Below are positions 1-64,000 of a DNA stretch of 64,000 bases, one piece after another. Source of the DNA: Thermoguttaceae bacterium (GTDB taxonomy: Bacteria; Planctomycetota; Planctomycetia; Pirellulales; Thermoguttaceae); assembly GCA_017405595.1 (NCBI GenBank), contig JAFRAC010000007.1, positions 248,001-312,000 of the forward strand, read 5' to 3'. The notes under the pieces were generated by a model. It had not been told where the DNA came from and did no database searches. It saw only the letters and a program-made list of their open reading frames with translations. The position numbers were made by a program, and so were the translations under genes. How positions within the stretch are numbered: position 1 is the stretch's first letter; every line of letters starts with the position of its first letter.

Positions 1-599
1 ACAGTATGAACACGATCGCGGAGGCCCTTGAGGGGATTGCCGATGCGGTCCGCATTCCGGTTGTACAGAAGGCCTTCCCCTATCTGTGCAGCATGCCGAA
101 AGCGGATTACCTCAAGCTTCGCCAAATCGTCATTGAACTGATGAAGTTTGACGGGCGGATCGATCTGCTTGAACTGACCATTGCCGGATTTGTGATTAAC
201 GACCTGGACCTCTATTTCCAGCTCGTTCCCGCAACGCCCGAAACCCTCGATTCCCCCGACCAGGTTGCCGGGCCGTTCCGGAAGGTCGCTTCCTTTATCG
301 CCTACAGCGGCAACAATGATCTTGCGGCCGCTCAGAGAGCCTTTGGGGTCGCCGTTCAGTCGTTCGGCCTTTCGGTTTCCATCTTGCCGAAAGAGGAATG
401 TGTTCCTTCCGAGTTCAGTCAGGCGCTCGATACACTGACCCACGCCAAACCGCAGCTGCGCAAGCGGATCCTCGAAGCGCTTTACGCCTGTGTTACATCG
501 GACGGGAAGCTTAACGAAAAAGAAGGGGAACTGATCCGGGCGGTCACAGCCTACCTTCACTGTCCGATGCCGGCCTGGGGTGCCGAAGCCCGGGCGTGA
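1..599 (+). CDS. C-terminal part of a probable M48-type metallopeptidase (TerB-like tail), 5' truncated
   Basis: The frame is open to the left edge of the window, so the ATG at 6 is probably internal and the gene continues upstream. The visible 197 residues hold no HExxH motif. The last ~55 residues (LRKRILEALYACVTSDGKL...CPMP) match the helical TerB-like tail that I know from planctomycetal membrane M48 zinc peptidases, which end in a similar 'AADG...LDCPMPP' segment. The M48 assignment therefore rests on the tail alone; the catalytic domain would lie outside the window. It could instead be a stand-alone TerB-like protein. uvrA follows on the same strand after about 400 bases. Confidence 0.5.
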   Translation, partial: SMNTIAEALEGIADAVRIPVVQKAFPYLCSMPKADYLKLRQIVIELMKFDGRIDLLELTIAGFVINDLDLYFQLVPATPETLDSPDQVAGPFRKVASFIAYSGNNDLAAAQRAFGVAVQSFGLSVSILPKEECVPSEFSQALDTLTHAKPQLRKRILEALYACVTSDGKLNEKEGELIRAVTAYLHCPMPAWGAEARA

Positions 600-995
600 C
601 CTCTCTTTCCCAGCCCCGCTCACCGGCAGGCGCCGGTGGGCGGAATTGCGGTTTTCGGCGCACGGCCGGGAGGAGCCGAAGCCGACCGTTTTTCCCAAGA
701 GCCTTTTTCATTCCCGCTCCTTCGTTGTTTTCCCCGGACCTGTTTTCTCTTTTTGAACTTTCCCGAAAGAGAGCTGCGGCGCACGGTTTTTCGGCGGGGG
801 AACCCGCCGCCGTCTGAAAGAGGTTTCGGGGGTGATTGACAAAAACTCCCCTTTTTTTTAAATGAAAGAAGCAGGATTTTTTCTTTCCCCCTTCGGCAAG
901 GCCTATAAGGCGGCGCGGCAAACGGGACCGGCTTCCGCGCTTCCGGCACCGGGCCGAAATGGTTGTTAAACATCCTAAAAAGGGACAAGCGAACC
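600..995. other. Intergenic region upstream of uvrA
   Basis: About 400 bases without a convincing gene. It contains a GC-rich 7-bp hairpin at 792-809 (CGGCGGG / CCCGCCG) with no T-tract, a pyrimidine-rich run, and a candidate promoter at 836-864. Short frames on both strands here have unlike composition and no ribosome-binding site. Confidence 0.5.
836..864 (+). promoter_or_regulatory. Candidate sigma70 promoter for uvrA
   Basis: A perfect -35 TTGACA at 836-841 is followed, after about 17 bases rich in T, by a weak -10 (TAAATG at 859-864, or TTAAAT one base earlier). It lies ~130 bases before the uvrA start. I saw no LexA-like box. Confidence 0.35.
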
Positions 996-3900
996 ATGAC
1001 GCGAAAAACCCCTCCTTCCGAGGCGAATTCCCGCGAAGCCGGTCAGTCCGCTTCCCTCTCTCCCTCGATTCGTGTAGCGGGGGCACGGGTTCACAACCTT
1101 AAAAATATTTCTCTTTCTCTTCCCCGCAACAAAATTACCGTGATCACCGGACCGAGCGGCAGCGGTAAAAGCTCTCTTGCCTACGATACCATCTTTGCCG
1201 AAGGGCAGCGCCAGTATGTCGAGTCGCTTTCCGATTATTCCCGTCAGTTTCTCCATCAGCTCGAACGGCCCGATGTCGATCTGATCACGGGACTTCAGCC
1301 GACCATTTCCATCGACCAGCGTTTCGGGACCCGCAACCCCCGCAGCACCACCGCGACACTGACCGAAATCTACGATTATTTGCGGATCCTTTACGCACGG
1401 CTGGGACTGGCGCACTGTTACCAGTGCGGAGATCCCATCCGGCAGCAGACTCCCGAAGAAATTCTTCAGACCATCCTTTCTCTGCCCGAGGGGACGCGTG
1501 TCATGCTGCTCGCACCGATGGTTAAAAACGAGAAGGGGGATCACGCCGATCTTTTAAAGCAGATCGCGAAAACCGGAAATGTACGCGTGTTTGTCGACGG
1601 GCAAATCGCGGAACTCGAACAGCTCGGGCCGCTCGATCCGAATCAGCCGCACACCATTCAGACGGTGATCGACCGGCTGATCATTCGGGAGAGTGTCCGG
1701 ACGCGGCTTTTTGAGTCGCTGAAACTTGCGCTCAAAACCGGTGCCGGCCTTGCCAACTGCCTTTACGAAAAATCCCGCACGACGACCGACGAAGGGAAGA
1801 CGCGCAGCGTCTGGAAAGAACTGCTTTTCAGTACACTCTACCTTTGTCCCCGCTGCCGTATCCACTATACCGAACTCCAGCCGCGCACATTCAGTTTTAA
1901 TTCTCCTTACGGCGTCTGCCCGGTCTGTTTCGGGGTGGGGCGCCTTTACGAATTTGATCCGGACCTCGTGATCGCCGCCCGTTCGCTCTCTTTGGCCGAG
2001 GGAGCGTTTCTGCCGATGAAATTCGCTTCGGCGGCGTCCAAAAAAAAGTACGGCGAACTGTTCTGCGCCTTTGAACGGCGGACAGGAATCGGGGAAACCG
2101 TTCCGATCGATCAGTGGGGGGAAGAGGCTCTTGAGCTTTTCTTCTACGGTGATCCGCATTTGCCGGAGGAGGCCGGTCCGGACGAAATCCCGGTCGATCT
2201 GCTCGATTCCTCAGACGAAGAAGATGCCGAAGAGGAATTCACACGTCCGAAAGCGATTCCCTCCGCCAAAGAGAAAACCGCCAAAGGGAAGGGGAAACGC
2301 GCATCTCAGCCGGAGATCGGACCGGACGGGTTTCCCGGCATTTTCTCCGTTTTGGAATCGGTGTGCGAGACGACCCGCAGCAAAAAAGAACAGGAAAATC
2401 TCGCCGCGATGCGGGCCGAGGTCGTCTGCCGCGCCTGCGGGGGAGCGCGCATACGGCCCGAAGCCCGGTCGGTAACCGTTGCCGGCAAGCATATCAATGA
2501 AGTGACCGCGATGACCGTCGACGACGCTCTCGCCTGGTTTGAAAGCCTTTCCTTTCCGGAAGAACAAAAACCGGTAGCCGAACCGCTGATCGGGCAGATC
2601 CGCGAACGGCTCGATTTTATGCAGAGAGTGGGGCTCGGATACCTGACGCTCGACCGCGCTGCCGATACACTGAGCGGCGGGGAACTTCAGCGGGTGCGCC
2701 TCGCCGCGGGGCTGGGGAACGGGCTTGTGGGGGTCTGCTACATTCTGGATGAACCTTCGGTCGGACTGCATCCGCGCGACAATATCCGGCTGATCAACGC
2801 CATGCGCGCCCTCCAGCGGCGCGGAAACACGGTTCTGGTCGTCGAGCATAACGAAGCGATAATGCGTGCGGCCGACTGGCTTGTCGACCTGGGGCCCGGC
2901 GCCGGGGACCGCGGCGGAGAGATCCTGGCCGAAGGGACCCCGGACGATGTTGCCGCCGAAGGAGAGTCGCCGACCGGGAAATATCTCGGCGGAATCGAGT
3001 CGATTCCTATTCCGGCGCGGCGGCGGAAAACGGTGAAAAGCCGTTCTCTGGTGATCGACGGGGTGACGACGAACAACCTGAAAAATATCACCGTTTCTTT
3101 TCCGCTCGGCACGTTCATCTGCATTACAGGCGTTTCGGGCAGCGGCAAGAGCTCCCTGATTACCGAAACGCTCGTTCCGGCGCTTTCCCGCCGGCTGACC
3201 GGTGCCGGGCCCAAACCGGGCGGCCACAAGGGGCTTCGCGGCGCCAGTCAAATCGACAAACTGATCGTGATCGACCAGTCGCCGATCGGCCGGTCGCCCC
3301 GGAGCAACCCGGCCACCTTCTCCGGCTTATTCGACGAGATCCGCAAAGTCTTTGCCGCGTCGAAAGACGCACGCCGGCTCGGATTTAAGGCGGGCCGGTT
3401 CAGCTTCAATGTTCCCGGGGGCCGATGCGAGGCATGCCAGGGTCAGGGAATACGGAAGATCGAAATGCACTTTCTTCCCGACATGTACGCGGTTTGCCCC
3501 GAATGCGGCGGGACTCGGTTCAACCGGCAGACTCTGGAAGTGAAATACAAGGGAAAATCGATTGCCGATGTGCTCGATATGCAGGTCGACCAGGCCGCCG
3601 ACTTTTTTGAAAATCACCAGACGATCATGCGTCTTTTGGAAGGAATGCAAAAAGTCGGACTGGGTTACCTGCCGCTGGGCCAGGCCTCGACGACGCTTTC
3701 GGGAGGCGAGGCTCAGCGCATCAAATTGGCGGCAGAGCTTTCACGGGTCGAAACGGGCAGCACACTCTACATCCTCGATGAACCGACGAGCGGCCTCCAT
3801 GCGGGGGACATCCGCAAACTGCTCGAAGTGCTCTCGCATCTTGTCGACCAGGGGAATACCGTCATTGTGATTGAGCATAATCTGGACGTGGTCAAGACCG

Positions 3901-4088
3901 CCGACTGGATCATTGACCTCGGTGTTGACGGGGGGGAAAACGGCGGTTACCTGACGGCCGTCGGAACGCCTGAACAGGTCGCGCAAATCAAAGACAACTA
4001 TACAGGCCGTTATCTGCGCGAAGTGCTGGAAATCGGCGGAAAGGGGAACGGCGAACCGGCGGAAACGCGAAAGCCCGCCAACGGCTGA
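996..4088 (+). CDS. uvrA: Excinuclease ABC subunit UvrA
   Basis: Damage-sensing ATPase of nucleotide excision repair, acting as a dimer with UvrB. Two ABC modules are visible. The first Walker A is GPSGSGKSS at residues ~52-60, and the second is GVSGSGKSS near ~712. Signature motifs are LSGGELQRVRLA and LSGGEAQRIKLA, with Walker B LDEPSVGLHPRD and [12 protein letters not shown]. Zinc-binding CxxC pairs are present (CYQC; CPRC...CPVC; CRAC; CEAC...CPEC). I prefer ATG 996, which has AGGGA 11 bases upstream, over the in-frame TTG at 963. That gives 1030 residues, longer than the usual ~940-960. Part of the excess is an acidic then basic linker at residues ~397-448, rich in D, E and K. Convergent with hisA. 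Confidence 0.97.
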   Translation: MTRKTPPSEANSREAGQSASLSPSIRVAGARVHNLKNISLSLPRNKITVITGPSGSGKSSLAYDTIFAEGQRQYVESLSDYSRQFLHQLERPDVDLITGLQPTISIDQRFGTRNPRSTTATLTEIYDYLRILYARLGLAHCYQCGDPIRQQTPEEILQTILSLPEGTRVMLLAPMVKNEKGDHADLLKQIAKTGNVRVFVDGQIAELEQLGPLDPNQPHTIQTVIDRLIIRESVRTRLFESLKLALKTGAGLANCLYEKSRTTTDEGKTRSVWKELLFSTLYLCPRCRIHYTELQPRTFSFNSPYGVCPVCFGVGRLYEFDPDLVIAARSLSLAEGAFLPMKFASAASKKKYGELFCAFERRTGIGETVPIDQWGEEALELFFYGDPHLPEEAGPDEIPVDLLDSSDEEDAEEEFTRPKAIPSAKEKTAKGKGKRASQPEIGPDGFPGIFSVLESVCETTRSKKEQENLAAMRAEVVCRACGGARIRPEARSVTVAGKHINEVTAMTVDDALAWFESLSFPEEQKPVAEPLIGQIRERLDFMQRVGLGYLTLDRAADTLSGGELQRVRLAAGLGNGLVGVCYILDEPSVGLHPRDNIRLINAMRALQRRGNTVLVVEHNEAIMRAADWLVDLGPGAGDRGGEILAEGTPDDVAAEGESPTGKYLGGIESIPIPARRRKTVKSRSLVIDGVTTNNLKNITVSFPLGTFICITGVSGSGKSSLITETLVPALSRRLTGAGPKPGGHKGLRGASQIDKLIVIDQSPIGRSPRSNPATFSGLFDEIRKVFAASKDARRLGFKAGRFSFNVPGGRCEACQGQGIRKIEMHFLPDMYAVCPECGGTRFNRQTLEVKYKGKSIADVLDMQVDQAADFFENHQTIMRLLEGMQKVGLGYLPLGQASTTLSGGEAQRIKLAAELSRVETGSTLYILDEPTSGLHAGDIRKLLEVLSHLVDQGNTVIVIEHNLDVVKTADWIIDLGVDGGENGGYLTAVGTPEQVAQIKDNYTGRYLREVLEIGGKGNGEPAETRKPANG

Positions 4089-4151
4089 CCTCCGCACCGG
4101 ATGAACTTATACTGCCGCTGCCGGGTATGCGGCTTCGGAAACAAGCGGTGT

Positions 4152-4865
4152 TTAGCTTTCGTATTTGAGCGCTTCGGTCAGATCGATCGTCTTTTCGTAG
4201 AGTGCGCGGCCGATAATGCATGCGGGGATATGGAGTTCGGAGAGCCTGGCCACATCGGCGATCCGGGTCACACCTCCGGACGCGACCAGCGGAAAGGCCG
4301 AGGCGTTTTTCATCTGCTCCATCTCTTTGAAGTTAGGCCCTTTCATCATTCCGTCGGTGGCAATATCGGTATAGACAAGCGCGGCCAGGGGAAGATCGGC
4401 GAATTCACGGACCAGGTCCACCGCGGACGTGCGGCTGGTCTCGAGCCATCCGCGTACAGCGACCATACCTTCTTTGGCGTCGATCCCCAAGACAAGACGG
4501 TTTGGGAACTTTTGCGCCATTTCGCGGAACCAGGCTTTTTCTTTGAGCGCGAGCGTGCCGATCACCAGCCGGCTCACCCCCATGTCGAGATAGGCGCGGA
4601 TCGTCTCTTCGGACCGGATTCCGCCCCCCAGTTCGCAGGGGATCGATACGTTTTCGACAATCGCGGCAACGGCGCCGGCGTTTGTGTTCTTCCCGTCTTT
4701 GGCGCCGTCGAGATCGACCAGGTGCAGATGTTTCGCACCGAGCGAAGCCCAGTGCTTCGCCATTTCGGCGGGGTTGCTTCCGTAGACCGTTTCCCGGTTG
4801 TAGTCCCCCTGTGCGAGCCGGACGCACTGTCCGCCGCGAATGTCGATTGCCGGCCAGATTTCCAT
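4152..4865 (-). CDS. hisA: HisA, ProFAR isomerase
   Basis: 1-(5-phosphoribosyl)-5-[(5-phosphoribosylamino)methylideneamino]imidazole-4-carboxamide isomerase, step 4 of histidine biosynthesis: an Amadori rearrangement in a (beta/alpha)8 barrel. 237 residues, the normal size. The N-terminus MEIWPAIDIRGG carries catalytic Asp8. The second catalytic Asp is D129 in VLGIDA. Phosphate-binding loops CELGGGIR and ASGGV, and YTDIATDGM, are present. No other his gene is in the window. The gene lies downstream of the ACT-domain gene on the same strand, separated by a terminator-like hairpin. Confidence 0.95.
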   Translation of the reverse strand: MEIWPAIDIRGGQCVRLAQGDYNRETVYGSNPAEMAKHWASLGAKHLHLVDLDGAKDGKNTNAGAVAAIVENVSIPCELGGGIRSEETIRAYLDMGVSRLVIGTLALKEKAWFREMAQKFPNRLVLGIDAKEGMVAVRGWLETSRTSAVDLVREFADLPLAALVYTDIATDGMMKGPNFKEMEQMKNASAFPLVASGGVTRIADVARLSELHIPACIIGRALYEKTIDLTEALKYES

Positions 4866-4888
4866 TTGCTTTTCTTTCTGCCTCTTTG

Positions 4889-4925
4889 AAAAAGGGAGAC
4901 CGCCCCTCTCGTTCGAAAGGAGCGG
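4889..4925 (-). terminator. Rho-independent terminator after the ACT-domain gene
   Basis: Read on the minus strand, an 11-bp stem (arms 4915-4925 and 4900-4910, with a few G·U pairs) closes a 4-base loop. A T-run follows, seen as A5 at 4889-4893 on the plus strand. It lies just downstream of the ACT gene stop and just upstream of hisA, so the two genes are probably separate units. Confidence 0.5.
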
Positions 4926-4944
4926 CCTTTGACTTGGACAGGCC

Positions 4945-5373
4945 TCAGGCGAAAACGGACTCTTCGGTCAGTATTTCAACATCGGAACCCTGCAGCGCTT
5001 TGAGCGCTTCGTCGGGATTGTCGATCCGCAGGACGATGACCGCCTTTCCCGAAGGATGAAAATTAAAGCCGTACATGTATTCGATGTTGACGTCTGTTTT
5101 GGCCAGAAGCGCCAAAAGGTCGGCTAATCCCCCGGGAGTATTCGGAACGCTGACCGCCAGAACCTCGGTAACTCGGGCGACCAGGTTAAGCTGCTCGCAG
5201 ATTTCGACTCCCTTTTTCCAGTCCTTGACCAGGAAACGGAGGATCCCGTAATTTTCGGTATCGGCGAGCGCCATCGCCTCGACATTCAGACCGGCGTCGG
5301 CCAGCTTTCGGCATGCGGCGCTCAGATGTCCGGGACGGTTTTCCAGAAAGACGGAAATCTGTTTTAACTTCAT
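4945..5373 (-). CDS. Tandem ACT-domain amino-acid-binding protein
   Basis: 142 residues consisting of two ACT domains. The first starts MKLKQISVFLENRPGHL and the second is around ~70-140 (VSVPNTPGGLADLLALLAKTDVNIEYMY). ACT pairs of this kind bind amino acids and act as small regulatory subunits; related stand-alone proteins often sit beside phenylacetate-CoA ligase genes. ATG 5373 is chosen because a strong AGGAGG lies 7 bases upstream and the ACT fold begins at once; the open frame extends further upstream without homology. No enzyme partner is adjacent, so the ligand is unknown. Confidence 0.85.
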   Translation of the reverse strand: MKLKQISVFLENRPGHLSAACRKLADAGLNVEAMALADTENYGILRFLVKDWKKGVEICEQLNLVARVTEVLAVSVPNTPGGLADLLALLAKTDVNIEYMYGFNFHPSGKAVIVLRIDNPDEALKALQGSDVEILTEESVFA

Positions 5374-5433
5374 TTGCGGCCTCCTCGGTTTAAAAGGCAA
5401 AAAGATTTTCTGCACGTTGCAGCGACTTCCGTT

Positions 5434-5462
5434 GTTATAACCGATCGTACCGAATGCGTCAA
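5434..5462 (-). promoter_or_regulatory. Sigma70-type promoter for the ACT-domain gene
   Basis: On the minus strand, -35 TTGACG (5457-5462), a 17-base spacer, and -10 TATAAC (5434-5439), about 60 bases before the ATG. The match is good at both boxes. Confidence 0.55.
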
Positions 5463-5612
5463 GTTTCACGCCCCTAAAATGATCATTACCGGAAAAACGG
5501 CGGCACCTGAAAAGAAGGGAAAGAGAAAAGACGATGATACCAAAAGCGTTTTCATCGAATTGCATTCAACGCGGAAAAGCCAGACGGATCCTTACGGAAA
5601 AAGGTGAGTCAA

Positions 5613-6392
5613 ATGCCGGACGAAAAAAGCTGGACAGTTCAGAGGGCTGAACTTTTAGAGAAGATCAGGATATTGGAAGAGCGCCTCGAACAGGCCGCCC
5701 AGCTCACGGCGGTCGGCGAACTGGCATCGACGACCACCCACGAGTTCAACAACATTCTGACGACGGTGATCAATTACGCCAAAATGGGGATTCGTCATCA
5801 GGATAAGGAGACGCGCGACAAAGCTTTCGGCAAAATTCTCGATGCCGCGAATCGCGCCGCGAAAATCACGGCAACTGTTCTGGGGCTTGCCCGCAACCGA
5901 AAGCCGGGTTTTGAGCCGACCGATCTGATCTCGATCACCGAGGACGTTCTCCTTCTTCTCGACCGGGAAATGAATAAGTACCGGATCAGTATCGAGAAGG
6001 ATTTCACTCCGGTACCCGAGATCATGGCGAATGCCAATCAGATCGAGCAGATTCTGGTCAATCTGCTGGTCAACGCGCGGCAGGCCATGCCCGACGGCGG
6101 ACGGATTATCCTGAGAATCGGGCCGGATCCGGCCGGCCAGGGGGTCGAAATGATGATCCGCGATTTCGGAACGGGGATCCCCGCCGATAAACTGCCGAAA
6201 ATTTTCGATTCGTTCTTTACCACGAAGAAGGGTCCGGACGACAGCGGCAAGGGGGGGACAGGGCTCGGGCTTTCTTTCTGCAAAAAGACGATCGAGCGGC
6301 ATCACGGGAAAGTCCGGGTCGAAAGTACCGTCGGGAAGGGAACGGCGTTTACCCTTCGGTTTCCGGCGATCCCTCCGTCGGCCGGGAATTAA
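5613..6392 (+). CDS. Soluble NtrB-like sensor histidine kinase
   Basis: 259 residues with no membrane segment and no PAS or GAF domain. A short coiled coil (~15-30) leads into the H-box TTTHEFNNILT, with the phosphorylated His at 43 in the HEFNN context typical of NtrB/HPK4 kinases. Then come the N-box (NLLVNARQAM), G1 (DFGTGIP), F-box (FDSFFTTKK) and G2 (GGTGLGLSFCKK). ATG 5613 is preferred over GTG 5604 because AAGGTGA lies at the right distance before it. No response regulator is adjacent; the nearest is at 22570-23055. Input signal and partner are unknown. A strong terminator follows. Confidence 0.9.
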   Translation: MPDEKSWTVQRAELLEKIRILEERLEQAAQLTAVGELASTTTHEFNNILTTVINYAKMGIRHQDKETRDKAFGKILDAANRAAKITATVLGLARNRKPGFEPTDLISITEDVLLLLDREMNKYRISIEKDFTPVPEIMANANQIEQILVNLLVNARQAMPDGGRIILRIGPDPAGQGVEMMIRDFGTGIPADKLPKIFDSFFTTKKGPDDSGKGGTGLGLSFCKKTIERHHGKVRVESTVGKGTAFTLRFPAIPPSAGN

Positions 6393-6420
6393 ATCCTTTT
6401 GGGTGAGCTTCCGCGCTTCT

Positions 6421-6468
6421 TTTCGGTCCCTTTCCCCATAAGGGGGAAGGGACCGAAACCTCTTTTTA
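6421..6468 (+). terminator. Strong rho-independent terminator after the histidine kinase
   Basis: A 17-bp stem (TTTCGGTCCCTTTCCCC at 6421-6437 paired with 6442-6458, one mismatch) closes an ATAA loop, followed by CCTCTTTTT. It ends the kinase transcript. Confidence 0.85.
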
Positions 6469-6571
6469 TTTACGATTATTTATATTATAATGGGGAAGAT
6501 CGTTCTCCCCGCTCCGCCTGCGCGGGGCGTGTTTTTTCATAGGAGCGGAAAACAGAAAATCCCTTTGCGCC

Positions 6572-6754
6572 ATGTCGAAAGCCCTCTGCATCGCCGCGAT
6601 GGCGGTTTTTGCCATCTTACTGCTGATTTTTCTCCTCGATATGCTGATCGGCATACCGTTCGGAAGAGCCAGCATTCCGACAGACATCTGGTTTGTCCTG
6701 GCAAACGGCGTTCTCGGCACGCTCGGTTTCTTCATTTTCCGCAAACTCAAGTAG
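6572..6754 (+). CDS. Small two-helix membrane protein
   Basis: 60 residues. One hydrophobic helix covers ~5-27 (ALCIAAMAVFAILLLIFLLD) and a second ~40-56, with a polar loop IGIPFGRASIP between them and a basic C-terminal FRKLK. The layout resembles short conserved membrane proteins found in other planctomycetes. Function unknown. A possible -10 TATAAT at 6486-6491 and a GC hairpin followed by a T-run lie upstream. The ribosome-binding site is weak. Confidence 0.65.
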   Translation: MSKALCIAAMAVFAILLLIFLLDMLIGIPFGRASIPTDIWFVLANGVLGTLGFFIFRKLK

Positions 6755-6843
6755 AATGCGCGTTCAGGACGTTCCTCTTTCAGACAAACAATTCCGCTAA
6801 CCGAGTTTCTGCAGCGCAGATTTTCCTTTTTTAGGAGATTCGT

Positions 6844-7617
6844 ATGACGATCGCACAGCTGAACAAAGCCGTACCAACCTGGGAGTTTCCTCAATACCGC
6901 CCGGGCGAAAAAGTCGCGCTTTTCATCCCCTGCTTCATGGATCAGTTCTTCCCCGAAGCCGGAATTGCGATGACGAAGATCTTTGACCGGCTTGGGGTTT
7001 CCTATGTTTATCCGGAAGAGCAAACCTGCTGCGGTCAGCCGGCGTTCAATTCGGGGTACCGAAAAGACGCGATCAAGGTAATGAACAAATTTCACGAGGT
7101 CTTCGGCGGGTACGATCTGATCGTCACGCCGTCGAGCGCCTGCGCCGCAATGGCGCGCGTCTTTTTCGCCGAGGCCGACCCGAGCCTTCCCGCGGCTGAA
7201 ACCGGAAGCCGCGTCTTCGAATTCTGCGAGTTTCTGGTCAATATCCTCAAAGTGACCGATGTCGGCGCACGGTATCCCCGGAAGACGGGGCTTCATGTCG
7301 GATGCCACGGCCGCCGCGAGCTGGGGATGGCCGATGCCGCGGAAACCCTCTTGCTGAACGTCAAAGAGATCGAATATACCCCGATTCCGGCGGTCGATGA
7401 ATGCTGCGGATTCGGCGGAACCTTCAGTGTCAAGATGGCGGGAACATCGCTGGCCATGGGAAAGCTGAAAGTCGAAAACATCCTCAAAAGCGGCGCCGAT
7501 GTTGTTGCCACCCCCGACCTAAGCTGTGCGATGCATTTCGGCGGGATGATGCGGCACGATCCCGCCTGCCGGAAAGTTGACATTTATCACATCGCCGAGA
7601 TTCTTGTTCATCAGTAA
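6844..7617 (+). CDS. LutA/YkgE-like Fe-S oxidoreductase subunit
   Basis: 257 residues with two cysteine-rich CCG domains, the fold of LutA and GlpC/HdrB-type subunits that bind or pass electrons through an Fe-S centre. Motifs are IPCFMDQFFP near the start, TCCGQPAFNSG (~60), GCHGRRELG (~155) and ECCGFGGTFSVK (~180). In lactate utilisation LutA works with LutB and LutC, but neither is in this window, so it either partners genes elsewhere or serves another dehydrogenase. A GGAGAT ribosome-binding site precedes ATG 6844. The lipoprotein gene starts 22 bases downstream. Confidence 0.85.
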   Translation: MTIAQLNKAVPTWEFPQYRPGEKVALFIPCFMDQFFPEAGIAMTKIFDRLGVSYVYPEEQTCCGQPAFNSGYRKDAIKVMNKFHEVFGGYDLIVTPSSACAAMARVFFAEADPSLPAAETGSRVFEFCEFLVNILKVTDVGARYPRKTGLHVGCHGRRELGMADAAETLLLNVKEIEYTPIPAVDECCGFGGTFSVKMAGTSLAMGKLKVENILKSGADVVATPDLSCAMHFGGMMRHDPACRKVDIYHIAEILVHQ

Positions 7618-7639
7618 AACTGTCATTTGAGGAGGGATT

Positions 7640-10381
7640 ATGACGGTCGCATGCGCCGCCGGCAGAGCGGAAGGATCCGGTCGAACAGCCCAGGTATTGC
7701 GGAAAGCCTGCCGTGTGCCTGCTATCCTTTTCCTCATCTTGCTTTTGGGAGCCGGTTTGCCGGGGTGCCGCCGGAAATCCGCTGAGCCGGTTCCGGTTCC
7801 GCTCCCCCATCAGGACGAGTCCGCCGCAGAACCGCTCCCCTTTCCGGAAGCGCTCCAGGAAGAGGAGTTCCCGCCTCCTTCAGCCACAGCCGAATCGGTT
7901 GACGAAATTCTGCGCGATGTGCTGAATGTCTATCAGCACGAGATGCTGAAATACTATTCCGACGAGGGGGTTCTCCGCACCGTCTACGAATGCAACGGCA
8001 GGCGGGTACAGGACGAGCGCAGCGTCAGCGTGACGTTTCAAAAACCGAATTACCTGTGTATGAAGGTGATGAACGGGAGTTTGATCTGCGACGGAGAGTA
8101 TCTCTGGGGAACCATCCATTCCACTTCCTATGACGGACAAGTTCTCAAGGTTAAGGCGCCGCACCTTTTTTCCTCGATACGGGAGTTCTATCCGGACCGG
8201 CAGCTCGCCGAGGCGATGTACCTGCCGCAGATGGACGATGTCTTCTGGCCTCCCCCGCAGCTGATTTTGATGATGGCCCGCGAGCCTCTCAAAACACTGA
8301 TCGGCAGCAGCGGCTTTAAGCCGGCGCTGGGTTTTACCCCGGCAAAACTTCTTCAGCCCCGATATGTCCGGTTTAACCGCGAGAACCCGGATGCCGAAAA
8401 GATCGCCTGCGACCGCATTTCCGTCAACAGCTCGGGCGGGGAACGTGTTTTTTGGATCGATCGGAAAACCAAAGGCATCGTTCGGATCGAGCTGCCGATT
8501 GAACACATTGCGGTACCGTGCGGAGTTGACCGTGTGCTGGAACGGACGCTCGATTTTCCGAACCAGGTGATCTCGAACGAGGTTCCTCCTTCCGACACGG
8601 TTCCCCCCAAAGAGTTTACCGTCAGCAATTCTCCCGGCGTCAAAGAGGTCGAGCATTTTACACCGGTCGAACTCGACTTTTTAGGGCAGAAAGCGCCGCC
8701 GATCCGCCTGACTCCCCTCTTTTCGGGAGATTCTCCTGTCGCACTCGATGAGGCGAGCGAAACCATCCGGGTCTTCGCTCTTTGGAAGGGCCCCATGTGT
8801 CCCGAGGATTGGAAAGACACCAAAGAACTTTTCAAGGAAATCGCAAACACCGCGATCCGGTACCGAAATGATTCCCGCTTCGTTTTTTATGCGGTGAATA
8901 TTGACGAGAGCCAACAGTCCGATACCGACGTCATTGCCGGTTACGGCCAGCTCGGGTATGACTATCCGCTCTACCGCGTCCGTCCTGCCGACCTGAAAAA
9001 GCCGCCGTTTTCCTTTCTGCAGAACCCCTCGCTTTTTATTGTTGACGGAGACGGGGTGATTCAGAAATTTTATCATAAACCGACTTCTCATGTAACACTC
9101 CTTTCGAATATGCTCAGTCTTGAACAAGGGAAAGACATCTACAAAAACGACATCTACAACTTCTCTGTCCGCGACCGGAAGTTTGAATCGCTTCTTCTTC
9201 TCACCGAAGAAAGCGACTATTACGCCGCCGATATCCGGACTCCGTCCGAGCAGATCAAGTATGCGCCGCACTCGGATCCTCAGAGAATGTCGATGGAAAA
9301 GGTGTGGGAAGTCGATCTTCCCGATGCCGCAAACCCCTTGGTGATCACCGACGACGGACAGGAAAATCCCGAATTTATGCCCAAAGAGTCGATTGTCGTT
9401 CCGTTCGGCGGAAGCAAGATCGCGCTGATCGACGCCAAAGGAAAAGTGGTGCGGACAAAGTCGTCGGGAACAGGAGAACCGGTCAGTTTTGTGCGGACGG
9501 CGAGGGCCTCGGACGGGAAGCGGTATTTTGCCGTTTCCTCCTTTTTGGATACCCACAAAGTGAGTCTTTTGGGAAGCAATCTTGAGACGATCAACATTGT
9601 GGACTTAAAGAAAGACCGCAAGCAGTGGGTCGCCGATGCCCTGCTGAACGATGAAAATCTGGACGGGGATCCGGAATTGATTGTGGCGCTTTGCGGTGAC
9701 GCTGTTGCCAACGATATTCCGATTCACGGCATTTACTCCCTCGAAACACAGTCGAAGGACGGTAGCAACAGATGCTTCTCTAACTGGAAAGACGAACTGG
9801 TCATGTCCCCCTTCCAGATCGGGTTCATTCGGGAAAAGGTTCCCGGCGCCGCGCCGCGCCGCGCCCTGATGGCGATGACGGCGCCCGAAGAGACGGTCGG
9901 TCAGCTGATCGAGACCGACCTGGGAAACGGCCAGCGCCTGAAAATGATCGACACGCCCGATGACATCTCCATCCGCTGGTTTACTCCGCCCGACGATGCC
10001 GACGATCAGAAGAGAACCACCGAAACGGTTGCCGTCATACTGACCCACGCCGGTTCCGAAGACCCCTACTTCGCCATCATTTCGCTTGACGGGAAGATTC
10101 TCTCGGAAACGAAACTGACCGATTCCACGTGGGGGGATCACCTTGACCGAATCATCGCCGGCGAACTCGACCGGGACGGGGAGGCCGAGTGGATCGTCCC
10201 CACCCGGGAGGGCGTGATCTGGTTCTTCGAGCAGGACGGCACTCTTTTCGATAAGTTTTCGCTGGGGCGCGAAGTGACCGGGGCGGCGATCGCCAGCTGG
10301 CACGACGGGACCTTCCTCGTGATTACGCACAACAACGGCGTTGTTGTGTATAAAATCAAACTCAACAAGGGTTCAAAATGA
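7640..10381 (+). CDS. Large lipoprotein: LolA-like N-part, thioredoxin-like middle, propeller-like C-part
   Basis: 913 residues. A basic N-region and hydrophobic segment (~26-40) end in a lipobox-like GLPGC (Cys43), so it is probably an exported lipoprotein. Residues ~90-310 resemble a LolA/DUF2092-type beta-sheet domain. Residues ~350-500 look like a thioredoxin/redoxin fold, but the active-site CxxC is absent; only GPMCPEDW is seen. The C-terminal ~400 residues have repeated D-G-D/D-R-D-G patterns (LDRDGEAEW) suggestive of an FG-GAP-like propeller. A GAGGAGGG ribosome-binding site supports ATG 7640. Its stop overlaps the next start by 4 bases (ATGA), so the two genes are translationally coupled. 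Substrate unknown. Confidence 0.75.
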   Translation: MTVACAAGRAEGSGRTAQVLRKACRVPAILFLILLLGAGLPGCRRKSAEPVPVPLPHQDESAAEPLPFPEALQEEEFPPPSATAESVDEILRDVLNVYQHEMLKYYSDEGVLRTVYECNGRRVQDERSVSVTFQKPNYLCMKVMNGSLICDGEYLWGTIHSTSYDGQVLKVKAPHLFSSIREFYPDRQLAEAMYLPQMDDVFWPPPQLILMMAREPLKTLIGSSGFKPALGFTPAKLLQPRYVRFNRENPDAEKIACDRISVNSSGGERVFWIDRKTKGIVRIELPIEHIAVPCGVDRVLERTLDFPNQVISNEVPPSDTVPPKEFTVSNSPGVKEVEHFTPVELDFLGQKAPPIRLTPLFSGDSPVALDEASETIRVFALWKGPMCPEDWKDTKELFKEIANTAIRYRNDSRFVFYAVNIDESQQSDTDVIAGYGQLGYDYPLYRVRPADLKKPPFSFLQNPSLFIVDGDGVIQKFYHKPTSHVTLLSNMLSLEQGKDIYKNDIYNFSVRDRKFESLLLLTEESDYYAADIRTPSEQIKYAPHSDPQRMSMEKVWEVDLPDAANPLVITDDGQENPEFMPKESIVVPFGGSKIALIDAKGKVVRTKSSGTGEPVSFVRTARASDGKRYFAVSSFLDTHKVSLLGSNLETINIVDLKKDRKQWVADALLNDENLDGDPELIVALCGDAVANDIPIHGIYSLETQSKDGSNRCFSNWKDELVMSPFQIGFIREKVPGAAPRRALMAMTAPEETVGQLIETDLGNGQRLKMIDTPDDISIRWFTPPDDADDQKRTTETVAVILTHAGSEDPYFAIISLDGKILSETKLTDSTWGDHLDRIIAGELDRDGEAEWIVPTREGVIWFFEQDGTLFDKFSLGREVTGAAIASWHDGTFLVITHNNGVVVYKIKLNKGSK

Positions 10382-11136
10382 AAATCGAATTGACATGGCT
10401 TGCCCACAACGCCTGGCGGTTCTGCCTGGGAGAGACGGTCTTTGCCGTCGACCCGTTCTTTCAGCTGCCGGCCTCTCCGGCGGACGGGTCGATGAAGGCC
10501 GATTACGTGCTTGTTTCGCACGGTCATGCCGACCATTGCGCCGATGCCGAGGAAATTTTGAAAAAGAACAGCGCGACCCTGATCGCGATGGCCGAGGTCG
10601 CGAGCTGGTTCGGCGCCCGCGGCGTTCAAAAGACCGAGCCGATGAATATCGGCGGTTCCCTCCCCGTCCGGGCCGACGGCGGCCGCGCCGAAGCGCGGGT
10701 GATGATGGTTCCGGCCGCGCACAGCTCGACCATGCCCGACGGGCGCGCCGGAGGGAACTCGTGCGGGTTTTTGTTTTCCGTTCCCCGGGAAGGACGCGAA
10801 AACGTCTTCAGCGGACCTTTGCGCCCTTTCTCGGAAATCGCGGCGGCGTGCCGCAACATCTATTTCGCGTGCGATACAGGCTGGATTGCCGAAATGCCCT
10901 GGCTCGGCACACTCGGACTCGAGGCCGCGGTTCTTCCGATCGGCGACCGTTATACGCTCGGGCCCGCTCTTTCGCTCGATGTGATTGCCGCGCTCAAACC
11001 GAAAAAAGTGATTCCCTGCCACTACAATTCCTGGCCCCCGATTTGCCAGGATGTGCAGGCATGGGCCGAGGCGGTCCGGAAACAGGGGATCGCGGAGCCG
11101 GTCCTTCTCGAACCGGGCGAAAGTCACATTCTTTAA
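10378..11136 (+). CDS. UPF0173-type metallo-beta-lactamase-fold hydrolase
   Basis: 252 residues. The MBL metal motif SHGHADHCAD (~46-55) supplies H-x-H-x-D-H. A later CDTG (~163) and a C-terminal CHYNSWPP give the remaining ligands expected for the UPF0173 metal-dependent hydrolase family, whose substrate is not settled. No signal peptide is present, so it is cytoplasmic. It overlaps the lipoprotein gene by 4 bases and is followed by the GldA-like ATPase, so all may be in one operon. Confidence 0.85.
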   Translation: MKIELTWLAHNAWRFCLGETVFAVDPFFQLPASPADGSMKADYVLVSHGHADHCADAEEILKKNSATLIAMAEVASWFGARGVQKTEPMNIGGSLPVRADGGRAEARVMMVPAAHSSTMPDGRAGGNSCGFLFSVPREGRENVFSGPLRPFSEIAAACRNIYFACDTGWIAEMPWLGTLGLEAAVLPIGDRYTLGPALSLDVIAALKPKKVIPCHYNSWPPICQDVQAWAEAVRKQGIAEPVLLEPGESHIL

Positions 11137-11180
11137 ACGGGGTTGTTTTCCGGGTGTTGGCCGTGACAGAAAACGAGACC

Positions 11181-11909
11181 ATGATCGAGGCGGCGCGGCT
11201 GCGGAAAGTCTACGGCAAGTTCGCCGCGGTCAGCGATGTTTCGTTCCGGATCCGCCGGGGCGAAATTACCGCCTTTCTCGGTCCGAACGGCGCGGGAAAA
11301 TCGACGACCATGAAAATGCTGACCGGTTATCTTGCCCCCACTTCGGGGAAGGCGCTGATTGCCGGATTCGACATGTCCCTTTCCCGGCGGGAAGGGGCGC
11401 GCCGGTTGGGGTATCTGCCCGAAAACGGGCCTCTCTATCCCGATATGACGCCGCGCGGCCTGCTCCGCTTTTTTGCCGAGGTCTGGGGGTTGTCCGCCAA
11501 AGAGATCCGCGGGCGGATCGACGAGGTCGCGCAGCTCTGCGACCTGGGTTCTGTGCTGAACAAGCCGATCGGCTGTCTTTCGAAAGGGTTTCGCCAGCGG
11601 GTTGGAATGGCGAACGTCCTGCTTCGCCGGCCAGAGGTCCTGATTCTGGACGAGCCGACGACCGGACTCGATCCGAACCAGATTCTCCAGGTCCGGGAGA
11701 CGATCCGGCGAATCGGCCGGGAGAAAACGATCCTTCTTTCGACCCACATTCTGCAGGAGGTGAAAGCGGTGGCGTCGCGCGTTCTTTTCCTCAGCGGCGG
11801 AGAACTGATTTTTGACGGAACGGCCGACGCGTTTCTTTGCGGAAAAGACCCGGACGAGCGGTTTTACGACCTGTCGCATCAGGCGGCGGAAATGAAAACC
11901 CCGGCGTAA
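11181..11909 (+). CDS. GldA-like ABC transporter ATPase
   Basis: 242 residues. Walker A is GPNGAGKST (~34-42), the signature LSKGFRQRVGMA, Walker B VLILDEPTTGLDP, and the H-loop LLSTHIL. The order ATPase, then ABC-2 permease, then GldG domain is that of gliding-type (GldA/F/G) ABC exporters widespread in Planctomycetota and Bacteroidota. The open frame extends far upstream without homology, so ATG 11181 is chosen because the ABC fold starts immediately (MIEAARLRKVYG). GTG 11154 and GTG 11163 are alternatives. Substrate unknown. Confidence 0.9.
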   Translation: MIEAARLRKVYGKFAAVSDVSFRIRRGEITAFLGPNGAGKSTTMKMLTGYLAPTSGKALIAGFDMSLSRREGARRLGYLPENGPLYPDMTPRGLLRFFAEVWGLSAKEIRGRIDEVAQLCDLGSVLNKPIGCLSKGFRQRVGMANVLLRRPEVLILDEPTTGLDPNQILQVRETIRRIGREKTILLSTHILQEVKAVASRVLFLSGGELIFDGTADAFLCGKDPDERFYDLSHQAAEMKTPA

Positions 11910-11931
11910 AAGGCGTGAACCGAGAGCGAAA

Positions 11932-14658
11932 ATGCCAGCTGTTTTTAAACGAGATTTTATCTCCTACTTTCTGAATCCGACCGGATACGTTTTTATCTGC
12001 GTTTTCGTACTCCTCGGTTCGGCGGCGGCGTTCCTGCCCGATGATTTCATCAACTCCAATCTCGCGAATCTCGCGGCGCTGAACTTCTGGTTCCCGCTCA
12101 TTTCCCTGATCTTTATTCCTGCGGTGGCGATGGGGATCTGGGCCGAAGAGCGCCGGAACGGGACAGCGGAACTTCTGCTGACCTCCCCTCTTTCGACGGT
12201 GCAGACGGTTTTCGGCAAATACGCCGCCGCGGTCGCGGTTTATTCCGTTTCGCTCCTCTTCTCCCTGGTCTCGAACTGGGTCATCCTCGCGTGGCTGGGA
12301 GATCCCGATTTCGGGCTTTTCCTTTCAACCTATTTGGGATACGAGCTGATCGGTCTGGCGATGCTTGCCATCGGAATGTTCGCATCGTTCCTTGCGGGGC
12401 ATCTGACGGTGGCGTATATCTTAGGCGTTCTTTTTAACGTGCCGCTGGTGGCCATCTACTGGGCGGACGCGCTCCCCGTCTCGCGCCGGGCGGCTTCGTT
12501 CCTAAAGGCTTCGAGTCTTGAAACGTTTTTTGAACCGTTCGGCCGGGGGATCATTTCCCTTTCGGGAGTTCTCTATTTTACGCTGATTCCCGCGGCCGCG
12601 CTTTATCTTTGTGTGGTCTTGGCCGATGCTTCCCGCTGGTCGGCCCGCCGGCCGCTGGTTCATCTGGCCCACTACCTGTTTCGGGCGTCGGCCCTGATTC
12701 TCCTGGCAGCCGCCCTGATCGGCCTTGTGCGCCAGCACGATTGGCGGCGTGACCTGACCGAAGAGAAACTCAGTTCTCTTTCGGGGGAATCGATTCGTCT
12801 TTTGGAGGAGTACCGTTCCGATTTTCCGACGGTGATCGAAGCGTATATCAGCCCCGAGGTTCCTCCGGAATATGTCCGCACCCGCCTTGATCTGCTGACC
12901 TTCATCGGCGAGCTTAAAAACCGTCTCGGCCGCCGCGCTTTCGTGACGGTCAATTCGGTTCGGGCCAATACCCCCGCCGCCTACCAGTTGGAGAAGAAAT
13001 ACGGAATCAAACCCCGCCGGGTCGCTTTCGAAACGCGCGGCCAGCTTCGGGAAGAGTCGATCTTCCTTACGGTTGTCTTCCGATCAGGACCCAAGACGGT
13101 ATTGATCCCCTTCATGAACCGGGGGCTCTCGCCGGAATACGAGCTGGTCAGTTCGCTGGTCAATGTGGGCAGCCGCCCCAAGAAGCGTCTCGGGATCCTG
13201 AAAACCGACGCCATGCTTTTTGGAAAGACCGATTCCGTCGGCCGGACGGTCATCACCCGCTGGCAGCTGATCGACGAACTGTCGCGGCAATACCATGTCG
13301 AAGAGGTCGATCCGTCGCTGCCGATCCCTGCCGGCGCCTATGATGCGCTTGTGGCGGTTCAGCCTTCGTCGCTCGATCCGGGACAGCTCGCCCATTTTCA
13401 TGACGCGGTCGCCCGGGGCGAGGCCGCCGTAATCTTCGAGGATCCGTTTCCTCTTTTCGCCGATTTTTTGGCGGGAACCGCCGCGCCGAAAGCTTACCGG
13501 CCCGACCTGGGTATTTTCCCCGCGCCGAAAGGGGAAATCGGGAGACTCTGGTCGACATTAGGCGTTCTTTTCGGAACTGATATTCTTTGGAGTACCTATA
13601 ATCCCTATCCGAAACTCGCGTTCTTTTCCGAAGAGTTTCTCTTTGTCGACGCCAAACCGATCAAGTTTGAAAGCGAAAGCGAAAAGGAGGACGCGAAACC
13701 GGCCCCCGCGAAAAAAATACGGGTTTCCGACTACCTTTCCGCCGCCCGGCCGAACGAGTCGGTTTCGTTTAATCCCGCCGAGGAATCGGTCGCCTCTTTA
13801 ACGCACATGCTTTTCCCTTTCGCCGGATATATTGTTCCCGACCGGAACAGCTCCGCCGAAATTGTGCCGCTGGTGACCGCCGAGGCGGGGGGGACCGCCT
13901 CTTCCGACGAAAGCAATGTGATCCGCGCCGGGGTGCAGAGCCATGTCCGCAAACGGAACGAACGGCACGGGCTTTATACACTCGCGGCGCGTGTGACCGG
14001 CCCGTCGCCGGAATATGTCCGGCCTGCCGAAAACCCGGAGGGGCGGCTGAACGTTGTGTTGGTCAGCGATCTTGATTTTCTCACGCCGGGAATCTTTCGT
14101 CTGCGCGAAGAAGGGAACGATCTGCCCGGCGGAGCGCGTCTCGATTCCGATAACGTGACGTTTGTCCTCAATGTGATCGACACTGCCGCCGGGGACGAGC
14201 CGTTTATCCGTCTCCGGAGCCGCCGGACCCGTCACCGGACGCTCTCCGCCGTCGAAGATGCCCTGCGCGGCATTCAGGATCAGGCCTCCCGCGACCAGAT
14301 CGCGTTTTACAAGGAGCTGGAAGAGGCGCGCGATGCCGAAACCGAAAAGATGAACCGGCGTATTGCCGAACTGGCGAATTCCGGCGGAGGTTCCGGCCGC
14401 CTGAGCCAGGAGGAAACCGCCGAAATCAATTCCGCGATCGTGGCGATGCAGGACCGGCTGAAACGGGATTTCGATGAAAAGAACGAGGAATACAATAAAA
14501 AGGTCGAGGATTCCCGCCGCCGAATGAACGAAAAGATTCGGCAGATCCAGGGCCGGTATAAGCTTTTCGCGGTACTTCTCCCTCCCTTGCCCTCGCTTCT
14601 TCTGGCGCTGGGCGTCTTCACCCGCCGCACCCTGATCCGCCGCCGCGACCGGCGGTAA
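11932..14658 (+). CDS. GldF-GldG fusion: ABC-2 permease plus auxiliary domain
   Basis: 908 residues. Residues ~1-265 form an ABC-2 (GldF-like) permease with about six hydrophobic helices and the cytoplasmic motif IWAEERRNGTAELLLTSPL. A helix at ~250-268 leads into a GldG/ABC_transp_aux domain (DLTEEKLSSLS, YISPEVPPEY, FGTD). The C-terminal third has a long charged coiled coil (~780-880) and a last helix (FAVLLPPLPSLLLALGVF) before a basic tail. The two parts are often separate genes, with a DUF4340 gene next; here they are one reading frame and no DUF4340 gene follows. It probably forms one exporter with the ATPase 22 bases upstream. Confidence 0.88.
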   Translation: MPAVFKRDFISYFLNPTGYVFICVFVLLGSAAAFLPDDFINSNLANLAALNFWFPLISLIFIPAVAMGIWAEERRNGTAELLLTSPLSTVQTVFGKYAAAVAVYSVSLLFSLVSNWVILAWLGDPDFGLFLSTYLGYELIGLAMLAIGMFASFLAGHLTVAYILGVLFNVPLVAIYWADALPVSRRAASFLKASSLETFFEPFGRGIISLSGVLYFTLIPAAALYLCVVLADASRWSARRPLVHLAHYLFRASALILLAAALIGLVRQHDWRRDLTEEKLSSLSGESIRLLEEYRSDFPTVIEAYISPEVPPEYVRTRLDLLTFIGELKNRLGRRAFVTVNSVRANTPAAYQLEKKYGIKPRRVAFETRGQLREESIFLTVVFRSGPKTVLIPFMNRGLSPEYELVSSLVNVGSRPKKRLGILKTDAMLFGKTDSVGRTVITRWQLIDELSRQYHVEEVDPSLPIPAGAYDALVAVQPSSLDPGQLAHFHDAVARGEAAVIFEDPFPLFADFLAGTAAPKAYRPDLGIFPAPKGEIGRLWSTLGVLFGTDILWSTYNPYPKLAFFSEEFLFVDAKPIKFESESEKEDAKPAPAKKIRVSDYLSAARPNESVSFNPAEESVASLTHMLFPFAGYIVPDRNSSAEIVPLVTAEAGGTASSDESNVIRAGVQSHVRKRNERHGLYTLAARVTGPSPEYVRPAENPEGRLNVVLVSDLDFLTPGIFRLREEGNDLPGGARLDSDNVTFVLNVIDTAAGDEPFIRLRSRRTRHRTLSAVEDALRGIQDQASRDQIAFYKELEEARDAETEKMNRRIAELANSGGGSGRLSQEETAEINSAIVAMQDRLKRDFDEKNEEYNKKVEDSRRRMNEKIRQIQGRYKLFAVLLPPLPSLLLALGVFTRRTLIRRRDRR

Positions 14659-14750
14659 GATACTGCAGCATCGCTTTTTCACCCCGAACCGGGTCAGAAC
14701 GGGCCTGTCCTTTTGAGCTGAAAGTTTCCGTCCGGGCCGGAAATCTCCTC

Positions 14751-14778
14751 TTGACGAACCGGAAAAAATGCTTAACAT
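14751..14778 (+). promoter_or_regulatory. Promoter of the metal-resistance unit
   Basis: -35 TTGACG (14751-14756), a 16-base spacer, and -10 TAACAT (14773-14778). Transcription should start near 14785, inside the inverted repeat described at 14777-14796. Confidence 0.6.
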
Positions 14779-14796
14779 ATGAGCAAGTGTTCATTT
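14777..14796 (+). promoter_or_regulatory. ArsR/SmtB-type operator
   Basis: Imperfect inverted repeat: ATATGAGCA, AG, TGTTCATTT. Seven of nine positions pair, and the core TGAGCA/TGTTCA has one mismatch. This matches the TGAACA-N2-TGTTCA style of operators bound by SmtB/CzrA/ZiaR regulators. It overlaps the -10 end and the predicted start site, where a bound repressor would block transcription. TGTTCAA and CGTTCAA follow at 14796-14810. Confidence 0.55.
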
Positions 14797-14828
14797 GTTC
14801 AATCGTTCAATTTATTCGGGAGGCTGAG

Positions 14829-15257
14829 ATGGCCAAAAAGATTCCCGCCGGTCCATCGAAGAGGACGGCTTCGAAGAAAACCCCCAACGTCCGGCCGGCC
14901 GCTTCGTCCGGAAAAAAAACCGAGAATCAAGGGGAAGGGCTTGAACGGGTGCGCCAGGGCCTGACGAATCCGGAGGTTCTTCGCTGGGTCGCGGAGCTCT
15001 TTAAAGTGATGGGAGACCCAAGCCGTTTGAGAATCGTCAACGCGCTTCTCCTCATGGATCTGTGTGTCTGCGATCTCGCCTCGCTCTTAAAAATGAGCCC
15101 CTCGGCGGTTTCGCACCAGCTGCAGATTCTTCGCCAAAACGATCTGGTGAAGTGGCAGCGCAAAGGGAAAGAAGTCTTTTATTCCCTGGATGACGAGCAT
15201 GTGAGCAATGTCTTTTACCAGGGACTGGTTCATGTGAACGAAAAGCATCATGGGTGA
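14829..15257 (+). CDS. ArsR/SmtB-family metal-sensing repressor
   Basis: 142 residues. A basic, probably disordered N-tail (1-35) precedes a winged helix-turn-helix (recognition segment MSPSAVSHQLQILR, ~89-102). Two metal-site signatures are visible. One is CVCD (Cys79, Cys81) in helix 3, as in ArsR/CadC. The other is a C-terminal helix with Asp122-x-His124, His135 and Glu138, whose spacing matches the zinc site of SmtB/CzrA. I infer a Zn(II)/Cd(II)/Pb(II) sensor. ATG 14829 has GGGAGG upstream; the open frame begins earlier but that part covers the promoter and operator. It sits directly before a P1B ATPase, fitting autoregulation. Confidence 0.88.
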   Translation: MAKKIPAGPSKRTASKKTPNVRPAASSGKKTENQGEGLERVRQGLTNPEVLRWVAELFKVMGDPSRLRIVNALLLMDLCVCDLASLLKMSPSAVSHQLQILRQNDLVKWQRKGKEVFYSLDDEHVSNVFYQGLVHVNEKHHG

Positions 15258-15311
15258 GGTTCCGGTGTGAATTCCGGGCAGAGATGCCGTCTTGCAGAGT
15301 GAAAGAGAAGG

Positions 15312-17543
15312 TTGGTTGTGGGTGATTGCGGTTGTCACGGGTGCTGCGCCTGCTGCGGACAGGCTTCCCGGTTACCCGCCGAACTCAGCGAAGAGCAGGC
15401 CGCTTGCGGGCGCACTCTTTATTTTAAGGAGGGGGCGGACCGGTACCGCGGCAGAATCGAAGAGGCGTTTCTCCGGCTTGAACCGGCCGCGGAGCTTTCC
15501 TGGAAAGGGGATGCCCTGAACGTCGAAGTCCCGGAAGAGCGCCGGGACCGGCTGCCGGTCATCCTCCGCGGGTTTTCCCTCTGGCAGAAGGAGAACCTTC
15601 CCGGTCTTGAAAAGAGCTACACGCCCTTTGTTCAGCCCGGCGGTGACGATGACGACGGCGGAGAAGGGGGGAGTTTTTTCAGCCGATACCGCAGTCCGAT
15701 GCTTTTCGGGGCGCTTTTCCTCTTTTTCGCGTCGCTGGCCGTCTCGCATTGGCTTTCAAGGCCGGTGTTTCTTTCGCTTTTGACCGCGGCCTATCTGCTG
15801 GCCGGAGCCGAAGTCATCCTGAACGCGGTCAAGCATCTCTTCCGGGGGGCGTTCCTTGACGAACAGTTTCTGATGACGGCCGCCAGTCTCGGCGCCTTTG
15901 CGATCGGCGAAGCGCCCGAAGCCGCCGCGGTCATGCTGTTCTATCAGGTGGGGGAGGCCTTTCAGCGGCGAGCCGTCGGAAAAAGCCGGAATGCCATTGC
16001 CGCGATGATGAATCTGCGTCCGGACGCCGCGAATCTCAGGACCGGGGACGGCTTTCTGTGTGTCGCGCCCGAAGAGGTCGCGGTCGGCGAGGTGATCGCG
16101 GTCAATCCCGGCGAACGGGTTCCGCTCGACGGCGTTGTGGTTTCGGGCTCCTCGCTTCTCGACACTTCGGCGCTGACCGGCGAGTCGCTCCCCCGCGAAG
16201 CGGCGCCGGGGGACGAAGTCCTTTCGGGAAGTATCTGCCAGACGGGGCAGATTCTTCTTCAGGTCACTCATTTAAGCGGCGAGTCGGCGATTTCACGCAT
16301 TTTGCGTCTTGTTCAGTACGCTTCCGGCCGGAAGACGCGCACGGAACGCTTTATCACGTCCTTTGCCCGTTACTATACACCCATGGTTGTGGCCGGCGCG
16401 CTGATGATCGGCCTTCTCCCTCCCCTGTTCGGATTCGGAGAATGGCCGGACTGGATTCACCGCGCACTTGTGTTTCTTGTTGTCTCGTGCCCGTGTGCTC
16501 TGGTGATTTCGGTGCCGCTCAGTTACTTCGGCGGGATCGGCGCCGCTTCGCGGCAAAAGATTCTCATGAAGGGGAGCACGTGCATCGACGCACTCGCAAA
16601 AGTCTCAACGGTTGTGTTCGACAAGACGGGAACCCTCACCCGGGGCGCGTTTCAGGTGACCGGTGTTTTCCCGGAACCCGGTGTCCCCGGCGATCATCTG
16701 CTCGACTGCGGCGCTCATGCCGAACACGCGTCGGGTCACCCCATCGCTCTGGCTCTGCGCAGCGCGTCCCCGCGGCCGCTCGATCCGCTGCGTGTGACAG
16801 AAATTGAAGAGGTGCCCGGTCACGGTGTCAGCGTCCGGGTCGATGGGAAAAGGGTTCTGGCGGGAAACGCCCGTTTCCTCCGTGAACGGAAGATCGCGTT
16901 TCCCGCGATGGAAGTTCAGGGAACGGCGGTCTATGTTGCCGAAGAGGGGGAATATCTCGGGGCGGTGACGATCGCCGATGAACTCAAACCGGAGTGCGGC
17001 CGGGCCATTGAAGAAATCCGGCGCGCGGGAGTGCGCAGGATCGTGATGCTCACGGGAGACCGCCGTTCGGCCGCCGAGGAGATTTCCAGGGAGCTGCGGC
17101 TCGATGATTTTCGGGCGGAACTTCTTCCGGCGCAAAAGGCGGAGTTTTTCGAGGAACTGGAGCGGACCATCCCCCCCGGAACAAAAGCCGCGTTTGTCGG
17201 GGATGGCATCAACGACGCTCCTGTTCTTACCCGTGCCGATATCGGGATCGCGATGGGGGGGATCGGCGCCGATGCCGCCGTCGCCGCCGCCGATGTCGTT
17301 TTAATGACCGATCAGCCGCAAAAGGTGGCGGCGGCCATTCGTATTGCCCGGAAAACGATATCGATCGCCCGCGAGAATATTCTCTTTGCGCTCGGGGTTA
17401 AGGCGGTGATCCTGATTCTCGGCGTCCTGGGACTGGCAAGCCTCTGGCTTGCGGTATTCGGCGATGTGGGTGTTGCCGCTCTGGCAACCCTGAACGCCGC
17501 CCGTGCGCTGAGGGCCGGCGGCGAAAAAGAACGAAGATCTTAA
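15312..17543 (+). CDS. P1B-type heavy-metal-exporting ATPase (Zn/Cd/Pb class)
   Basis: About 743 residues. The N-terminus has no classical HMA GMxCxxC motif but a Cys/His cluster (CGCHGCCACCG at ~6-16), likely a metal-binding tail. Transmembrane helices flank an actuator loop (SALTGESLP). The membrane metal site is CPC (Cys393-Pro-Cys395). The phosphorylated Asp is D437 in DKTGTLT. The HP motif is ASGHPIA, and the hinge is GDGINDAP. CPC with this tail fits ZntA/CadA-like zinc, cadmium or lead export. The start is uncertain: TTG 15312 or GTG 15318, the latter 7 bases after GAAGG. Downstream of the ArsR gene, hence probably induced by the same metal. Confidence 0.92.
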   Translation: MVVGDCGCHGCCACCGQASRLPAELSEEQAACGRTLYFKEGADRYRGRIEEAFLRLEPAAELSWKGDALNVEVPEERRDRLPVILRGFSLWQKENLPGLEKSYTPFVQPGGDDDDGGEGGSFFSRYRSPMLFGALFLFFASLAVSHWLSRPVFLSLLTAAYLLAGAEVILNAVKHLFRGAFLDEQFLMTAASLGAFAIGEAPEAAAVMLFYQVGEAFQRRAVGKSRNAIAAMMNLRPDAANLRTGDGFLCVAPEEVAVGEVIAVNPGERVPLDGVVVSGSSLLDTSALTGESLPREAAPGDEVLSGSICQTGQILLQVTHLSGESAISRILRLVQYASGRKTRTERFITSFARYYTPMVVAGALMIGLLPPLFGFGEWPDWIHRALVFLVVSCPCALVISVPLSYFGGIGAASRQKILMKGSTCIDALAKVSTVVFDKTGTLTRGAFQVTGVFPEPGVPGDHLLDCGAHAEHASGHPIALALRSASPRPLDPLRVTEIEEVPGHGVSVRVDGKRVLAGNARFLRERKIAFPAMEVQGTAVYVAEEGEYLGAVTIADELKPECGRAIEEIRRAGVRRIVMLTGDRRSAAEEISRELRLDDFRAELLPAQKAEFFEELERTIPPGTKAAFVGDGINDAPVLTRADIGIAMGGIGADAAVAAADVVLMTDQPQKVAAAIRIARKTISIARENILFALGVKAVILILGVLGLASLWLAVFGDVGVAALATLNAARALRAGGEKERRS

Positions 17544-17642
17544 ACCGGGTCCGGAAAACTCATCAAAGCGAAGTCCGTTCACAAGGAAGCGAAAAGGCAG
17601 GGGGATCTCGGAGAAATCTTAAAACCCCGAGGCTGTTTTTGT

Positions 17643-18113
17643 TTACCCGACGTCCGCTTCTGTGTAGGTGCACGCGAACTTAAAGCGGGCGACCAGCTCG
17701 CCGGCGGAGGTGATCTTGGCGTTCAGGAAGTAGGCGCGCGCCATCTTCTCGCGCAGGAGAATCTCGCACTCGATTTCGTCCCCCGGCTGGACAATCTTCT
17801 TAAACTTGACCTCATCGATACGGCCGACAACCGGGACGAGATTTTTTCCGGCGTTGTTCGGATCCTGCGAGACTTCCTTGCCGAAAAGGCTGGCGAGATA
17901 GACCGCTCCGGCCTGCATGGCCGATTCGCAGAGGATGACGCCGGGCACGATCGGGTGTTCCGGGTAATGGCCCTGAAAGAAGAATTCGTTTTCTTTGAAG
18001 CGGTAGGCCGTAACGATCTTTTCGCCGGACAGCTCGCGTATTTCATCAACAAAGAGGAACGGCGGACGGTGGGGAATCAGATCGAGAATCGTTTGTTTTG
18101 TGTATTGCGGCAT
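17643..18113 (-). CDS. FabZ-type 3-hydroxyacyl-ACP dehydratase
   Basis: 156 residues, hot-dog fold. The catalytic pair is His49 in FFFQGHYPEHP and Glu63 in VPGVILCE. The N-terminus has the family motif LIPHRPPFLFVD. It removes water from 3-hydroxyacyl-ACP. It is the last gene of a tight minus-strand cluster (KAS, ACP, two CrtI-like flavoproteins), starting 3 bases after the preceding stop. I infer it serves that dedicated pathway and not necessarily bulk fatty acid synthesis; it may be a second FabZ. Confidence 0.9.
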   Translation of the reverse strand: MPQYTKQTILDLIPHRPPFLFVDEIRELSGEKIVTAYRFKENEFFFQGHYPEHPIVPGVILCESAMQAGAVYLASLFGKEVSQDPNNAGKNLVPVVGRIDEVKFKKIVQPGDEIECEILLREKMARAYFLNAKITSAGELVARFKFACTYTEADVG

Positions 18114-18116
18114 CGT

Positions 18117-19610
18117 TCATTCCTCTTCGGTCTGGGTTAAATAGGCTTCGGTGTCATTGGCGGCAATCATTCCGTAGTTCACGGCTCCAAGCCAGCCGGA
18201 CATGATGATGCCGACGCTCCCGGCGTGAAAGAGCCCCGCGATTTCCTTGTGAAGCGACCGGCTGACCGCCAGTCCCTCGTATTTTGTCCCAAAACTCGCG
18301 CCGTTCCAGTGTGCGGTGTAGTCCTTAAAGGTACGCGGGGTCGCCGCTTCGACAAAGGCCAGTTTTTCACGAATCTGCGGCACGTATTTTTCGAGCGCGG
18401 CGAGCGTCGTTTCGATGAGATCCTCTTTGGCGGCGGCGTATTCGGTGTCAGAGAGGGACGCCCAGTCGCGGTAATTGGCGTTCGCACTGGCCACAATGTA
18501 ATGCCGGTCTGTTCCCGGCCGCGTTTTCGGATAGTAGAACGAATACGTTCGGCTGGTGATCCGCTTCGAGAGGAGAAGCTTGGCGTCGAATTCCGGAGCG
18601 ACCGAGGTAAAAAGAAGGTCGCCGCACTTTTCGTAGTCGAGCGCCGCTTCCGGCTTGAGCGCCATGTAGACCTGCGTACTTGAATTGTTCAGCCGCACTT
18701 TTTTCGCTTCGGCAATAAAAGAGGGGCTGAACCGGTCTTCGCCGACGAGCTCGAATATGGTGCCGAGCAGATTTCCGTTGGAAAGGACGGCTTTGGCACC
18801 GACCGTTTTGCCCAGCAGCGGGGAACGGGGGACCGGACGGCCGCCGAGTTCCGGGGGATTGAGCGCGGGGGGATTCGCGGCAATACGCACTCCCGTGACC
18901 TTGCCGTTTTCGACAAGGATTTTTTCGGCCGGGGCGCTGACCGCGATATCGACGCCGTTGCGCCTCATCTCGTCGCGGAGCATCGAAACGAAGAGGTCGG
19001 TTCCCCCCTGGAACGTAAAAACCCCTTTCGACATAAAGTTGGAGAAGACGATCCCATAGGTGAGCGCCGGATCCTCGAGCGTTGAGCCGTTGGCGTACGT
19101 GATCGGTTCCATCAGAAGGCGTACGACATCGGGCCGGTTCGGAAAGAATTTTTCGAACAGCTCGCGCGTGGTCATCTGCTCGCTGTCGTAATGCGTCAGT
19201 TCGCGTGCGGTGTTAAAGAACGCCTCGACCGTTTCGGCGGGGATCCCGAACTTCTCGATCAGAAGGCGGGTGAAATCGTCGCGGTTGAAGGTTGTGGTCA
19301 GTGTGAACTGGGGATTGTCGAATTTGATTGCCGGCAGCTGGACGATTTTATCCGCAATCTCTTTGTTCCAGTAACGCCGGCAGCTCTTGATCATTCCGAC
19401 CGGAAACCCGTGGAGCGAGACGTCAAAAATGTGCTGGTGCTTTCCGCGCCAGAACCACGTTGCGAGTCCTCCGAGTTTGTAATGCCGTTCGAGAAGGAGA
19501 ACCTTTTGCCCGTCGCGGGCGAGAATGTTCGCCGCGGTCATGCCGGCCAGGCCGGCGCCCAGGACAATGACATCGTAGCTGTCGGAGTATTGGGATGCTG
19601 CTCCGTCCAT
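18117..19610 (-). CDS. CrtI/phytoene-desaturase-like FAD oxidoreductase (first of two)
   Basis: 497 residues. The N-terminal FAD-binding Rossmann motif is [19 protein letters not shown] (~13-31), followed by the ERHYKLGG segment typical of CrtI/CrtN and RetSat-like enzymes. The C-terminus has [20 protein letters not shown], the second FAD contact. Enzymes of this family desaturate, isomerise or saturate long polyene or acyl chains. No carotenoid gene is nearby; the neighbours are acyl-ACP genes, so I infer an acyl or polyene substrate bound to ACP. 15 bases separate it from the second family member upstream. Confidence 0.85.
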
Positions 19611-19625
19611 AACTCTTTCTTTCGT

Positions 19626-21017
19626 CTATTTTGCCAACAGGTAGCGGTTGGCGATGGTGATTCCGCTGACAATCGCCCCGACAATCCCGACCATTCCCTG
19701 ATCGGTCCCGCAGACATAGAGATTGTTTAGCGGGGTCAGTCCGTCGTATTTCTTATCGGCGGCGCCGTAGATCGCGCCGGAATCTTTTCCTGTGTATCGT
19801 GTTACCGTCAGCGGAGTGAACATATCGTTTTCGATAATGTTGCCGCGGAAATCGGGAATGAAGCGCACCGCGGAACCGATCAGGGCATCGTAACAGCGGA
19901 GTTTTTCAAGCCGGTAACGCTCTTCGCCGAGTTCCGCCCAGCGGTCAAAATTGGCCAGCGCCGTAATTCGAATCTGGCCTTCTCCGAGAGGCTTGGCGTA
20001 ATCGAAGTTGTTCGGCGAACAGATCACGCCGCTGCGGACATCGACAAGCGAATCCGGTTTCCTGTAGGATATCGACTCCGAGTCGTTGAAAAAGAGGATC
20101 GTCTTGTTATGCCCCAGGCGTTTCGGGTCGCGGTCGAGCACGCTGATCGTTTCGACGAACGAGAGTTTGCCGGGCGCGACCTCTTTTTCCGGTTCTTTCA
20201 GTCCGCAAAGACGCATTGTTTCGCGCCAGCCGGCGGAAGACAAAAACTGTTTCGCACGGATTTCGGTTCCGTCTTCGAGAATCAGTTTGGACACCTGCCC
20301 GCTTTGCGAGACGATCTGCTTTACCGACGAGTGAAGCCGGAGTTCCCCGCCGAGTGTTTTGAACTTTTTCAGGAGTTTCGTTAAGATATGCCGAACCCCC
20401 TCGTAGGGACGGGCAAAGCCTTCCAGAAAAATCGACCGGAACATAATGCAGAACTGCCCGAACTCCATATCCGATTCACGGGCGCCCCCGTAGAAGAAGA
20501 TGGGGCAGAAAAGCATATTGATCAGAAGCGGATCGGTTAAAAAAGAGCGGACAAACTCTTTGGCCGATCCGCCCGATTCGCCCAGGCCGAGCTGGTCGTA
20601 GTCGACCAGCGAAGCTGTCATTTTGCGGAACCGGTCGATTTGGGAAGGAAACTTTTCGGCGATCTGCGATTCGAGGAGCCCGAACTGATTGGAAAAATCG
20701 AGGGTCACTCCGGGAAACGCGATGGCGCTTCCGAGCTGCGGGATGAGGCCGAGTTCATCCCAGGAAAGGCGCAGATGGCGAAGCAGACGGGAAAGAGGTC
20801 CTTTCCGCACCCCTTTGGGCGCGTAGTTCGTCATCGCGTGCAGGCCGACGTCGAAGTTCCGCCCCTTCTGCCGATAGAACGAGTTCAGGCCGCCGGGAAC
20901 AGTGTGCTTTTCTAAAATACAGACATGCTTATCGTACTGCGCGAGCCGGATTCCGGCTGCCAAGCCGGACATCCCCGCGCCGATAATCACGGTATCGTAG
21001 ATGTTCTCTTCGCCCAT
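19626..21017 (-). CDS. CrtI/phytoene-desaturase-like FAD oxidoreductase (second of two)
   Basis: 463 residues. The dinucleotide motif is DTVIIGAGMSGLAAGIRLA (~9-27), with CILEKHTVPGG after it. The C-terminal FAD motif is LYVCGTDQGMVGIVGAIVSG. It has the same overall fold as its downstream neighbour, but the two are clearly diverged and therefore unlikely to be a recent duplication. The gene lies 24 bases after the ACP stop. Exact reaction unknown; probably acts in sequence with the other flavoprotein on an ACP-bound chain. Confidence 0.85.
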   Translation of the reverse strand: MGEENIYDTVIIGAGMSGLAAGIRLAQYDKHVCILEKHTVPGGLNSFYRQKGRNFDVGLHAMTNYAPKGVRKGPLSRLLRHLRLSWDELGLIPQLGSAIAFPGVTLDFSNQFGLLESQIAEKFPSQIDRFRKMTASLVDYDQLGLGESGGSAKEFVRSFLTDPLLINMLFCPIFFYGGARESDMEFGQFCIMFRSIFLEGFARPYEGVRHILTKLLKKFKTLGGELRLHSSVKQIVSQSGQVSKLILEDGTEIRAKQFLSSAGWRETMRLCGLKEPEKEVAPGKLSFVETISVLDRDPKRLGHNKTILFFNDSESISYRKPDSLVDVRSGVICSPNNFDYAKPLGEGQIRITALANFDRWAELGEERYRLEKLRCYDALIGSAVRFIPDFRGNIIENDMFTPLTVTRYTGKDSGAIYGAADKKYDGLTPLNNLYVCGTDQGMVGIVGAIVSGITIANRYLLAK

Positions 21018-21041
21018 CGGCGGCGGTCCTCGGTCGAGCGG

Positions 21042-21293
21042 TTATTTGTCGGCCAGAAGGGGTTCCAGGTAATCGAGAGTCGACTGCATGGAAACCAGAT
21101 TGGGATAATCAGCTTCCGGAATCTGGAGTTTGAACTGTTTGCGCAGTTCCAGGACGATGTCGAGCATATCCATGCTGTCCATACTGAGCTGTTCCCGGAA
21201 CGAAACGTCATCTTTGAGCTGGGCGTAATCTTCGTCGGGCGCGATGTCTGAAAGGATGTCGATGATCGCCGTTCGGATTTCAGGCCTGGTCAT
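21042..21293 (-). CDS. Acyl carrier protein
   Basis: 83 residues, acidic and helical. The 4'-phosphopantetheine attachment site is Ser40 in LSMDSMDML, in place of the usual DSLD. It differs from a housekeeping AcpP, which normally has GADSLD and sits beside fabF, so I read it as a specialised carrier for this cluster. AGGAGA lies ~12 bases before the ATG. It lies between the KAS gene (27 bases upstream) and the flavoproteins. Confidence 0.9.
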   Translation of the reverse strand: MTRPEIRTAIIDILSDIAPDEDYAQLKDDVSFREQLSMDSMDMLDIVLELRKQFKLQIPEADYPNLVSMQSTLDYLEPLLADK

Positions 21294-21320
21294 TTCTCGT
21301 GTTTTCTCCTGGTGATGTGA

Positions 21321-22568
21321 TTATTCTTCGTATTTCGCTACGATCAGCACCGCGTTAATGCCGACCATACCGAATGAATTGTTCAAAATAACGCGGATAT
21401 CCTTCCCCTCCAGCGGTTTGTTGAGAACCAGTGTCGGAAAGGCGCATTTCGGATCGAGCTCGTCAACGTTGATCGTCGGATGAACGATGCCGTCCTGAAA
21501 CGACGGAAGATTGCCGGCAAGTTCCAGAACCCCGGCGGCGCCCATGGCGTGTCCGATAAAGCTCTTGGTGTTATTGACGTAGGTTTCGGGACATTCGGCA
21601 AAAACACTGCGGAGCGCTTCGATTTCGATGGCGTCGCCGCTGACCGTCGCGGTGGCGTGCGTGTTGACGATGTCAATCTCCGAAGGGGCCAGACGGGCGC
21701 TTGCCAGCGCTTTGCGCATGCACTCCGCCTGACGGGAGGCGTTCGGGAGAATGAAATCCGTCGCGTCGCTGTTCATCCCGTAGCCGACAATTTCTCCGTA
21801 GATCCGGGCGCCGCGCGCTTTGGCGTCGGACAGGCGCTCCAGTGTGTAAACGGCGCCCCCTTCCGAAACGACAATCCCGTTTCGGGCGGTGTCAAACGGG
21901 CGGGAAGCCCTGGCCGGATCGGCGTGGCGGGCGAGCGCGCCTTCGGCGGCGAACGCCGCGAAGATGCCGAACGTATGGATGCTTTCGGAAACGCCCCCGG
22001 CGAGCGCAAGGTCCACCTCGCCCAGACGCAGCTGCTGAAGCCCCTGGATCAGGCCCGCGTTGCCGGCGGCGCAGGCGGCGCCGAGGGTGTAGTGCGGACC
22101 GGTGATCTTCATGTTGAGCGTGACTTCCCCCGCCGGATTGTTCGCGACGGTACGGGGATTGTGGTGGTGCGACCAGAAAGAGCAGTCATACTCGTACTGC
22201 TTGATCTGGTAAATCTCGTTTTCCGTTTCGACATTTCCGTGCTCGGTGATTCCCAGGTAAACCCCAACCCGTTCTTTGGGAAAGGATTCCCAGTCGATTC
22301 CCGAATCGGCGACCGCCTCGTTGGCGCAGTAGACGGCAATGCTGCCGGCCCGGGTGCCGCGGCGGAGCTCGCGCCGCGATTCGTATTTCAGGTTGTCGAA
22401 ATGGCAGACCCCTGCGACCGTTTTCCCGAAATACCGGATCTCATACGCTTCGACCCCGCTTTGCCCCTCCAGGAGGGCGCGCCGATACTCGGCGAGTGTA
22501 TTGCCGTTGGGCGCCGCCAGGCCGATGCCGGTAATGACGATCCGCTGGTTTTCTGCAGTCCGATCCAC
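21321..22568 (-). CDS. Beta-ketoacyl-ACP synthase (FabF/KAS II-like)
   Basis: 415 residues from GTG 22568. The condensing-enzyme catalytic residues are all present: Cys166 (AACAAGN), His304 (NTHATATVSGD), Lys335 and His340 (KSFIGHAMGAAG). It performs decarboxylative Claisen condensation of malonyl-ACP with an acyl chain. The open frame extends to 22664, but homology begins at VITGIG after the GTG. That GTG lies one base after the stop of the response-regulator gene, which implies translational coupling. THATATVSGD differs from the usual HGTST and suggests a specialised KAS. Confidence 0.9.
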   Translation of the reverse strand: MDRTAENQRIVITGIGLAAPNGNTLAEYRRALLEGQSGVEAYEIRYFGKTVAGVCHFDNLKYESRRELRRGTRAGSIAVYCANEAVADSGIDWESFPKERVGVYLGITEHGNVETENEIYQIKQYEYDCSFWSHHHNPRTVANNPAGEVTLNMKITGPHYTLGAACAAGNAGLIQGLQQLRLGEVDLALAGGVSESIHTFGIFAAFAAEGALARHADPARASRPFDTARNGIVVSEGGAVYTLERLSDAKARGARIYGEIVGYGMNSDATDFILPNASRQAECMRKALASARLAPSEIDIVNTHATATVSGDAIEIEALRSVFAECPETYVNNTKSFIGHAMGAAGVLELAGNLPSFQDGIVHPTINVDELDPKCAFPTLVLNKPLEGKDIRVILNNSFGMVGINAVLIVAKYEE

Positions 22569-22569
22569 G

Positions 22570-23055
22570 TTAAGCTTCTTTCTCCGGGTCTGAGTTCGGC
22601 TTTTCGGCGGGCGAAAGGGAATCCTCGATCGAGTCGATATACTGGCGGAGACGCTCAAGCTCATTCGAGACGTTCCGCAATTTGATCATATTTTCGACCC
22701 GTTTGAGGAGTTCCAGCTTGTGTACCGGTTTGCTGAGATAGTCGTCGCACCCGGCGGCGACAGCCCGTTCGATATCGCCCAGATCGCTGAGCGCCGTGAC
22801 CATCAGAATCATGATGCTTTGGGTACTGATCGATTTCTTCAGGGTTTCGCACACCTCGAACCCGCTCAATTTCGGCATCATGATATCGAGCAGGATGACA
22901 TCGGGCTTAAAGGTGGAAACCTTTTCAAGGGTTTCGATTCCGTCCGAGGCAAACTCAATTTCGTACCCGCCGCCGGTCAGAAAAGCTTCGAGCAGTTCCT
23001 GGTTGACCTGATTGTCGTCGGCGATCAGGATTCGTCCCTTTCCGTTTTCTGTCAT
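22570..23055 (-). CDS. Response regulator (receiver domain only)
   Basis: 161 residues. The CheY-like receiver has acidic pocket Asp13/Asp14, phospho-acceptor Asp57 in LLDIMMP, the TALS switch residue and Lys in YLSKP. After residue ~125 there is a short coiled coil and an acidic tail but no DNA-binding output domain, so it acts by protein contact. Its ATG overlaps the TPR gene stop by 4 bases, and its stop is one base from the KAS start. No kinase is adjacent; the orphan NtrB-like kinase at 5613 is a possible but untested partner. Confidence 0.92.
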   Translation of the reverse strand: MTENGKGRILIADDNQVNQELLEAFLTGGGYEIEFASDGIETLEKVSTFKPDVILLDIMMPKLSGFEVCETLKKSISTQSIMILMVTALSDLGDIERAVAAGCDDYLSKPVHKLELLKRVENMIKLRNVSNELERLRQYIDSIEDSLSPAEKPNSDPEKEA

Positions 23056-23453
23056 TGTGCTTCCCCGCTTTCTTCACTCTTTTCGGAAGTGTCGGATTCC
23101 GGATATTCTTCCCGGTATTTCTGCATAAAGGCTTGGAAACGGGCTTCCTGAGCCCGGGCAAGCGCTTCTTCGGCCGTCTTGCGGTGACCGGCTTTAATGG
23201 CAAGGGACGAAAGGGCCGTAAAGTAGAACGGTTCGTCCGGGCTCAATTCGCAGGCGCGGGAGGCTTCCCGAATCGAATCGTCCGGACGTTCCTGTTTCCA
23301 GTAGAAGACGGCCAGCCCCAAATGCGCCAGCGCGTAATCGGGAAAATCGGCGGCCAGCTGTTCGAGAACCGAGACAGCCGATTTTAAATCACCCGCTTCG
23401 CGAAAGGCGATCGCCTCGTCGTAACGCTCTTCTTTTGTCTTGTTGCTTGTCAT
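23052..23453 (-). CDS. Small TPR-repeat protein
   Basis: 133 residues. Three tetratricopeptide-like helical pairs are seen (AIAFREAGDLKSAVSVLEQL; ALAHLGLAVFYWKQERPDDS; FYFTALSSLAIKAGHRKTAEEAL), then a charged tail. No signal peptide, so cytoplasmic, probably a scaffold for protein contacts. It overlaps the response-regulator gene by an ATGA and lies 33 bases after the helicase stop. Partner unknown. Confidence 0.8.
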   Translation of the reverse strand: MTSNKTKEERYDEAIAFREAGDLKSAVSVLEQLAADFPDYALAHLGLAVFYWKQERPDDSIREASRACELSPDEPFYFTALSSLAIKAGHRKTAEEALARAQEARFQAFMQKYREEYPESDTSEKSEESGEAQ

Positions 23454-23486
23454 TGCTGCTGATTCCGGAGCGAACGGTTTTGTGCT

Positions 23487-25592
23487 TTACAATGCCCGCC
23501 GAACCCGGCGCAGCGGTTTTCCGAACACCGGTTTCGGCTCTTTCGGTTCTTCTCTGTCGGCGTCATCGGGGCGGGTGAACGCCTCGAATCCTTCCAGCTC
23601 GGTCCGTTTGAGAAGACGGTTGATCCGCATTTCGATGCGGGTCAGTTCGTTCCCCTCTTCGGAGGTCACGAGGGTAAACGCGATCCCTTCCCTTCCCATG
23701 CGCCCCGTTCGCCCGACCCGGTGAACGTAGTCGTCGCAGTACTGGGGGATATCGTAATTGATGATATGCGAGATGCCGCTCACGTCAATCCCGCGGCCGA
23801 CCACGTCGGTGGCGACCAGAATTTTGATCTTTCCGGCGCGGAACGAGCGCATGATCGAGTCGCGGGCCGACTGCGTCAGATCGCCGTGGATCGACGAGAT
23901 GGCCCAGTCTTTGAATTCGCGCACAAGTCCGGCGCCGAGTTTCTCGACTCCCCGTTTGGTGCGGCAGAAAACGATCGCCTGCTGAGGGTCTTCACGCCGG
24001 AGAAGACGTACCAGCGCCTCAAATTTGCGGTTGCGGTCGACCGTGATGTAAAACTGTTCGATCGTCTCCGAGGCGATTTCGTTTTCGCTGAAATCGCAGG
24101 TCTCCGGCTCGGTCATATAGCGCTGCGCCAGACGAACGACATCTTCGGCAAGGGTAGCGCTGAAAAGGAGGGTTTGGCGGTCGCGGGGGGTTTGCCGGAG
24201 AATCCGTTCGATATCGGGACGGAACCCGATGTCGAGCATGCGGTCCGCCTCGTCGAGTACAACCCACCGGAGCGAGGAAAGACGCAGCGCGCTCCGCTTG
24301 GCCAAATCGAGAATCCGGCCCGGGGTGCCGATCACGATATCGACCCCGCCCTTCATCTTTTTGATCTGGTCGGCGATCGGTTTGCCGCCGTAGCAGGCGA
24401 CGACGGCGATTTCGCGGTTGTGGGCGAGCCTTGCGGTTTCGTCCCGAATTTGAACAGCCAGCTCGCGGGTCGGCGCCACGATCAGCGCGACCGGATCGTC
24501 TCCCGGTTCGCAGGACTCGATCTGTTCAATGATCGGAATCATAAAGGCGGCCGTCTTTCCGCTGCCGGTACGGGATTGCGCCATGAGGTCTTTTCCCGCG
24601 AGGATGAGCGGAATAGTGCCTGACTGGATCGGCGTCGGGGTTTCGTAATGGACTTCGGCAAGCATTTCGAGCATCGGTTTCGAAAGGCTGACGCCGCCGA
24701 ATGTCCAGCGGCTTCGAAGGGAAGCCAGTTTTTCGGCCTCGCTCTCCTTGGGAGCCGGGGGAAGGGGACGTTCTGCGGAACGGCTCGATTTCGGCTTGGC
24801 GGGCGCCCCCTTGGGGGGAATGGGGGAATGAGCGATCTTGTCGAGAAGTTCGAGCATCTGTTTTGTGCCCGCAAGGCACGAAAGGAAGAGTGTTTCGATC
24901 TTTTCGGGGAGTTCCCGCTTCTCCAGCTGTCCGAGCCCGTAGGCGCGGATCTGCTCGAACCGGCTCAGAATATCGGCAAACGGGTTTTCCTGGGACGGTT
25001 CCGGTTTCGGAACTTTTCGGCCCGCCTCTGCTGCGGCCGGAGCCGGGGAACGCGGTTCGCGCTCATCGCTGCGGGGGTCCTTCTTCGGCTTGGCCGGCTT
25101 GGCCGGCTTGACCCGTTTTTCCGGTTTCGCGGGAAGAGTTTGCGCCGGGGGAGCGTCCGGGGGAGCGGAGACCGGTCCTTTTTTCGGTTTCGGCGCGGCC
25201 TGCGGCTTTTTGCGGGCGAGCTCTTTGGCGCGCTCGCGCTCCCGTTCCCGCTGTTCGGCGCGCTCGGCGTTGCGGAGGAAGATGTCGAATTCGTCGTCTT
25301 CCTCTTCCATCATCTTCCCGTAACTCGGGATGGCCGGATCGCGGGATGTTTCGGGACGGGACGATTCCGGCTTGATGGCGTAGGGGTCAGCCTCTTCGCC
25401 GCCGACTGTCAGGGTCGATTCGATACGGTCAGGTTTCCGGCGGCTCCCCTTTTTCTTTTTCGCGGGCAGAAGCAAATCTTCCTGAGAGACGTCGTCGACT
25501 TCTCCCCATTGGAACTTTGAGGCGGGACGCCGGTTGTGGGGCGCTCTTTTTTTCGCGCCGTTTTTCTTTTCTTCGTCTGGTTCTTTTTTCAA
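23487..25592 (-). CDS. DEAD-box RNA helicase with long disordered N-terminal extension
   Basis: About 701 residues. Helicase motifs run from ~315: Q motif (ETPTPIQ), I (SRTGSGKT, ~340), Ia (PTRELA), II (DEAD, ~443), III (SAT), V (ATDVVGRGID) and VI (HRVGRTGR). The preceding ~310 residues are rich in K, E, P and A and probably unstructured. The C-terminus ends FGKPLRRVRRAL, as in planctomycetal RhlE-like proteins. The longest frame starts at TTG 25592 with only a poor ribosome-binding site, so the true start could lie further downstream. Expected role: RNA remodelling in ribosome assembly or RNA decay. 43 bases after the pfkB-like gene. Confidence 0.9.
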   Translation of the reverse strand: MKKEPDEEKKNGAKKRAPHNRRPASKFQWGEVDDVSQEDLLLPAKKKKGSRRKPDRIESTLTVGGEEADPYAIKPESSRPETSRDPAIPSYGKMMEEEDDEFDIFLRNAERAEQRERERERAKELARKKPQAAPKPKKGPVSAPPDAPPAQTLPAKPEKRVKPAKPAKPKKDPRSDEREPRSPAPAAAEAGRKVPKPEPSQENPFADILSRFEQIRAYGLGQLEKRELPEKIETLFLSCLAGTKQMLELLDKIAHSPIPPKGAPAKPKSSRSAERPLPPAPKESEAEKLASLRSRWTFGGVSLSKPMLEMLAEVHYETPTPIQSGTIPLILAGKDLMAQSRTGSGKTAAFMIPIIEQIESCEPGDDPVALIVAPTRELAVQIRDETARLAHNREIAVVACYGGKPIADQIKKMKGGVDIVIGTPGRILDLAKRSALRLSSLRWVVLDEADRMLDIGFRPDIERILRQTPRDRQTLLFSATLAEDVVRLAQRYMTEPETCDFSENEIASETIEQFYITVDRNRKFEALVRLLRREDPQQAIVFCRTKRGVEKLGAGLVREFKDWAISSIHGDLTQSARDSIMRSFRAGKIKILVATDVVGRGIDVSGISHIINYDIPQYCDDYVHRVGRTGRMGREGIAFTLVTSEEGNELTRIEMRINRLLKRTELEGFEAFTRPDDADREEPKEPKPVFGKPLRRVRRAL

Positions 25593-25635
25593 AATAGCAA
25601 ACTCTCTGTGTGTGCGGGTTATCGATTGTGTATCA

Positions 25636-26547
25636 TTAAAATGTGATCATGTTCCGGAAGGCGGCCAGGCGGGATTCGATGTGCCCGGGGGTCACGCGTT
25701 CAAGCTGTTCAAGCGAAAACCCCTCGATGCAGTAACTGGCCACGACGGTGGCCCGGGCCATAGCCGAGGCGATCGATTCGGGATCGCTCTTCCCCGATTC
25801 GGCCAGGGTCCCCATCAGTGCGCCGGCGAAAGAATCGCCGGCCCCGGTCGGATCGACCACCCTTTCGGAAGGGAAGGCCGGAATGAGATGAATCCTCTCG
25901 CGGGTGAGGCAGAACGCGCCGTTTTCCCCCTTCTTGACGACGACGAACGACGGCCCCATCTCCAGAATTTGACGCGCCGCGGCAATGGTGTTCTGGAGGC
26001 CGGTCAGCAGCCTGGTTTCGCTGTCGTTGAGAATCAGCCCGTCGATTTGCCTGAGAAGCTCACGAAGGGCGTCCGGCTCGTGATGAATATAAAAATCCAT
26101 CGTATCGGCGACGGTCAGCCGGGGTTTGCGCTTCAGCTTGGAAAGGAGATCGAGATGGCTTGCCGGCGGATCGTTCGCCAGAAAGACGAACTCGCTGTCG
26201 CGGTACGATTCGGGGACAACCGGATTGTAAGCCCCCTGCATCACGTTGAGCTGCATGTCGAGCGTTTCGCGGTCGTCCATGTTTTCGAGGTACTTCCCCG
26301 TCCAGGAGAACGTCTGACCTTCGGGGCGGATTTCGAGCCCTTCAAGACCGATCTGCCGCTGGGCGAGAACCCGGGTGAACTCGTCGGGCCAATCCCCCCC
26401 GACAACACTGACCAAACGGACCGGGGTAAAGAAACTGGCCGCGTACGCCGCGTAGACTCCGCTCCCCCCCATGACTTTGGATCGCTTCTCTCCGCTGGGC
26501 GTCTGAACCGAATCAAACGCCGCCGAACCGATCACCAACAACGACAT
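25636..26547 (-). CDS. PfkB-family carbohydrate/nucleoside kinase
   Basis: 303 residues from ATG 26547; upstream residues in the frame lack homology. The C-terminal PfkB signature DPTGAGDSFAGAL contains the catalytic Asp (~238) and anion hole. The N-terminal GGSGVYAAYAASFF is the substrate-binding GG region. It phosphorylates a sugar, nucleoside or similar; I cannot tell which. First gene of the long minus-strand run that reaches FabZ. A candidate extended -10 promoter lies ~130 bases upstream. Confidence 0.88.
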   Translation of the reverse strand: MSLLVIGSAAFDSVQTPSGEKRSKVMGGSGVYAAYAASFFTPVRLVSVVGGDWPDEFTRVLAQRQIGLEGLEIRPEGQTFSWTGKYLENMDDRETLDMQLNVMQGAYNPVVPESYRDSEFVFLANDPPASHLDLLSKLKRKPRLTVADTMDFYIHHEPDALRELLRQIDGLILNDSETRLLTGLQNTIAAARQILEMGPSFVVVKKGENGAFCLTRERIHLIPAFPSERVVDPTGAGDSFAGALMGTLAESGKSDPESIASAMARATVVASYCIEGFSLEQLERVTPGHIESRLAAFRNMITF

Positions 26548-26673
26548 CGAACGTTCCTGTTCTGTAAAATGGCCTGCTGCCGCCGCCCGAACAAAACTTT
26601 TTCGCGGCGAACCGCTCCGGGCGTTGCGCAAAGGAACGGGATCCCTTTTTCAGACAGACCCCGCCGTAAGCCG

Positions 26674-26701
26674 ATTTTACCATATTTACGAAAATAATAA
26701 A
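26674..26701 (-). promoter_or_regulatory. Candidate promoter for the PfkB gene
   Basis: On the minus strand: -35 TTTATT (weak), 16-base spacer, -10 TAAAAT with an extended TG one base before it. Confidence 0.35.
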
Positions 26702-26923
26702 GGTATCACCCTAATATATTAGCTCCCGCAAAAGGAGAGAGGGGGCCGAAGGTCCCCGATCCGGGCCGGAAAGGGGCCGGCGATCTTTCCTGTTTTCCCT
26801 TTTTCCCGGAAGAATCGGCCGGACCGGGAGACGTCCGGGGCAGCCAGGTTTTTCTTTGCCGGTGAAACCGGCACTCTTCCCGTTTCTTCCCTCCGATTTC
26901 CTTTTCGGGAGGGAGAGTTGATC

Positions 26924-26952
26924 TTGCTTTTCGGGAGGAAAATCCTTAACAT
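26924..26952 (+). promoter_or_regulatory. Candidate promoter for the oxoamine-synthase-like gene
   Basis: TTGCTT (26924-26929), 17-base spacer, TAACAT (26947-26952). Moderate match, about 100 bases before the ATG. Confidence 0.3.
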
Positions 26953-27050
26953 CCGCCGATCTTGGAAATTCATCCGTTCCGAAGCTGCGGGATTTCCCAA
27001 AAGTCTTTTTTCGGGGCGGTCCGACTCTTTCAGCGCGATAAGGCAGGGGA

Positions 27051-28559
27051 ATGCTCTACTTCGATAAACAGCCGTCGGGAAAGCCGTTCGACCAGATACT
27101 CTCGTCTCTCAACAGTCAGCATGGCGAACAGCTTGAACCGGTTCTCGGCAATCCTCCCGCCAGGCGGGAAGTTTCCCTTGTCGAAGAGCTCTTTGCCTTT
27201 GACGGGCCGCCCGACGCGACCGTCTCGGTCGGCGGCGAAGAGTACTACTACTTTTCCGGCGAAGGCTACCTCGGTCTGCAGGCCCATCCCGAGGTACTGG
27301 CCTCGACCTGCGAGGCGGTTCTCCATTACGGAACGTCGGCCGGGTCGCTCCGGCGCCGTTACACTCCGGTTCCGATCCTCGAGGTTCAGCGGCAGGCGGC
27401 GGAAATTTTTGAGACCGAACGGGCGCTTTACTGCGGCGGAGAGTCGGACGCGCTGGCGGCGGTTCTCGAATCGGTGATCGGCTCTTATGATCTGGTCCTG
27501 GTCGATGAGTATTGCGCCGATGCCGCTCTTTCGGCGGTCCGGCGGGTTCTGGCCCGCTCGGCGGCGCGTCTGGTTTCGTTCAAGCACCGGGATCCCGACG
27601 ATTTAAGGAGGGTCCTTCTCCGCAAAACGAAAAAACGCTACAAGCGCCCCCTGGTGATTACCGACGGCGTTTTCAACATTACCGGCGAGATTGCCCCGCT
27701 TCCCGAATATTACGAGGTCCTTTCCGCTTTTCCCGGGGCAGCGCTTTTACTCGACGATGCCGACGCGTTCGGGGTGTTGGGCGAAAAGGGGCGCGGTACC
27801 CTTGAATATTTCGGGTATCTTCTCGGCCAGGTTAACCGGACCGAGCAGGACGAGCATTGCGACCCGACCTACGGGGTTGCCGATTTCTCGTACAGCGATT
27901 CTTTCGGCGAACCTGATATCGCCGAATCCGAGTTTACCGAGGAGGAACTGTATCAGGACGGATCTTCCTGGAACGGCGATGCCGACGAGGATGACGAAGC
28001 CGGCGAACCGGAAGACGGCGGCGACGACGAAGATTTTATCTTCCTCGAGAAGGACGACCGGAGGGAGGAAACGAAAAAGCCGCTTCCGGTCCGCACCTAC
28101 CTTGTCGCCTCTCTGACACGCGCGATCGGCGGATTCGGCGCGGTGATTCCGGGGAGCGCTTCGTTTCTGGACCAGATTCAGGATTCCTCCCGGTTTCAGT
28201 TCTCCGCCTATCCCCCGACGCCGCTGGCCGCCGCGACCCTCAAAGGACTTCAGCTCTCGTTTTACCGCGACGAGATCCGCCACAAACTCTGGAACAATGT
28301 CTATTACTTCAAGTCGGAAATGAAGAAGATGGGATTCGCCGTGCAGGAGAACATGGCGCCGATCGTCGCGATCAATACCGGATCGGTTCAGAATATGCGC
28401 CGGATTCAGCACGCGATGATCAAAGAACAGGTTCTCGTCTCGTTTATTCAGAAGATCAACGCACGGCATCCTCAGGGGAACATCCGAACCGCGCTTTTCG
28501 CCAGCCACGAGCGGGTTATGCTCGATATCTTCCTCGATACGCTCCAGCGGTCGATGTAA
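27051..28559 (+). CDS. Alpha-oxoamine-synthase-like protein lacking the PLP lysine
   Basis: 502 residues with the layout of the AONS/KBL/serine palmitoyltransferase family: FSGEGYLGLQAHPEV (~68-82), YGTSAGSLRRRYTPVP, ITDGVFNITGEIAPLP, DDADAFGVLGEKGRG. By eye alignment, the Schiff-base lysine of the usual TLGKALGG motif is Arg357 (SLTRAIGG). The NHAS histidine that stacks on PLP falls in CADA (155-158), and the His of DEAH is Asp238. A strongly acidic insert (~270-345, rich in D/E) separates the two halves of the large domain. It probably does not catalyse PLP chemistry; a structural or regulatory role is inferred. If it were active, the nearest reaction would be acyl-CoA plus amino acid condensation. 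Confidence 0.8.
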   Translation: MLYFDKQPSGKPFDQILSSLNSQHGEQLEPVLGNPPARREVSLVEELFAFDGPPDATVSVGGEEYYYFSGEGYLGLQAHPEVLASTCEAVLHYGTSAGSLRRRYTPVPILEVQRQAAEIFETERALYCGGESDALAAVLESVIGSYDLVLVDEYCADAALSAVRRVLARSAARLVSFKHRDPDDLRRVLLRKTKKRYKRPLVITDGVFNITGEIAPLPEYYEVLSAFPGAALLLDDADAFGVLGEKGRGTLEYFGYLLGQVNRTEQDEHCDPTYGVADFSYSDSFGEPDIAESEFTEEELYQDGSSWNGDADEDDEAGEPEDGGDDEDFIFLEKDDRREETKKPLPVRTYLVASLTRAIGGFGAVIPGSASFLDQIQDSSRFQFSAYPPTPLAAATLKGLQLSFYRDEIRHKLWNNVYYFKSEMKKMGFAVQENMAPIVAINTGSVQNMRRIQHAMIKEQVLVSFIQKINARHPQGNIRTALFASHERVMLDIFLDTLQRSM

Positions 28560-28594
28560 AAAAGAGACGGCCGGTCCCGCCGGGTCCGGCCGTC
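28557..28594 (-). terminator. Terminator between convergent genes
   Basis: A perfect 9-bp stem (GACGGCCGG 28566-28574 / CCGGCCGTC 28586-28594). On the minus strand it is followed by TCTCTTTTTT, so it best terminates the thioesterase transcript. The plus-strand side has no T-tract. Confidence 0.65.
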
Positions 28595-28619
28595 TTCCGG
28601 GGAATAACTTCTGAGGGTT

Positions 28620-29057
28620 CTATTCGCGCGGAGCCTCGTCGATGAAGAGGCGGCGGATCTCTTCGGGCACACGGAACGGTTTTCCCGTTTTGAAGCTGAC
28701 AAAAGCCCAGCACGTTTCGGCATTCGAGATGAGCCGGCCGTCCGACTTGCGGGTGAAACGGTATTTCCGGACGCACGAGACGTGTTTCATGCTCTCGACC
28801 CAGGTCTCGCCCAAAAGGGTTTCGCCGGGGTAGACCGGGTGGATGTAATCGACGATGTGCCTCCGCACGAACCAGCCGCCCCCGTAATCGAGGTACCGCT
28901 GATCGTCCCACCCGTAGAAAACGGAATGTGCGATCGCGATCTCCTGCATCCAGCCGATGTATCTTGTGTTATTGGCGTGTTCAAAAACATCGGCATCGGT
29001 TTCGAGAACCGGAATTTCAAGGTGAAAGACTTTCTTTTCGTCAACAAAGCCGTTCAT
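28620..29057 (-). CDS. 4-hydroxybenzoyl-CoA-type acyl-CoA thioesterase
   Basis: 145 residues from ATG 29057, hot-dog fold. The YbgC/4HBT signature DADVFEHANNTRYIGWMQE (~21-39) carries the catalytic acidic residue and the helix with N-N-x-R-Y. Hydrolyses acyl-CoA (or acyl-ACP) thioesters; chain specificity unknown. The ATG overlaps the stop of the DUF4432 gene by 4 bases. The frame is open further upstream but that part overlaps the neighbouring gene and lacks homology. A terminator follows. Confidence 0.85.
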   Translation of the reverse strand: MNGFVDEKKVFHLEIPVLETDADVFEHANNTRYIGWMQEIAIAHSVFYGWDDQRYLDYGGGWFVRRHIVDYIHPVYPGETLLGETWVESMKHVSCVRKYRFTRKSDGRLISNAETCWAFVSFKTGKPFRVPEEIRRLFIDEAPRE

Positions 29058-30211
29058 TCGCACCATTCCTTGATCGGTTCGGCTTCGATCGTTCCCGCCG
29101 CTGCGGCCTGAAGCGATTTGATGTCCTCCTGGGCGAGGGCGATTTCGCCGGGGGTCAGGAGAATGTCGATATCGAAATGGAAAACACGCGAGGCGCCCGG
29201 TTCCAGGGTTGCGACGCGCCCGTGCTCTTTCTCGAAAGAGCGGGTGTTCGGGAAGTTCACGCACGGCTCGATGCCGGAGACGTAAGTGTCGCCGTTCGGC
29301 CTCATCAGTTTCCAGATGAGGAAATGCGGGAACTCGTTTTTGTTGAACGAAAGCGAAATCGCGCGGTCTTTCTGCGCGTTCAGCAGGAGCACGCGCGTCC
29401 GCCCGAGGGAATCGGCCGCCATCTCGAACAGGTAGCAGTGTTCGGCGATATTGGGGGTTTCGGGGAGGAACCGGTCCCAGACCTGAATATTCTCCCGGGC
29501 GTTCTTTTCGCGCGGCGTCATCTTCTCGAAAGGAACGATGACCTGCGCTCCCGGAGTGATGAAGGGGAACCCGGTGTTGATGTGATAGAGAAGCTCAAAT
29601 TCGGCGGGAACGCTTCCCAGGTTCACGACTTCGTCGCATACGCGCAGGCGGGACGACCCGGCCACGGTGGAGTAGGAGACGTTGAGCGCAAGCTTGCTCG
29701 AAAAGAGCGCCGCCTCGTCGACCGTACCCGAAACGGTGATTTCCCCGGTGTCGCTGTCGAACGAGACGCTTGCCTCGCGGGCGGGCAGATTCTGGATCCG
29801 GCCGTGAAGGGGGTATTTCAGAACGCCGTTGGGGCCGAACTCGGGCGCGCCGTTGCTGACGAGGCCGCAGCGGGCAATCCACTCGTCAAACCCTTCGAGC
29901 CAGCCGAGTCCGCTCGGGTGAAAAACCGGAACATGCCGCGGATGGACCGGTCCGTGAACGGGGGAATCCCATTTCAGATCGACATCGCCGCAGCGGCCGC
30001 GCCAAAGCCCCATCCCCTTCGAAAGGAGGATCCGAAACGAGAAGAGCCCGTTATCGACATCCAGAACATCGATGCCGTCGGCCAGCCCGCCGGAAAGGCG
30101 GTGTTTTTCGACGCTGACCGGAGAGGGCCCCTCTCCCTTGACGAGAACCTCGCGCGGCTGCGGCGCGGACGTGTTTCCGGGTTCGATAACACTGAATCGG
30201 GTAAGCGGCAT
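29054..30211 (-). CDS. DUF4432 / aldose-1-epimerase-like protein
   Basis: 385 residues from ATG 30211, which has a strong AGGAGG. All-beta galactose-mutarotase-like fold as in the DUF4432 family. Recognisable segments are GLFSFRILLSKGMGLWRG near ~55, HPSGLGWLEGFDEW (~105) with candidate sugar contacts, LKYPLHGRIQNLP (~150; conserved His) and YHINTGFPF (~225). Likely binds and interconverts an aldose or sugar-phosphate anomer; substrate unknown. Transcribed from a good promoter at 30302-30330 and coupled to the thioesterase. Confidence 0.8.
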   Translation of the reverse strand: MPLTRFSVIEPGNTSAPQPREVLVKGEGPSPVSVEKHRLSGGLADGIDVLDVDNGLFSFRILLSKGMGLWRGRCGDVDLKWDSPVHGPVHPRHVPVFHPSGLGWLEGFDEWIARCGLVSNGAPEFGPNGVLKYPLHGRIQNLPAREASVSFDSDTGEITVSGTVDEAALFSSKLALNVSYSTVAGSSRLRVCDEVVNLGSVPAEFELLYHINTGFPFITPGAQVIVPFEKMTPREKNARENIQVWDRFLPETPNIAEHCYLFEMAADSLGRTRVLLLNAQKDRAISLSFNKNEFPHFLIWKLMRPNGDTYVSGIEPCVNFPNTRSFEKEHGRVATLEPGASRVFHFDIDILLTPGEIALAQEDIKSLQAAAAGTIEAEPIKEWCE

Positions 30212-30301
30212 GGCTGGCCTCCTCTCAGAGAAAACGCCGTGAAGGCGGATCGGTAAAATCGGATATTTCGGCACGGGAAGGAACCTTTCCCGGGAGCGGT
30301 T

Positions 30302-30330
30302 ATTATCACACTGCCGAACCGATAAGTCAA
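30302..30330 (-). promoter_or_regulatory. Promoter for the DUF4432-thioesterase unit
   Basis: Minus strand: -35 TTGACT (30325-30330), 17-base spacer, -10 GATAAT (30302-30307). Strong match, ~90 bases before the ATG. Confidence 0.6.
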
Positions 30331-30339
30331 GAGAACCCG

Positions 30340-30367
30340 TTGACAATCCGGGAGAACTCGTTAAAAA
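30340..30367 (+). promoter_or_regulatory. Promoter for the hypothetical gene at 30452
   Basis: Perfect -35 TTGACA (30340-30345), 16-base spacer, -10 TAAAAA (30362-30367). Its -35 is only 10 bases from the -35 of the divergent minus-strand promoter, so the two polymerases would compete or share a regulator. Confidence 0.5.
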
Positions 30368-30451
30368 GAAGAGGGTTAAAGAGGGGGGAAGAGAGCGGCG
30401 TTTCCGTTGCGGTTTTCGCCTCCGGACAGTGGCATGAAGGGATCAAGAACG

Positions 30452-31003
30452 ATGAAACCGAAACAGAAACAGAAAAAGAAGCTGCTCGAGATTCTCAGCG
30501 ATGTCAACGAACTCGCGAGGCTCGAAGAGGAAGCCGACTTCAAAGAGTACGTCAGTGAAGCCGACGGAATCAGATTCGCCTATCCGAAAAACTGGTTTAC
30601 CCAGGAGGCTCCCTGGTCGAGCGATTCGAAAGCGGTCACCGTCAACGACCCGAACGGTTACTTCTGGATGATCGCGGTCTTTCCGGCGGGGTCCGACCCC
30701 GATGCCGCCGCCAAGGAGGTGCTTCACTCTCTCCGCCGCGAATACAGCCAGCTCGAAGATCTTCCGACCCACCGGATCATCGCCGATCAGTTCCTGACCG
30801 GCTACGAGATGAACTTCTTCTATCTCGATCTTGTCAACACCGCCGTCGTTTTGAGTCTCGAAACCGAAGAGCGGACATACGTGATCTTCTGGCAGTATTG
30901 CGATATTCTGGCGGTGACCGACGATGAGAATGATTTTGAGGATGTCGTTGAGGCGATGACGCACACCTTCCTCAAAAATCTCCCCCGACCGTCAGCCGGC
31001 TGA
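30452..31003 (+). CDS. Hypothetical protein, lysine-rich N-terminus
   Basis: 183 residues from ATG 30452 (AAGGGATC upstream; ATG 30434 and 30407 are alternatives). A basic N-tail MKPKQKQKKKLL is followed by an acidic helix and a mixed alpha/beta domain (DGIRFAYPKNWFTQE..., VVLSLETEERTYVIFWQ). The 'YPKNW' start and length resemble PsbP/DUF1795-like domains, but I cannot place it firmly. No signal peptide or membrane helix. It ends 22 bases before the convergent dnaE stop. Confidence 0.6.
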   Translation: MKPKQKQKKKLLEILSDVNELARLEEEADFKEYVSEADGIRFAYPKNWFTQEAPWSSDSKAVTVNDPNGYFWMIAVFPAGSDPDAAAKEVLHSLRREYSQLEDLPTHRIIADQFLTGYEMNFFYLDLVNTAVVLSLETEERTYVIFWQYCDILAVTDDENDFEDVVEAMTHTFLKNLPRPSAG

Positions 31004-31024
31004 CGGCCGGAAAAGAGCGTGTGT

Positions 31025-34000
31025 TTAATCCCGTTTCCAGGAGCGGCGCGGGCGGGCGGCCGGTTTGGGCGGCGCCGAGATCAGCCGGAACGATTCGGGG
31101 CCGAACCGCTGGCAGATCCGCTCCCGAAGTTCCGCCTGGAAGTGAACGTGGAAAGACGGGCATTTCATCAGCCCGATTTTTCCGTCGCTGAACATCAGGG
31201 TGATCTCCAGAGGGTAGCCTTCCCCCTGGGGAGCGCGGTAGGTGTTGAGGATTTCGCGCAGGATCGGGATTTGGTTCGCCTCGCCGTTCTCGCGAAGGAC
31301 GATCCGGATTCCGCGGATCAGATTCGCCTCGGCCTCTTCCGGCGTCAGGATACTGTCGATGACCAGGCTGGTTTCCTCTTCCTCGTCCCTCTGGCGTTTT
31401 TCGATTCGCCCGACCGCGAGAATGAAACTGTCCGCCGCGATTTTGTCCTGGTACTTCTGATATTCCCCGGGCCAGATCACCGCGTGGATGGAACTGCTGG
31501 CATCTTCCAGCTCGAAGGCCGCGAACAGATTCGGTTTCCCCTCTTTCTGCTTTTTGGTGGCGAGCGTCCTGATGCCGCCGATCAGGCCGCCGACAACCAC
31601 CTGTGTGTTTTCGGGGGCGTTTTCCGCCGCGTCGATGGTGTGCGTGCAGAAGGTTTCCAGGGCGTCTTTGTATTTCGCAAGGGGGTTTGCCGTCAGGTAG
31701 AATCCGAGGACTTCCTTTTCGTAGCCGGCTTTTTCCCGCTCTTCCCAGTCGGGGATGTCGGGGAACCCCGGGTTGGCCTGGGCGAGGGTCTCTTCCTGCG
31801 ATTCGGCGGGTTCCTCGAAGGAATCGAAGAGGCTTGCCTGTCCGCGCTGCCGGTCGGCGGCGGCGGATTTTCCCGATTTCGCGGCCTTGTCGATCGCCTG
31901 GATCATCTGCGGCCGGTTCCCGCCCAGCGAGTCGAAACACCCGGCTTTGATGAGCGATTCGATGCACTTTTTGTTGGCGACGCTCGGATCGACCCGTTCA
32001 TACAAATCGAAAATGCTCTTGTAGGGGCCTTTCTTTTCGCGTTCCTGGATAATCGCGTCGATCGCGTCGTTCCCGCACCCGCTGATCGCGCAAAGCCCGA
32101 AGATGATTTTGCCGTCCTGGACGCTGTATTCCCGCTGCGAACGGTTGATGTCGGGATGAAGAACCTCGATCCCCATCCGGCGGCAGTCATCGAGATGCTC
32201 GACGGTGGAATCTTTCTCTTTGAAGTTCCGCTTTGAAATGTCGCCGTTCAAAAGCGCCGCCATAAACTCGACCGGGTAATGCGCCTTGAGATACGCCGTC
32301 ATGTAGGCGACCAGCGCGTATGCGGTCGAGTGGGACTTGTTGAACCCGTAACCGGCAAACTCTTCGATGAGCGAGAAGACTTCCCGCGCCTTCTCTTCGG
32401 AAAGGCCGTTTTCCATCGCGCCTTTGACGAAGAGCTCGCGGTTGGTTTTGATTTTTTCCTCTTTCTTTTTGCTGATCGCCTTGATGACCGAATAGGAGCT
32501 GGAAAGGGGAATCTTGCCGAGCCGGTTAAAGATCCGCATGATCTGTTCCTGATAGACCATGACCCCGTTGGTCTCTTTCAGCACATCCTCCATAATCGGG
32601 TGGGCGTATTGCGCGGTCTTGCGCTTGTGCTTCACATCGATGAAATCATCGACCATCCCCCCGCCGAGCGGTCCCGGGCGGTAGAGCGCCAGGGTCGCGA
32701 TAATATCGCGGAAATTGTCCGGTTTCATCCGCGCCAGGAGTTTGCGCATCCCCTCCGACTCCAGCTGAAACACGCCTTTGGTTTCGCCGCGGCAGAGGAG
32801 CCCGTACGTTTCGGCATCATCGAGCGGGAACTTGTACGGGTTGATGCTTTGCCCCGTCGTTTCCTCGACCAGTTGGACGGCGTTCGCCAGAATGGTCAGG
32901 TTCCGGAGCCCGAGGAAGTCCATTTTCAGCAGACCGGCCTTTTCGACTTCCGCCCCCTGCCATTGCGTCACATCGGCGCCTTTGATCACCTGCACCGGCA
33001 CGAAGTCGGTCAGCGGCCGCTGCGAGATGACCACGCCGCAGGCGTGTACCCCCGCCGAGCGGGCGAGCCCTTCGAGCCGCTGGGCAAAGTCGATGACCTC
33101 GTGGGCCTGGGGGTCATGCTCATACGCTTCGACGAAATCGGGGCTCTGGGCAAACGCGTCGGCGAGTTTCGTTTTCGGCGCTTTGGGCACCAGTTTGGCC
33201 AGCGCGTCGAACCGGCTTTGCGGCATTCCGAGCACACGCCCGGCGTCTTTAATGGAGCTTCGGGCGGCCATGGTGCCGAAGACCCCCAGCTGCGCGACGT
33301 TCGCCTCGCCGTAATGCTCTCGGACGTAATCGAGTATCTCGCCCCGCCGTTCCTGGTCGAAGTCAATATCGATATCGGGCGCTTCCAGCCGGTTTTCGTC
33401 GAGGAACCGCTCGAAGAGGAGGTCAAACTCCAGCGGGCAGACGTGGGAAAGATTGAGCGCATAGCAGACGATCGCGCCGACGCCGCTGCCGCGTGCGGTC
33501 CGGTGGATTCCCCGCTCCTCGGCGACCCGCACAAAATCCCACACGATCAGAAAGTAGTTGGCGAAACCGAGTTTCCTGATGACCGAAAGCTCCCGTTCTA
33601 GGCGCACCGTGACCTCGTCGGAAAGGACGCCGTCTTTGCACCGTTTGGGGTTATCGGCGTAGCGGCGCTTTAACCCCGCAATACAAAGCTCCCGCAGGTA
33701 ATCGTCGGAACTCATTCCGTCGGGCGGAGTGAAGAGCGGAAAGTAGCGCTTCCCCAGGTCGAGCTTGAGGTCGCAGCGCGCGGCAATCTCGCAGGAACGC
33801 CGGACCGCGTCTTCGTGTCCGGGGAGCGCCATCGCCATTTCGCGGCCGCTCCGCAGGTAGAACTGGTCCCCCTCCATCCTCATCCGGTTAATATCGGTGC
33901 GGTACGATTTTGTATTGATGCAGAGCAGAACATCCTGCGTTTCGGCATCTTCGCGCAGGACGTAATGCACGTCGTTGGTCGCGACGGTTTGTATGCCGAG

Positions 34001-34747
34001 TTCGCGGGCGATCCGGGAAAGGGGTTCAAGCGCCAGCTTTTGGTCTTCAATGCCGTGATCCTGCAGTTCAATGTAGTAGCGGTCGCCGAAAACCTCTTTA
34101 AACCACGCGGCGGCCTTTTTCGCCTTTTCGTACGCCTCGGGCGAGACATTCCCCATCACGAGTGTGCGCGGGATCTCCCCCGCCAGGCACCCGGAAAGGC
34201 AGATGAGCCCCTCGCTGTATTCCTTGAGAAGCTCCTTATCGATACGCGGCTTGTAGTAAAACCCTTCCTTGAACGCCTTGGAGCTGAGGACCATCAGGTT
34301 GTGGAACCCGGTCTCGTTCATCGCCAGCAGCGTCAGGTGGTTGCTCGACGCTTTTTGGGTTCCGGCGGTTTTATTGAACCGGCTTCCGATGGCGATGTAG
34401 GCCTCGTAGCCGACGATCGGTTTGATTTTCGCCGCCTCGCACTTCTGGTAAAATTCGAGCGAGCCGTACATGTTTCCGTGGTCGGTCAGCGCCAGCGCGG
34501 TCATCCCGAGTTCCTTGGCGCGCTTGATCAGCCGGTCGATGGTGCCGGCGCCGTCGAGAAGCGAATAGTGCGAGTGGACATGCAGGTGAACGAAGGGGAC
34601 AAAGTCGGGGTCGGCGTTTTGCGGCGGTTCTTCTTCCCCCTCGGCGGACTGCGTTTCTTCCGGGGCGTCTTCCTCTTCCGCCTCGTCGAGCTCCTCTTCC
34701 AGTTCCATCTCTTCGGGGGTAAAATCCATTTCGTCAAACTTGCTCAT
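31025..34747 (-). CDS. dnaE: DNA polymerase III alpha subunit
   Basis: 1240 residues from ATG 34747, which has AAGGAG upstream. An unusual acidic N-tail (~1-45, mostly D/E) precedes the PHP domain (HLHVHSHYSLLDGA, LTDHGNMYG). The polymerase active site carries the Asp triad in APDIDIDFD (~457-463) and a further Asp in KMDFLGLRNL. Helix-hairpin-helix (CAISGCGNDAID) and OB-fold (VVVGGLIGGIRTLATKKQKEGK) domains follow. The type is DnaE1, the main replicative polymerase. The C-terminal tail is basic (KPAARPRRSWKRD). Convergent with the hypothetical gene; divergent from the TIM-barrel gene. Confidence 0.96.
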   Translation of the reverse strand: MSKFDEMDFTPEEMELEEELDEAEEEDAPEETQSAEGEEEPPQNADPDFVPFVHLHVHSHYSLLDGAGTIDRLIKRAKELGMTALALTDHGNMYGSLEFYQKCEAAKIKPIVGYEAYIAIGSRFNKTAGTQKASSNHLTLLAMNETGFHNLMVLSSKAFKEGFYYKPRIDKELLKEYSEGLICLSGCLAGEIPRTLVMGNVSPEAYEKAKKAAAWFKEVFGDRYYIELQDHGIEDQKLALEPLSRIARELGIQTVATNDVHYVLREDAETQDVLLCINTKSYRTDINRMRMEGDQFYLRSGREMAMALPGHEDAVRRSCEIAARCDLKLDLGKRYFPLFTPPDGMSSDDYLRELCIAGLKRRYADNPKRCKDGVLSDEVTVRLERELSVIRKLGFANYFLIVWDFVRVAEERGIHRTARGSGVGAIVCYALNLSHVCPLEFDLLFERFLDENRLEAPDIDIDFDQERRGEILDYVREHYGEANVAQLGVFGTMAARSSIKDAGRVLGMPQSRFDALAKLVPKAPKTKLADAFAQSPDFVEAYEHDPQAHEVIDFAQRLEGLARSAGVHACGVVISQRPLTDFVPVQVIKGADVTQWQGAEVEKAGLLKMDFLGLRNLTILANAVQLVEETTGQSINPYKFPLDDAETYGLLCRGETKGVFQLESEGMRKLLARMKPDNFRDIIATLALYRPGPLGGGMVDDFIDVKHKRKTAQYAHPIMEDVLKETNGVMVYQEQIMRIFNRLGKIPLSSSYSVIKAISKKKEEKIKTNRELFVKGAMENGLSEEKAREVFSLIEEFAGYGFNKSHSTAYALVAYMTAYLKAHYPVEFMAALLNGDISKRNFKEKDSTVEHLDDCRRMGIEVLHPDINRSQREYSVQDGKIIFGLCAISGCGNDAIDAIIQEREKKGPYKSIFDLYERVDPSVANKKCIESLIKAGCFDSLGGNRPQMIQAIDKAAKSGKSAAADRQRGQASLFDSFEEPAESQEETLAQANPGFPDIPDWEEREKAGYEKEVLGFYLTANPLAKYKDALETFCTHTIDAAENAPENTQVVVGGLIGGIRTLATKKQKEGKPNLFAAFELEDASSSIHAVIWPGEYQKYQDKIAADSFILAVGRIEKRQRDEEEETSLVIDSILTPEEAEANLIRGIRIVLRENGEANQIPILREILNTYRAPQGEGYPLEITLMFSDGKIGLMKCPSFHVHFQAELRERICQRFGPESFRLISAPPKPAARPRRSWKRD

Positions 34748-35113
34748 AAACGCTCCTTGCTGCACTTTACTGTTATAGAAATTAGCGCGATGTTAGGTCT
34801 AAAACATTCTCTGTGCTCTTTTTATGACTATATAATATTTTTTACGGGCCTTCAAGCGGGGGGGAGGAAAAATTTTCAATCCATTTGATTTTTTAGTTGA
34901 AATCGTTAAAATGGGGAGAGCTCTCGTGTCGGTGAAGTTTCCCAAACGGTTTTCCGAATGAGAGGATGACCCGCCGAATGGTTTCCGGGGCGCAAAGCGC
35001 GCAAAAAACAGTCCGTCACGCGGCATCCCCCCTTCTTCCGCCCGCCATTTTAGGGGAAGAGCAGGGTGTTTGTCAACTATCACGATCACATTTAACGTTC
35101 AAGGAGTAATTTT
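34748..35113. other. Intergenic region with structured leader
   Basis: 366 bases between dnaE (-) and the TIM-barrel gene (+). The dnaE side is AT-rich (TATATAATATT near 34830; possible minus -10 TATAAC near 34770). The other side has a promoter at 34885-34912 and then ~200 bases that can fold into two long-range helices (34921-34964 and 34965-35027). Confidence 0.45.
34885..34912 (+). promoter_or_regulatory. Candidate promoter for the TIM-barrel gene
   Basis: -35 TTGATT (34885-34890), 16-base spacer, -10 TAAAAT (34907-34912). It would give a 5' leader of about 195 bases. Confidence 0.45.
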
Positions 35114-36133
35114 ATGGCACGTCCTATCACATTGATTACCGGTCAATGGGGCGATCTGAGTGCGGAGAAGCTTTTCGAGCTGATGTCCGGTATCGGATAC
35201 GATGGTTTGGAACTGGCTTGCGGCGGCGATCATTTCGATGTCCGCCGCGCTTTGACCGAAGACGGTTATTGCGAGAAGAAGCGCGCGCAGCTTAAAAAGT
35301 ACAACCTCGACTGCTGGGCGATCAGCAACCACTGTCTGGGTCAGCTCGTTCTCGATCAGCTCGACGAACGTCATAAGGCGATCGCTCCCGACTATGTTTG
35401 GGGCGACGGCGATCCGGAAGGGGTTTGGCGCCGGGCGGCCGAAGAGATGAAAGATACCGCCCGCGCGGCCAGGAAGTTCGGCGTCGATATCGTCACCGGC
35501 TTTACCGGTTCGTCGATCTGGCCCTATCTCTACTCCTTCCCGCCGGTTCCCCAGAAGTGGATCGACGACGGGTTCAAACTCCTCAAAGAACGCTGGACCC
35601 CGATTCTCGATGTGTTCCAGGAAGAAGGCGTCAAATTCGCGCTCGAAGTCCATCCGACCGAAATCGCGTTCGATATCTATTCGGCGCAGCTGGCGCTCGA
35701 AGCGCTCGACAACCATCCGGCGTTCGGGTTCAACTTCGATCCCAGCCACCTGATCTGGCAGGGAATGAAGCCCGAAAAGTTCATCTACACATTCCCCGAC
35801 CGCATTTTCCACGTCCACATGAAAGACGCCGGCGTGCAGCTCGACGGGATGAGCGGCGTTCTCTGCAGCCACATCAATTTCGGCGACGCCCGCCGCGGCT
35901 GGGATTTCCGTTCGCTGGGGCATGGCGATGTCAACTTCGAAGAGATCATCCGCGCGCTCAACCATATCGACTATCAGGGTCCTCTTTCGGTCGAATGGGA
36001 AGATTCCGGTATGGAACGCGTCTTCGGCGCGACCGAAGCGTTCGAGTTCGTCAAGAAGATCAACTTCTCGCCGAGCAACATTGCCTTTGACGGCCAGTTC
36101 GACACCGCGGTGAAGAACCAGGCGAACGCCTGA
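35114..36133 (+). CDS. Sugar phosphate isomerase/epimerase (xylose-isomerase-like TIM barrel)
   Basis: 339 residues, AP-endonuclease-2/xylose-isomerase-like TIM barrel. The likely metal ligands are spread over the barrel as expected: Glu in ALEVHPTE, Asp and His in [12 protein letters not shown], His in FHVHMKDAG, Glu in SVEWEDSG. Family members isomerise or epimerise sugars and inositols, or act on related keto compounds; the substrate is not clear. AAGGAG precedes ATG 35114, and codon use is strongly biased to C/G-ending codons, suggesting high expression. A GC hairpin (36155-36163 / 36179-36187) follows without a T-tract. Monocistronic by context. Confidence 0.88.
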
Positions 36134-36309
36134 TCTTTTCCGCTGATCCCGCCTCCCGCCGCGCGGCGCCCGGCACCTCGCGGCGGGGTTAACCCCTCTT
36201 AAATTCCCCCCCCCCTCTCCCCCCCATTCTTCCCGGCACGCCGGGAATCGATTGTCACGGCAAAAGCCGTCCCGGTTATGCTTTCCCGAAGCTTGAACGT
36301 TTAACAGCA

Positions 36310-36879
36310 ATGTCCGAACAGTCCGAAGTTTCCCAAGAGAGTCATCATCATCACCATCACTCTCATTCTTCTCCGCATGACGAGCGCTCCCGCAAAAGGC
36401 ACCGCCGTCACCGCCGTCATAGGGAACACCGCGGCGCCGATGCCATTTACGAGATGAATAAAAGCAAGGCCGAAGAGATCGCCACGAACAATGTCGGGCA
36501 GCTGCGCGACACGGCCCGGAGGCTGACCATCATTCTGGCGGTCGTCGGCGTGGCCGCGGCGGGCACCCTTTTTATCCTGGAATGGAATCACTACGACCAC
36601 ACCGCTCTCTTGCGGTCGTCGGTGATCGCCATTGCCTTTCTCGGGCTCTGGCTTTTCGGGGTCAGACTCTTTCATGCTCACAAGACAGCGGTCTTCAATC
36701 TGTATGAGCTGATTTCATTTCAGCAGTCGCGGATCGAGTCTCTCAAAGGTTCTTCGTTCAAGTTGGAGAAAGATCTCGAAAAAGCGACCCAAAAACTCCG
36801 TGAACTCGGCGCCGACACCGCCGCCGGAAGCCCGGGCGGAGAGGGCGCGGATTACCGCAAGCTTTCGGGGCTCTCCTGA
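36310..36879 (+). CDS. Membrane protein with natural hexahistidine tract
   Basis: 189 residues. The N-terminus (~1-42) holds six consecutive His (12-17) followed by SHS and a very basic His/Arg stretch (KRHRRHRRHREH). Two membrane helices follow at ~70-92 (LTIILAVVGVAAAGTLFILEW) and ~102-122. The C-terminal ~60 residues are a coiled coil (FQQSRIESLKGSSFKLEKDLEKA). The His-rich tail could bind metal or nucleic acid, but this is only inferred. No ribosome-binding site is obvious. A good terminator follows. Function unknown. Confidence 0.75.
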   Translation: MSEQSEVSQESHHHHHHSHSSPHDERSRKRHRRHRRHREHRGADAIYEMNKSKAEEIATNNVGQLRDTARRLTIILAVVGVAAAGTLFILEWNHYDHTALLRSSVIAIAFLGLWLFGVRLFHAHKTAVFNLYELISFQQSRIESLKGSSFKLEKDLEKATQKLRELGADTAAGSPGGEGADYRKLSGLS

Positions 36880-36907
36880 GTCCGGGCGGAACCGATATCA
36901 AAAGAGG

Positions 36908-36934
36908 CGGCGGGAGTTTTCCCGCCGTTTTTTT
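36908..36934 (+). terminator. Rho-independent terminator
   Basis: A 7-bp GC stem (CGGCGGG / CCCGCCG), 6-base loop, then seven T. It ends the transcript of the His-rich membrane protein. Confidence 0.85.
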
Positions 36935-36967
36935 GAAGAGCCCAAACAGTATTTCTGATCCCGGGGC

Positions 36968-37801
36968 CTAATCGTCGTACAGTGCCGCGGCCGAAAGTTT
37001 CGAAAGGACGGTCACCCCGGGGGCGGCGCCGGTGAAAGCCTCGATCTCTTCCGGATGGGGCGCGAAAAGGTAAAGGGTGTATTCCGCCCGGGGATAGATT
37101 TCGGCGATCTGCTGCAGTACCGGAACAAAGTCGAGTGTCCGGGGGAGGATGAGGTCGATGGCGATCCGCTCAAGCTGCGGCATTCGCCGGGCGGCGAGCA
37201 GTTCCGCGGCCGAGCGGAAAGACTGGGTCATGCCGAAACGGCGCGCCAGATTTCCGGCGAGCAGCTCTCTCATTCCGGGATCGGCGGCGACAACGGCGCA
37301 GCGGGGTGTGTTCTCCCCGGCCGGATCGCCGGAATCGATCCGAACCGTCTCTTCGGGGCGATCGGCAGGCGGCGGGAGGGTGCGCCAGTAGTCTTCTTCG
37401 TTCGCGGTGGCCGGCAGCGAGAGCCGGCCCGGCCGGCGGTTCAGAAACCGTTCAAGATCGGGCCGCAGCGCCGTTTCCCATTCGTAGTGATAGTAGCGGA
37501 GAATTCCGCGGGGCAGACGGCCGGTTCTCGCTTCCCCTTCGCAGAGAGAGCCGGCGATCATCACGATCGGCGCGGGGCCGAACCGCGCGCGGAACCGGTC
37601 AACCGCACGGGGCGGGTATTCTCCCGGACGGCTTTCCAAAAGAACCGCCAGACGCGCGGTTCCCTCGTCCAGCCGGCCGGCCGAGTCGAGCGTAGGAAAA
37701 CGGCGGCACTCCCAATCGGCGAGCGTTTCCAGCCGGCGGAGAATTGCTCTGAATTCGGGACGGTCTCCCGATCCGATCAGCAAGAGGTATTCCCGGCCCA
37801 T
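36968..37801 (-). CDS. Hypothetical protein with degenerate receiver-like domain
   Basis: 277 residues from ATG 37801; the frame is open ~96 bases further upstream without homology. Residues ~1-110 and again ~165-277 look like alpha/beta Rossmann-type units: EYLLLIGSGDRPEFRAILRR and CAVVAADPGMRELLAGNLA resemble the start of CheY-like receivers. A clear acidic pocket plus phospho-Asp plus Lys set is not seen, so it is probably not phosphorylated. Possibly two inactive receiver folds joined by a proline-rich linker. Divergent from the 38007 gene. Function unknown. Confidence 0.6.
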   Translation of the reverse strand: MGREYLLLIGSGDRPEFRAILRRLETLADWECRRFPTLDSAGRLDEGTARLAVLLESRPGEYPPRAVDRFRARFGPAPIVMIAGSLCEGEARTGRLPRGILRYYHYEWETALRPDLERFLNRRPGRLSLPATANEEDYWRTLPPPADRPEETVRIDSGDPAGENTPRCAVVAADPGMRELLAGNLARRFGMTQSFRSAAELLAARRMPQLERIAIDLILPRTLDFVPVLQQIAEIYPRAEYTLYLFAPHPEEIEAFTGAAPGVTVLSKLSAAALYDD

Positions 37802-37929
37802 TTCTCGTCGATTCCCGCGGTTCTGTTTGAGAGTTTGAACTTGCCGAAGCCTGTCCCGGCAAAACATTCCGTCTTCTGATTTTACCCAATTTGCCACGCT
37901 TAAAAAAGAGGGGCTTTCCGCCCGAAGGA

Positions 37930-37957
37930 TTGAAACAAAAGGCCTGTATGCTATAAT
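37930..37957 (+). promoter_or_regulatory. Strong sigma70 promoter
   Basis: -35 TTGAAA (37930-37935), 16-base spacer, perfect -10 TATAAT (37952-37957) with an extended TG. It drives the gene at 38007. Confidence 0.65.
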
Positions 37958-38006
37958 GCAGCGTCATTTCTTTTGGCCTTCAGTATCAGCAGCAGGGGAG
38001 GTTTTC

Positions 38007-39005
38007 GTGTCCGATTTTTCTGCCAACGCCGCGCCCTGGGAAGGGGCGGCCGCCGATTCCGAACGTCCTGAACCGGTTGCCGGGGATTTCGCGTCCGGCG
38101 AATTTGCCGAAGGGGGGAACACCCCGGCCGAGGCCGTTCTTCCCGAGGCCGGGTCTTCGCCCGACGCGCCGATTCCTCCCGAGAAGGTTCCTCTGGTCAA
38201 CGAAATTGCCGTTGAGTTCATGGGGTTCTGGAACAGGCTTGTCAGTCAGACGAACTGGGAAAAGGGAAAAGTCATCTATACATGGCGGACCCGGCTCATT
38301 GAAGCCGGTCTTCCCCGCGGCATCTATTCCGACGAGGCGATCGCTCAGCGGATCGGCGGCATCTCGAGCCAGCATGTCGGCCGCCTCCGCCGTGTTTACG
38401 AGAAATTCGGCCGGCAGGATATCTTCCCCCGCGGCGAGCGTTACAAGAACCTCTACTGGAGCCACTTTCAGGCGGCGCTCGACTGGGACGACGCGTTCCG
38501 CTGGCTCGATAAGGCTTCGACCGAAGGGCTTTCGGTTGCACAGATGAGGATCGCCCGTTGGGAAGAATACGGCGCGCCCGCCGATAAGAAACCGAAAGAT
38601 TCCGATATCGTCGCCTCCGAACCGGACGAAGATGTGAATCCCCGGAACGATTCCGACGCCGAACAGCTTGATTCCCATCCGATTGCCCTTTCCGAAGATA
38701 AAGAAAAGAACTCCGAACCGGCTGCCGGCGATTCCAAGTCCGCCGAAGACGAGAAACCCGATGCCGCGTCTCTCCTGCAGCAGAAGGGGAGCGACGAGCC
38801 CTGGAATTCTCCCGCGGGCAACACAACCGGTATCCTCCGCGCGATGGACGGGTTCCCGGCTCTGCCCGACGATCTGGCTCAGCCCATCAAAGCGCTCAAA
38901 GAGAGTATCCTGAACCACAGGGTTTCGGGCTGGAGTGAAGTTTCCCAGGACGACCTGCTTGTTTGGATCGGAGCGCTGCGCGGCTTGATTCTGTCGCAAG
39001 AATGA
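38007..39005 (+). CDS. Planctomycetal protein with central helix-turn-helix-like domain
   Basis: 332 residues from GTG 38007, which has GGGAGG 6 bases upstream. The N-terminus (~1-60) is Pro/Glu/Ala-rich and probably disordered. The conserved core (~63-195) is helical: VNEIAVEFMGFWNRLVSQTNW, a possible HTH (DEAIAQRIGGISSQHVGRLRR), and LYWSHFQAALDWDDAFRWLD. Next comes a long acidic Ser/Asp/Glu linker (~205-270) and a last helical segment. The core is familiar from other planctomycete hypotheticals. The motif AQRIGGISSQHVGRLRRVYEKF looks like a DNA-binding reader, but no partner or target is known. It overlaps the next gene by 4 bases. Confidence 0.75.
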   Translation: MSDFSANAAPWEGAAADSERPEPVAGDFASGEFAEGGNTPAEAVLPEAGSSPDAPIPPEKVPLVNEIAVEFMGFWNRLVSQTNWEKGKVIYTWRTRLIEAGLPRGIYSDEAIAQRIGGISSQHVGRLRRVYEKFGRQDIFPRGERYKNLYWSHFQAALDWDDAFRWLDKASTEGLSVAQMRIARWEEYGAPADKKPKDSDIVASEPDEDVNPRNDSDAEQLDSHPIALSEDKEKNSEPAAGDSKSAEDEKPDAASLLQQKGSDEPWNSPAGNTTGILRAMDGFPALPDDLAQPIKALKESILNHRVSGWSEVSQDDLLVWIGALRGLILSQE

Positions 39006-40081
39006 AAAACCATCCCGGTTACGCCGAAATCCTCGCCAATTGCCGAAACCAGGGGGAACGCCCCGAAACCGCCGCGCTCCCCCCGCCCCCTCTTCCGATG
39101 CTCATTACCGGTGTAACAGGAGTCGCGGGGTACAATGCGCTCGCTTATTTTCAGGCGCGGTATCCCGGAAAGGTTTTCGGGATTGTTCCCCCCGACACGT
39201 CCGGGTTTGCCGCGCCCGACACCTTTTTTCTTCCGATCGAGGATTTTCCGACCCTGGAAAAGCTTTTCGAGCGGCAGCGGTTCGCTTCGGTTCTCGACTG
39301 TGCCGGGAACTGCGCGCTGAAAGCTGTCCAGCTGGAACCGCAGATCGCCTGGACACTGAACGTCGAAGTGGTTCGGAACCTGGCGGTTCTGACGCGGCGG
39401 CTTGCGATCCGTCTTGTACATCTTTCGGTCGATATGGTCTACGGCGGCCGGCCGGGAGGCGGTTATACCGAAGAGGAACCCCCCTGTCCGGTCAACGTCT
39501 ACGGCCAGACGATGACCGAGGGGGAAAAGATTCTCGCCGAAGAAGACCCTTACGCGGTGACCTTGCGTATTTCGATGCCGATGGGCCTGAGCTTCAACGG
39601 CCACGCCGGCGCCATCGACTGGATCGCCGCCCGGTTCAGGAAGAACCGGCACGCAACCCTCTATTACGACGAGGTGCGGACCCCCACCTACTGCGACGAT
39701 CTGAGCCGGACCGCCCTCGCTTTTCTCGGCAACCGTTACGCCGGCATCCTGAACGCCGGCGGACCGCGCCAGGTTTCCCTCTACCAAATGGCGCAGATCA
39801 TTAACCGTGTCGGCGGCTACCCTTCCGAACTCCTTTACGGGCTCATGAAAGGGGAAGCGTGTCCGGTCCCTCCCCGGGTGAGCAACTGCGCGCTCAATTC
39901 CGAAAAGATTGCCCGTGTTCTCGGGTTTGCCCCGTTCGATCCCTGGCCGCTTGACGAAGAGCTGATGCCGGACGGCCGGGCCTGGCACCGCTGCCGGCAT
40001 GAATCCGGCTCGACCGAAAAGATGAACCGCCTGCTCGGGTTTAACCCCCGCTACGCGGCCGAAAAAGAGAAAGGCGCCTGA
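39002..40081 (+). CDS. RmlD/NAD-dependent epimerase-like SDR with altered catalytic residues
   Basis: 359 residues from ATG 39002 (ATGA overlap with the previous stop). The Rossmann motif is ITGVTGVAGYNAL (~35-47), with the overall layout of dTDP-4-dehydrorhamnose reductase (RmlD) and MAT2B-like proteins. In place of RmlD's STDYVF the protein has SVDMVY (Val143 for the catalytic Thr). In place of YGxTK it has Tyr167-GQT-Met171. So Tyr is kept while Thr and Lys are lost, which argues against ordinary reductase activity. It may bind NAD(P) structurally. The first ~30 residues are an extra Pro-rich extension. A terminator follows. Confidence 0.8.
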   Translation: MKNHPGYAEILANCRNQGERPETAALPPPPLPMLITGVTGVAGYNALAYFQARYPGKVFGIVPPDTSGFAAPDTFFLPIEDFPTLEKLFERQRFASVLDCAGNCALKAVQLEPQIAWTLNVEVVRNLAVLTRRLAIRLVHLSVDMVYGGRPGGGYTEEEPPCPVNVYGQTMTEGEKILAEEDPYAVTLRISMPMGLSFNGHAGAIDWIAARFRKNRHATLYYDEVRTPTYCDDLSRTALAFLGNRYAGILNAGGPRQVSLYQMAQIINRVGGYPSELLYGLMKGEACPVPPRVSNCALNSEKIARVLGFAPFDPWPLDEELMPDGRAWHRCRHESGSTEKMNRLLGFNPRYAAEKEKGA

Positions 40082-40082
40082 A

Positions 40083-40125
40083 AAAGAAAAAGCAGACGGG
40101 CGTTTGACACACTCGTCTGCCTTTT
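40083..40125. terminator. Bidirectional terminator
   Basis: Stem GCAGACG (40092-40098) / CGTCTGC (40114-40120), flanked by an A-run on the left and CTTTTT on the right, between converging genes. Confidence 0.6.
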
Positions 40126-40150
40126 TGCGCAATGCGGGCGGAAAAACGAA

Positions 40151-40330
40151 CTATTCCAGACCCCATTCCTTAATGAGGGCTTCGGCGCCCGGGGTCATTT
40201 TGCGGAGCTTCGCTGCCCAGACGGCCTTTTTGGCGGCATCGGCTTTGGGGAGTTCGCTCTTCATTTTACGGAGGGTTTCCCGGCGTTTCCGGCGGGCGTT
40301 GATTTCCTTTTTGCGTTCGCTGATAGACAC
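40151..40330 (-). CDS. Small basic DUF6800-like protein
   Basis: 59 residues from GTG 40330, read MSISERKKEINARRKRRET..., very rich in Lys and Arg. GGAG lies 9 bases before the GTG; the upstream in-frame ATG 40345 has no ribosome-binding site because that GGAG is part of its own second codon. The protein is mostly helical and ends in KLRKMTPGAEALIKEWGLE, as in small planctomycetal proteins annotated DUF6800. Size and charge suggest ribosome or nucleic-acid contact, but this is unproven. A very good promoter lies upstream. Confidence 0.75.
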   Translation of the reverse strand: MSISERKKEINARRKRRETLRKMKSELPKADAAKKAVWAAKLRKMTPGAEALIKEWGLE

Positions 40331-40385
40331 TTGTACTGTCTCCATTAAAAAATGTGGAATGTTTAAAACCGCACAACTTTTCCCC

Positions 40386-40413
40386 ATTTTAAACCCCTCC
40401 TTTATATTGTCAA
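40386..40413 (-). promoter_or_regulatory. Promoter for the DUF6800-like gene
   Basis: Minus strand: perfect -35 TTGACA (40408-40413), 16-base spacer, -10 TAAAAT (40386-40391). Confidence 0.6.
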
Positions 40414-40464
40414 TTCCCACCCCCGCCCCCCTTTCCGCCGAATCGGCCGCACCCCCGGCGGGGG

Positions 40465-40492
40465 CTGAAAATTTTTTGTTTCGCGCTATAAT
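40465..40492 (+). promoter_or_regulatory. Promoter for nadB-pyrE-MATE
   Basis: -35 CTGAAA (40465-40470), 16-base spacer, perfect -10 TATAAT (40487-40492), about 85 bases before nadB. Confidence 0.55.
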
Positions 40493-40578
40493 ATTCCCCA
40501 ACACCGCCGCTCCTTTCCGGGCGGCTTTTAATGGCGCTCCGCCTGCAAACGGCGGCGCCGCAGAAAAGAGGTGCCACG

Positions 40579-42246
40579 ATGGAAAATCCCGAAACCGCAT
40601 CCGGATGGGAAGATTTCAGTCCGACGCGTTATTTAATCCCTTTTCACGCCAAGCGTCAGCCTCACTTTTTTACCGATGTTTTGATCATCGGCGGGGGACT
40701 GGCCGGTCTCCGCGCCGCGATGGCGGTCGACCCTTCGCTGCGGGTTCTCGTCATCTGTAAAGACGGCCTGACCAACTCGAACAGCGGCAAAGCGCAGGGG
40801 GGAATCGCCACGGTTTGGGATTTTTCCGACGACCAGTACGACCTTCACGTGAAAGACACGCTCATTGCCGGCGGCGCCCTTTGCGATGAATCGGTTGTCC
40901 GCTACATTGTCGAGCGGGGAACCGGTGAAGTCAAAACCCTGATCGCCAACGGGGCGCAGTTCGACAAAAAGCCGGACGGCACGCTCCTGCTGGGGAGGGA
41001 AGGGGGACACAGCCGGTTCCGCATCCTGCACGCCGACGGCGACGCAACGGGCCAGGAACTGATGCGCGCGATGATCGAAACGGTGAAAACCCGCCCGAAC
41101 ATCCGGGTTTGGGACGACACCTACACGCTCGACCTTCTGACCGCCGACGGGTTCTGCCGGGGTGCGGTCGTTCACTGGACCAGCGGCAACGAAACCGAGC
41201 TGATCTGGGCAAAACAGACAATTCTCGCCACCGGCGGAATCGGCCAGCTCTACCGCGAGACGACGAACCCCGCCGTGGCCTGCGGCGACGGTGTGGCGAT
41301 GGCCTACCGTGCCGGCGCGGCGATCCGCGACATGGAATTTGTGCAGTTCCATCCCACGGTACTCTATATCGCCGGAAGCAGCCGCAGCCTGATCACCGAA
41401 GCGATGCGCGGCGAAGGCGCTTACCTGGTCGACAAGCACGGCTACCGGTTTATGCAGGATTACGACGAGCGGATGGAACTGGCGCCGCGCGATGTGGTCA
41501 GCCGTTCGATTGTCGATTACATGATCAAAACCAATCAGGAGAACGTCTGGCTTGACCTCCGCCACAAAGACGCCGCCTGGATCTACGGCCGGTTCCCCGG
41601 CATCGCCGCGACCTGCCGCCAGTTCGGCATCGACATCGCCAAAGACCTCATTCCGGTCCGGCCCGGCGCGCACTATTCGATGGGGGGCGTTCTGATCGAT
41701 GCCGACGGCCGTACCACGGTCAAGGGCCTCTGGGCGGCGGGCGAAGTTTCGAGCAGCGGCCTGCACGGCGCGAACCGGCTGGCCTCGAATTCGCTGCTGG
41801 AAGCGCTCGTTTACGGCGGGACGGTCGGCCGGCTTGCCGGCGAGATTGCCGCGCAGACGATCGACGAGTACCGCGCTCTTCCGATCCGCAACAATCCCGT
41901 TCCGGAACCCGACGCCGGCGTTTCGGACATTGACCTCGACGATATCCGCAACGCGCTCAAAAGCGTTATGTGGCGGAAAGTCGGTGTGGTGCGCGACGAA
42001 CCGGGCCTTGCCGAAGCGCTCACGAGCGTCCGCCGCTGGTCGCAGTACGTTCTTGCCCGCCAGTTCCGCAGTCCGAAGGGGTGGGAACTGCAGAATATGC
42101 TCACGGTTTCCCGCCTGATCATCGAGGGGGCGATCCGGCGCCGCGAGACGCGCGGCAGCCATAACCGGAGCGATTACCCCCAGACGCCCGAGCATGCCGA
42201 GCACACGCTCATCAAGCGGCCGAACGTCGAAGAATCCCCCATGTAA
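40579..42246 (+). CDS. nadB: L-aspartate oxidase (succinate dehydrogenase/fumarate reductase flavoprotein family)
   Basis: 555 residues from ATG 40579 (GAGGTG upstream). FAD-binding GGGLAG (~38-43), then NSGKAQGGIA (~72), GREGGHSRFRILHADGDATG (~140, where NadB has its substrate-loop His/Arg), EFVQFHPT, RPGAHYSMGG and the HGANRLASNSLLEALVYG signature. It oxidises L-aspartate to iminoaspartate for NAD synthesis; fumarate can replace O2 as acceptor. No nadA or nadC is adjacent. The HADGDATG segment and absence of an sdhB partner favour NadB over SdhA/FrdA. pyrE follows after 48 bases. Confidence 0.92.
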   Translation: MENPETASGWEDFSPTRYLIPFHAKRQPHFFTDVLIIGGGLAGLRAAMAVDPSLRVLVICKDGLTNSNSGKAQGGIATVWDFSDDQYDLHVKDTLIAGGALCDESVVRYIVERGTGEVKTLIANGAQFDKKPDGTLLLGREGGHSRFRILHADGDATGQELMRAMIETVKTRPNIRVWDDTYTLDLLTADGFCRGAVVHWTSGNETELIWAKQTILATGGIGQLYRETTNPAVACGDGVAMAYRAGAAIRDMEFVQFHPTVLYIAGSSRSLITEAMRGEGAYLVDKHGYRFMQDYDERMELAPRDVVSRSIVDYMIKTNQENVWLDLRHKDAAWIYGRFPGIAATCRQFGIDIAKDLIPVRPGAHYSMGGVLIDADGRTTVKGLWAAGEVSSSGLHGANRLASNSLLEALVYGGTVGRLAGEIAAQTIDEYRALPIRNNPVPEPDAGVSDIDLDDIRNALKSVMWRKVGVVRDEPGLAEALTSVRRWSQYVLARQFRSPKGWELQNMLTVSRLIIEGAIRRRETRGSHNRSDYPQTPEHAEHTLIKRPNVEESPM

Positions 42247-42294
42247 TCCGGCCTCCAAACCATTTCGTCCCTTTCCAGAAAGAGAGCGTTTTTG

Positions 42295-42858
42295 ATGTAT
42301 AGCAAAGAGACCCTGATGAACCTTGTCCGGGAAAAGTCCCTCAAGTTCGGCGATTTCATTCTCGCTTCCGGCAAGAAGGCCACCTACTATCTCGACGGCA
42401 AACAGGTGACCCTCGATGCCGCCGGCGCCTGCCTGGTCGGCGAAGGGATTCTGGAACTCCTCGAATCGGACCCCCAATTCCCCGACGCGGTCGGCGGCAT
42501 GTCGATCGGCGCCGACCCGATTACCGCGGCGGTCATTACCGTGGCCGGCATGAAAAATCACCCGAACCTGAAAGGGTTTCTTGTCCGGAAAGAGAGCAAG
42601 GGGCACGGCACGAACAAGTTCATCGAAGGGCCGGTTAAGCCGGGCGACCGCGTGATCGTGGTCGAGGATGTTGTGACGACCGGCGGTTCCTCCTTAAAGG
42701 CGATCGAGCGGATCGAGGAAGCCGGCATGGTTGTCGCCGGCGTGGTGGCGGTCATCGACCGCATGGAAGGGGGCCGCGAAGCGTTCGCCGCCAGGGGGAT
42801 TCCGCTCCGGAGCCTTTTAACGATCGAAGATTTCGGCATTACCCCGCCTGAACATTAA
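42295..42858 (+). CDS. pyrE: Orotate phosphoribosyltransferase
   Basis: 187 residues from ATG 42295 (the track-like TTG at 42292 is directly before it). The PRPP-binding motif is VVEDVVTTGGSS (122-133), with RKESK (98-102) and GKKATYYLDGK near the N-terminus. Makes OMP from orotate and PRPP in pyrimidine synthesis. Its TAA shares one base with the next ATG (TAATG). Confidence 0.95.
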   Translation: MYSKETLMNLVREKSLKFGDFILASGKKATYYLDGKQVTLDAAGACLVGEGILELLESDPQFPDAVGGMSIGADPITAAVITVAGMKNHPNLKGFLVRKESKGHGTNKFIEGPVKPGDRVIVVEDVVTTGGSSLKAIERIEEAGMVVAGVVAVIDRMEGGREAFAARGIPLRSLLTIEDFGITPPEH

Positions 42859-44294
42859 TGGCCGATCACGAGAACCCCGAATTTCTCGGCTCCCGGCCGG
42901 TCGGTGCGCTCCTGTGGGAGTTCTCCCTGCCGTCGATCATCGCCGCGATTGTCAGCGCATCGTATAACATCGTCGCGCGCATTTTCGTCGGCCGGACGAT
43001 CGGCGCGGTGGGGATCGCCGCGCTGCACGTTTCGTTCCCCTTCATGCTGATCGCGCTGGCGTTTGCCATGATGATCGGTACCGGCGCTTCGACCCTCATT
43101 TCGATTGAACTCGGGAAAAAGGAGAACGACAGCGCCGAGCGGATCCTCGGCCAGGCGCTTTTCATGTTCCTTGCCGTTTCGGCGCTCTTCGTGGTTTTCG
43201 GCCTGATTTACATCGAGCCGATGCTGGTCCTTTTCGGCGCGTCCGAAAATGTTCTGCCGCTGGCGAAAGAGTATCTTTCGATCATCATCTGGGGAGTCGT
43301 GTTTCAGGAGATCTCGTTCGGGGTCAACAACTTTATCCGGATCGAGGGAAAACCGAAAATCGCGATGATCACGATGGTCCTCTCGGCGGTTCTGAACGGG
43401 ATTCTCGATTACGTGTTTCTCTTTGTCTTTAAGACGGGGATCTGGGGCGCGGCGGTTTCGAACCTGATCGCGCTGGCGGTCACGAGCCTGTGGGTCTGCG
43501 GTTTCTACCTTTCCGGCCGCACGGTATTAAAGTGGCGCCGCCGCTATCTGCGCCCGAACCTTTCGCTGGCCTGGAAGATTGCCGTCTTCGGCACCGTGCC
43601 GCTGGCCACCCAGGTCTGCAGCGCGGTCATTCAGGGGGTGCAGAACCACATGCTCGGCCATTACGGCGCGATCTACGGCGCGCTGCGCGGTATCGGGCAC
43701 GGCGGCGATTTGGCGATCAGCGTGATGGGAACCGTCTTTTCGGTTTCGACTCTCTTTCTCATGCCGCTTTTAGGATTAAGCCAGGGGATGCAGCCGATTG
43801 TCGGGTATAACGTCGGCGCCGAGGAGCACGGCCGGGTCCACCGCACGCTGCGGCTGACGCTCCGGCTCACGCTGTCGTTCTGTTTCGCGCTTTGGGGCGT
43901 CATTATGCTCCATCCCGACTGGTTCATTCTCCCTTTCCTGAAACAGGGCGCGCCCGAATATCAGGAGAACCTTCTTCTGGGATGCCGCGCGCTGCGTGTG
44001 TTTTCGTCGCTTCTGCCCCTGGTCGGAATCAATATCATTTCGGGCGGCTATTTCCAGGCGCACGGCCGGCCGATCCTTTCCCTCTTCCTGACCCTACTGC
44101 GCCAGCTGTTTTTCCTGATCCCCTCGCTCATTCTTCTGCCCTTTCTCTTCGAGAAGGTGCACATTGCGGGGATCTACGGGCTCGACGGTGTCTGGTCGGC
44201 GCACGCGTTTTCGGACCTCCTCGCCGGCATGATCGCCATCTTCTTCCTTGTCCGCGAATACCTCCGCCACGCCCGCCGGGCGGCGGGATTGTAG
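42858..44294 (+). CDS. MATE-family efflux transporter
   Basis: 478 residues with about twelve hydrophobic helices in two repeats. Typical MATE features are LLWEFSLPSIIAAIVSASYNIVARIFVG at the start, MMIGTGASTLISIELGK (~73-89), and GLSQGMQPIVGYNVGA (~308-323) in the second half. Na+ or H+-coupled export of drugs or metabolites across the inner membrane; substrate unknown. Translation is coupled to pyrE by a one-base overlap. REP-like palindromes follow. Confidence 0.93.
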   Translation: MADHENPEFLGSRPVGALLWEFSLPSIIAAIVSASYNIVARIFVGRTIGAVGIAALHVSFPFMLIALAFAMMIGTGASTLISIELGKKENDSAERILGQALFMFLAVSALFVVFGLIYIEPMLVLFGASENVLPLAKEYLSIIIWGVVFQEISFGVNNFIRIEGKPKIAMITMVLSAVLNGILDYVFLFVFKTGIWGAAVSNLIALAVTSLWVCGFYLSGRTVLKWRRRYLRPNLSLAWKIAVFGTVPLATQVCSAVIQGVQNHMLGHYGAIYGALRGIGHGGDLAISVMGTVFSVSTLFLMPLLGLSQGMQPIVGYNVGAEEHGRVHRTLRLTLRLTLSFCFALWGVIMLHPDWFILPFLKQGAPEYQENLLLGCRALRVFSSLLPLVGINIISGGYFQAHGRPILSLFLTLLRQLFFLIPSLILLPFLFEKVHIAGIYGLDGVWSAHAFSDLLAGMIAIFFLVREYLRHARRAAGL

Positions 44295-44356
44295 ATTAGC
44301 TGTCTGTGCCCTTTTTGAACCTGTAGCGCAGCTTTTCGGATGTATCAAACCTAAAA

Positions 44357-44376
44357 CCCCCGACTAAAGTCGGGGG
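44357..44376. repeat. REP-like palindrome, copy 1
   Basis: CCCCCGACT, AA, AGTCGGGGG: a perfect 9-bp inverted repeat with a 2-base centre. The same core recurs at 44422-44441. No T-tract. Confidence 0.7.
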
Positions 44377-44406
44377 CTTAGAGAATGTGTGTTTCAGCTT
44401 TTCGCA

Positions 44407-44455
44407 GGCGGCGGGGTTCCTCCCCCGACTCAAGTCGGGGGATCCCTTCGCCGCC
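44407..44455. repeat. REP-like nested palindrome, copy 2
   Basis: The core CCCCCGACT, CA, AGTCGGGGG (44422-44441) is nested inside a perfect outer inverted repeat GGCGGCG (44407-44413) / CGCCGCC (44449-44455). Together they would form one long stem-loop between the MATE gene and the WD40 gene. Confidence 0.7.
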
Positions 44456-44504
44456 ACCAAACTGATCAGCCGTTGAGTAGGAAAGCTGGGCGCCGTAACA
44501 CTCT

Positions 44505-47027
44505 TTACCGCTGGGCCCCTGCGGCGGGGGGTGCTCCTGCGGCCGGTCCGGGCGCGCCGCCCGCGGCGGGCGGAATCGGCAGCTGCGGCATACCGGGAGG
44601 CATTCCGGGAAGGTTAGCCCCCGGCGCACCGTCGGCGCCCTGTTCGGCGTTCGGGTCAGTGTTCGTGTTTGCGCCGGTAATCTTTTCCACAAAGGGGTAA
44701 ATGTCCCAGACCCGCACTTTGCCGTCCTGACAGCCGGTGAACAGGTAATAGTCGTTCACCGACATCGAAAAGACGGGGGAAGGACCGCTGAACCGGAACA
44801 TTTCGTAACCGCGCGGCGCATCGGCGATCGACTGTTCCGGCACTTCCGCTTCGTTCATCCCCTGCGCGTCGACATGCGCTTCGGAATCCTCGCCGTCTTC
44901 CTCGTCGGAGTCGTCCCCCTCCTCTTTCGGGCTGTCCGCCTTTTCCGGATCGGTGTCAGAGTCGTCTTCGTCGTCGGTGGCGAAAAGCTCCTGTTCGATC
45001 GTCGCGCTGCTCGTGCCCCAGCCGGCATCGGCCATGGCCGTGATATCGACCGGGTTCCCCTCCTCGTCGACCGGGTTTCCGTTCTCGTCGAAGAGAACGG
45101 TCTGCCCCGACTGCGGGGTGAGCGAAACTTCGTCGGGGAGTTCCCAGATCCGGGCGGTTTTATCGTCGCTGCAGGTCAGAATATAGCGGTCGGTCAGGAA
45201 CATCACTTTCCGCACCGCGCCGGTATGGCCGATAAACGCGGCGATAACCTCGCCGGTGGTCGTGTCCCACAAACAGGCGGATTTGTCTTTGCTGCCGGTG
45301 AGGACGTACTGGCCCGTCTCGTCGAAACATGCCGAAAAGACCGGTCCTTTATGCCCTTTCAGGAGCGAGACGATCTCCATCGAGGGAAGGGTAATGACCC
45401 GCGCGCAGCCGTCCATGCACGCCGTGACGACCGAACAGTCGGGCGCGAAACTGATATCGAGCACCGGCTGCATTTTCGGGTCGTCGTACGAGGTCACGGT
45501 GACCGCTTTTAAGAGCTTGCGGGAATACGCGTCCCAGAAATAGATGTTTCCGTTGTTGTTCGCGCCCGCGACCAGGTCGCGATATACGCCGTGCCGGTAA
45601 TCGTACCGGTAGCCGGTATAGACGTCCACGGCCCACATCGTGTTTTTCACCGCCCGTTTGCGGGTGTAGGGGTATCCTCTTCCCTTTTTGGTGTCGAGGT
45701 TGATCTGGCTGATTTTGCCGCTGTAGTCGGCGGTGTAGAGAACGGTCACATCTCCGGCCGGCAGCTCGTGGGTGAACGACATCATGTCGCTGTATCCCTG
45801 GCCTTCCCGTTCCCCCATCATGTTGAGCCGTTCGTAAATCTGAAACATTTTTCCGAGCGTAGTCGGCGGCTTACGCCGTTTCTTCGAATCTTTCGACCAG
45901 CCCTGCGTGAAATCTTCGTTTCCGAACCAGTCGGTTTTCGCGCCCTTTTTCCCGTTCTTGGTTTTGGCGCCGCTGACCGTAAGCTGGTCGAGGAGCGCGT
46001 CTTTCGTCGGGATCTGTACCCGCAGGTTCCCCTGCCGGGTCGAATAGAACGAGGAGGTTTCCATGAACCCGTCGGCGGGATTCGCGCCCGCCGCTGCGCC
46101 GCTGCCGTTGCGGTTCTGCCCGGCGGCGTTTGTCTGCTGCTGGCGGAACGGGTCGGTCTGGCGCATCGCGGCGTTCTGGCGACGCCGCTGCGCCGCGGTT
46201 TCCCCCGCCGCCTGGCCGGGACGCTGGCCCGCGGTGTTCTGCTGCCCCTGCGCGCCCGCGCGGCTGTTGTTCTGCCCGCCGGCCTGCCCCCCGTTCAGGT
46301 TTCCGCGGCGTCCGCCGGCATCCTGGGCATTGGCGCCGTTCTGCCCCTGACCGGCAGGCGCCTGGCCGGTACCGATCGTCGGGTCGTAATCGTAGTCGTA
46401 ATCAGCGCCGAAATACCCTTCGTAAAAGTCGTAGGTGTACCATTCCTGAATGGTGGCGTCTTTCCCCGCCGAAGTGGCGGCGACACCGTCGTGGTCGGCA
46501 ACCACCGCCATAACCGGCCGGTCGGCGGTATCCGCTTCCGCGCCGTCCTGATTCAGCTGGTCGGCGTTCCCTTTCATGAAATGGTCGTAGACCAAATACG
46601 GTTCGCCGATGACCTCGACCGGGTCATGCTCTTTTTTGACCGGTTCGGCGGGAGCCGCGGCGGGTGCGGCGGCATTGGGGCCCGCGTTGGGGGCCGCCGC
46701 AGGCGCCTGCGCGGCCTCTTGCTGGGCGTTCCTTCGTTGGTTCCGCCGCTGTCGTTTTGCTTCCCGCTGAGCTTCGATCTGTTCAGGGGTCAGGCCGGTG
46801 GTCTGTTTGCTCGGGCCTCCGGCGGGATCGGCGGCCGGGTCGGCGGGATTCTCGGCCGGCTGGGCGCCGACCTTTCCCCCGCCCGACTCGATCCGGTTAC
46901 GGATTCCCGTCGCGGCCCGGCTCTCCTGCGCCGAAACCGGCGCCGAAAAGGCCAAAAGGGAAACCGCGGCGCTAACCAAAAGAGTGAATCCCGCCAGACG
47001 GGCGGGCCGGGTCAGGGAAAATTTCAT
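44505..47027 (-). CDS. Secreted WD40-repeat protein with low-complexity regions
   Basis: 840 residues. Signal peptide: basic MKFSLTRPARLAG, hydrophobic core, and VSAQ cleavage near ~33. Residues ~35-135 and ~205-330 are low-complexity Ala/Gln/Asn/Gly/Pro/Arg. WD40-like blades lie at ~440-620 (KGHKGPVFSACF, GSKDKSACLWD, GHTGAVRKVMFL, CSDDKTARIWEL) and ~765-800 (FTGCQDGKVRVWD), split by an acidic insert (D/E-rich, ~680-735). The C-tail is Pro/Gly/Ala-rich. Possibly a periplasmic scaffold. GAGG before the ATG; minus-strand -10 TATAAT at 47145-47150. Confidence 0.78.
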   Translation of the reverse strand: MKFSLTRPARLAGFTLLVSAAVSLLAFSAPVSAQESRAATGIRNRIESGGGKVGAQPAENPADPAADPAGGPSKQTTGLTPEQIEAQREAKRQRRNQRRNAQQEAAQAPAAAPNAGPNAAAPAAAPAEPVKKEHDPVEVIGEPYLVYDHFMKGNADQLNQDGAEADTADRPVMAVVADHDGVAATSAGKDATIQEWYTYDFYEGYFGADYDYDYDPTIGTGQAPAGQGQNGANAQDAGGRRGNLNGGQAGGQNNSRAGAQGQQNTAGQRPGQAAGETAAQRRRQNAAMRQTDPFRQQQTNAAGQNRNGSGAAAGANPADGFMETSSFYSTRQGNLRVQIPTKDALLDQLTVSGAKTKNGKKGAKTDWFGNEDFTQGWSKDSKKRRKPPTTLGKMFQIYERLNMMGEREGQGYSDMMSFTHELPAGDVTVLYTADYSGKISQINLDTKKGRGYPYTRKRAVKNTMWAVDVYTGYRYDYRHGVYRDLVAGANNNGNIYFWDAYSRKLLKAVTVTSYDDPKMQPVLDISFAPDCSVVTACMDGCARVITLPSMEIVSLLKGHKGPVFSACFDETGQYVLTGSKDKSACLWDTTTGEVIAAFIGHTGAVRKVMFLTDRYILTCSDDKTARIWELPDEVSLTPQSGQTVLFDENGNPVDEEGNPVDITAMADAGWGTSSATIEQELFATDDEDDSDTDPEKADSPKEEGDDSDEEDGEDSEAHVDAQGMNEAEVPEQSIADAPRGYEMFRFSGPSPVFSMSVNDYYLFTGCQDGKVRVWDIYPFVEKITGANTNTDPNAEQGADGAPGANLPGMPPGMPQLPIPPAAGGAPGPAAGAPPAAGAQR

Positions 47028-47267
47028 TATGGAACCTCAAAAAGCGCCGGAATTCCCCCGCCGCAGGTGTGCGGTACCCCTCTGAACAAAGAAACGCGGC
47101 AAGGGTTTCGGCGCCGAAACTGTCTTTCATGAACCGCTTTTCCCATTATAGTGAAACGGGGAAGAAAAAAAAGCATTTTTGCGGTAAAAAAGGGGGGAAA
47201 GGGTTTATTTTAAATTCATTTGGTTTATCATAGAAGGGGAGGTTATATTCCTTTAAAAGGGTAGATT

Positions 47268-48047
47268 ATGGGTATTTTAGCCATTCAGTACCAGACGGTC
47301 GCCGACACGCCGATTCTCCTGGCGGTGAACCGTGAAGAGTCTCCGGAACGCCCGGCGCAGGCGCCCCGTATCCAGTCGGGGCGGCCCCGCATGGTCTGCG
47401 GGATCGATAAAAAATCGGGCGGAACATGGGCCGGGGTCAATCAGCACGGAATGTTCGTGACAGTCATTAACGCGCCGAAACAGAACGTTCCCGCCGAACC
47501 GCGGTCCCGCGGCCTGCTCTGCAAGGACCTGCTTGCCTGCCGTACCGCCGAAGAGGCGATCGAAAAAGGGGCTCAGGAACTGTGCGAACATCCCTATGCC
47601 GGGTGCAACATCGTCTGTGTCGACCGAACGAGCGGCGGGGTCATTTACGGTTCCGATGTCGTCGAAGCCGAACCGCTCGAGCCGGGGCTCCATATCATTT
47701 CCGAAAACCCCCTCGACGACCGCGACGATCCGCGCCAGGAGTTTGTCCGCCGTCAGATGACTCTCCAGCGGATCGATTCTCCCGTCACCTTTTTTGCCGT
47801 GGCATGCAAAACGTTTGCCCGTAAGACCGATTCCCAGGGCAAATGGGGCGTTGTGATCAAGAAGCCCGATAAGGTCACGGTTTCGTCGATTCTCCTTTCC
47901 CTTTCGCAGAAGAACCAGCGCTCGATTATGCAGTACGCGCCCGGTTCGCCCAGCGAAAAGTCGTACGAAGATATTTCCGCCCTTCTGCGCCAGGTCCTTT
48001 CGACCGACCGCGCCGCGTCGAAATCCTCGAAGGAGGACGAAGAGTAA
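47268..48047 (+). CDS. TANGO2/NRDE-family protein
   Basis: 259 residues. The family's N-terminal NRDE motif appears as NREE (~21-24, AVNREESPERPAQ), followed by GGTWAGVNQHGMFVTVIN. It is an Ntn-hydrolase-like fold reported in eukaryotic TANGO2; the biochemical role in bacteria is not settled. A candidate -10 TATCAT (47226-47231) lies upstream. A strong terminator follows. No partner genes. Confidence 0.82.
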   Translation: MGILAIQYQTVADTPILLAVNREESPERPAQAPRIQSGRPRMVCGIDKKSGGTWAGVNQHGMFVTVINAPKQNVPAEPRSRGLLCKDLLACRTAEEAIEKGAQELCEHPYAGCNIVCVDRTSGGVIYGSDVVEAEPLEPGLHIISENPLDDRDDPRQEFVRRQMTLQRIDSPVTFFAVACKTFARKTDSQGKWGVVIKKPDKVTVSSILLSLSQKNQRSIMQYAPGSPSEKSYEDISALLRQVLSTDRAASKSSKEDEE

Positions 48048-48085
48048 CTTTCTTCGGCGGGCCGCCGCGTATTGGCAAAAATAAG

Positions 48086-48119
48086 CCCCGAACAGGCACA
48101 GCGCCGGTTCGGGGTTTTT
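48086..48119 (+). terminator. Terminator after the NRDE-family gene
   Basis: Stem CCCCGAAC (48086-48093) / GTTCGGGG (48107-48114), followed by TTTTT. Confidence 0.8.
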
Positions 48120-48218
48120 GTTCGGAGGGCCGGAGAACCTGCGAAAAACTTTAAAAATCCTCAAAGATTAGCCTTCCCGAAACCTCAAAACCGCCCTGTT
48201 GTCAGGCATTTCGGGCAT

Positions 48219-48251
48219 AAAAAAACCCGAGCCGGCTTATGCCGGTTCGGG
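48219..48251 (-). terminator. Terminator of the ferredoxin gene
   Basis: Minus strand: 11-bp stem (48241-48251 / 48226-48236, one G·U) with a 4-base loop, followed by seven T. It resembles the plus-strand terminator at 48086 in sequence (…GTTCGGGG…). Confidence 0.8.
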
Positions 48252-48283
48252 GTGTCGCGTTAAGGCGAAACCGCCTTGGAATC

Positions 48284-48454
48284 TCACTCGACGGTAATCG
48301 AATCGGTCGGACAGGCTTCGACGCAGGCGCCGCAGGCCGCGCAGTCGTCGCTGACCACAGCCACGCCGTCACCGAGGCTCAGAGCGCCGCACGGACAAGC
48401 GTCAACGCAGGCACCGCAGCCGACACAGGTTTCTTTGTTCACAATCGCTGCCAT
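48284..48454 (-). CDS. 2x[4Fe-4S] bacterial-type ferredoxin
   Basis: 56 residues, read directly from the minus strand: MAAIVNKETCVGCGACVDAC... then DDCAACGACVEACPTDSITVE. Two CxxCxxCxxxCP clusters give eight Cys for two [4Fe-4S] centres; the protein is small, acidic and soluble. It is a low-potential electron carrier for anaerobic redox enzymes. A GAGGAG ribosome-binding site and a strong promoter lie upstream and a terminator downstream, so it is a monocistronic, well-expressed gene. Hcp (60581-62482) is one possible electron recipient. Confidence 0.95.
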   Translation of the reverse strand: MAAIVNKETCVGCGACVDACPCGALSLGDGVAVVSDDCAACGACVEACPTDSITVE

Positions 48455-48539
48455 AGGAATTCTCCTCTTTCAAATTCATGCCGGATCGGCGCGGATCGAA
48501 GAGCAACGCACTCTTCTCTTTGCGCCTTCGTACGAGAGA

Positions 48540-48568
48540 AGTATAGACCCCGGAAAAGGATTGTTCAA
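48540..48568 (-). promoter_or_regulatory. Strong promoter for the ferredoxin gene
   Basis: Minus strand: -35 TTGAAC (48563-48568), 17-base spacer, -10 TATACT (48540-48545). Confidence 0.65.
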
Positions 48569-48637
48569 CCCTTTTCCGCCCATCTCCTCAAAGATTAGGA
48601 TTGCCGAATCTTTGGAAAGAAGAGAGCGGGGGGAGAT

Positions 48638-49186
48638 TCAGAAATTGGATTCCCAGATCGGAATGTTCAGCTGCGAGTCGTAGTAGAGGTGGATAATCTG
48701 CCAGGTCTTTCCGGCGGTTTCGCTTTCCGAAGCTGTGGGCCGGTAGAAAACGAAGTACCAGACAAGCGGGTAGTTCTGGCATTTGTAGAGGTATCGCAGG
48801 ACGACCAGGTCCCGGCCGATCCGCTTAACCCCGATCTGCTCAAACGAAATGTAACTGCCGAACTGCCCGGCGATGCCGTCGATCTTTTCGGCAAGGGTTT
48901 TGATCATTTCATCTTTGGCGTTCCCCTCAAACGGGCTGTTCTTCAGAAGGTTTTCCAGTCCGCTGTACGAGCCTTCCGCCGGGTCGGCAATCTGTTCGAA
49001 GAAGTTCTGAACCGCCTCGAAGAGGGGGTCGAGTTCGGTGCCGGCCGCGGCGGCCGGAGCCGGTTTTTCCCACGTTTGGGCACGGAGCGCTTCTTGCCGG
49101 GGCACCGCCGCCAAAAGAAGAAGGGGAATCCAGAGAAAGGAAACCGCCTTGGGAAACCGACCGGGATGGAAAGCCGAGCTTGTCAT
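48638..49186 (-). CDS. Exported hypothetical protein
   Basis: 182 residues. Signal peptide-like N-terminus (hydrophobic VSFLWIPLLLLAAV at ~15-28; cleavage possibly near LRAQ, ~34-37). The mature part is a mixed alpha/beta domain with an amphipathic helix (DPLFEAVQNFFEQIADPAEG), then DLVVLRYLYKCQNYPLVWYFVFYRP. GAGG precedes the ATG. I do not recognise a family; the beta-strand part is NTF2-like in feel, but that is a guess. 138 bases separate it from folC upstream. Confidence 0.65.
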   Translation of the reverse strand: MTSSAFHPGRFPKAVSFLWIPLLLLAAVPRQEALRAQTWEKPAPAAAAGTELDPLFEAVQNFFEQIADPAEGSYSGLENLLKNSPFEGNAKDEMIKTLAEKIDGIAGQFGSYISFEQIGVKRIGRDLVVLRYLYKCQNYPLVWYFVFYRPTASESETAGKTWQIIHLYYDSQLNIPIWESNF

Positions 49187-49323
49187 AAAAACCTCGATAA
49201 TGCTTCGTTTGCCGAAGGGGGAATGTTTTTCTGTCCGGAACCCTGTTTGGGAACAGGTTCCATTTTAGTCCTTTTCGCGCCGGCTTGCAAACTCTTCCGC
49301 GCCCGCCGGGCCGGGAGGCCGCG

Positions 49324-50721
49324 CTATTCTTCTTCCCGGGAAAGAAAAGCCCCGGCGGCGGCCGCCAGATAGAACGAGCCGGTAAAACAGACCAGTTCCG
49401 AGGGTGCAAGACAGAGCATTTCGCGCAAAACGGCCTGGAGGTCGGGAGTTTTTTCAATCCCGGGCCGTGCCGCTTCCGGCAGCAGGGGGAGAATCTCCGC
49501 CGCGCGGGCGAAAAGGGTTTCCGTCCCGAGCCGGCGCGGCGAGCCGGGAATTTCGGTCAGCACGACATGGTCGAAGTGCGGCAGGAGTTCCCAGAGCATG
49601 CCGAGCACGTCTTTGCCGGCAAGGGCACTGAAAACCAGCGTCTTGCGCGAAGCGCCGAGCGGGCCGATCGCGCGGGCCAGCGCGGCGGCCGAGTCGCGGG
49701 TGTGCGCCCCGTCGAGGAGCCAGGCCGGGTTTCGGCGGACGATCTGGCCGCGGGCCGGCAGCACAGCTCCTGAAATCGCCCGGAGAGCCTCCTGCCGGTT
49801 CCCCGAAAAGAGACCGGCCCGGGCCAGTTCGGCGAGCGCGGCGAGTACAATTTGAACGTTCCGCTTTTGGGCTTCCCCGATCAGCCCCGCCGCCGCTTCC
49901 GCTGCGTCGGGCTCGACCGAATCGATTTCGATGAGCGGCGCGTCTTTTTCGGCGGCAATCTTTCGGATAACGCCGATCCCCTCGCGAAGCGCGCCGGCGG
50001 TGACGGTGCTCTCTCTCAGAAATCCGGGCAGGGCGGCCCGGTCGGTTTCGGAAGGAAGGTTTTCCAGACCCAGCCCGATCCCCGAAACAACAGGGACATG
50101 GGGTTTGATGATCCCCCCCTTTTCAGCGGCGATTTCGGCGAGGGTGGCCCCGAGCTGCGCCTGATGCTCGTAACCGAGCGAGGTCAGAATGCACAGGTCG
50201 GGCGAACAGATGTTCGTCGCGTCGATTCGCCCCCCCAGTCCCGTTTCCAAAATGATGAAATCAACGCCTTCCTTTTTGAAAAGGAGGAGCGCGGCGGCAA
50301 CCGACAGCTCGAAACTGCTGAACGGGGTTTCGCCGGGCTCTTCCTTTTCGAACTCGTTCAGGCGCTGCTCAATTTCCAGAAGCGTCCGCGCCAGGCTGCC
50401 GGGCGCGCACGGTTTTCCGCCGAGCGCGAACCGCTCTTCGTAACGGAACAGGTGGGGCGAAGTAAAAAGACCGGTCCGGTACCCCCGGCTCCGGAGACAC
50501 TTTTCGAGAAGGAGCGCCGTCGATCCTTTTCCCTTCGTTCCCGCGATATGGACGGTCGGCGCGCTGTGCGCGGCCCCCAGAAACGCCGCAAACCTTTTGA
50601 GACGGTCAAGATTCCGCCCCATCTCGCGGTAGGGGATCGAAACCATCCGTTCGTAATCGGTCCGGTCTTCCAAAAAACGGAGGGCCCGTGCGTATTCCGG
50701 TTCGTGATTCTGCTCTGTCAT
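49324..50721 (-). CDS. folC: Folylpolyglutamate / dihydrofolate synthase
   Basis: 465 residues. Mur-ligase-like ATP-binding loop GTKGKGSTALLLE (~60-72), LFTSPHL (~86-92), ETGLGGRIDATN (~157) and the C-terminal domain LLDGAHTRDSAAALA (~335). It adds glutamate to (dihydro)folates. 465 residues is slightly longer than the usual ~420-440. The ribosome-binding site is weak. Confidence 0.94.
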   Translation of the reverse strand: MTEQNHEPEYARALRFLEDRTDYERMVSIPYREMGRNLDRLKRFAAFLGAAHSAPTVHIAGTKGKGSTALLLEKCLRSRGYRTGLFTSPHLFRYEERFALGGKPCAPGSLARTLLEIEQRLNEFEKEEPGETPFSSFELSVAAALLLFKKEGVDFIILETGLGGRIDATNICSPDLCILTSLGYEHQAQLGATLAEIAAEKGGIIKPHVPVVSGIGLGLENLPSETDRAALPGFLRESTVTAGALREGIGVIRKIAAEKDAPLIEIDSVEPDAAEAAAGLIGEAQKRNVQIVLAALAELARAGLFSGNRQEALRAISGAVLPARGQIVRRNPAWLLDGAHTRDSAAALARAIGPLGASRKTLVFSALAGKDVLGMLWELLPHFDHVVLTEIPGSPRRLGTETLFARAAEILPLLPEAARPGIEKTPDLQAVLREMLCLAPSELVCFTGSFYLAAAAGAFLSREEE

Positions 50722-50812
50722 TCTTTGCCGTGCCGCCCGGTTTCCCGCTCGCGGGCATTCCGTTTTTTATAACCGAAATTCCCCTTCTTTCAACTATTTT
50801 CCCTCCCGTCCG

Positions 50813-50841
50813 TAGACAAAAAGGGTAAAATCGACCATAAT
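50813..50841 (+). promoter_or_regulatory. Promoter for the ABC-exporter operon
   Basis: -35 TAGACA (50813-50818), 17-base spacer, -10 CATAAT (50836-50841): five of six matches at each box. Leader of ~90 bases to the ATPase gene. Confidence 0.6.
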
Positions 50842-50936
50842 AAGAAGGGGGTTTTTTCCGGCGGCCGGCACCCTTTTTTCCCGGTTCGGCTCCGGACGGT
50901 TGTTTTGCGTATGCCAGCTCTAAACGGAGGTTTTCA

Positions 50937-51884
50937 ATGTCCCAGGGAACGAACATTCCCGCCGAACAGGTCGGCGGGAGCGATTCTGTTCAGGCACTGC
51001 CCGATATCGTTGTTGAAACCAAAAACCTGACCAAAATCTATCGGGATTTCTGGGGCCGCCAAAAGGTGCGCGCGCTCAAGGCGCTCGACCTGCAGATCCA
51101 TCGGGGAGAGGTTTTCGGTCTGCTCGGTCCGAACGGGTCCGGCAAGACGACCACCATGAAACTCCTCCTCGGCCTCCTCTTTCCGACCAGCGGCGAGGTC
51201 AACATTCTCGGCCGTCCCGCCGGCGACGTTGCCAAAAACGAGCGGATCGGCTACCTTCCCGAAGAGTCGTACCTCTACCGGTTCCTGAACGCCGAAGAGA
51301 CCCTCGATTTTTACGGCCGCCTTTTCAAGATGTCCGGCCCGGTCCGCCGCCAGCGAGTCTCGCAGCTCATTTCGATGGTCGGCCTCGAATCGGCCAAGAA
51401 ACGCCAGCTGCGCGAATATTCCAAGGGGATGACGCGGCGTATCGGTTTGGCGCAGGCGCTCATTAACGACCCCGACCTGGTGATCCTCGACGAGCCGACA
51501 AGCGGCCTCGACCCGATCGGCACCCGCAACATGAAAGACCTGATCCTCCGCCTGAAAGAGGAAGGGAAAACGGTCATCATGTGCAGCCATCTGCTTGCCG
51601 ACGTGCAGGATGTCTGCGACCGGATCGGAATCCTCTACCAGGGGGAACTCAAAGAGCTCGGAAGCGTCGACGATCTCCTCAAGGTGGGGGACGAAACCGA
51701 AATCCGCGCCAGCGGTCTTTCCGAGGCCGCCAAAGAAAGAATTAAAGCGGTCATTGCCGAAGAGCACGGCAACCTCCTTTTCTGCGGCAATCCGACGACT
51801 TCCCTCGAGAACCTCTTCCTCGACATCATCGAAGAGAGCGAAGCCCGTCCCGGCAAGCGGGTCCGCGGAGGAGGAAACGCGTAA
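50937..51884 (+). CDS. ABC transporter ATPase
   Basis: 315 residues. Walker [10 protein letters not shown] (~63-71), signature [13 protein letters not shown], Walker [15 protein letters not shown]-loop MCSHLL. A C-terminal extension (~250-315) is typical of export ATPases paired with ABC-2 permeases. GGAGG precedes ATG 50937. Its TAA shares a base with the permease ATG. Substrate unknown. Confidence 0.93.
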
Positions 51885-53770
51885 TGGTCATTGAACATCC
51901 TGTTCCTCCCTTTTTCGACTGGATTACGATTGCCGCGGTCAAGTGGGTTTTCGCCATCGGCGTACTCGCGGTTCTCGCCGCGGCGGTCAGTATGATTCTG
52001 ATCCTGATCCGGCGCGGGCCGGGGAGTGTGTTTCCGGTCTTTTGCCGAGAGCTGCGCGGCGGCCTTTCCGACGCGGTTCACCTTTCGTGGAAACGCGTTT
52101 TCGCGATCGCCCGCCTCATGGTGCAGGAATCGATCCGCAAAAAAGTGGTTGTCGTGGCGGTCGTCTTTCTGGTGCTGCTGATGTTTGCCGGCTGGTTCAT
52201 CGACCCGACAAACAAAAATCCGGCGGCGCTCTATCTCAACTTTGTGTTAACGACGACCGATTACCTCGTCCTCCTTCTGGTCCTTTTCCTCAGCACGCTG
52301 AGCCTGCCGGCCGAGTTCAAATCGAAGACGATCTTCACGGTCGTGACGAAACCGGTCCGCCCCAGCGAAATCATCCTGGGGCGCATTTTGGGGCTCACCG
52401 CGGTCGGTTCGGCGATCCTCATTTTCATGGCGGTTCTGAGCTACTTCTTCGTTTCGATGAGCCTGAACCACACGCACAAGCTCATCGATAACGAGGATAT
52501 CACGCACGAGGCGGCCGTCGAGAACGTCTCGCCCGATACCGTGGTGGCGCACGGCAAAACCCAGGTCACCAACGGCCATTTTCACGAGGTCGAAGAATAC
52601 GCCGACGGCACGATCAGTGTCGCCGAAGAGAACAATCACACGCACACCGTTAAGAAGATCACCGAAGGGGAAAACGTCCGTTACGTGGTCGGCCCGCAGC
52701 GGGGGACGGTTCAGGCGAAAGTTCCCATCTACGGAAAGATCCGGTTCCTCGATTCCGGCGGCTACGAAAAGGACGCCGGAATCAGTGTCGGCGAAGAATG
52801 GGAGTACCGCTCGTATATCGGCGGCGCCACCTCGGAAGCCGTGATCTGGACCTTCGAGAATCTCGATCCCCGCCGGTTCCGGGACGGGCTGCCGGTCGAA
52901 ATGACGATCAGCGTCTACCGCAGCCATAAGGGGAACATCGAACGGACGATCATGGGCGCGCTTCTGGTGCGGAACCCCGCCACGGGGCTGACCGCCGAAA
53001 TCGGTTCGTTCAATTCCGAAAAGTACCGCACACTCGCGATGTTTATCCCGCGGGAAATCGACAAGAGCAAGGTCAAATCGGCGCCCTCGATTGTGAAACA
53101 CCGCCAGGAAACGCCGCAGACCGAAAAGGAGTTCAACTACGATCCCGCCAAAGAGAAATACGATCTGTTCGCCGATTTCACCGACGGCGGAAAGATGGAA
53201 ATCTGGATTCAGTGTGTGGAAGACGGCCAGTATTTCGGCGCCGCCGAACCCGATCTCTACATCCGCACGCGCGACGCCAACGTGTTCTTCAATTTCTTCA
53301 AGGGCTATTTCGGCATTTGGCAGCAGATGATCATTCTCCTGTCGTTCGGCATCCTGTTCAGCACGTTCCTCAGCGGACCGGTCGCGATGTTCTCGACGTT
53401 CGGGGTCATGATCGCGGCATTCTGCCGGGAACTGCTGATGAACATCGCCTTTATGCGCGAGCTGGGGGGCGGCCCGTTCGAGGCGTGGGAACGGCTCATC
53501 ACCCACGAAAACCTGATGAGCGATCTTTCGAACACCTTCGGAACCTACCTGATCAAGTTCTTCGACCTGCTCGCCAGCGGCCTGCTTTGCTTTATCGGGA
53601 TGGTGATTCCCTCCTTTACCGAATACGACATCTATACAAACTATGTGGCAAGCGGATTTGACATCCCCTTGAACACGCTTGCGGTGCACGGGCTGACGAC
53701 CCTCGCCTACGTTGTTCCGCTCTTTGTGGTTGCCTATCTGATTCTCCGGGGCAGGGAGGTGGCGAAATGA
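51884..53770 (+). CDS. ABC-2-type permease with large soluble insert
   Basis: 628 residues. Transmembrane helices at ~12-42, ~85-106, ~118-137 and ~160-186; then a soluble domain of ~290 residues (~190-475) rich in beta structure; then C-terminal helices (~480-520, ~560-585, ~600-622). The insert starts with a His-rich part (NHTHK, NGHFHEVEE, NNHTHTVKK), which could bind a metal. The motif TKPVRPSEIILGRILG is the usual ABC-2 cytoplasmic element. Works with the overlapping ATPase. It overlaps the next gene by 4 bases. Confidence 0.88.
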   Translation: MVIEHPVPPFFDWITIAAVKWVFAIGVLAVLAAAVSMILILIRRGPGSVFPVFCRELRGGLSDAVHLSWKRVFAIARLMVQESIRKKVVVVAVVFLVLLMFAGWFIDPTNKNPAALYLNFVLTTTDYLVLLLVLFLSTLSLPAEFKSKTIFTVVTKPVRPSEIILGRILGLTAVGSAILIFMAVLSYFFVSMSLNHTHKLIDNEDITHEAAVENVSPDTVVAHGKTQVTNGHFHEVEEYADGTISVAEENNHTHTVKKITEGENVRYVVGPQRGTVQAKVPIYGKIRFLDSGGYEKDAGISVGEEWEYRSYIGGATSEAVIWTFENLDPRRFRDGLPVEMTISVYRSHKGNIERTIMGALLVRNPATGLTAEIGSFNSEKYRTLAMFIPREIDKSKVKSAPSIVKHRQETPQTEKEFNYDPAKEKYDLFADFTDGGKMEIWIQCVEDGQYFGAAEPDLYIRTRDANVFFNFFKGYFGIWQQMIILLSFGILFSTFLSGPVAMFSTFGVMIAAFCRELLMNIAFMRELGGGPFEAWERLITHENLMSDLSNTFGTYLIKFFDLLASGLLCFIGMVIPSFTEYDIYTNYVASGFDIPLNTLAVHGLTTLAYVVPLFVVAYLILRGREVAK

Positions 53771-56193
53771 ACCAGCAGAAACGATTTTACCGCCGGATTG
53801 TCTCGATCGGCATTGTGATAGCCCTCCTTCTGGTTCTGAACTGGATGGGGCACCCGACCCGTCTCCAGGGAAAAGTCGGCAGCGCCGATACCGAAAAGAC
53901 CTACGCGCCCGGCGGCAAACTGGCGCGCCTGCGCGACGAGTACGGCCTTTCCGAAACACGGCTCGGCCAGATCGACCCGGCCGGTTCCGCCATGAAACTG
54001 GCAACCTTCGGAATGCGCGGGGTGGCGGTCGCCCTCCTGTGGAACCGTTCCCTCGAATGCGAAAAGAGATCGGACTGGGAATCGGTCCGCACCATCGGCG
54101 AGCAGATCACCTCGCTCGAACCGCACTTTATCACGATCTGGGATTTCGTCGGCTGGAAACTGGCGTATAACGCCAGCGCGCAGTACGACGATTACCGCGA
54201 ACGGTACCGCTGGGTGACGAACGGGTTTGAATTTCTGCAGAACGGCACCGTTTACAACCGCCTTTCGGCAAAGCTGCGGAAGGCCACGGGCTGGACGATC
54301 TCGCAGAAAATCGGCGTCGCCGACGAGAAAAACCAGTACCGCCGCCTGTTTCGGGAAGATCACGATTTTCATCAGAGGCAGAAAGACCTTTTCTGGGACG
54401 ATTTCTGGAGCCGCTATCAGCAGGAGTTCACCTACGACGAACGGCCCGACAACTGGCTTTTCGGCCGGGTCTTCTACCTGGAGGCCGAACGCCTCTTTGA
54501 GGATCCCGCCAACAAGGGGAGCGACCTCGGTAAAGAGACCCGTCCGGTCTTCTTCTGCCGAAGCCGTATGAACCTGCTCTACTACGCCAAGTGGATGGAG
54601 ATTGACGGCTGCGGCCTGACGAAGAACAATAAGCCGGTTTTCGACGAGCTGAACGCCGCCGGAGCCTGGCGCACGGCCGAGAAGGCGTGGAACGAGTTTT
54701 CGGAAAAGAGAATCACCTCGGTCATCGAAGACCGGAAGAAGCCCGGCTCGTACCGTGTGACCTACCTCAACGAATACAAGGACTGCCTCAAAGAGCGGGA
54801 AGAGGTCTACCGCCAGCTCGAGAGCATGCTCCCCGAAGGGGTCACGGTCGAGTCGATCGTCTGGGACCGCTTCAATAACGAGCTGGACGACGAGCTGCGC
54901 GGCGCGCTTTACGAGTCGATTCTCGATCCCCCGCAAGACGGAGATCCTTTGCGCGAAGGGGGCGCCGAACGCGCCATCCGCATTGTCCGCGATTATCTCG
55001 ACGGGAAACACGGACCGGTTCCGGAGTGGGAGAATTGGCGCGAGCGGCTTGCCGAAGCGGCGCGGAACATTTATCCCGAAGAGGACCGTCCGATTTACGA
55101 TAAGCCGGCCGTTTTGCGCACTTCCGACGAGGCGGCGGTCATGAACAAAAACGAGACGAAAATCTCGATGCTTCGTTCCCGCGCCCGCGACCTGCTGGCG
55201 ATCGACGGGAAGAAGATCGCCGAAAAGATCGAGGGGGACGGCCGCCTGAAAGCCGAAGACCTGTGCGACCGGCTCGAAGATATCCGGTATCGCGGAACTT
55301 TTTCGGGAATGTACCGCGATATGCTCGACTGCGTAAAACACGAACACGATGTGGTGGTCGAACAGCACGCCGACGCACGCAAGGCGCGCGAACTCCGGGT
55401 TCAGGCCCGCGACAAGTTCAATGCCGGCCAGCAGGAAGAGGCCAACGAGGCGTTTCTCGGATGCATGCAGCAGTGGCGCACGCTCATGGAGACCCCCGGA
55501 TACACCGATCTGCGGACCATGTCGCAGTACCGTTCCTCGTTTGTCGATGAAGTCGATAAATACACGATCATTCTCGACCAGCTCGAGCGGATCTTCCCGC
55601 GCGATTACCCGTTCGAGCCGATCGCGGCCGATGCCGAGGCCGAATTCACCGAGTCGATTCCGCAGGCGATCGAGTATACGCAGAAGCTGATCGACGAGAA
55701 GAAATGGGACGAAGCCCAAGAGAACCTGCTGCGCCTGCTCGGCTACTGGCAGTATTATTTCCCCCGAACCGAATACAACCCTCTGTTCCCGACGAACTTC
55801 GGGCGGGACGGTTTCGCGCAAACCATGCGCCTCCTGATCCGGGTCTGCACCGCAACGCCCGAACGGCTCGCTGCGGCGCGGCAAGAGGGGCTGATCGACG
55901 AGAACCGGCTGAAACCGCACCTGGATCTGCTGATCCGCAAAGGGGAACCCGCCTATGCCGAAATTCAGAAGAATGAATCGGAGCTGAACACCGGCGCCGA
56001 AAACGAAACGCAGCTCCTTCAGCGGAATCTCGCTCTTTGGAACGAGCTGTTCGAGAAATACCCCATTCTGATCTACGACCGCTCTTCCGAGTTCCGGCCG
56101 CAGATCGAGCAGTTCGCCGCCCGTTACGCCGAAGTCATGAAAGCCGAGGGGATCGACGCCGAGCCGTTCCCCCCCGAAGGATGGAGCGATTAA
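53767..56193 (+). CDS. Large planctomycetal membrane-anchored protein of unknown function
   Basis: 808 residues. One N-terminal membrane anchor (~9-28, IVSIGIVIALLLVLNW), then a long mainly helical region with TPR-like character (TFGMRGVAVALLWNRSLEC..., ITSLEPHFITIWDFVGWKLAYNASAQY). Charged coiled segments lie at ~430-560. Most of the protein would lie outside the cytoplasm. The family recurs behind ABC-2 permeases in planctomycetes, so I infer an accessory subunit of the exporter. ATGA overlap with the permease. No enzymatic motif seen. Confidence 0.78.
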   Translation: MNQQKRFYRRIVSIGIVIALLLVLNWMGHPTRLQGKVGSADTEKTYAPGGKLARLRDEYGLSETRLGQIDPAGSAMKLATFGMRGVAVALLWNRSLECEKRSDWESVRTIGEQITSLEPHFITIWDFVGWKLAYNASAQYDDYRERYRWVTNGFEFLQNGTVYNRLSAKLRKATGWTISQKIGVADEKNQYRRLFREDHDFHQRQKDLFWDDFWSRYQQEFTYDERPDNWLFGRVFYLEAERLFEDPANKGSDLGKETRPVFFCRSRMNLLYYAKWMEIDGCGLTKNNKPVFDELNAAGAWRTAEKAWNEFSEKRITSVIEDRKKPGSYRVTYLNEYKDCLKEREEVYRQLESMLPEGVTVESIVWDRFNNELDDELRGALYESILDPPQDGDPLREGGAERAIRIVRDYLDGKHGPVPEWENWRERLAEAARNIYPEEDRPIYDKPAVLRTSDEAAVMNKNETKISMLRSRARDLLAIDGKKIAEKIEGDGRLKAEDLCDRLEDIRYRGTFSGMYRDMLDCVKHEHDVVVEQHADARKARELRVQARDKFNAGQQEEANEAFLGCMQQWRTLMETPGYTDLRTMSQYRSSFVDEVDKYTIILDQLERIFPRDYPFEPIAADAEAEFTESIPQAIEYTQKLIDEKKWDEAQENLLRLLGYWQYYFPRTEYNPLFPTNFGRDGFAQTMRLLIRVCTATPERLAAARQEGLIDENRLKPHLDLLIRKGEPAYAEIQKNESELNTGAENETQLLQRNLALWNELFEKYPILIYDRSSEFRPQIEQFAARYAEVMKAEGIDAEPFPPEGWSD

Positions 56194-56196
56194 ACG

Positions 56197-56426
56197 ATGA
56201 TCCGACCGGTTCAAAAAAGACAGCTTACCCGCGAAGAGTACCGCCGCGAGCTCCTGATTCAGCGGCGGCGTGCCATGCGCACTGTCCGTAATACATTGAT
56301 CGGCATCGCCGTCGTCGCCCTTCTTTGGTTCCTCCTGCTGATGGCCAAAGACAAAACGGTTCGCGAAGAACCGGCGTTTCAGGCTCCGCCGGCTCCGGCC
56401 GCCGATCCGGCCCCGCAAGAGGGACC

Positions 56427-56430
<4 letters not shown>
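56197..56430 (+). CDS. Small single-pass membrane protein
   Basis: 77 residues. A basic N-terminus (KRQLTREEYRRELLIQRRRAMR), one membrane helix (~32-50, TLIGIAVVALLWFLLLM) and a Pro/Ala-rich outer tail. Starts 3 bases after the previous stop and overlaps hemE by 4 bases, so it is a real member of the operon. Probably an exporter accessory; function unknown. Confidence 0.75.
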
Positions 56431-57464
<1,034 letters not shown>

Positions 57465-57503
57465 CCCGCCGCGGGAGAATCGAATAAACGAAGTGATCCT
57501 CTG

Positions 57504-59171
57504 ATGAACACGAAACATCTCGGTTTGAAACTCCTGTTGATCGGCCTGGTCTGTTTCGCGGCGCTTTTCAATCTGGAGACATCGCCGTTCCGGTATCTCG
57601 TTCCGGCCGCACCCTTTACGGATTCGCCCGGCGGTCAGCTGGCGGGGGACACCTATGTCTACCTTTATACCGGCGGTTTGATTCCGAAGGGGCTGATGCC
57701 GTACCGTGATTTTTTCGATCACAAAGGGCCGCTCCTCTATCTGATCATGGCGCTGGGGATCACGATCGGACGGGAGGCGGGGGTTTGGCTCATTCAGAGC
57801 GTGTTCCTTTTTGCCGCCGCGTTTTTCGCGTATAAAACCGCGCGGCTGCTGACAGGCCGCAGAGCGGCGGCCGCGGCGGCGGCTTTGGCGGTGACCTGGT
57901 ATTCTCTCGGCGAAACGGGACCCGACACGTTTGCGGTCCCGTTCTTGCTGGCGGGTCTCTATTCGCTGGTCCGGTTCGTCTTAAGCGGCTGGACGATCCG
58001 CCGGGCGGAAGCGTTCGGAGTCGGCGTCTCTTTTGCCGCCGTCCTTCTGATGAAGATGAACCTGGTTTCCCTCTGGATTGTTTTCACCGGCACGGTAATC
58101 GTTTCGTCGGTCATCGGCCGGAGATTCCGTTTTCTTTTGGAACGGACCGCATTTTTCCTGGCGGGTGCGGCGCTTGTCATCCTGCCCGTCCTGGCGTGGC
58201 TTTGGCTGAAGGGAAGTTTTGACGACTTCGTCCGTGTCTATCTGAAATTCAACCTGACCGATTACGGCGATCCGCCTCCCTTCGGGAACAGTCTCCTCTA
58301 TTTCATTCCGATGATCTTCCGCCGCACACTGCAGGCGGCGGTCCATTGGTCGCTCTATTTCTGTTACAACCTGCCGGCGTTCCTGACCTATTTCTTTCTC
58401 TTTCTGTATGAAAAGAACAGGCCGCGAAAAATTCTCTTCGGTCTTTTGGCGGCGATGGTCCTGCTCAGCGTTCATCTGATCGGCGCGAAAGGATGGCACT
58501 TCGTCTACTACTGCTATCCGATGACCGCCGACTACCTGATCTTCTTCGCCCTTGCATTTGAGTTTATCTTCCGCATTGCCGCGCGGCGGCGTATAACGGC
58601 GGCAGTCCTTTTCCTGCTGCTGACAGCTCCGGCATTGCGCGCGCTGGCGATTCCGCCGGTCACCGACTGGGTAAAACGGCAGTGGATTCTTCATGCCGAT
58701 CCCGCCGCCGACCTTGCGGTGTACGGCCGGCCGATCCGGACCGACCGCGGCGCGCTCGATCTGGCACGCTATCTGCGCGAGAACACTCCCCCCGATGCCC
58801 GGATCAACGGCGTCGGATGTTCGGTCTACTGGTATGCCGACCGCATCTGCGCCTGCCCTTTCCTTTTCGAGCCGGAAGCGAAACTCCCGCAGCGCGGCCA
58901 GCTTCCCCTTTCACGGTTCCGCCCGTTATCGTTTCTTCCGGCCCAACGGTCGAGCCGGCTGACCTTTTATGAAGACGGGAACGGCAATCCCCCGGAATAT
59001 ATCTTTGAGCAGCGCCGCCGGAACCCCCGAATCGGAAGAATCGCGGCCGGCGGAAAGGGCAGTTCCGATGAGCTCGAAACCTCGCCTGAAATTGAGGCGC
59101 GTCTGAATTCCGGCTACGAGCTGGTCTATCAGAACGGGCAGTACGATCTCTACCGTCTGAAACCGCGCTAG
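57504..59171 (+). CDS. Membrane glycosyltransferase (GT-C, PMT/ArnT-like)
   Basis: 555 residues. About nine to eleven membrane helices occupy ~1-410 and a soluble C-terminal domain ~415-555 follows. The motif LMPYRDFFDHKGPLLYLIMALG (~68-89), with Asp near the first outer loop and 'DHKGP', is typical of the polyprenyl-phosphate-sugar-using GT-C family (GT39/83). It would transfer a sugar from a lipid carrier to an envelope acceptor. Starts 39 bases after hemE. Specificity unknown. Confidence 0.82.
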   Translation: MNTKHLGLKLLLIGLVCFAALFNLETSPFRYLVPAAPFTDSPGGQLAGDTYVYLYTGGLIPKGLMPYRDFFDHKGPLLYLIMALGITIGREAGVWLIQSVFLFAAAFFAYKTARLLTGRRAAAAAAALAVTWYSLGETGPDTFAVPFLLAGLYSLVRFVLSGWTIRRAEAFGVGVSFAAVLLMKMNLVSLWIVFTGTVIVSSVIGRRFRFLLERTAFFLAGAALVILPVLAWLWLKGSFDDFVRVYLKFNLTDYGDPPPFGNSLLYFIPMIFRRTLQAAVHWSLYFCYNLPAFLTYFFLFLYEKNRPRKILFGLLAAMVLLSVHLIGAKGWHFVYYCYPMTADYLIFFALAFEFIFRIAARRRITAAVLFLLLTAPALRALAIPPVTDWVKRQWILHADPAADLAVYGRPIRTDRGALDLARYLRENTPPDARINGVGCSVYWYADRICACPFLFEPEAKLPQRGQLPLSRFRPLSFLPAQRSSRLTFYEDGNGNPPEYIFEQRRRNPRIGRIAAGGKGSSDELETSPEIEARLNSGYELVYQNGQYDLYRLKPR

Positions 59172-59176
59172 AAGAA

Positions 59177-59207
59177 AAAGAAAGCCCCCTGCCGCAGGGC
59201 AGGGGGC
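59177..59207 (-). terminator. Terminator between convergent genes
   Basis: A perfect 10-bp stem (GCCCCCTGCC 59184-59193 / GGCAGGGGGC 59198-59207) with a GCAG loop. On the minus strand it is followed by TTTCTTTTTC, so it terminates the aminotransferase; it may also stop the plus-strand transcript. Confidence 0.75.
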
Positions 59208-59244
59208 GGAAATCACCTTATGAAGAAACTTCGTATCGACTGTT

Positions 59245-60435
59245 TCACGCGATAAACTCTTCGATCCGGTCGAACGCCTCTTTGATGTTGTCCATGCTGG
59301 TGGCGAACGAAGCGCGGAAATAACCGGGCGCGCCGAACGCGCTCCCCATGACGGTGGCGACCTTCTTCTGCGAGAGGAGTTCCAGACACCACTCGGTATC
59401 GGTATTGATCATCTTGCCGTTGTACTCACGGCCGAGATATTCCTTGATATTGACGAAGGCGTAGAACGCGCCCCCCATCTTGGGGCAGGTCATTCCCTTG
59501 ATGGCCGCGATCCGCTGCTCGACATAGTCGCGCCGTTTGGCGAACTCGGCAACCATCTTTGCGACACACGATTGGTCTCCCTCGATGGCGGCCAGCGCGG
59601 CGTACTGGCTGATGCTGCACGGGTTGCTCGTCTCCTGGCTCTGGAGCGCGCCCATCTTCTTGGCGACATTTTCGGGCGCCAAAGCCCAGCCGATACGCCA
59701 GCCGGTCATGGCGTACGTTTTGCTGACCCCGTTAATGACGATGACGCGGTCCTGCAGGCCTTCCCGCACGGTGGGGAAACTGACGAATTTGTTGTCGCCG
59801 TAGACGAGGTTCTCGTAGATTTCGTCGGCGAGAACAAAAAGATTGTTCTCGAGAACAATGTCGGCAAGCTGACCGAGCTCTTCGCCGGAATAGATGTTGC
59901 CGGTTGGGTTCGACGGCGTGCAGAGGAGGAACATCCGCGTTTTCGGGGTGATCGCCGCCTTGAACTGGTCGGGGGTGATTTTGAAATTGTTCGCCTCGTC
60001 GGTTTCGACGATCACGGGAACCGCGCCCGAAAGCTTGACCAGCTCGGCGTAACTGACCCAGTACGGAGCGGGAATGATGACCTCGTCGCCGGGGTTCAGC
60101 GTGCAGAAGAGGGAGTTGTGAATCGAGTGTTTCGCGCCGTTCGAAACCACGCAGGAAGTGAACGGGTATTCCAGACCGTGGGTCTTTTTGTAGTTGGCGA
60201 CCACGGCTTTTTTCAGTTCGGGAATCCCGCTGGCGACCGTGTAGCGTGTATGGCCTGCCCGCATCGCGCTGACGGCGGCCTCGCAGATATGCTCAGGAGT
60301 GTTGAAATCGGGTTCGCCCACACTCAGGTTGTAGACGGTTTCGCCCGACGCTTTCAGCTCTTTGGCCCGCGCCGACATTGCCAGCGTTGCCGAGGGTTCC
60401 ATCTTTTGAACGATCTTCGAAAGTTCAATCGCCAT
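59245..60435 (-). CDS. Aspartate-type pyridoxal-phosphate aminotransferase (class I, subgroup gamma)
   Basis: 396 residues. The PLP lysine lies in VSKTYAMTGWRIGW (~K238). Other motifs are TPSNPTGNIYS (~172), LADEIYE (~200), GHTRYTVASG (~61) and the C-terminal FRASFATS with the substrate Arg. The type matches thermophilic/Bacillus-like AspC (Ib). It interconverts aspartate and oxaloacetate and possibly other amino acids. An AAGGAG-type ribosome-binding site is present. A nested hairpin and a mini-ORF lie in the 100 bases upstream. Confidence 0.93.
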   Translation of the reverse strand: MAIELSKIVQKMEPSATLAMSARAKELKASGETVYNLSVGEPDFNTPEHICEAAVSAMRAGHTRYTVASGIPELKKAVVANYKKTHGLEYPFTSCVVSNGAKHSIHNSLFCTLNPGDEVIIPAPYWVSYAELVKLSGAVPVIVETDEANNFKITPDQFKAAITPKTRMFLLCTPSNPTGNIYSGEELGQLADIVLENNLFVLADEIYENLVYGDNKFVSFPTVREGLQDRVIVINGVSKTYAMTGWRIGWALAPENVAKKMGALQSQETSNPCSISQYAALAAIEGDQSCVAKMVAEFAKRRDYVEQRIAAIKGMTCPKMGGAFYAFVNIKEYLGREYNGKMINTDTEWCLELLSQKKVATVMGSAFGAPGYFRASFATSMDNIKEAFDRIEEFIA

Positions 60436-60478
60436 TTGTTCCTACTCCTTGCAATCTAAGGGATCTATCAAGTTCAAT

Positions 60479-60525
60479 GCCCCTTGACGCTTACCGAACA
60501 CCGCGTTCGGAAAACACCAAGGGGC
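60479..60525 (-). promoter_or_regulatory. Nested stem-loop in the aminotransferase leader
   Basis: Outer repeat GCCCCTTG (60479-60486) / CAAGGGGC (60518-60525), inner repeat CCGAAC (60494-60499) / GTTCGG (60505-60510). It lies 44-90 bases before the aminotransferase ATG. There is no T-tract. Confidence 0.5.
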
Positions 60526-60553
60526 TGTTGTTCATCGTTCGGGGTCCTTTTAA

Positions 60554-60574
60554 GCCGGTTCGTGCCGAACCGGC
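60554..60574 (-). terminator. Hairpin after hcp
   Basis: Perfect 8-bp stem GCCGGTTC (60554-60561) / GAACCGGC (60567-60574) with a 5-base loop, immediately after the hcp stop; followed by TTAAAAGG, so the T-run is poor. Confidence 0.4.
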
Positions 60575-60580
60575 CCGGGG

Positions 60581-62482
60581 TTACGCGTTCAGAATCGGCG
60601 CCAAATCGTTTTCGGGGGTCGAGATCACTTTCAGCCCGAACTGTTCGGAAAGGAGGTTCAGCACCTCGGGGGACAGAAACGCCGGAGCGGTAGGACCGAT
60701 ATGAATGTTCCGGACTCCCAGGGAAAGGAGGGAGAGGAGAACCGCGACGGCTTTCTGCTCGTACCAGCTCAGGAAGTACGAGACCGGCAGGCTGTTGATC
60801 TCTTTACCGGTTTCTTCGGAGAGGAATTTCAAAATCCGGATCAGCGACCAGGTGTCGTTGCACTGGCCCGCGTCCCAGAGACGGGGAATCGCGTTAATGA
60901 GCGGCTGGAGCTTGATCGAATTGAAACGGTACTTCCCGCATCCGCAGGTGAGAATGACGCAGTCGCCCGGCACGGCTTCGGCCAGCTGGGTAAAGTAATT
61001 CCGGGATTCCTGAATGCCGTCGCACCCGGCGATGACGAAAAAGTGTTTCAGCTCGCCGCGCGCCAGAGCGCGTTTGATTTTATCCTGGTTCTGGATGACG
61101 GTATCGGCGCCGTAGCCGACGGTCAGCTTTTCGTTTTCGCCGGTTCCGGAATCGAAATAGCCGGAAGAGTCGAACGCGGCCTGAATCACCGGCGAAAAGT
61201 CCTTGCCGCCGTTCTTTTCTTCTTCGATATGCTTGACCCCGGGCCAGTAGGCCGGACCGGTGGTGAAGATGTAGTCGGCGTAGCTTTCGCGCGGTTTCTG
61301 AATGCAGTTTGTCGTCATCAGGATCGCGCCGGGGAACGTGTCAAATTCCTTCTGCTGGTTCTGCCAGGCGGTTCCGAAATGGCCAACCAGATGGGAGAAC
61401 TTTTTCAGGCCCGGATAGGCGTGGGCGGGGAGCATCTCGCCGTGGGTATAGACGTTGACCTCTTTGTTTTTCGTCTGTTCGAGCAGCTGATAAAGGTCCG
61501 AAAGATCGTGCCCTGAGACGAGAATGCACTTTCCGGGCACGGGACTGGTCGAAACCGAGGCCGGACGGGGAACCCCGAACCGGAACTGATGGAGCCGTTC
61601 AAGAAGCTCCATCGCGATCAGGTTCAGTTCGCCGATTTTGAGCGCCGAGGCGAGCAGCGCCGAAGGATCGCTGGTTTCGTCGATCTTCCCGACCTCTTCA
61701 AAGAGACCGTCGAGGAGAAGCGCTTCTTTTTCTTCCCACTCGCCGACCGCCTTTTCGTTCATCTCGACCTCTTTCTGGAGGGCGAGCTTCTTTTCGCGTT
61801 CGTCTTTGTTGCGGCTGCGGATCTCTTTAATGCGGAGCTTGGTCCCCTCGGTCTCGAGACGGATCGCTTCGCGCGCTTCGCAGCCGGCGGTGTAGAAATG
61901 CCACGTGTAGGCGGCGGTGCCCCGCGCGCCGTAGAGAATCAGTTCTTGCAGGCCGACAATGGTTTCCCCGGCTTCGGCGGCACGGGACGCGATCGAAAAT
62001 TCGGCGCCCTGGGCGACAAGTTCGTCGATTTGAGAGGCGATTCCGTCGTCGGAAGTTTCCGCCGACGGGGAATTCGGCTGGCTGATCTGCTGCTCGAAGC
62101 TTTCGGCGTCCTTCCTGAACCGTTCCAGGTCGTCGATGGCGACATCGGAACCGAGGTATTCGGCGAGCTGGAAAATATCGGCGGCCTTCGAGATGAGGCG
62201 CGCGATTTGGCACGGGTCGAAGTTGACGTTTGTCAGCGTGGCATAGAGCGCCTCGAGAAGAAACCGGTCGACAGCGCGGCTCGAGCGGATTTCGCTTTTG
62301 CCGGGACGCTTTTTCTTCGTGGGATACGGTTTTTGGCGGTACGCCGTTCTCTTTTGCGCAATCTGCTTGACCCAGCCGATGAGGAGGTCCTGCAGAGCGG
62401 CGGTTTTAGGATCTTTGCCGCAAATGCCGAACTCGGTGCATCCGGTTCCCCCGGCGGTCTGCTGACATTGATAGCAAAACAT
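60581..62482 (-). CDS. hcp: Hydroxylamine reductase / hybrid-cluster protein with insertions
   Basis: 633 residues, versus about 540-550 for the usual protein. The N-terminal 4Fe cluster has Cys3, Cys6, Cys15 and Cys21. Hybrid-cluster ligands are all identifiable: His and Glu in THGEMLPAHAYP, Cys in TTNCIQKP, IAGCDG, CGCGKYRF and GQCND, and Glu/Lys in WYEQKAVA. Extra length comes from a basic segment (~43-68, RTAYRQKPYPTKKKRPG) and a charged helical segment (~210-265). It reduces hydroxylamine to ammonia or NO to N2O in anaerobes. Electrons may come from a ferredoxin, perhaps that at 48284; no hcr is adjacent. Confidence 0.93.
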   Translation of the reverse strand: MFCYQCQQTAGGTGCTEFGICGKDPKTAALQDLLIGWVKQIAQKRTAYRQKPYPTKKKRPGKSEIRSSRAVDRFLLEALYATLTNVNFDPCQIARLISKAADIFQLAEYLGSDVAIDDLERFRKDAESFEQQISQPNSPSAETSDDGIASQIDELVAQGAEFSIASRAAEAGETIVGLQELILYGARGTAAYTWHFYTAGCEAREAIRLETEGTKLRIKEIRSRNKDEREKKLALQKEVEMNEKAVGEWEEKEALLLDGLFEEVGKIDETSDPSALLASALKIGELNLIAMELLERLHQFRFGVPRPASVSTSPVPGKCILVSGHDLSDLYQLLEQTKNKEVNVYTHGEMLPAHAYPGLKKFSHLVGHFGTAWQNQQKEFDTFPGAILMTTNCIQKPRESYADYIFTTGPAYWPGVKHIEEEKNGGKDFSPVIQAAFDSSGYFDSGTGENEKLTVGYGADTVIQNQDKIKRALARGELKHFFVIAGCDGIQESRNYFTQLAEAVPGDCVILTCGCGKYRFNSIKLQPLINAIPRLWDAGQCNDTWSLIRILKFLSEETGKEINSLPVSYFLSWYEQKAVAVLLSLLSLGVRNIHIGPTAPAFLSPEVLNLLSEQFGLKVISTPENDLAPILNA

Positions 62483-62538
62483 ATGGTTTCCTCTTGATTA
62501 TTGTTTAAGCGGTTCCTCCCCCGCAGAAAGTTTACCCC

Positions 62539-62566
62539 ATTATATCAGCTACCGGTTTTTGATAAA
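62539..62566 (-). promoter_or_regulatory. Promoter for hcp
   Basis: Minus strand: perfect -10 TATAAT (62539-62544), 16-base spacer, weak -35 TTTATC (62561-62566). No clear NsrR or HcpR operator was recognised. Confidence 0.4.
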
Positions 62567-62594
62567 GGGTATAAAAATTTTTTCTTCAGGTCTC

Positions 62595-62622
62595 TTGACG
62601 GAAACGAAAAACTAAGTAAACT
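62595..62622 (+). promoter_or_regulatory. Promoter for the tRNA pair
   Basis: -35 TTGACG (62595-62600), 16-base spacer, -10 TAAACT (62617-62622); start expected ~12 bases before tRNA-Leu. Confidence 0.6.
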
Positions 62623-62640
62623 TGCTTGTACAAGTCAAAC

Positions 62641-62726
62641 GCGGGAGTGGCGGAATTGGCAGACGCGTCAGGTTGAGGGCCTGATGAGATTTTTTTCTCG
62701 TGGAGGTTCAAGTCCTCTTTCCCGCA
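62641..62726 (+). tRNA. tRNA-Leu (anticodon GAG)
   Basis: Acceptor GCGGGAG pairs with TTCCCGC (one G·U). The D-arm is GCGGAATTGGCAGACGC. The anticodon stem TCAGG / CCTGA holds loop TTGAGGG (anticodon GAG). A long variable arm (AGATTTTTTTCTCGT) is class II as for Leu. The T-loop is TTCAAGT. The encoded 3' CCA is absent. Confidence 0.95.
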
Positions 62727-62733
62727 CTTTCCA

Positions 62734-62762
62734 AGCCCCGTGAGTTATCACGGGCTTTTTTG
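62734..62762 (+). terminator. Terminator-like hairpin between the tRNA genes
   Basis: AGCCC(C)GTGA / TCACGGGCT stem with one bulged C and a GTTA loop, followed by six T. Confidence 0.65.
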
Positions 62763-62770
62763 TTTACAGT

Positions 62771-62844
62771 GATCCCGTAGCTCAATTGGATAGAGCGTCG
62801 GCCTCCGAAGCCGAAGGTTGCTGGTTCGATTCCAGTCGGGGTTA
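62771..62844 (+). tRNA. tRNA-Arg (anticodon CCG)
   Basis: 74 bases. Acceptor GATCCCG / CGGGGTT with two G·U pairs, D-arm GCTCAATTGGATAGAGC, anticodon stem TCGGC / GCCGA with loop CTCCGAA (CCG), T-arm CTGGTTCGATTCCAG. The 3' CCA is not encoded. Reads CGG codons. Confidence 0.93.
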
Positions 62845-62900
62845 TCCCTTCCAGGCTTTTAGTTTGCGGTCTTTGGACCGGTTTCCCTCCCGGTTTAGCA

Positions 62901-63785
62901 ATGGAAAATCTGGCCCGATTCAAAAAGATTCTTCGGACTTCCGTCCCCCTGGCGATGCATACCTGGCTTCAGCTTGGCGGCCAGGTCGAGTATTTTGCCG
63001 AACCCCGTTCCGAAGACGAGCTCATCGATTTGCTCCAGGCCGCCCAAAAAGAGGGGATTGAGCTCCGTTTCCTCGGTACCGGCACGAATGTTCTGGTCTC
63101 CGATTCGGGTGTTCCCGGCATGGTTGTCCGCCTGAGCGCCCCCGAATTCTGCAAAATCGACACCGATCCTGCTTCCGCAACGGTCAGTGTCGGCGCAGGG
63201 GCCAAACTGGGCCGTGTCATCACCAGCGCTGTTTACGGCGGTCTGGCCGGGTTAGAGGGGCTGATCGGCATTCCCGGCACCGTCGGGGGCGCCGTTCATA
63301 ACAACATTTCCACTTCGGACGGCGATATCGCCCAATGGATCGAGTCGGTTCGTGTCGTCCGTCCCGGCGGCGAGGTCGCCGAGTTTGCCGGCGAACATCT
63401 CGATTTTGCCGAAACCGACGATCCGTTTGAAAACGGCATTATCACGGCCTGCCGGTTCCGTCTTCTTCCCGAAGAGGCCGAAGAGCTTTCACGCCGTCTG
63501 CAGAAGATCTGGATTCTCCGCAAAAAAGGTCAGCCGATCGGCTACCAGGGGGCGGGGTGGCTTTTCAAAGATCCTTCCGGAGCGAGCGCTTCGGAACTGA
63601 TCGACGATGCCGGTTTAAAGGGGACGCGTATCGGCGGCGCGGTCATCTGCGACCGCAACCCCAACTTTGTTTTGGTCGAGCCCGAATGTTCCAGCGACGA
63701 TGTCCATCGCCTGATCCGCCTGATTCAGACTCAGGTCCGTGAACGTTCCGGCATCGAACTCGAAACAGACCTGACTTTATGGTAA
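62901..63785 (+). CDS. MurB-like FAD protein lacking catalytic residues
   Basis: 294 residues with the full MurB layout: FAD phosphate loop [12 protein letters not shown] (~58-69), [16 protein letters not shown] (~120-135) and the MurB_C domain. Three catalytic positions differ from UDP-N-acetylenolpyruvoylglucosamine reductase by eye alignment. FGYRxS is FAETDD (169-174), losing the Arg. The proton-donor Ser/Cys of GSxFKNP is Trp220 in GWLFKDP. The C-terminal Glu is Asp290. So FAD binding looks kept but reductase activity is doubtful. No Shine-Dalgarno is clear before ATG 62901. purC follows after 13 bases. A genuine MurB would then be needed elsewhere. Confidence 0.8.
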
Positions 63786-63798
63786 AAGGAAACCTCTC

Positions 63799-64000
63799 AT
63801 GCTTTCCCGAGCGATTTGTACGACGTCGATTCCCGGCATGACCCCGAAAAAAGGGAAAGTGCGCGATGTTTACGATTTCGGCGACACACTCCTCCTGGTC
63901 AGCACCGACCGGCTGAGCGCGTTCGATTTCATCCTGCCGACCGGAATCCCCGACAAGGGAAAAATCCTCAATCAGACCGCCGAATTCTGGTTCGACCGCC
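63799..64000 (+). CDS. purC: Phosphoribosylaminoimidazole-succinocarboxamide synthase, N-terminal part
   Basis: 67 residues are visible before the window ends. [27 protein letters not shown] is the SAICAR synthetase N-terminus (GKVRDVY, STDR.SAFD). It catalyses the ATP-dependent joining of CAIR and aspartate in purine synthesis. AAGGAA precedes ATG 63799. Truncated by the window edge. Confidence 0.93.

Follow-up and report, generated by a model that had tools for sequence, protein, structure and literature searches.

A planctomycete MurB homologue with replaced catalytic residues is probably a flavin-binding pseudoenzyme

Does a MurB homologue whose catalytic residues have been replaced still act as a MurB reductase, or has it been kept for something else? 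The question is raised by an ORF close to the end of the window, that is, the 64,000-nt stretch of a Thermoguttaceae bacterium genome (G000) analysed here. In MurB, NADPH reduces FAD, hydride is passed to the enolpyruvyl group, and protonation is by a Ser or, in type IIb enzymes, a Cys (PMC3689657). The initial annotation had described a MurB-like protein with intact FAD-binding motifs and all three catalytic positions changed, and had proposed a paralogue with another role. The features concerned are as follows.

62901–63785, + strand: murB homologue, 294 aa, catalytic residues replaced (ORF; Pfam, NCBIfam and PDB matches)
63075–63110, + strand: FAD-binding motif, residues 59–70, intact (column conservation)
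63267–63305, + strand: second FAD-binding motif, residues 123–135, intact (column conservation)
63405–63422, + strand: FAETDD, residues 169–174, replacing FxYRxS (E. coli Y158-R159; alignment)
63558–63560, + strand: W220, replacing the Ser/Cys proton donor (E. coli S229; alignment)
63570–63572, + strand: D224, replacing the conserved Asn (E. coli N233; alignment)
63768–63770, + strand: D290, replacing the catalytic C-terminal Glu (E. coli E325; alignment)
63800–64000, + strand: purC (SAICAR synthase), running past the window end; downstream neighbour of murB in the genus (L121:6800-7687)

The ORF has an ATG start and an intact frame, and its membership of the MurB family by homology is given by a two-domain match together with the FAD motifs. 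Both Pfam domains score above cut-off (FAD_binding_4, 87.5 bits; MurB_C, 76.3 bits), the homology to MurB covers the whole protein, and 13 of 14 PDB matches are MurB (best E = 2e-39), the weakest of the 14 being a xylitol oxidase. Another flavoprotein family was rejected because MurB models score far above oxidase models. The NCBIfam murB model TIGR00179 is passed only barely (148.4 bits, cut-off 144.5). A search of PHROGs gave no matches for the product, and an AlphaFold model made from a two-row alignment has a mean pLDDT of 43, too low to be informative. A whole-genome search of G000 (2.67 Mb and 85% complete, so that single absences are weak) recovered this ORF as the sole MurB, and on that ground a second, working MurB in the same genome was rejected. 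Another role, as the initial annotation proposed, is likely, but the protein is not a paralogue as far as this search goes. By descent it is a MurB; judged from its residues, it is very probably a MurB reductase no longer.

In the MurB family, Arg159 and Glu325 (E. coli numbering) have active-site roles. When the window MurB is aligned to E. coli MurB, from which all residue equivalences given here derive, E171-T172 take the place of Y158-R159, so that the Arg of the YR motif is missing. With T172, W220 and D290, none of the Arg, the Ser/Cys and the C-terminal Glu expected of a MurB reductase is present, which agrees with the original reading of the three positions, although the change from E325 to D290 is conservative. 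N253 corresponds to E. coli Q288, in a column that is elsewhere His253. Relatives are altered at the same places: congeners G001 and G006, and a protein 79% identical to the window MurB (L083), have SEGND, R and D at the three sites, while G002 and G005 retain YR but have W and D at the other two. A sequencing error or frameshift as the cause of the replacements can be set aside, since the frame is intact and these congeners come from other assemblies. The nearest characterised likeness is type IIb MurB (Cys donor; Thermus caldophilus, 2GQT), which shares full-length homology, the FAD motifs and the lack of the type I tyrosine loop, and intact relatives of the window MurB in the same order likewise carry Cys at the donor position. 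Unlike type IIb MurB, the window protein has replacements of Tyr-Arg, Cys, Glu and the conserved Asn and His, and the upstream and downstream enzymes were not detected.

The protein matching at 79% identity was the sole match from a scan of genome contigs and belongs to a metagenome-assembled Thermoguttaceae genome from yak duodenum, which suggests that the window genome is a member of a gut genus of this family. In the 85% complete window genome we detected no penicillin-binding transpeptidase, MraY-family protein, MurA, MurC, MurD or MurF; the lone protein of EPSP-synthase fold is AroA, and the only two of Mur-ligase fold are one MurE-like protein and one FolC. Six congeners were searched as well: none has a transpeptidase, each has two Mur ligases, and each has a single EPSP synthase, either full-length or in fragments. 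The search thus covered seven genomes of the genus, and MurA, MurC/D/F and transpeptidase were found in none of them. Four of the congeners have one MraY/WecA-family match each. Peptidoglycan synthesis has apparently been lost in this lineage. Mahajan and co-workers (2020) reportedly found that many of these bacteria have lost peptidoglycan genes. According to a 2025 study of V. spinosum, murA, C, D, F, G, murJ and ftsW have been lost in Pirellulales, Isosphaerales and Gemmatales (PMC12283558). The initial annotation had argued that planctomycetes have peptidoglycan and should therefore possess a working MurB, to be sought as a second murB elsewhere in the genome; neither the pathway nor the second gene was found in G000, and the published losses in Pirellulales run the same way. 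It had also allowed that this might be the only murB and functional. The former holds for the search made here; as to the latter, with no MurA detected the normal MurB substrate would not be made, and neither a MurA to supply substrate nor a MurC to use the product was detected in this 85% complete genome.

The association between MurB residues and peptidoglycan genes was surveyed in 100 planctomycete genomes in which a MurB could be read and a transpeptidase had been looked for, 61 with a transpeptidase (transpeptidase-plus) and 39 without (transpeptidase-minus). Of the 61 transpeptidase-plus genomes, 59 have Arg, Ser/Cys and Glu unaltered, which puts the window protein far beyond chance variation; in the two exceptions, G076 (L032) and G165 (L046), only the active-site Arg is changed, to Asp or Lys. 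At least one of the three residues is changed in 27/39 transpeptidase-minus genomes, all 27 of which fall in the window's order (Fisher p = 6e-13 against the transpeptidase-plus set, treating as independent genomes that are related). Within the order, MurB is changed in 27 genomes and intact in 10 where MurA is absent, and changed in 0 and intact in 19 where it is present (Fisher p = 5e-8, with the same assumption of independence). When the active-site columns are left out of the alignment for the MurB tree, the best topology requires 9 changes to account for the changed state, but only 3 independent changes fall on firmly supported branches, and an independent-pairs test gave the expected direction without significance. 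Outside the order, no catalytic loss was seen in 20 further MurBs from genomes without transpeptidase typing (G075 being unaligned at the YR site). The 12 transpeptidase-minus genomes with an intact triad include G009 and G019, in which MurA is present, and G022 and G031, which have several Mur ligases; these four are probably incomplete genomes of peptidoglycan makers. Four others (G039, G040, G048, G052; 94–99% complete) look like intermediates.

The MurE-like protein of the window genome (496 aa; L119:6476-7966, equivalent to G000:C14:30475-31965) passes TIGR01085 (302 bits). Its P-loop, TGTSGKT, is kept, and TIGR--QS and GGDLA replace DNPR and GKGHE. Those two motifs are not both retained in 30/33 transpeptidase-minus genomes and are both retained in 12/12 transpeptidase-plus genomes (as GRGHE in one), while a recognisable P-loop persists in most genomes. 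Some MurB-bearing genomes, e.g. G025, G027 and G033, gave no match of MurE strength. MurE differs from MurB in fold and reaction, but the resemblance in fate is close: in the same genomes the cofactor-site motif is mostly kept, the substrate motifs are lost and the pathway is gone. Eroded MurE occurs alongside an intact MurB triad in G012, G013, G039, G048 and G058, so that MurE tends to go first. These data bear on whether the window protein could be a working MurB with compensating residues, in a cell that makes peptidoglycan by means of genes that were missed. The score above the TIGR00179 cut-off, the incompleteness of the genome and C250, a residue unusual for its column and common to five aligned congeners, would fit such an enzyme. 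We nevertheless consider it very improbable, given the absence of MurA, MurC/D/F and transpeptidase from every genome of the genus searched, a MurE devoid of DNPR and GKGHE, and the same picture (altered MurB; no MurA, MurC/D/F or transpeptidase) in the complete genomes G030, G041, G042 and G059.

The claim that the FAD-binding motifs are intact was confirmed. Whether or not the MurBs carry the catalytic residues, columns 59, 61, 63, 65 and 70 are conserved to 93% or more, except for column 70 in the transpeptidase-plus set (81%). MurBs changed at one or more of the three catalytic sites (the changed set) keep fold and FAD columns including G26, G27, P35, G59, G61, N63, L65, and P125, G129, G130 and N135 of the second motif. 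Relaxed in this set are columns that elsewhere are A136, G137, Y171, R172, A218, G219, C220, N224, G231, S250, H253 and E290; relaxation at 172, 220 and 290 is circular, as these columns defined the set, and that at the others is independent. The gain in variability is smaller in FAD-motif columns than in other conserved columns (p = 0.0002), and at the unselected active-site columns 171, 224 and 253 relaxation exceeds that of other conserved columns by a narrow margin, a trend only (p = 0.06). The window MurB would be expected to bind FAD. Selection on the FAD motifs and overall fold would also fit an active FAD-dependent oxidoreductase with a non-peptidoglycan substrate, whose active site would have been rebuilt around residues 171, 172, 220 and 290; Arg220, present in 41% of the MurBs of this set, might have gained a function there. 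We regard this as unlikely, however, as the replacements vary by lineage (W, R, Y, L, M, I or Q at 220; D, E, Q, A, G or S at 290) and look like released constraint rather than one new site; moreover, NADPH shares the MurB substrate pocket (PMC3689657), and the reductive half-reaction would probably be affected too.

Within the genus, murB dN/dS is 0.14–0.15 for the window genome against G001 and G006, and 0.07–0.08 in the nearest pairs (G001-G006, G002-G005). The corresponding values for purC are 0.03–0.06, making those of murB two to three times higher; the gene is under selection, less strictly than purC. Distant murB pairs give 0.20–0.29, with silent sites nearly saturated. The higher murB values are one point in favour of a functionless relic in slow decay after the loss of peptidoglycan, as are the drift of the substrate-site residues, the disappearance of the pathway partners, and the failure to detect MurB in G003 (73% complete), G004 (83%) and G036 (92%), so that the gene can perhaps be lost. 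A relic is quite improbable all the same: identity among the MurBs of the genus has fallen to 60–80%, yet dN/dS stays well below 1 and the frame is intact, readable MurB ORFs occur in 39 transpeptidase-minus genomes, and the FAD columns are selectively retained.

We therefore favour, with a probability of roughly two in three, the interpretation that the window MurB is a flavin-binding pseudoenzyme derived from MurB and kept for a non-catalytic, non-reductase role, its features being those of an enzyme homologue that is under selection without its catalytic residues. The points that argue for it are the replacement of the triad together with Asn224 and His253, its status as the sole MurB, the undetected pathway, the recurrence in relatives, the retained FAD columns, the low dN/dS and the erosion of MurE. 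Points that weigh against it are the genomes in which no MurB was detected, the excess of murB dN/dS over that of purC, the marginal relaxation of the unselected active-site columns, the small number of firmly supported losses with a non-significant independent-pairs test, and the incompleteness of the window genome. On this view the gene is the murB orthologue in a gut Thermoguttaceae lineage that has apparently lost peptidoglycan synthesis; freed from UDP-MurNAc production, the protein has shed its residues for binding and protonating the enolpyruvyl substrate, while its FAD-binding scaffold has stayed under purifying selection. Reductase activity would then be gone, and the FAD-bound protein presumably kept in a new structural, regulatory or partner-binding role, without UDP-GlcNAc-enolpyruvate reduction.

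Part of this is already published. Rivas-Marin (2023, PMC10632474), in the part concerned with these genes, describes murB as very conserved in Planctomycetia, if non-essential in P. limnophila, and murE as semi-conserved; the corresponding part of the V. spinosum study (PMC12283558) names murB, mraW and ftsK as the sole dcw genes that the whole superphylum conserves. These are the same gene and the same group as here, retained after the loss of murA, C, D, F and G. In those parts both papers treat it as a conserved murB, without mention of the active-site erosion seen in the window, and its retention comes without explanation there. A search of the open-access literature for MurB and pseudoenzyme returned nothing relevant, which is no proof of absence; the residue-level erosion is possibly new, and the pattern makes a testable claim: with the residues of the reaction gone and the FAD-site motifs kept, something other than the reductase reaction would be what keeps murB in most such lineages. 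In this group, the annotation of murB or murE in a genome cannot serve as evidence for peptidoglycan.

The neighbourhood of the gene offers a lead as to function. Downstream of murB, 24 transpeptidase-minus genomes encode a weakly FtsQ-like protein (e.g. L073:5363-6250; FtsQ_DivIB_C 19.3 bits, cut-off 21), and in many transpeptidase-plus genomes an FtsQ-like gene adjoins murB or lies about 1 kb downstream. The adjacency looks like the ancestral arrangement, its persistence being suggestive only, and a link of MurB to cell division drawn from these sister lineages is only a lead. One could speculate, though we hold it doubtful, that in Pirellulales without peptidoglycan MurB, in many cases together with MurE and its FtsQ-like neighbour, repeatedly became a non-catalytic, cofactor-bound module for FtsZ-less, peptidoglycan-independent budding or envelope assembly; if true, this would explain why murB is among the few dcw genes kept across the superphylum. 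The stretches examined from the window's genus contain no FtsQ-like gene, and purC occupies its place, directly downstream of murB; tRNA genes Leu-GAG and Arg-CCG lie upstream. The window also encodes, at 62482 – 60581 on the minus strand, a hybrid-cluster protein (Prismane family, 445 bits), which fits an anaerobic lifestyle.
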